Shown here: in pieces, positions 1 to 15,566 of the stretch
Layout of the letters: each line of letters begins with the position of its first letter
How positions within the stretch are numbered: the first letter of the stretch is position 1
Assembly (NCBI GenBank): GCA_025774205.1
Contig: JALGWK010000020.1
Span: 1-15,566 of the forward strand
DNA from: a bacterium
Lineage (GTDB): Bacteria; Blakebacterota; Blakebacteria; Blakebacterales; Blakebacteraceae
Length of the DNA stretch: 15,566 nt
Direction: 5' to 3'
Translations under genes and position numbers: made by a program
The notes under the pieces: generated by a model
What the model was told of the DNA's origin: nothing
What the model saw: only the letters and a program-made list of their open reading frames with translations
Databases searched by the model: none

Positions 1-134
1 AGGGATTCCCTCAGGCTGGAAAGCACCACTTCTCTACTCCCCGGAGACTGAACAGGATTGATTCATCGGCTTGTTGGCGGGAGAATGGAACCCGCTGAAT
101 CACTGGTCATAAATCGGGCCAACGGAGGACATCG
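1..134 (+). other. 5' leader of the M28 gene; possible tail of an upstream ORF
   Basis: This stretch holds no complete gene. One plus-strand frame is open from base 2 and ends at a TGA at 59-61 (last residues about PETEQD). It could be the 3' end of a gene lying outside the window, but about 20 codons are too few to judge. A strong Shine-Dalgarno GGAGG at 124-128 sits six bases before the ATG at 135 and fixes the start of the peptidase gene. I see no convincing promoter hexamers or terminator hairpin. Confidence 0.3.
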
Positions 135-1685
135 ATGCGAACCGTCATGAAAGCATTCTCGATAATCTGTGCCGGGACAGTGTTACTTGCTTTCGCCCCA
201 CAGCAGGTACCATCTCCCGACCTGGAGACGATCTCGAAAATCCGGGAAGAGGGTTTCCAGCGTTCCCGGGTCATGGATATCGCGGGCTACATGACCGATG
301 TCCTGGGCGCCCGTCTGACGCTTTCAGAGGACATGAAGGAAGCTCAGTACTGGGCCATGGAGAAGATGAGCGAGGTCGGGCTCTCCAATATTTCGCTCCA
401 ACCATTCATGGATTACGGTGTCACCTGGGATAACGAGTACTTCTCCCTCCATATGCTGGAGCCCGATTACCAGCCGCTGGTGGGATTCCCACTGGCTCAC
501 ACACCGGGCACGCCGGGGAAGATCACTGCTCCGGTGGTGATATCGGAGCTCACGACCCGGCGGGACCTTGACCGATACCGGGGCAGACTGGCGGGAGCGA
601 TTGTCCTGACCACCCCCCCGGCCGTGATCGATCTCGATAGGCTGGCCCGGGCAACCCCCCGTCGAACCGATGAGGAACTGAGACAAATGGAAGAGGAGGT
701 TGTCCCCCCTCGCCGCGGCCGTGGAAGTCCCACGCCACGGAATCCCGATCTGCTCAGCGCCGGGGAAAAGATCGCCTTCTACAGGAGTGAGGGTGTGCTC
801 GCGCTGCTGGAGTGCCGGAGCGGCTGGCCGGGCGCGGTCCGCGCATTCTCCCGGCCCGGATCGGGACAGGACAGGTGGTCACGCGAAGGCAACCTCGACT
901 CGCTGCCGATCATCGCGGTGACTCCCGAACACTACAACCGGATGTACCGGATCCGCGCACGGGGGATCCCGGTAACCGTCGAAATGGAGGTACGCAACCG
1001 CATGGGGGAGCAGGTCGAACAGGCCTGCAATGTGATCGGTGAGATCCCCGGCACCGACCTGCGGGATGAGGTTGTTATGATCGGGGCTCATTTCGACACC
1101 TGGCATGCCAGCCCCAACGCGAGCGACAACACCTCCGGATGCGCAGTCGTGCTGGAGGCGGCCCGGATCCTCAACGCGATCGGAGCGCGACCCCGCCGGA
1201 CCATCCGTGTGGCCCTGTGGGCCGGGGAAGAACAGGGGCTCCACGGCTCCCGGGAATACGTGTACCGGCACTTCGGCAATCCGGATGATCCGGAGATCGG
1301 GATCAAACCGGGTTACGACAAGTTCTCGGTTTACTTCAACCAGGATTACGGGGCCGGTGCCTTCCGCGGGATCCAGCTGCAGGGGAATGAGTACGCGCGA
1401 CAGTTCTTCCGGGCCTGGATGGAACCGCTGAGGGACCTCGGTTTCACGGCCATATCGATCCGGAGCGTGGGCAGCACCGACCATATACCGTTCGACGCGG
1501 TGGGACTGCCCGGTTTTCAGTTCATCCAGGATCGCATTCCCGGAACCGGCGGGCACACCAATCTCGATTTTCTCGACACCCTGCAGGAAGAGGACCTGAG
1601 AAAGAACGCCGTCATCATGGCGGTCTTCGCCTGGCAGTCAGCCATAAGTGATGACCGGATACCTCGGAAGAAGGACCAGGAGTGA
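135..1685 (+). CDS. exported M28-family zinc metallopeptidase with PA-like insert
   Basis: Predicted zinc-dependent aminopeptidase or carboxypeptidase of family M28, acting outside the cytoplasm. Residues 1-22 look like a Sec signal peptide (basic start, hydrophobic IICAGTVLLAFA). The region of about 125-285 is where M28 exopeptidases often carry a protease-associated domain. The catalytic core follows: GAHFD (H319 ligand), NASDNTSG (D331 bridging ligand), WAGEEQG (E365 general base, E366 ligand), FNQDYG (D404 ligand), STDHIPF, and GGHTNLD (H475 ligand). The full two-zinc ligand set expected of M28 is therefore present, and 516 residues is normal for this architecture. The ATG at 135 is preferred over the in-frame ATG at 147 because GGAGG lies six bases before it. 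The stop overlaps the sulfatase start (GTGA), implying one operon with translational coupling. Peptide specificity cannot be read from the sequence. Confidence 0.9.
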   Translation: MRTVMKAFSIICAGTVLLAFAPQQVPSPDLETISKIREEGFQRSRVMDIAGYMTDVLGARLTLSEDMKEAQYWAMEKMSEVGLSNISLQPFMDYGVTWDNEYFSLHMLEPDYQPLVGFPLAHTPGTPGKITAPVVISELTTRRDLDRYRGRLAGAIVLTTPPAVIDLDRLARATPRRTDEELRQMEEEVVPPRRGRGSPTPRNPDLLSAGEKIAFYRSEGVLALLECRSGWPGAVRAFSRPGSGQDRWSREGNLDSLPIIAVTPEHYNRMYRIRARGIPVTVEMEVRNRMGEQVEQACNVIGEIPGTDLRDEVVMIGAHFDTWHASPNASDNTSGCAVVLEAARILNAIGARPRRTIRVALWAGEEQGLHGSREYVYRHFGNPDDPEIGIKPGYDKFSVYFNQDYGAGAFRGIQLQGNEYARQFFRAWMEPLRDLGFTAISIRSVGSTDHIPFDAVGLPGFQFIQDRIPGTGGHTNLDFLDTLQEEDLRKNAVIMAVFAWQSAISDDRIPRKKDQE

Positions 1686-3121
1686 CGGATCACGATCGAC
1701 GCGGGTTCCTCAGAACAGCGGCGCTGGGTCTCGGTGCCACTTCGATGGGCGGGCTCCTGACCTCGGCCTGTTCAGGCAGATCCGGGAGTAATCCGCCCAA
1801 TATCCTGGTGCTCTTCACCGACGATCAGCGCTTCGACACCATCGGAGCGCTCAACTGTCCCGAGATCAGCACCCCCAACATGGACCGGCTGGTGCGAGAC
1901 GGCACCAGTTTCACGCGGGCTCATATCATGGGCAGTAACAGCGGCGCGGTCTGCATCCCCAGCCGGGCCATGCTCATGACGGGTGCCTCCCTTTTCCACC
2001 TGGAGAACAACGGCAGTTCTATACCGGAAGGCCAGGTCACGCTGCCTGAAGTCCTGAGGCGGAACGGGTACCGGACGTTCTTCACCGGCAAGTGGCACAG
2101 CAGCAAGGCGGCGTTCGCGCGGGGCTTCACCGACGGCGGCAGGATCTTTTTCGGCGGGATGAGCAATCACCTGAAGGTGCCGGTATTCGATTTCAATCCG
2201 TCAGGTGAATACCCGAACGAGAACCGGTACCTCGGGAATGAGTTCTCCGGCGAGATGTTCTCCGACGACGCGATCGAATTCATCGAGAACTGTCCGGCGG
2301 AGAAACCGTTTTTCGCCTGCCTCTCGTATACCGCGCCGCATGATCCCCGGATGGCGCCGGATGCGTACACGGACCTCTATCCGCCGGGGAGCATCAGCCT
2401 GCCCGGGAACTTCATGCCCGAGCATCCCTTCGATAACGGCGAGATGAGGATCCGGGATGAGGCCCTGGCCCCATGGCCCCGCACTCCCGGGATCGTGCTC
2501 CAACACCTGGCTGACTACTACGCCATGATCAGTCATGTGGATGCCCAGATCGGCCGGGTGCTGGATGCCCTGGAGCGGAGCGGGAGAGCGGATGATACCT
2601 GTATCATCTTCACGGGCGACAACGGCCTCGCGGTAGGCAGCCACGGCCTGCTGGGGAAACAGAACCTCTACGATCACAGTGTAAGGATCCCGCTCGTGAT
2701 CTCAGGACCCGGCATCCGGCGGGGTGTCAGGGCCGACGGGCTCTGCTACCTGCACGACATCTTCCCGACCGTGTGCGACCTGATCGATCTCCCGGTGCCC
2801 GGGAGCGTCGAGAGTTCGAGCCTGGCTCCTCTTCTGAAACGACGGAGAGCCCGGGTGCGGGATTCGGTCTTCTTCGCCTACAAGACTTTTCAGCGAGGCA
2901 TTCGCACCGACGACGACTGGAAACTCATCCTGTACAACGTCAACGGCAGGAGAACCACCCAGCTGTTCAATCTGGCGGATGATCCCCTCGAAATAAACAA
3001 CCTCGCCGGGGATGGCGAGCACTCCAACCGAATATCAGAACTGACTCAGCTGCTGCGGGATCACATGCGGGCTATCGATGATCCCTGCGATATCGACCAG
3101 CCCGGCTGGGGAGTTGGTTAA
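1682..3121 (+). CDS. Tat-exported formylglycine-dependent sulfatase (S1 type)
   Basis: Predicted type I sulfatase hydrolysing sulfate esters of glycans or small organosulfates. The N-terminus has a twin-arginine-like signal (DRRGFLR, residues 5-11), a hydrophobic stretch, and a cysteine at 30 (TSAC) that could be lipidated, although T at -3 is a weak lipobox. Catalytic signatures are complete: TDDQ (D47, D48 metal ligands), the CxPSR motif CIPSR with C91 as the formylglycine precursor, TGKWH (K137, H139), APHDP (H220), TGDNG (D313, N314) and GKQN (K326). Length 479 is normal for the family. The start is GTG at 1682, overlapping the TGA of the peptidase gene; AAGG about seven bases upstream is the likely ribosome site. 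Activity needs a formylglycine-generating enzyme or anaerobic maturase, and neither is in this window. Subfamily and substrate cannot be assigned by eye. Confidence 0.93.
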   Translation: MTDHDRRGFLRTAALGLGATSMGGLLTSACSGRSGSNPPNILVLFTDDQRFDTIGALNCPEISTPNMDRLVRDGTSFTRAHIMGSNSGAVCIPSRAMLMTGASLFHLENNGSSIPEGQVTLPEVLRRNGYRTFFTGKWHSSKAAFARGFTDGGRIFFGGMSNHLKVPVFDFNPSGEYPNENRYLGNEFSGEMFSDDAIEFIENCPAEKPFFACLSYTAPHDPRMAPDAYTDLYPPGSISLPGNFMPEHPFDNGEMRIRDEALAPWPRTPGIVLQHLADYYAMISHVDAQIGRVLDALERSGRADDTCIIFTGDNGLAVGSHGLLGKQNLYDHSVRIPLVISGPGIRRGVRADGLCYLHDIFPTVCDLIDLPVPGSVESSSLAPLLKRRRARVRDSVFFAYKTFQRGIRTDDDWKLILYNVNGRRTTQLFNLADDPLEINNLAGDGEHSNRISELTQLLRDHMRAIDDPCDIDQPGWGVG

Positions 3122-3129
3122 TCACAATC

Positions 3130-3144
3130 GGGGGCTGTTCCCCC
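3130..3144. terminator. weak GC hairpin between convergent genes
   Basis: The 110-bp gap between the convergent sulfatase and kinase genes contains GGGGG-CTGTT-CCCCC, a 5-bp stem with a 5-nt loop, nine bases after the sulfatase stop. A second short stem, CAGGA-CCGGC-TCCTG, lies at 3205-3219, about 12 bases past the kinase stop on the other strand. Neither is followed by a real T-tract, so intrinsic termination is only a possibility. Confidence 0.25.
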
Positions 3145-3231
3145 CTTCCCGTGTCCGGATCATTCACCCCGGCGACAGGAGTATATCTGGTAGGATTACG
3201 ATTTCAGGACCGGCTCCTGGATCAACCTCAA

Positions 3232-5844
3232 TCACCGATAGCGGTCGATAATCTCGCGGAATCGCGGATCGTCTCGGAGGGGATCCCATAGAGGATCGAT
3301 CTCCGCAAACTGACTCGAGAAACCGCCAGGTCGGGAGAGCAGGAATTCGAGCGTTTCCAGAGCCATGTCATAATCCCCCAGCAGGAGATAGATAGTGGCC
3401 AGGTGCTGTACATAGTTGATCCCTTCATAGGCATCCATGGATACCGGGTAGAGCTCTTCGACCGGTAGCAAGCCTTCTCTGAGCGCTTCCTCTCGTCGGC
3501 CAAGGCCTGCCAGGGCTATTCCCAGAGCCGAATGGAAACGGGGATCGTCGGGTTGACTTCTGACCTTACCCTCGATATGGATGCGGGCTTCTTCGAATAA
3601 TGCACGGGCCCCGGCATCATCATCATCAATTAACAGGTGGTATAAAGCCTCCTGAAGAGGTCGCGGAAGGTACGCCTGAGGATTGTTGAATCCCTCGAGC
3701 GGATAAGTGTCCAGCGCCGTGCGAAGAAGGGCTGTGTCCCTTTCAAAGAACGCCTGCCCCAGAGCCAGTCCCTGACGGATAGGATTCATCGGTCCCATCC
3801 GATTGAACTGGTCCAGATTGGCACGGGCTGCTTCAAGGTCGCCCTGGAGCCAGCCGGCCTGGATGAGTGTTATCCAGGCCCATTCGAATCCGGGATCGAG
3901 GGCAAGGGCCTTCTCAAAAAGATCCTCGGCTCTCTCATAGTCTCGAACAAGCATGAGAGTGGTACCCAGATCCCATGGGGCGGAGGGCTCGAGCGGATCG
4001 AGGTTGATCACGTTCTCCTGTATCTCTATTGCCTCATCGAATCTGCCCAGCCGTCGGAGTATGAATGATGTCCCGCTCAGGATCTCGACATCGTTTGGAA
4101 GGTGCTGCCGGGCATGTTCCAGTTCAGACAGGGCGCGGTCATAGTCACGATGAGCCCAGTAGTAGCGATAGCCATTGGCCCGGAGCACATCGGGATGGTC
4201 GGGATCGAGCCTGAGGGCCTGTTCGATGGCATCCCGGGCCATCTCCTGCCGCTCGGAAGTCCGATCCTCACCAAAATGGTGGGCAGCGGCATGGGCCTGC
4301 GCCAGTTCGGCCCAGGCCAGAGCGAAGTCGGGATCGAGTTCGACTGCGCTCGTGAAATACCCGACCAGCCTGGTCGCATAACCAGCCGTTATGGACCATT
4401 TCAGGCGCCTGCCAAGCAGGTAGGCGGTATAGGCTTCAGGACTCTCGGTCAGACGCTCCTCGACAGTTGTCTCACCCGGTTGAACAAGAGCCAGGTTGAG
4501 TTCTCTTACCACCTTGTCGGCGATCTCCGATTGGATGCGGAAGATCCCAGCGAATTCCTCTTCGTACGAGGCGGACCAGATCTGAACCCCGTCTGAGGCG
4601 TTCGTGAGTTCAGGGGTGATACGGATACGGTTCCCTGCCCCAGCCGATCGTTCCCATCGAATTGTGCCGGAGAGCACGAAATCGGCTCCGAGATCCCTCC
4701 GGATCTGCTGGGTGGAAAAATCCTGGCCCTTGAACTGGATGACACTGTTCCGGGAGATGACTTCCAGCGTTTCCAGGCGATTCAGCCGGGACCTGATCTC
4801 GTCGGCCATGCCCTCGGCGAAATACTCATCCTCAGCCGAACCGAGGTTCTCGAAGGGAAGCACGGCCAGACGGGGAATACCGGCGGAAGCACTTGAGAGG
4901 AGACCGGGCAGGAAGGCCACTGCACCCAGGACTATCACTACCAGTCCGGTAACCAGTAGAGCCTGGCGCCTCGGCAGAGAGATGGTCTTCCTCGGCTCGT
5001 GGGGTGTAATCGTCACGGTCGAGGTGTCAAATTCACTCCGGACGGCCTTCAAGTCGTTGATCAGTTCGGAACAGTTCGCGTACCGGAGTTCCGGATCCTT
5101 CTCCATCATCCGCTTCAGGATCGACTGCAGATTCTCCGGGACATCTTCCCGGTGAGTGGTTACCGGGTCCGGCTCGGTGTTGATGATGGCGAAGATCGAC
5201 TCGGCTTCAGAAGAACCGGCCTTGAAGGGGAGTTTGCCGGTCAGTAGTTCATAGAGGACGATTCCAAGGGAGAAGATCTCACTCCGTCGATCCACGATCC
5301 CGCCCGTGATCTGTTCGGGGGGAGAGTAGGCCAGCGTGCCGAGAGTGGTTCCTGAACGGGTGAGCTGGCTGTGCGCTTCAAGCTGGGCCAGACCGAAATC
5401 CATCAGTTTCACCCGGCCCTCGAGCGTCACCATGATGTTGGCGCTCTTCACATCCCGATGAAGGATCCCCTGGCCATGCGCAACCCCCAGAGCCTCAACC
5501 GTCTGGAGGATGATATCCACGGCCTTCTTGATGGATACATGGGAGCCGTCGACCATATCCTTGATGGTCTTGCCCTCGACGTACTCCATGGCGATGTAAC
5601 TTTCGCCCTCTTCTTCGAGCAGGTCGAAGACTGTGGCTATGCCGGGATGGTTCAGCGATGAAGCTGCTTTTGCCTCACGGATGAAGCGCTCCTGGCTTTC
5701 CTCGTCATCAGTGAGGTGGCGGGAGAGAGCCTTGATGGCGACCAGGCGATCCAGGGCCGTGTCCTCAGCCTTGTAAACCGAGCCCATGCCGCCTTCACCC
5801 AGCTTGTCGATGATGCGGTATTTACCAATGGTAGTGCCTATCAT
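3232..5844 (-). CDS. transmembrane Ser/Thr protein kinase with TolB/FlgO-like domain and TPR repeats
   Basis: A bacterial Hanks-type (PknB-like) kinase with an extracytoplasmic sensor half. Residues 9-270 are the kinase: glycine loop GEGGMGSVYK (16-25), ATP lysine K38 in VAIK, helix-C glutamate E57, catalytic loop HRDVKSAN (D131, N136) and DFG (D149). All catalytic residues are present. A proline- and threonine-rich linker leads to one hydrophobic segment at about 293-315. Residues about 320-450 (PRLAVLPFENLG ... FAEGMADEI ... GADFVLSGTIR) match the TolB/FlgO-like module common in such kinases and in adenylate cyclase-TPR proteins. From about 465 to the end there are TPR-like helical pairs ending in motifs such as LDPD and YDRAL. 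The ATG at 5844 gives the typical kinase start but lacks a strong ribosome site. Divergent from 5998 and 6131, convergent with the sulfatase. Signal and target are unknown. Confidence 0.93.
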   Translation of the reverse strand: MIGTTIGKYRIIDKLGEGGMGSVYKAEDTALDRLVAIKALSRHLTDDEESQERFIREAKAASSLNHPGIATVFDLLEEEGESYIAMEYVEGKTIKDMVDGSHVSIKKAVDIILQTVEALGVAHGQGILHRDVKSANIMVTLEGRVKLMDFGLAQLEAHSQLTRSGTTLGTLAYSPPEQITGGIVDRRSEIFSLGIVLYELLTGKLPFKAGSSEAESIFAIINTEPDPVTTHREDVPENLQSILKRMMEKDPELRYANCSELINDLKAVRSEFDTSTVTITPHEPRKTISLPRRQALLVTGLVVIVLGAVAFLPGLLSSASAGIPRLAVLPFENLGSAEDEYFAEGMADEIRSRLNRLETLEVISRNSVIQFKGQDFSTQQIRRDLGADFVLSGTIRWERSAGAGNRIRITPELTNASDGVQIWSASYEEEFAGIFRIQSEIADKVVRELNLALVQPGETTVEERLTESPEAYTAYLLGRRLKWSITAGYATRLVGYFTSAVELDPDFALAWAELAQAHAAAHHFGEDRTSERQEMARDAIEQALRLDPDHPDVLRANGYRYYWAHRDYDRALSELEHARQHLPNDVEILSGTSFILRRLGRFDEAIEIQENVINLDPLEPSAPWDLGTTLMLVRDYERAEDLFEKALALDPGFEWAWITLIQAGWLQGDLEAARANLDQFNRMGPMNPIRQGLALGQAFFERDTALLRTALDTYPLEGFNNPQAYLPRPLQEALYHLLIDDDDAGARALFEEARIHIEGKVRSQPDDPRFHSALGIALAGLGRREEALREGLLPVEELYPVSMDAYEGINYVQHLATIYLLLGDYDMALETLEFLLSRPGGFSSQFAEIDPLWDPLRDDPRFREIIDRYR

Positions 5845-5997
5845 GAGTCACTCTATCCGGTATGTGTGAATGATCACCCCGGGATCCCGCCGCACATCAC
5901 AGTCCAATAATTATTAGTAATCCTAACGACAGGACGGGGATCCGACAAGGCCTATTTATAACTAATGTAGTTACAGATAGTCTGCGGTGACCGGCTC
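5845..5997. promoter_or_regulatory. AT-rich divergent control region with perfect inverted repeat 5959-5973
   Basis: This region separates the kinase (minus strand) from the small ORF and phosphoesterase (plus strand). The stretch 5905-5980 is much richer in A and T than the rest of the window. It contains a 10-bp palindrome AATAATTATT at about 5907-5916 and a perfect 6-3-6 inverted repeat TAACTA-ATG-TAGTTA at 5959-5973. A TATAAC (5957-5962) resembles a -10 box for rightward transcription, but no good -35 is visible, so the promoter call is weak. The inverted repeat would suit a dimeric repressor placed to control either or both directions. Confidence 0.4.
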
Positions 5998-6216
5998 ATG
6001 CCTGATCTTGAAATGAAAATCATGGAAATACTGGGAGCCTGGCTTCCGGATGACCTCAGGTCGGATATCCATTACCTTGCTGACTACCATGAATCACCGT
6101 CTACAAGCATTGCTCTGCGAGGAAGCATAGATGAAGCGCTCGAACACCCTGCTGGCAGCGACAGTCGGCCTGGTCATCGTGATCGTGGTGATCGGGATCC
6201 TCTCCTTCAGCGGTAA
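5998..6216 (+). CDS. small ORF resembling a ribbon-helix-helix (CopG/Arc-like) DNA-binding protein
   Basis: A 72-codon ORF from ATG at 5998 to TAA at 6216. Residues about 16-50 follow the spacing typical of CopG-type ribbon-helix-helix proteins: LPDDLRSDIHYLADYHES, then S-x-S-x-x-LRGSIDEALE. That would be a short strand, helix A, a turn and helix B. The last 20 or so residues are Arg/Asp/Gly-rich and come from DNA shared with the start of the next gene (86 bp overlap, different frame). They look like run-through rather than conserved protein, so the ORF may be a decayed or truncated gene. Third-position G+C is lower than in the neighbours. The ribosome site is weak. An inverted repeat 25 bases upstream would suit autoregulation, as is usual for RHH antitoxins, but no toxin partner is adjacent. 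It may also be a chance ORF. Confidence 0.35.
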   Translation: MPDLEMKIMEILGAWLPDDLRSDIHYLADYHESPSTSIALRGSIDEALEHPAGSDSRPGHRDRGDRDPLLQR

Positions 6217-7714
6217 CCAGCCCCCCGCCGGTCCTGAAGTGACCGGTCCCATGGCCCGGGGTACCGTGTTCGAAGACCGGAACGGCAACGGGATCATGGA
6301 TGGAGGTGAGCCCGGTCTTTCCGGGGTACGGGTTTCAGATCAGCGATTGGTGACCGAGACCGACCGGCAGGGTCGCTGGGCTCTTCCCGCTCACGAAGAA
6401 GCGGTCTACTTCATCATCAAACCTCGCGGATACGTGACTCCTCTTTCAGAGGGCGGCACCCCGCTCTTTTATTATCTCCACAAGGAGACCGAACAGCTCG
6501 ACCTTCAGGGCCCCACCGTCTCTCCCACCGGCCCCCTGCCCGAATCGATCAACTTCCCGCTGGTGAGGCAGCCCGAACCGGACCGGTTCGAGGCGATCTT
6601 CATGGGTGATCCCCAGCCGAGGAACCTCACCGAGGTCAATTATTTCGTGCACGACGTGCTCGAGGAACTTTACGGCACCGCGGCACTCTTCGCCGTTACT
6701 CTCGGGGACCTGACCTTTGACGACCCCGCCAACTATCCGGCTATCAACCAGGCCGTCGGGATGGTCGGGGTCCCTTTCTACCACGTTCTCGGCAACCACG
6801 ACGCCAACTACGACGGGGCGGACACCCACGAGCATTACGAGACCTGGCGCACCTTTTACGGACCCCGTTACTACTCCTTCGATTACGGCCCCGTCCACTT
6901 CGTCATCCTGGCTGATGTCCTCTTCCCGGAAGGCGGCACCCGGTACATCGCGGGACTCGGTGAGCGACAGCTGGAGTGGCTCGAACACGATCTCTCCTTC
7001 GTTCCGGAGGACCAGCTCGTCGTGGTGAGCATGCACATCCAGTTGACCGGCACTTCGGGGATCCCCGATTTCGAGAGGATGTACGAACTCCTTCAGGACC
7101 ATCCCCACACGGTCTCTTTCAGCGCCCATTCCCACACCCTCACCCACAGTTTTCTCGATGAAGAGAACGGCTGGATGGGACCGGAACCGCACCATCACAT
7201 CAACGCAGGCGCGTCCTGCGGCCGCTGGTGGGGCGGCAACAAGGATGAAACGGACATCCCTCACACCTCGAGTTCGGACGGCACCCCGAACGGCTACTTC
7301 ATCGTCACCTTCGACGGGAACAGGTACTCGACCCGGTACAAGGCGGCACGCCGACCTGCCGACTGGCAGATGCAGATCCAGGCGCCTGATGAAGTAACCC
7401 GGCCGGAGCTGGCTGACACACCCGTCCTGGTGAACGTGTTCAACGGCAGCGAGCGGTCCCTGGTGGAGATGACGGTCGGAGAGTCAGGTGAGTGGGTGGA
7501 GATGGCGTTCGCGCCCCAGATCGATCCGCTCTACGCCAGGATTGCGAGAGAGCAGAGTGATCAGGGTGCCTCGAGATGCAACCACATGTGGGAGGGGAAA
7601 CTGCCGGCCGATCTCTCACCGGGCGGTCACCTGATCCGCGTGAGAGTAACCGACATGCACGGGCAGGTCTTCACTGACACCCGTATCATCCGGGTTGGTG
7701 TTGAAACTCCGTAA
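6131..7714 (+). CDS. exported calcineurin-like phosphoesterase with MetallophosN/C-type domains
   Basis: Predicted two-metal phosphoesterase anchored in or exported through the inner membrane. Residues 1-28 form a signal or anchor helix (LVIVIVVIGIL). Residues about 42-105 are a small beta domain (GTVFEDRNGNGIMDGGEPGLSGV) of the SdrD-B/MetallophosN kind; D49, N51, N53, I55, D57 and E60 match EF-hand loop positions 1-3-5-7-9-12, so calcium binding is likely. The metallophosphatase core has MGDPQ (D160, Q162), LGDLTFDD (D193), GNHD (N222, H223, D224), SMHIQ (H302) and SAHSHT (H333, H335), a full ligand set. The C-terminal third (TRYKA ... VNVFNGSE ... VRVTDMHG) fits the MetallophosC beta domain that follows this core. 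GAGGAAG at 6119-6125, five bases before ATG 6131, supports the start. It overlaps the small upstream ORF by 86 bp. The natural substrate is unknown. Confidence 0.9.
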   Translation: MKRSNTLLAATVGLVIVIVVIGILSFSGNQPPAGPEVTGPMARGTVFEDRNGNGIMDGGEPGLSGVRVSDQRLVTETDRQGRWALPAHEEAVYFIIKPRGYVTPLSEGGTPLFYYLHKETEQLDLQGPTVSPTGPLPESINFPLVRQPEPDRFEAIFMGDPQPRNLTEVNYFVHDVLEELYGTAALFAVTLGDLTFDDPANYPAINQAVGMVGVPFYHVLGNHDANYDGADTHEHYETWRTFYGPRYYSFDYGPVHFVILADVLFPEGGTRYIAGLGERQLEWLEHDLSFVPEDQLVVVSMHIQLTGTSGIPDFERMYELLQDHPHTVSFSAHSHTLTHSFLDEENGWMGPEPHHHINAGASCGRWWGGNKDETDIPHTSSSDGTPNGYFIVTFDGNRYSTRYKAARRPADWQMQIQAPDEVTRPELADTPVLVNVFNGSERSLVEMTVGESGEWVEMAFAPQIDPLYARIAREQSDQGASRCNHMWEGKLPADLSPGGHLIRVRVTDMHGQVFTDTRIIRVGVETP

Positions 7715-7741
7715 GGAGCCGGGACGAGGGGCCTTCTCTCC

Positions 7742-8506
7742 CTATCTCCAATCACGACGCTGACTGAAGAGCCAGGCCCACACTTCCGGATCATCGTAGG
7801 TCTGAGTCCAGGAGTCGTGTCCGGCACCTTCGTGAACGGTCAACCTGATCCTTTCGCCACCCCGCGCTCGTATCATCTCGACCATACGTTCCGACTCTGC
7901 CAGGGGAACCACCCTGTCCTCGTCACCATGGAATGCCCATATGGGAAGGTCTCCCAGGTTCATCGCGTCGATGAAGGCTCCGCCACCGCAGATCGGGATC
8001 GCGGCCGCGAATCGTCCGGGTTCTTTCGCCGCCAGAGCCCAGGTGCCATAGCCACCCATACTGAGACCGGTGATATACACTCTTTCTTCATCGATGTTAT
8101 GGGTGTCGATCACTTCATCGAGCAGCATGCTCAAAGCTTCGAGATGATCTGTCCACCAGGTCCCGGCAGGGCACTGCGGTGAGATCACCACCGCCGGCAG
8201 ATCGTCACCCCGATCGATGATTTTTGGGGGCCCGTGGGCTTTCACCCGATCAAGATCGGATCCCCTCTCTCCTGCCCCGTGGAGGAACAGCAGGAGTGGG
8301 ATCGCTTCAGAATCCGCGGTATAGCCCTCCGGCAACGAGATCAGGTAGTGGAGGGAGAGGGTATGCTCGACGACTCTCTCGAAATGTCCGGTTTCGTTTT
8401 GACCGATGGCGGGTGACGCCATGCCGGTAAACCATGATGCCAATGCGATCACGCAGATCAGCGGTGTATTGCGGCAGACTGGAGTACGATTCCTGTCTCT
8501 TCTCAT
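7742..8506 (-). CDS. exported alpha/beta-hydrolase (prolyl-oligopeptidase/esterase-like)
   Basis: Predicted secreted serine esterase or peptidase of the single-domain alpha/beta-hydrolase type often annotated as phospholipase/carboxylesterase or poly(3-hydroxybutyrate) depolymerase-like. From the ATG at 8506 (254 residues), residues about 14-35 are a Sec signal (LICVIALASWFTGMASPAIGQ). Motifs: LFLHGAGERGSD (oxyanion region, about 73-84), nucleophile elbow TGLSMGGYGTW (Ser149), GDEDRVVP (Asp197) and GAGHDSW (His230), a complete Ser-Asp-His triad. The frame is open upstream to 8557, but ATG 8506 is preferred because AGGGAA lies about eight bases before it and it begins immediately before a normal signal peptide. 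The 3' end lies 27 bp from the convergent phosphoesterase stop. It is last of the four minus-strand genes, 136 bp after the cytochrome gene, so it may have its own promoter. Substrate unknown. Confidence 0.87.
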   Translation of the reverse strand: MRRDRNRTPVCRNTPLICVIALASWFTGMASPAIGQNETGHFERVVEHTLSLHYLISLPEGYTADSEAIPLLLFLHGAGERGSDLDRVKAHGPPKIIDRGDDLPAVVISPQCPAGTWWTDHLEALSMLLDEVIDTHNIDEERVYITGLSMGGYGTWALAAKEPGRFAAAIPICGGGAFIDAMNLGDLPIWAFHGDEDRVVPLAESERMVEMIRARGGERIRLTVHEGAGHDSWTQTYDDPEVWAWLFSQRRDWR

Positions 8507-8642
8507 CTTCAGTTCCCTGGTTGATCGATACTCGACAGAGGCAATTACCGTCAGCATCGTAGCAGCCAGTGAACCAGAGCGTCATCCAGCCAATATCGAT
8601 GACCGGATATTCTTACCTATAACCCTGAGGTATGTGACGATC

Positions 8643-9314
8643 TCAGTTATCGATCGCGCCCTGACTGATCCAGAGGTAGAGCTTGTTGATCCAGCTCCGG
8701 GTGACCGATCCGGTCTGGGGCATCTGGCTCCCGAAGGGAGGACTGGAACTCAGTTTCTGAATGATCACACTGTTATCGGGATCTCCCGGGGTGACCACCG
8801 GCCCATTGTTGCTGGTCCCGGCCATCAGGGTGGTGTAACTCGTCAGGTTCAGGCCGCCGCTCGAACCGTGGCAGGTGCCGCAGACCTGTTGAAAAGTCGG
8901 CAACAATTCACTGGAGAAGGAGATGGCGGCCGGGAGAATGGTAACTTCCGCCGTTCCCACAATTGCCCCTGACGATACCTGTAGCATTCCCGTGAAGGGA
9001 GCGTATACCCCTGCTGTGAGGAGACCCTGCGAATCAACACTGCCCAGGCTGTCATTGCTGGTGCTCCAGCTGAACATGGCTGAGACCGGATTGCCGTTGC
9101 CGTCAGAGGCAGCCGCGGTGAATTGCCGGGTGGATCCATTGTCTACCCCGGCAGTGGCAGGCGTAACCGTTATCGAGGCCACCTGCGCCGTCGTATCATC
9201 GTCGGGTCCCGTCATCTTCTCATCGGCGCAGGCCCCCACCAGCAATACCGCTATCATGGAAGCCAACCACGGAATTCGATGTCCTTCAGCGTTCTTCATA
9301 CCTGTGAGATTCAT
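8643..9314 (-). CDS. Big2-domain lipoprotein with planctomycete-type cytochrome c (PSCyt1-like) domain
   Basis: A 223-residue predicted outer-envelope haem protein. The N-terminus is a lipoprotein signal: hydrophobic WLASMIAVLLVGAC with the lipobox VGAC and C29 as the lipidated cysteine. After a D/T-rich linker, residues about 45-127 are a bacterial Ig-like Big2 domain (VASITVTP ... STRQFTAAASDGNGN ... FSWSTSND ... GSVDSQGLLTAG). Residues about 133-223 form a cytochrome c domain with one haem site CGTCH (C145, C148, H149), GGLNLTSY, VTPGDPDNSVI, a probable distal ligand M198 in SQMPQTG, and a closing WISQGA; this is the PSCyt1 pattern. The start at 9314 has a GGGG-type ribosome site; ATG 9299 (MKNAEG) is a possible alternative. 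It probably carries one electron or senses redox state at the cell surface. No partner oxidase or dehydrogenase is present here. Confidence 0.87.
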   Translation of the reverse strand: MNLTGMKNAEGHRIPWLASMIAVLLVGACADEKMTGPDDDTTAQVASITVTPATAGVDNGSTRQFTAAASDGNGNPVSAMFSWSTSNDSLGSVDSQGLLTAGVYAPFTGMLQVSSGAIVGTAEVTILPAAISFSSELLPTFQQVCGTCHGSSGGLNLTSYTTLMAGTSNNGPVVTPGDPDNSVIIQKLSSSPPFGSQMPQTGSVTRSWINKLYLWISQGAIDN

Positions 9315-9350
9315 GATATCCCCACTGCTATGGGCGGAGTTCTACTGCAT

Positions 9351-9369
9351 ACGTGAGGATCGATCACGT
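9351..9369. promoter_or_regulatory. perfect inverted repeat upstream of the cytochrome lipoprotein gene
   Basis: ACGTGA-GGATCGA-TCACGT is a perfect 6-bp inverted repeat with a 7-bp spacer in the 103-bp gap between the DUF5107 gene stop (9418) and the cytochrome gene start (9314). It is not followed by a T-run on the minus strand, so an operator or mRNA hairpin is likelier than a terminator. A separate T6 run on the minus strand at about 9398-9403, just past the DUF5107 stop, has no clear stem before it. Confidence 0.25.
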
Positions 9370-9417
9370 GTGCTTACGGAGATATCTCGACCAGACGGAA
9401 AAAATGTCGGCTGAGTT

Positions 9418-12400
9418 CTACGGCACGATCACCCGGGCGGCTTCGACCTGGATGCCGAACCGGGGATCACCGCGCCGCTCATTCCCCAGTCGCTCCGCCT
9501 CCGCACTGTTACCAGTAAAGACCGCGATCGCCCAGCGCACATCTGCGTTGCCGCGGGAACGCGTCCTCAACTCCTCAAGCAGCCCATCGGCATCTTCATC
9601 CTGGCCGGATTCCCTGAGCGCGAGCAGTCCGTAGAGGTGATGTGAGCCGCTCGATATCCCATGCTCGACCGTGTACTCGACCGCCCGCTGAAGAGCTTCA
9701 CCAGCTCGTCTCCTGTTTCCTGCCCTGTTCCAGGCTACATACTCGAGGTAGTCCTGCATCCTGAAGTCAGGGTCATACGGCTCACCGGTCCCCAGGCGCT
9801 CGGGATAGGTCTTCGAACCTTCCAGGTAGTAGACAGCCGATCGCCGATCGCCACCTTCGATAGCCTTCAGGGCGAGTATGACCTGGGTCCGCATGAAGAG
9901 GTTGTGGGCTTCCCACCCGCCTTCGTAGGGCAGCACGACCAGATCATCCAGGATGGTGAGACAATCAGCATATCGCCCCGAGTCGAACAGGGCCCCGGCG
10001 TGATCCATGGTAATCTCGAGACGGTCAGGGAACCTGGCAGAGGCCTCCCTTGCCCGTTCAAGGGCTTCGGCCGCCATACCGCGTCGCCGATATTCGGAGA
10101 CCAGGTAATGCCAACCCCGCCAGTTGTCCTCGTCGATCTCGATAGCCCGATTGAACTGCGACAAGGCATCACTCTGGTCGAGTAATCCGATCATCAGGTG
10201 GAAGGGGACGAATTCAGAGTCGAGACACTGCCCGAACAGTTTGGCCGCCTCCTCCTCCCGTCCCAGCCCCTGGTAGATGAGGCCGAGGTAGTAATGCGGC
10301 TTCCAGCCGGCTGAACGGTGACCGGCGGCCCACTCAAGGACCGGGATCGTCTCAACCCGGAAAGGGAACACCAGCTCCGGATCGGCGTCCTCTGCCAGCT
10401 CGAACTGCATATCACTGGTCGCGGCACCCAGTTCGACGTTCGAAAAGAGCCAGGCCAGCCAGTAATGGATGATCGGGTGATCGGGCGCGTTCTTCAATAT
10501 CACGATGGCTTCCGCATCGAGCCCGAGACGCTGGTACGAGATCGCCATCTCCAAAAAGTGTTCGTGCGGCAGTTCGCTCCTGATCATCGACGTAAACCGA
10601 TCCATGTTCTCACTGGTCTGGTCGAGCGCATACTGTTCGAACCGCGCCAGGTGATTCAGAGGATCGATTTCGAGGAGGTCATCCAGGATCGTACCTGCTC
10701 GGTCAGGATGGCTGAGGCGCAGGTGGATGATCGCCTGCAGTTCCATGGCCCTGATGTTCAGCGAATTGGCCGCCACTGCCCGATCGGCGTATTCAAGCGC
10801 CAGAGGAAGATCACTCTCCAGGATGCAGATCTCTGCCAGTTGGGAGTACGCATTGGAGCGGTATTTCAGTGATCGCGCCGCCCATCCCAGGGTCTCCTTC
10901 GCATCCACCAGCTGACCAAGCTGCCGGGCGACTACCCCATAGATATAATTGGCAGCCGGATCGTACATGACGAGTGAGAGAGCCCGGCCAGCGTACTCGA
11001 GTGCTTCCTGATACTCGGCCCGTCGCAGAAGGAGTTCCGCGATCCTGGTCAGGGCCCGGATGTGCTGCGGCTCCCTCTCCACGCAGGCCTGGTAGCGCCT
11101 TAACGCCCGATCATACCGCCGCCGCTTCTCCTCGAATTCGCCGGCGAGATAGAGCCCTTCGGCCGTACTCTCGTCGGGGGGATGGAACACGATGGGTCGG
11201 GTCAGTCGATCCGCGTCGGGATCAGAGTTCCAGCTCAACTTCCCCTCGATCTCGACCTGGATGTGCCCGTTCAGGTCATCGATTTCGAGCCCCCTACTGA
11301 AGACCTCCATCGTACCGATTTCAAGATGTTCGCGATGGATCTCCTCCCCGGCGACCGAAACGATCAGATCATCGTCGAGAGGCTGCAGCGGGCACACGCC
11401 CAGGAGGATGCGGCCGTCAGCGCGTTCGACATTCAGGACGGCGTGAGGTGAGGCCTTCACCATGCCGCCGATACCGTGGAACGGGAAGAGCATCTCGGTC
11501 CAGGCGTCGGCCGACAACGGCGCCAGGAACTCATGATCGTCCTGTGAGAAGTACCTGCCCGCCTGCGGTTCACTGTATTGACCATGGGTATCGGTGAGCA
11601 GATCCTCCCAGATGGCCCCCTGTCGGGAGATCGCCCAGATCCACATCTTCTTCCCGGGCATGTCGTCGTACAGGGCCCAGTGACCGAAGCCGAAATCGGT
11701 GTCATGCCAGTAGCCGCCGTAGAAGTCGGAGTACATCCCCAGCACGAAGTGGGATTTGCTGCCGCCGAAGGCGTTGTTCCGATACCAGGCGAGGTCTCGT
11801 CCGGTTTCATCCACCGGCCAGGGAGCCGGGGTCGCGGTGTAACCATGGGGCCTTCTCACCGTCCCGGGGTAGAAATACTGGAGTTCGTCGGAGGCCCGCA
11901 CGGCGTTGTTCGTCCAGACGTAGTACGACTGGTTAAGGGGAGTGGGATTATTCCATAGCGACCTGAGTTCCATGACCGCCTGCCCGGCCGGGAGCCTGAT
12001 CTCCATCGTCCAGCGGGTTCGTGAGGTCAGATCGAGGGTGCCGACGAAACAGCTCACACTCCCGTCGGCATTCTCCCTCATCAGGTAGTCAACCGGGGTC
12101 GCCGTCGTCGGGGCGTGACCGACCAGCCCGAAATTGAATTCGCTCCCTCCCGAGGTCCACGGTCCCCGCATGGCGATCTGGCGGAATTTGATGACGTCGT
12201 TCAGATAAATGAACTCTTCGCCGGTGGTCTTGTCGATTGCCCCGAACACCTTGCCCCCCACCCCGGGGAGCACCTGGACCTCGATGAACTCGTTCTCAAG
12301 GGTGACGACGGTCCACTCCTGCGGGATGCCGTCGTGGCTGTAGCCATTGAAGGCGAACGTGGCTGTAGCCATTGAAGGCGAAATAGGGGTAGATGGCGGG

Positions 12401-12553
12401 ATTGCGCACGAAGATCGGCACCGGATCGGGATCGGAGAACGGATAGGTCGTGATCGTCCGCCGCTCCTCTTCGATAACCGCCTGCTGCCCGGAGACCAGG
12501 GTGACAAACAGCAGGAACGCGAACAATGAGAGTGACAGGATCCGGATCTTCAT
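9418..12553 (-). CDS. secreted DUF5107-TPR protein, frame broken by a 25-bp tandem duplication
   Basis: As sequenced this gene is in two frames. The true start is ATG 12553 (GAGG about eight bases upstream), giving a Sec signal MKIRILSLSLFAFLLFVTLVSG, then FVRNPAIYPYFAFNGYSH. Here an exact 25-bp duplication (12333-12382) shifts the frame and translation would end at 12296 after 85 residues. The downstream frame is open from a TTG at 12507, but its first 45 codons are out-of-frame shadow and it lacks a signal peptide. With one repeat copy removed, 1036 residues read through without a break. Residues about 75-355 are a DUF5107 domain, a probable beta-sandwich with mutarotase-like features (NEFIEVQVLPGVGGKVFGAID ... 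RGPWTSGGSEFNFG ... YGGYWHD). From about 455 to 960 come TPR-type helical repeats. It lies 61 bp downstream of the DUF6067-like glycosidase and is very likely in its operon. DUF5107 has no function I can assign; a role in carbohydrate recognition or processing is inferred. Confidence 0.85.
12333..12382. repeat. exact 25-bp tandem duplication (two copies) causing a frameshift
   Basis: Copies occupy 12333-12357 and 12358-12382, are identical over 25 bases and abut directly. The unit begins CGTGGCTGTAGCC and ends AAGGCGAA. Because 25 is not a multiple of three, the second copy shifts the frame of the DUF5107-TPR gene. Both copies translate on the minus strand to the FAFNGYSH segment, each in one of the two frames. 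This shows the duplication is recent and that a single copy was the ancestral state. Confidence 0.97.
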
Positions 12554-12568
12554 CACGATCGCCTCATC

Positions 12569-12605
12569 TTGTGTGTTCTCAGTTTGTGTGTTCCCTGTGT
12601 CTTCG
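12569..12605. repeat. short GAACACACAA-type direct repeats in the DUF5107 leader
   Basis: In the 61-bp gap upstream of the DUF5107-TPR start, the 10-mer TTGTGTGTTC (GAACACACAA on the coding strand) occurs at 12569-12578 and 12584-12593, 15 bp apart. A related CTGTGTCTTC lies at 12595-12604. The region is low-complexity and resembles a degenerate form of the ACACAGAG-type intergenic repeats found in many bacterial genomes. It could be operator sites, or simply slippage-prone sequence. Confidence 0.5.
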
Positions 12606-12614
12606 GTATTGAGA

Positions 12615-15566
12615 TCATCGGCCATCGATGATCAGCAGCCAGCCGCGACCCGGTTCTACCGGGATCGCCTCGAAGGGGCCGAAGATTCCGGAGTCCTGGA
12701 AGTTCTCGATTGCCGGCGCGGAGATGATCACCTGTTCGGGATCGAGCCCCAGGGCTTCCCAATCAATATCGAGTGACACCTCGACCGGAGTGTCAGCCCA
12801 GCTGGCAATGGAGACCATGGTCCTTCCCTCCGCGATCCAGGTCGTCGCCAGCACCTCCCGATGATCGGTCGTGATCGGCGCGTCAGGCACCCAGTACCCG
12901 ATCATCCTGCTTTCAGCGATGCCGAAGTCGTCCCACGCCCGCCAGAGCGGAGCCGGATCGTTCCCCCCGTACGGCTGGCGGTTGGTCATGCCGTAGAGCA
13001 TGCCCCGCCAGGGATTCCCCCCACCCTGCAGCATCTCTCCCATCAGCCCGAACGGGATCCCCGATACTTCCACCATCCAGAAATCGGGGTCTGAATCGTA
13101 GTCAAAATATTCGCCGAACCAGAGCCGATCAATGAACGCGAAGTGTTCCAGGTAGAGATTGGCACTGTTGGTGAATCCATCCCGCGGATTGTACTGATTG
13201 GCCGAATGGAGATCGATGAGGGAGCCCGGGTTCCCCCGGTCGAGAATCTTCCGCACCCGCTTCATGACCGTCCGGCCGAATGCCACGTCATCGATGTAGA
13301 GCCCGTCGATCCCGACGTTCCGGACCAGCCAGTCGAGTCCCTCCAGGTAGAAGTTGTGCCAGCGGGAGACGCCGCTGTTCACGACCGCTACGTCCTCGTA
13401 TCGCGGCACGAACCAGCCGCCGATGTAGTTATCGATGAAATGTTCCTGCAACCAGGAGTGCCCTCCGCCAGGGCCGAAGGAGAGGATCTCATCCCCCAGA
13501 CTCCGGAGGGCGAAGAGCTCGGGGGCCCGGTTGGCCAGTTCCCTGACGGTATAGTAGATCTTGACCTTCAGCCCTTTCTCGTGCGCCTCATCCACATACG
13601 CCTTCATTTCGTCGGGCCGCAGGAAGGGATAGTTGATGTAGGGATTAATCGCGGTGGCGTGGTGCACGTTGATCACCGTTCCCCCCATCGAATCCACCGT
13701 GTCCACCGGATTGAACCGGTGATGGAAGCGGTTGCTCCACTGCTTGTCGGTATCGATCGGCCGGAAGGGGGTGATGGTCAGACGGAAGTCGTAATGGAGC
13801 GTTTCTCCTGCCTGCATGGTCCGGGGACCACTGAAACAAGTGATGAGGAAGGTGTCATCACCGTCGGGGGCCAGGCGCATCCCCCCCCTGCCGTCATTCG
13901 ACCAGGAGGTGGGCATCACCAGCGGTTTCTGCTGGTAGAAGTTGGTGTTGAGCGGCCGGGAGTAGTTCTCATCCCGCAGGCTGAACTGCAGTCCGGCGTT
14001 CACATCACCGATCCAGGCCCCGTCCTGGTTCTTCTCCACACCCCAGGTCCAGTCATAACTGTTGGATCGCAGGCCCCCCCTCGATCCCAGACCCATCATG
14101 TACTTTGCAACATCGTTTTCGAGGGGAATCAGGAGTCTGATATCGTTGAGGGAGATCTCTTCGTTCGCCGTGACCGTGATCCTATACTCCATGGTGCCGT
14201 CGAATTCGAGAGCCCCCTTCAGTTCGATCCGGAGCGTCCCGCATTCCCCCTGCGACTGCCACTCGGCCTTCCCCGGGGGCGGATTGCCGATCAGCAACAT
14301 GGACGAATTCCAGGTCATCGGCCGTCCCCGGGAGTCTTCCACCACCAGCTCCACCGGAGCGCTGAGCAGATTCCGACCGGTATCGGTGAGATGGGTCATC
14401 TCAGGGGCGAAGTAACTCACGATGCGACCGGGTAAACCACCCCGACCAAGGATCACCCGCCGGCCCAGAACCCGCAGTTCGTTCCGCTCCATCTCTACCG
14501 GAGTGTAGGGAGCCACGACCTCGTCATCTTCGGCAATCGTGGAATCGAGCCAGCGCAGCCGGGAGAGTCGCCACGGTTCGTCATCACCGGCGGCCTCGAT
14601 GACCTCATCGGTCACCTTCAAGCGGAGCCTGATCGTCTGGGTTTCAGACCCGGTCCCTGAGACCGCGATCTCACTCGTGTACACAACCGCTCTGGCATCC
14701 TCGGGGATCTGTACCCCGCACCAGAGTGCCTGCACCTTCCCCTCCTCCACCGAGATATCATTCGTAAACGCTTTGCCAGCCCAGTCGATCCCTCCCAGGT
14801 TGAAGCAGGTAAAGCGGGAGGCCGAAATAACATCATCACGGCCTGCTGCTTCGAGCGCTCCGAATTCCAGCCGCACATTCTCCAGAGACTGTCTCATTGC
14901 GTAGACACCCAGCTGAAAAGCGTAATACTCCCCTCGCATGGCTGTACCATGAAGTGGTACAGTCGGACCTGACTCGATCCATTTCTGCGGCAGGTCTTCG
15001 GTCATCCTGATGGAGAGGGTCCGATCCTCCGGGAACACCAGGTAGGTCAGCTCGGAGTATGTGGCGTGGAGCCGGTCTGTCTCCTCCCGGGTGGCAATGA
15101 TCTCCATGGGCCAGAAGGAGTGAAGCTCATTGATCGACTGGAACTCCGTCGTTCCAGCCTGCGGCAGATCCTGCAAGGTTCCTCCAGTGATCGCTTCACC
15201 AGTCAGGCTGTTTCGCTTCAGCCAGTCATCGTCCGCCGTCGATTCCGGTTCAGGGTAACTGACCCTCGGGTAACTGCCTCCCGAACTCACATGGGGCAGG
15301 TAATAGACGTAATAGTCACTTGGGACCGTCTGAGGCTGGAAGACCAGGTCACCGAACTCCCGGTTGATATCGACTCGGACCAGGTTGTCGATACGGTCAC
15401 CGGTCGCGGCATCCACGATGATGATATTCTTCGTCTCCGGTTCGTGATCCCGTCGTCTCCAGGGGACGCTGATCCGGACTGCATCCGCCTCGACATCCAC
15501 ATGTACCACGGCTCTGTGATTCCCGTACTCGGCCGCGTCCCACTCTCCCGTGGAATAGGGGATGTC
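12615..15566 (-). CDS. partial large glycoside hydrolase-like protein (DUF6067/GH123-like)
   Basis: The frame is open from the window edge to TGA at 12615, giving 983 residues without an N-terminus; the GTG at 15509 is an internal codon, since coding continues upstream (IPYSTGEWDAAEYGNHRA). The visible N-terminal part is beta-rich (about 1-600), with INELHSFWPMEIIAT (about 145-160) and RLRWLDSTIAEDDEVVAPYTP (about 336-356), features I associate with the DUF6067/GH123 N-terminal family. The region of about 610-900 looks like a TIM barrel: a KVKIYYTVRELANRAPE strand, then VGIDGLYIDDVAFGR (about 751-765) with D759 and D760 as candidate catalytic or substrate residues, then SLIDLHSANQYN, YFDYDSDPDFW and GEMLQGGGNPW. 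A C-terminal beta-sandwich ends at IDGR. GH123 normally uses an Asp-Glu pair, which I do not see at this site, so the GH123 reaction should not be assumed. Probably exported, but the signal is off-window. First visible gene of the minus-strand group, 61 bp before the DUF5107-TPR gene. Confidence 0.75.
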   Translation of the reverse strand, partial: DIPYSTGEWDAAEYGNHRAVVHVDVEADAVRISVPWRRRDHEPETKNIIIVDAATGDRIDNLVRVDINREFGDLVFQPQTVPSDYYVYYLPHVSSGGSYPRVSYPEPESTADDDWLKRNSLTGEAITGGTLQDLPQAGTTEFQSINELHSFWPMEIIATREETDRLHATYSELTYLVFPEDRTLSIRMTEDLPQKWIESGPTVPLHGTAMRGEYYAFQLGVYAMRQSLENVRLEFGALEAAGRDDVISASRFTCFNLGGIDWAGKAFTNDISVEEGKVQALWCGVQIPEDARAVVYTSEIAVSGTGSETQTIRLRLKVTDEVIEAAGDDEPWRLSRLRWLDSTIAEDDEVVAPYTPVEMERNELRVLGRRVILGRGGLPGRIVSYFAPEMTHLTDTGRNLLSAPVELVVEDSRGRPMTWNSSMLLIGNPPPGKAEWQSQGECGTLRIELKGALEFDGTMEYRITVTANEEISLNDIRLLIPLENDVAKYMMGLGSRGGLRSNSYDWTWGVEKNQDGAWIGDVNAGLQFSLRDENYSRPLNTNFYQQKPLVMPTSWSNDGRGGMRLAPDGDDTFLITCFSGPRTMQAGETLHYDFRLTITPFRPIDTDKQWSNRFHHRFNPVDTVDSMGGTVINVHHATAINPYINYPFLRPDEMKAYVDEAHEKGLKVKIYYTVRELANRAPELFALRSLGDEILSFGPGGGHSWLQEHFIDNYIGGWFVPRYEDVAVVNSGVSRWHNFYLEGLDWLVRNVGIDGLYIDDVAFGRTVMKRVRKILDRGNPGSLIDLHSANQYNPRDGFTNSANLYLEHFAFIDRLWFGEYFDYDSDPDFWMVEVSGIPFGLMGEMLQGGGNPWRGMLYGMTNRQPYGGNDPAPLWRAWDDFGIAESRMIGYWVPDAPITTDHREVLATTWIAEGRTMVSIASWADTPVEVSLDIDWEALGLDPEQVIISAPAIENFQDSGIFGPFEAIPVEPGRGWLLIIDGR

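Follow-up and report, generated by a model that had tools for sequence, protein, structure and literature searches.

A perfect 25-bp tandem duplication breaks the frame of a gene for a DUF5107-TPR protein in the 15,566-nt stretch of DNA analyzed here (the window), and our analyses indicate that the second copy is probably a local assembly error, an overlap left unmerged at a join. The window is the whole of contig C526 of G000, a MAG of 3.09 Mb in 527 contigs that is 86% complete. Two contig ends would have overlapped by less than the k-mer length of the assembler, and a scaffolding step would have joined them without merging the overlap, which was thereby written twice. The organism itself probably carries one copy and, with it, an intact gene of 1036 codons for a signal peptide-bearing DUF5107-TPR protein. 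This explanation is favored because the boundaries of the copies, the recurrence of such duplications across the assembly, their bias toward contig ends and the existence of allelic copy pairs all fit it. The original prediction had left the event as very recent, reversible or artefactual, which was right; among these three options, an artefact is the best supported.

The 25-bp repeat and the gene that it interrupts

The repeat comprises two identical abutting copies of CGTGGCTGTAGCCATTGAAGGCGAA, which reads TTCGCCTTCAATGGCTACAGCCACG on the minus strand, flanked by ...CCGT on the left and ATAGG... on the right. Tandem Repeats Finder, in agreement with inspection of the sequence, reported 2.0 copies at 12333-12382 with a 100% match and a score of 100, compared with a score of 44 for the second-ranked tandem array of the window; the identical 25-mers of the original prediction were thus confirmed. 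A search of the whole genome found the 25-mer nowhere but in these two copies, which rules out a repeat common to other loci. Given its top score in the window and the absence of the 25-mer elsewhere in the genome, the repeat is not a product of chance. Identity between the copies breaks off exactly at the copy borders on both sides, with no microhomology beyond. There was no Rfam match in the window, and an RNA element was accordingly rejected. The features at this locus are as follows.

12333..12357, minus strand: 25-bp unit, copy distal to the start codon (Tandem Repeats Finder and sequence)
12358..12382, minus strand: 25-bp unit, copy proximal to the start codon, containing ATG 12372 in the frame of the downstream part (sequence)
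12296..12553, minus strand: upstream frame, with ATG 12553, a predicted export signal (MKIRILSLSLFAFLLFVTLVSG, recognized by eye), the TYPFSDPDPVP motif, NGYSH and a stop at 12296 (translation)
9418..12348, minus strand: downstream frame, DUF5107 (PF17128) and TPR repeats, 976 codons (translation and domain search)
12615..15566, minus strand: upstream neighbor, a GH123_N (PF19543) protein whose 5′ end lies off the contig (domain search; the congener has the same neighbor)

Translation starts at ATG 12553, which has GAGG ahead of it and encodes MKIRILSLSLFAFLLFVTLVSGQQ. This frame continues from MKIRILSLSLFAFLLFVTLVSGQQ to IYPYFAFNGYSH, then falls out of frame and ends at 12296 after NGYSHVRLQWLQPRRHPAGVDRRHP. 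The downstream part matches PF17128 with an E-value of 7e-108 (360.6 bits against a cutoff of 24.4), TPR families follow the domain, and the stop codon of the DUF5107-TPR frame occupies 9418-9420. From ATG 12553 to this stop there are 3136 nt; one copy fewer gives (3136-25)/3 = 1037 codons including the stop, and hence the 1036 codons originally predicted, although the open frame downstream of the repeat extends for about 2.9 kb and not for the "over 3 kb" first claimed. In a mechanical list of open reading frames, which is not gene-caller output, the first start is TTG 12507 (1029 aa).

Apart from the duplication, the gene shows no damage, and the rest of its frame is open. Comparison with the congener gave a dN of 0.12 and a dS of 0.79, a ratio of about 0.15 that indicates clear constraint on the coding sequence. 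With the remaining frame both open and constrained, pseudogene decay was rejected. Programmed frameshifting was likewise rejected, since neither a slippery heptamer nor a homopolymer run of at least five was found where the two frames overlap. Within the unit, the ATG at 12370-12372 shares the DUF5107-TPR frame only when two copies are present (MATATFAFNGYSHDG...), and no recognizable ribosome site precedes it. Elsewhere in the window, positions 135-8557 encode an M28 peptidase, a sulfatase with SGSH_C, a Ser/Thr kinase-TPR protein, a calcineurin-like phosphoesterase and an esterase; together with the GH123_N gene, these possibly form a cluster degrading sulfated glycans.

Copy number in relatives

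The original prediction had proposed a comparison of copy number among orthologues, and we found one copy in all five orthologues with a readable N-terminus. Those of a KSB1 bacterium, an Acidobacteriota bin and two Aminicenantes bins carry the single copy in frame, and the congener G001 likewise has one copy, in an orthologue that is 82% identical in protein and 80% in DNA. Neither copy-number variation nor a repeat was seen at this site in the five, and no relatives were found in viral contigs. Because the relatives have one copy, the two-copy state is derived, and to date it has been seen in the window alone; the duplication is both derived and frame-breaking, as had been proposed, the frame from ATG 12553 ending at 12296.

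The congener gene itself appeared damaged in contig C14 of G001, in which its leader is seemingly missing (160 bp with the signal peptide apparently lost). The end of contig C282 (C282 1-218) carries an intact leader, kept at 82%, and a single copy, and the final 114 bases of this contig recur identically in C14, giving an exact 114-nt overlap. On the strength of this intact N-terminus and the overlap, we rejected independent decay of the congener gene, which, judged from these sequences, is probably intact and split over C282 and C14. Upstream of the overlap, C14 (about 1-700) carries the tail of a second GH123-type gene, without leader and with 88% DNA identity to the C282 tail. C14 is probably a branch or a chimera at a k-mer overlap, and this arrangement may stem from a strain variant, a paralogue or a chimera.

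Duplications and assembler traces across the genome

We performed a census of tandem duplications that were clean, perfect, two-copy and 16 bp or longer, covering 479 kb of G000 (readable sequence from 71 contigs, about 15% of the genome) and 390 kb of G001 (39 contigs). The census revealed 12 such duplications (17-70 bp) in G000 and none in G001 (p=0.0009; this and the following p-values are descriptive, as an initial inspection of the data preceded the choice of filters for "clean"). Besides the one at 12333-12382, they are:

Eleven other clean duplications in G000: L014:10809, L021:465, L044:3874, L045:6892, L048:10568, L069:1236, L072:3610, L079:253, L082:375, L084:689, L085:4976

The 12 lie closer to contig ends than a uniform distribution would place them (mean 0.25 of the half-contig, KS p=0.0003), and half of them fall within 500 bp of a contig end, a zone that holds 15% of bases (p=0.004). 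Given that the nearest contig end is 3.2 kb from 12333-12382, however, this bias says little on that repeat individually. Extra terminal homology of the duplications amounts to 0-4 nt, which is the chance level. Four are in frame (L014, L079, L084 and L085; L048 is less clear), the 25-bp repeat, L072 and L082 break frames, and L021, L044 and L069 are noncoding or at gene edges, the last of these in the start region of a gene that resembles uvrA. Wherever the coding duplication sites align to G001, the congener is single-copy. The second 25-bp copy would have arisen in the same way as the other duplications of this assembly. The same MAG also contains tandem repeats that seem to be noncoding and whose copies have diverged (L129:3221-3302 and after, L056:1259 and L036:1069); these look like genuine older duplications.

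Two imperfect repeats bear on how such copies are made. At L024:2613-2700 (period 44), in a gene with CxxCH motifs like those of a multihaem cytochrome, PAADPLSPIHIDNV is encoded by each copy, and the five differences between them are all in phase and synonymous. At L036:3261-3334 (period 37), both encode FLKAFATVKVLI with two synonymous differences. In each pair, the left flank is in frame with one copy and the right flank with the other, the copies being mutually out of frame. After a real duplication, mutations in a copy lying out of frame would not remain confined to synonymous changes, which argues against that origin; from their sequences, the pairs look like overlapping contig ends of two strains, concatenated unmerged.

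The contig-end overlaps sampled measure exactly 114 nt in both genomes and, in G000, also exactly 94 nt, and these lengths fit a de Bruijn assembler run at k=115 and 95. The published k series of IDBA-UD runs from mink 65 to maxk 115 in steps of 10 (PMC9258230), and from the fit to this series we infer that IDBA-UD assembled G000. N gaps of 6 and 11 in G000 show that it was scaffolded. Unmerged overlaps, with Ns between the copies, have been documented in IDBA-UD and CLC assemblies (Chen et al., 2020; PMC7111523).

Alternative explanations and known systems

Some findings count against an assembly error: the congener, with the same k signature, has no such duplications in the sample, and in-frame cases (L014, L079, L084, L085 and perhaps L048) somewhat exceed the one third expected of an error blind to frame. 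The absence of N gaps from G001 suggests that it is less scaffolded, and some of the G000 duplications may be real. These same findings leave room for a real and recent 25-bp duplication in the population sampled, which would simply be a loss-of-function mutation whose further decay has not yet begun. The duplication is perfect and derived, in keeping with such an event, some of the others are in frame or noncoding, as expected of survivors of selection, and the diverged repeats point to genuine duplications in the past. We nevertheless regard this origin as unlikely, given that the copies have no terminal homology, that twelve events in 15% of the genome against none in the congener would call for a strong mutator lineage, that the contig-end bias would go unexplained, and that the allelic pairs indicate that unmerged joins do occur in this assembly. 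It is highly improbable that short tandem duplications lacking terminal homology really arise at a high rate in the G000 lineage and that some, such as the one at 12333-12382, toggle genes reversibly.

The original prediction highlighted an on/off switch for a secreted protein through slipped-strand mispairing. In such a switch, cells would gain and lose the second copy by slipped-strand mispairing or recombination; in a variant of this reading, ATG 12372 would start a cytosolic form in the two-copy state. Export of the protein is predicted, this ATG does lie in the downstream frame, and capsules of pneumococci are known to be switched by duplications that arise spontaneously within genes (Waite et al., 2001, 2003, as cited in PMC4243769). 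No recognizable ribosome site precedes ATG 12372, and the frame overlap has neither a slippery heptamer nor a homopolymer run of at least five. There are only two copies, and no relative has an array at this site. Slippage usually uses short terminal homology, which the 25-bp copies do not have. The duplications occur genome-wide at unrelated and noncoding sites, including the apparent uvrA start region, and do not mark a set of surface genes. With no one-copy variant of the G000 organism found either, the switch is unsupported, and we consider it extremely improbable.

An assembly error thus remains the preferred explanation. The repeat is of low biological interest in itself and useful as a caution: short frame-breaking duplications in draft metagenome genomes should not be taken as switches or pseudogenes. 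Checks that work without reads (counting perfect abutting repeats, measuring their distance to contig ends, using a congener as control and looking for synonymous "allelic" copies) could flag similar errors in other bins. If reads carried two copies, the census would instead indicate an unusually duplication-prone genome.

Among known systems, capsule phase variation in pneumococci, as described in PMC4243769 for cap3A, cap8E and tts (citing Waite et al., 2001, 2003), also involves a short perfect tandem duplication that shifts the frame of an ORF and is in principle reversible by loss of a copy. There, reversion was observed in culture, whereas the G000 organism is uncultured and represented by one assembly, with the same scar scattered over unrelated genes and noncoding sites. 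The gene product resembles the exported DUF5107-TPR proteins of the congener and the KSB1 relative in domain order, TYPFSDPDPVP motif and N-terminal export signal, and differs only in the second 25-bp copy, which occurs in no relative. The published unmerged-overlap error (PMC7111523) has Ns between the copies, and other joins in G000 do carry Ns, whereas none separate the copies at 12333-12382, where the gap estimate may have been zero or less. In other respects the likeness is close: the single sequence of the relatives is perfectly doubled at a putative join, the pattern recurs in the assembly, and pairs of strain variants occur at L024 and L036, though not at 12333-12382 itself.
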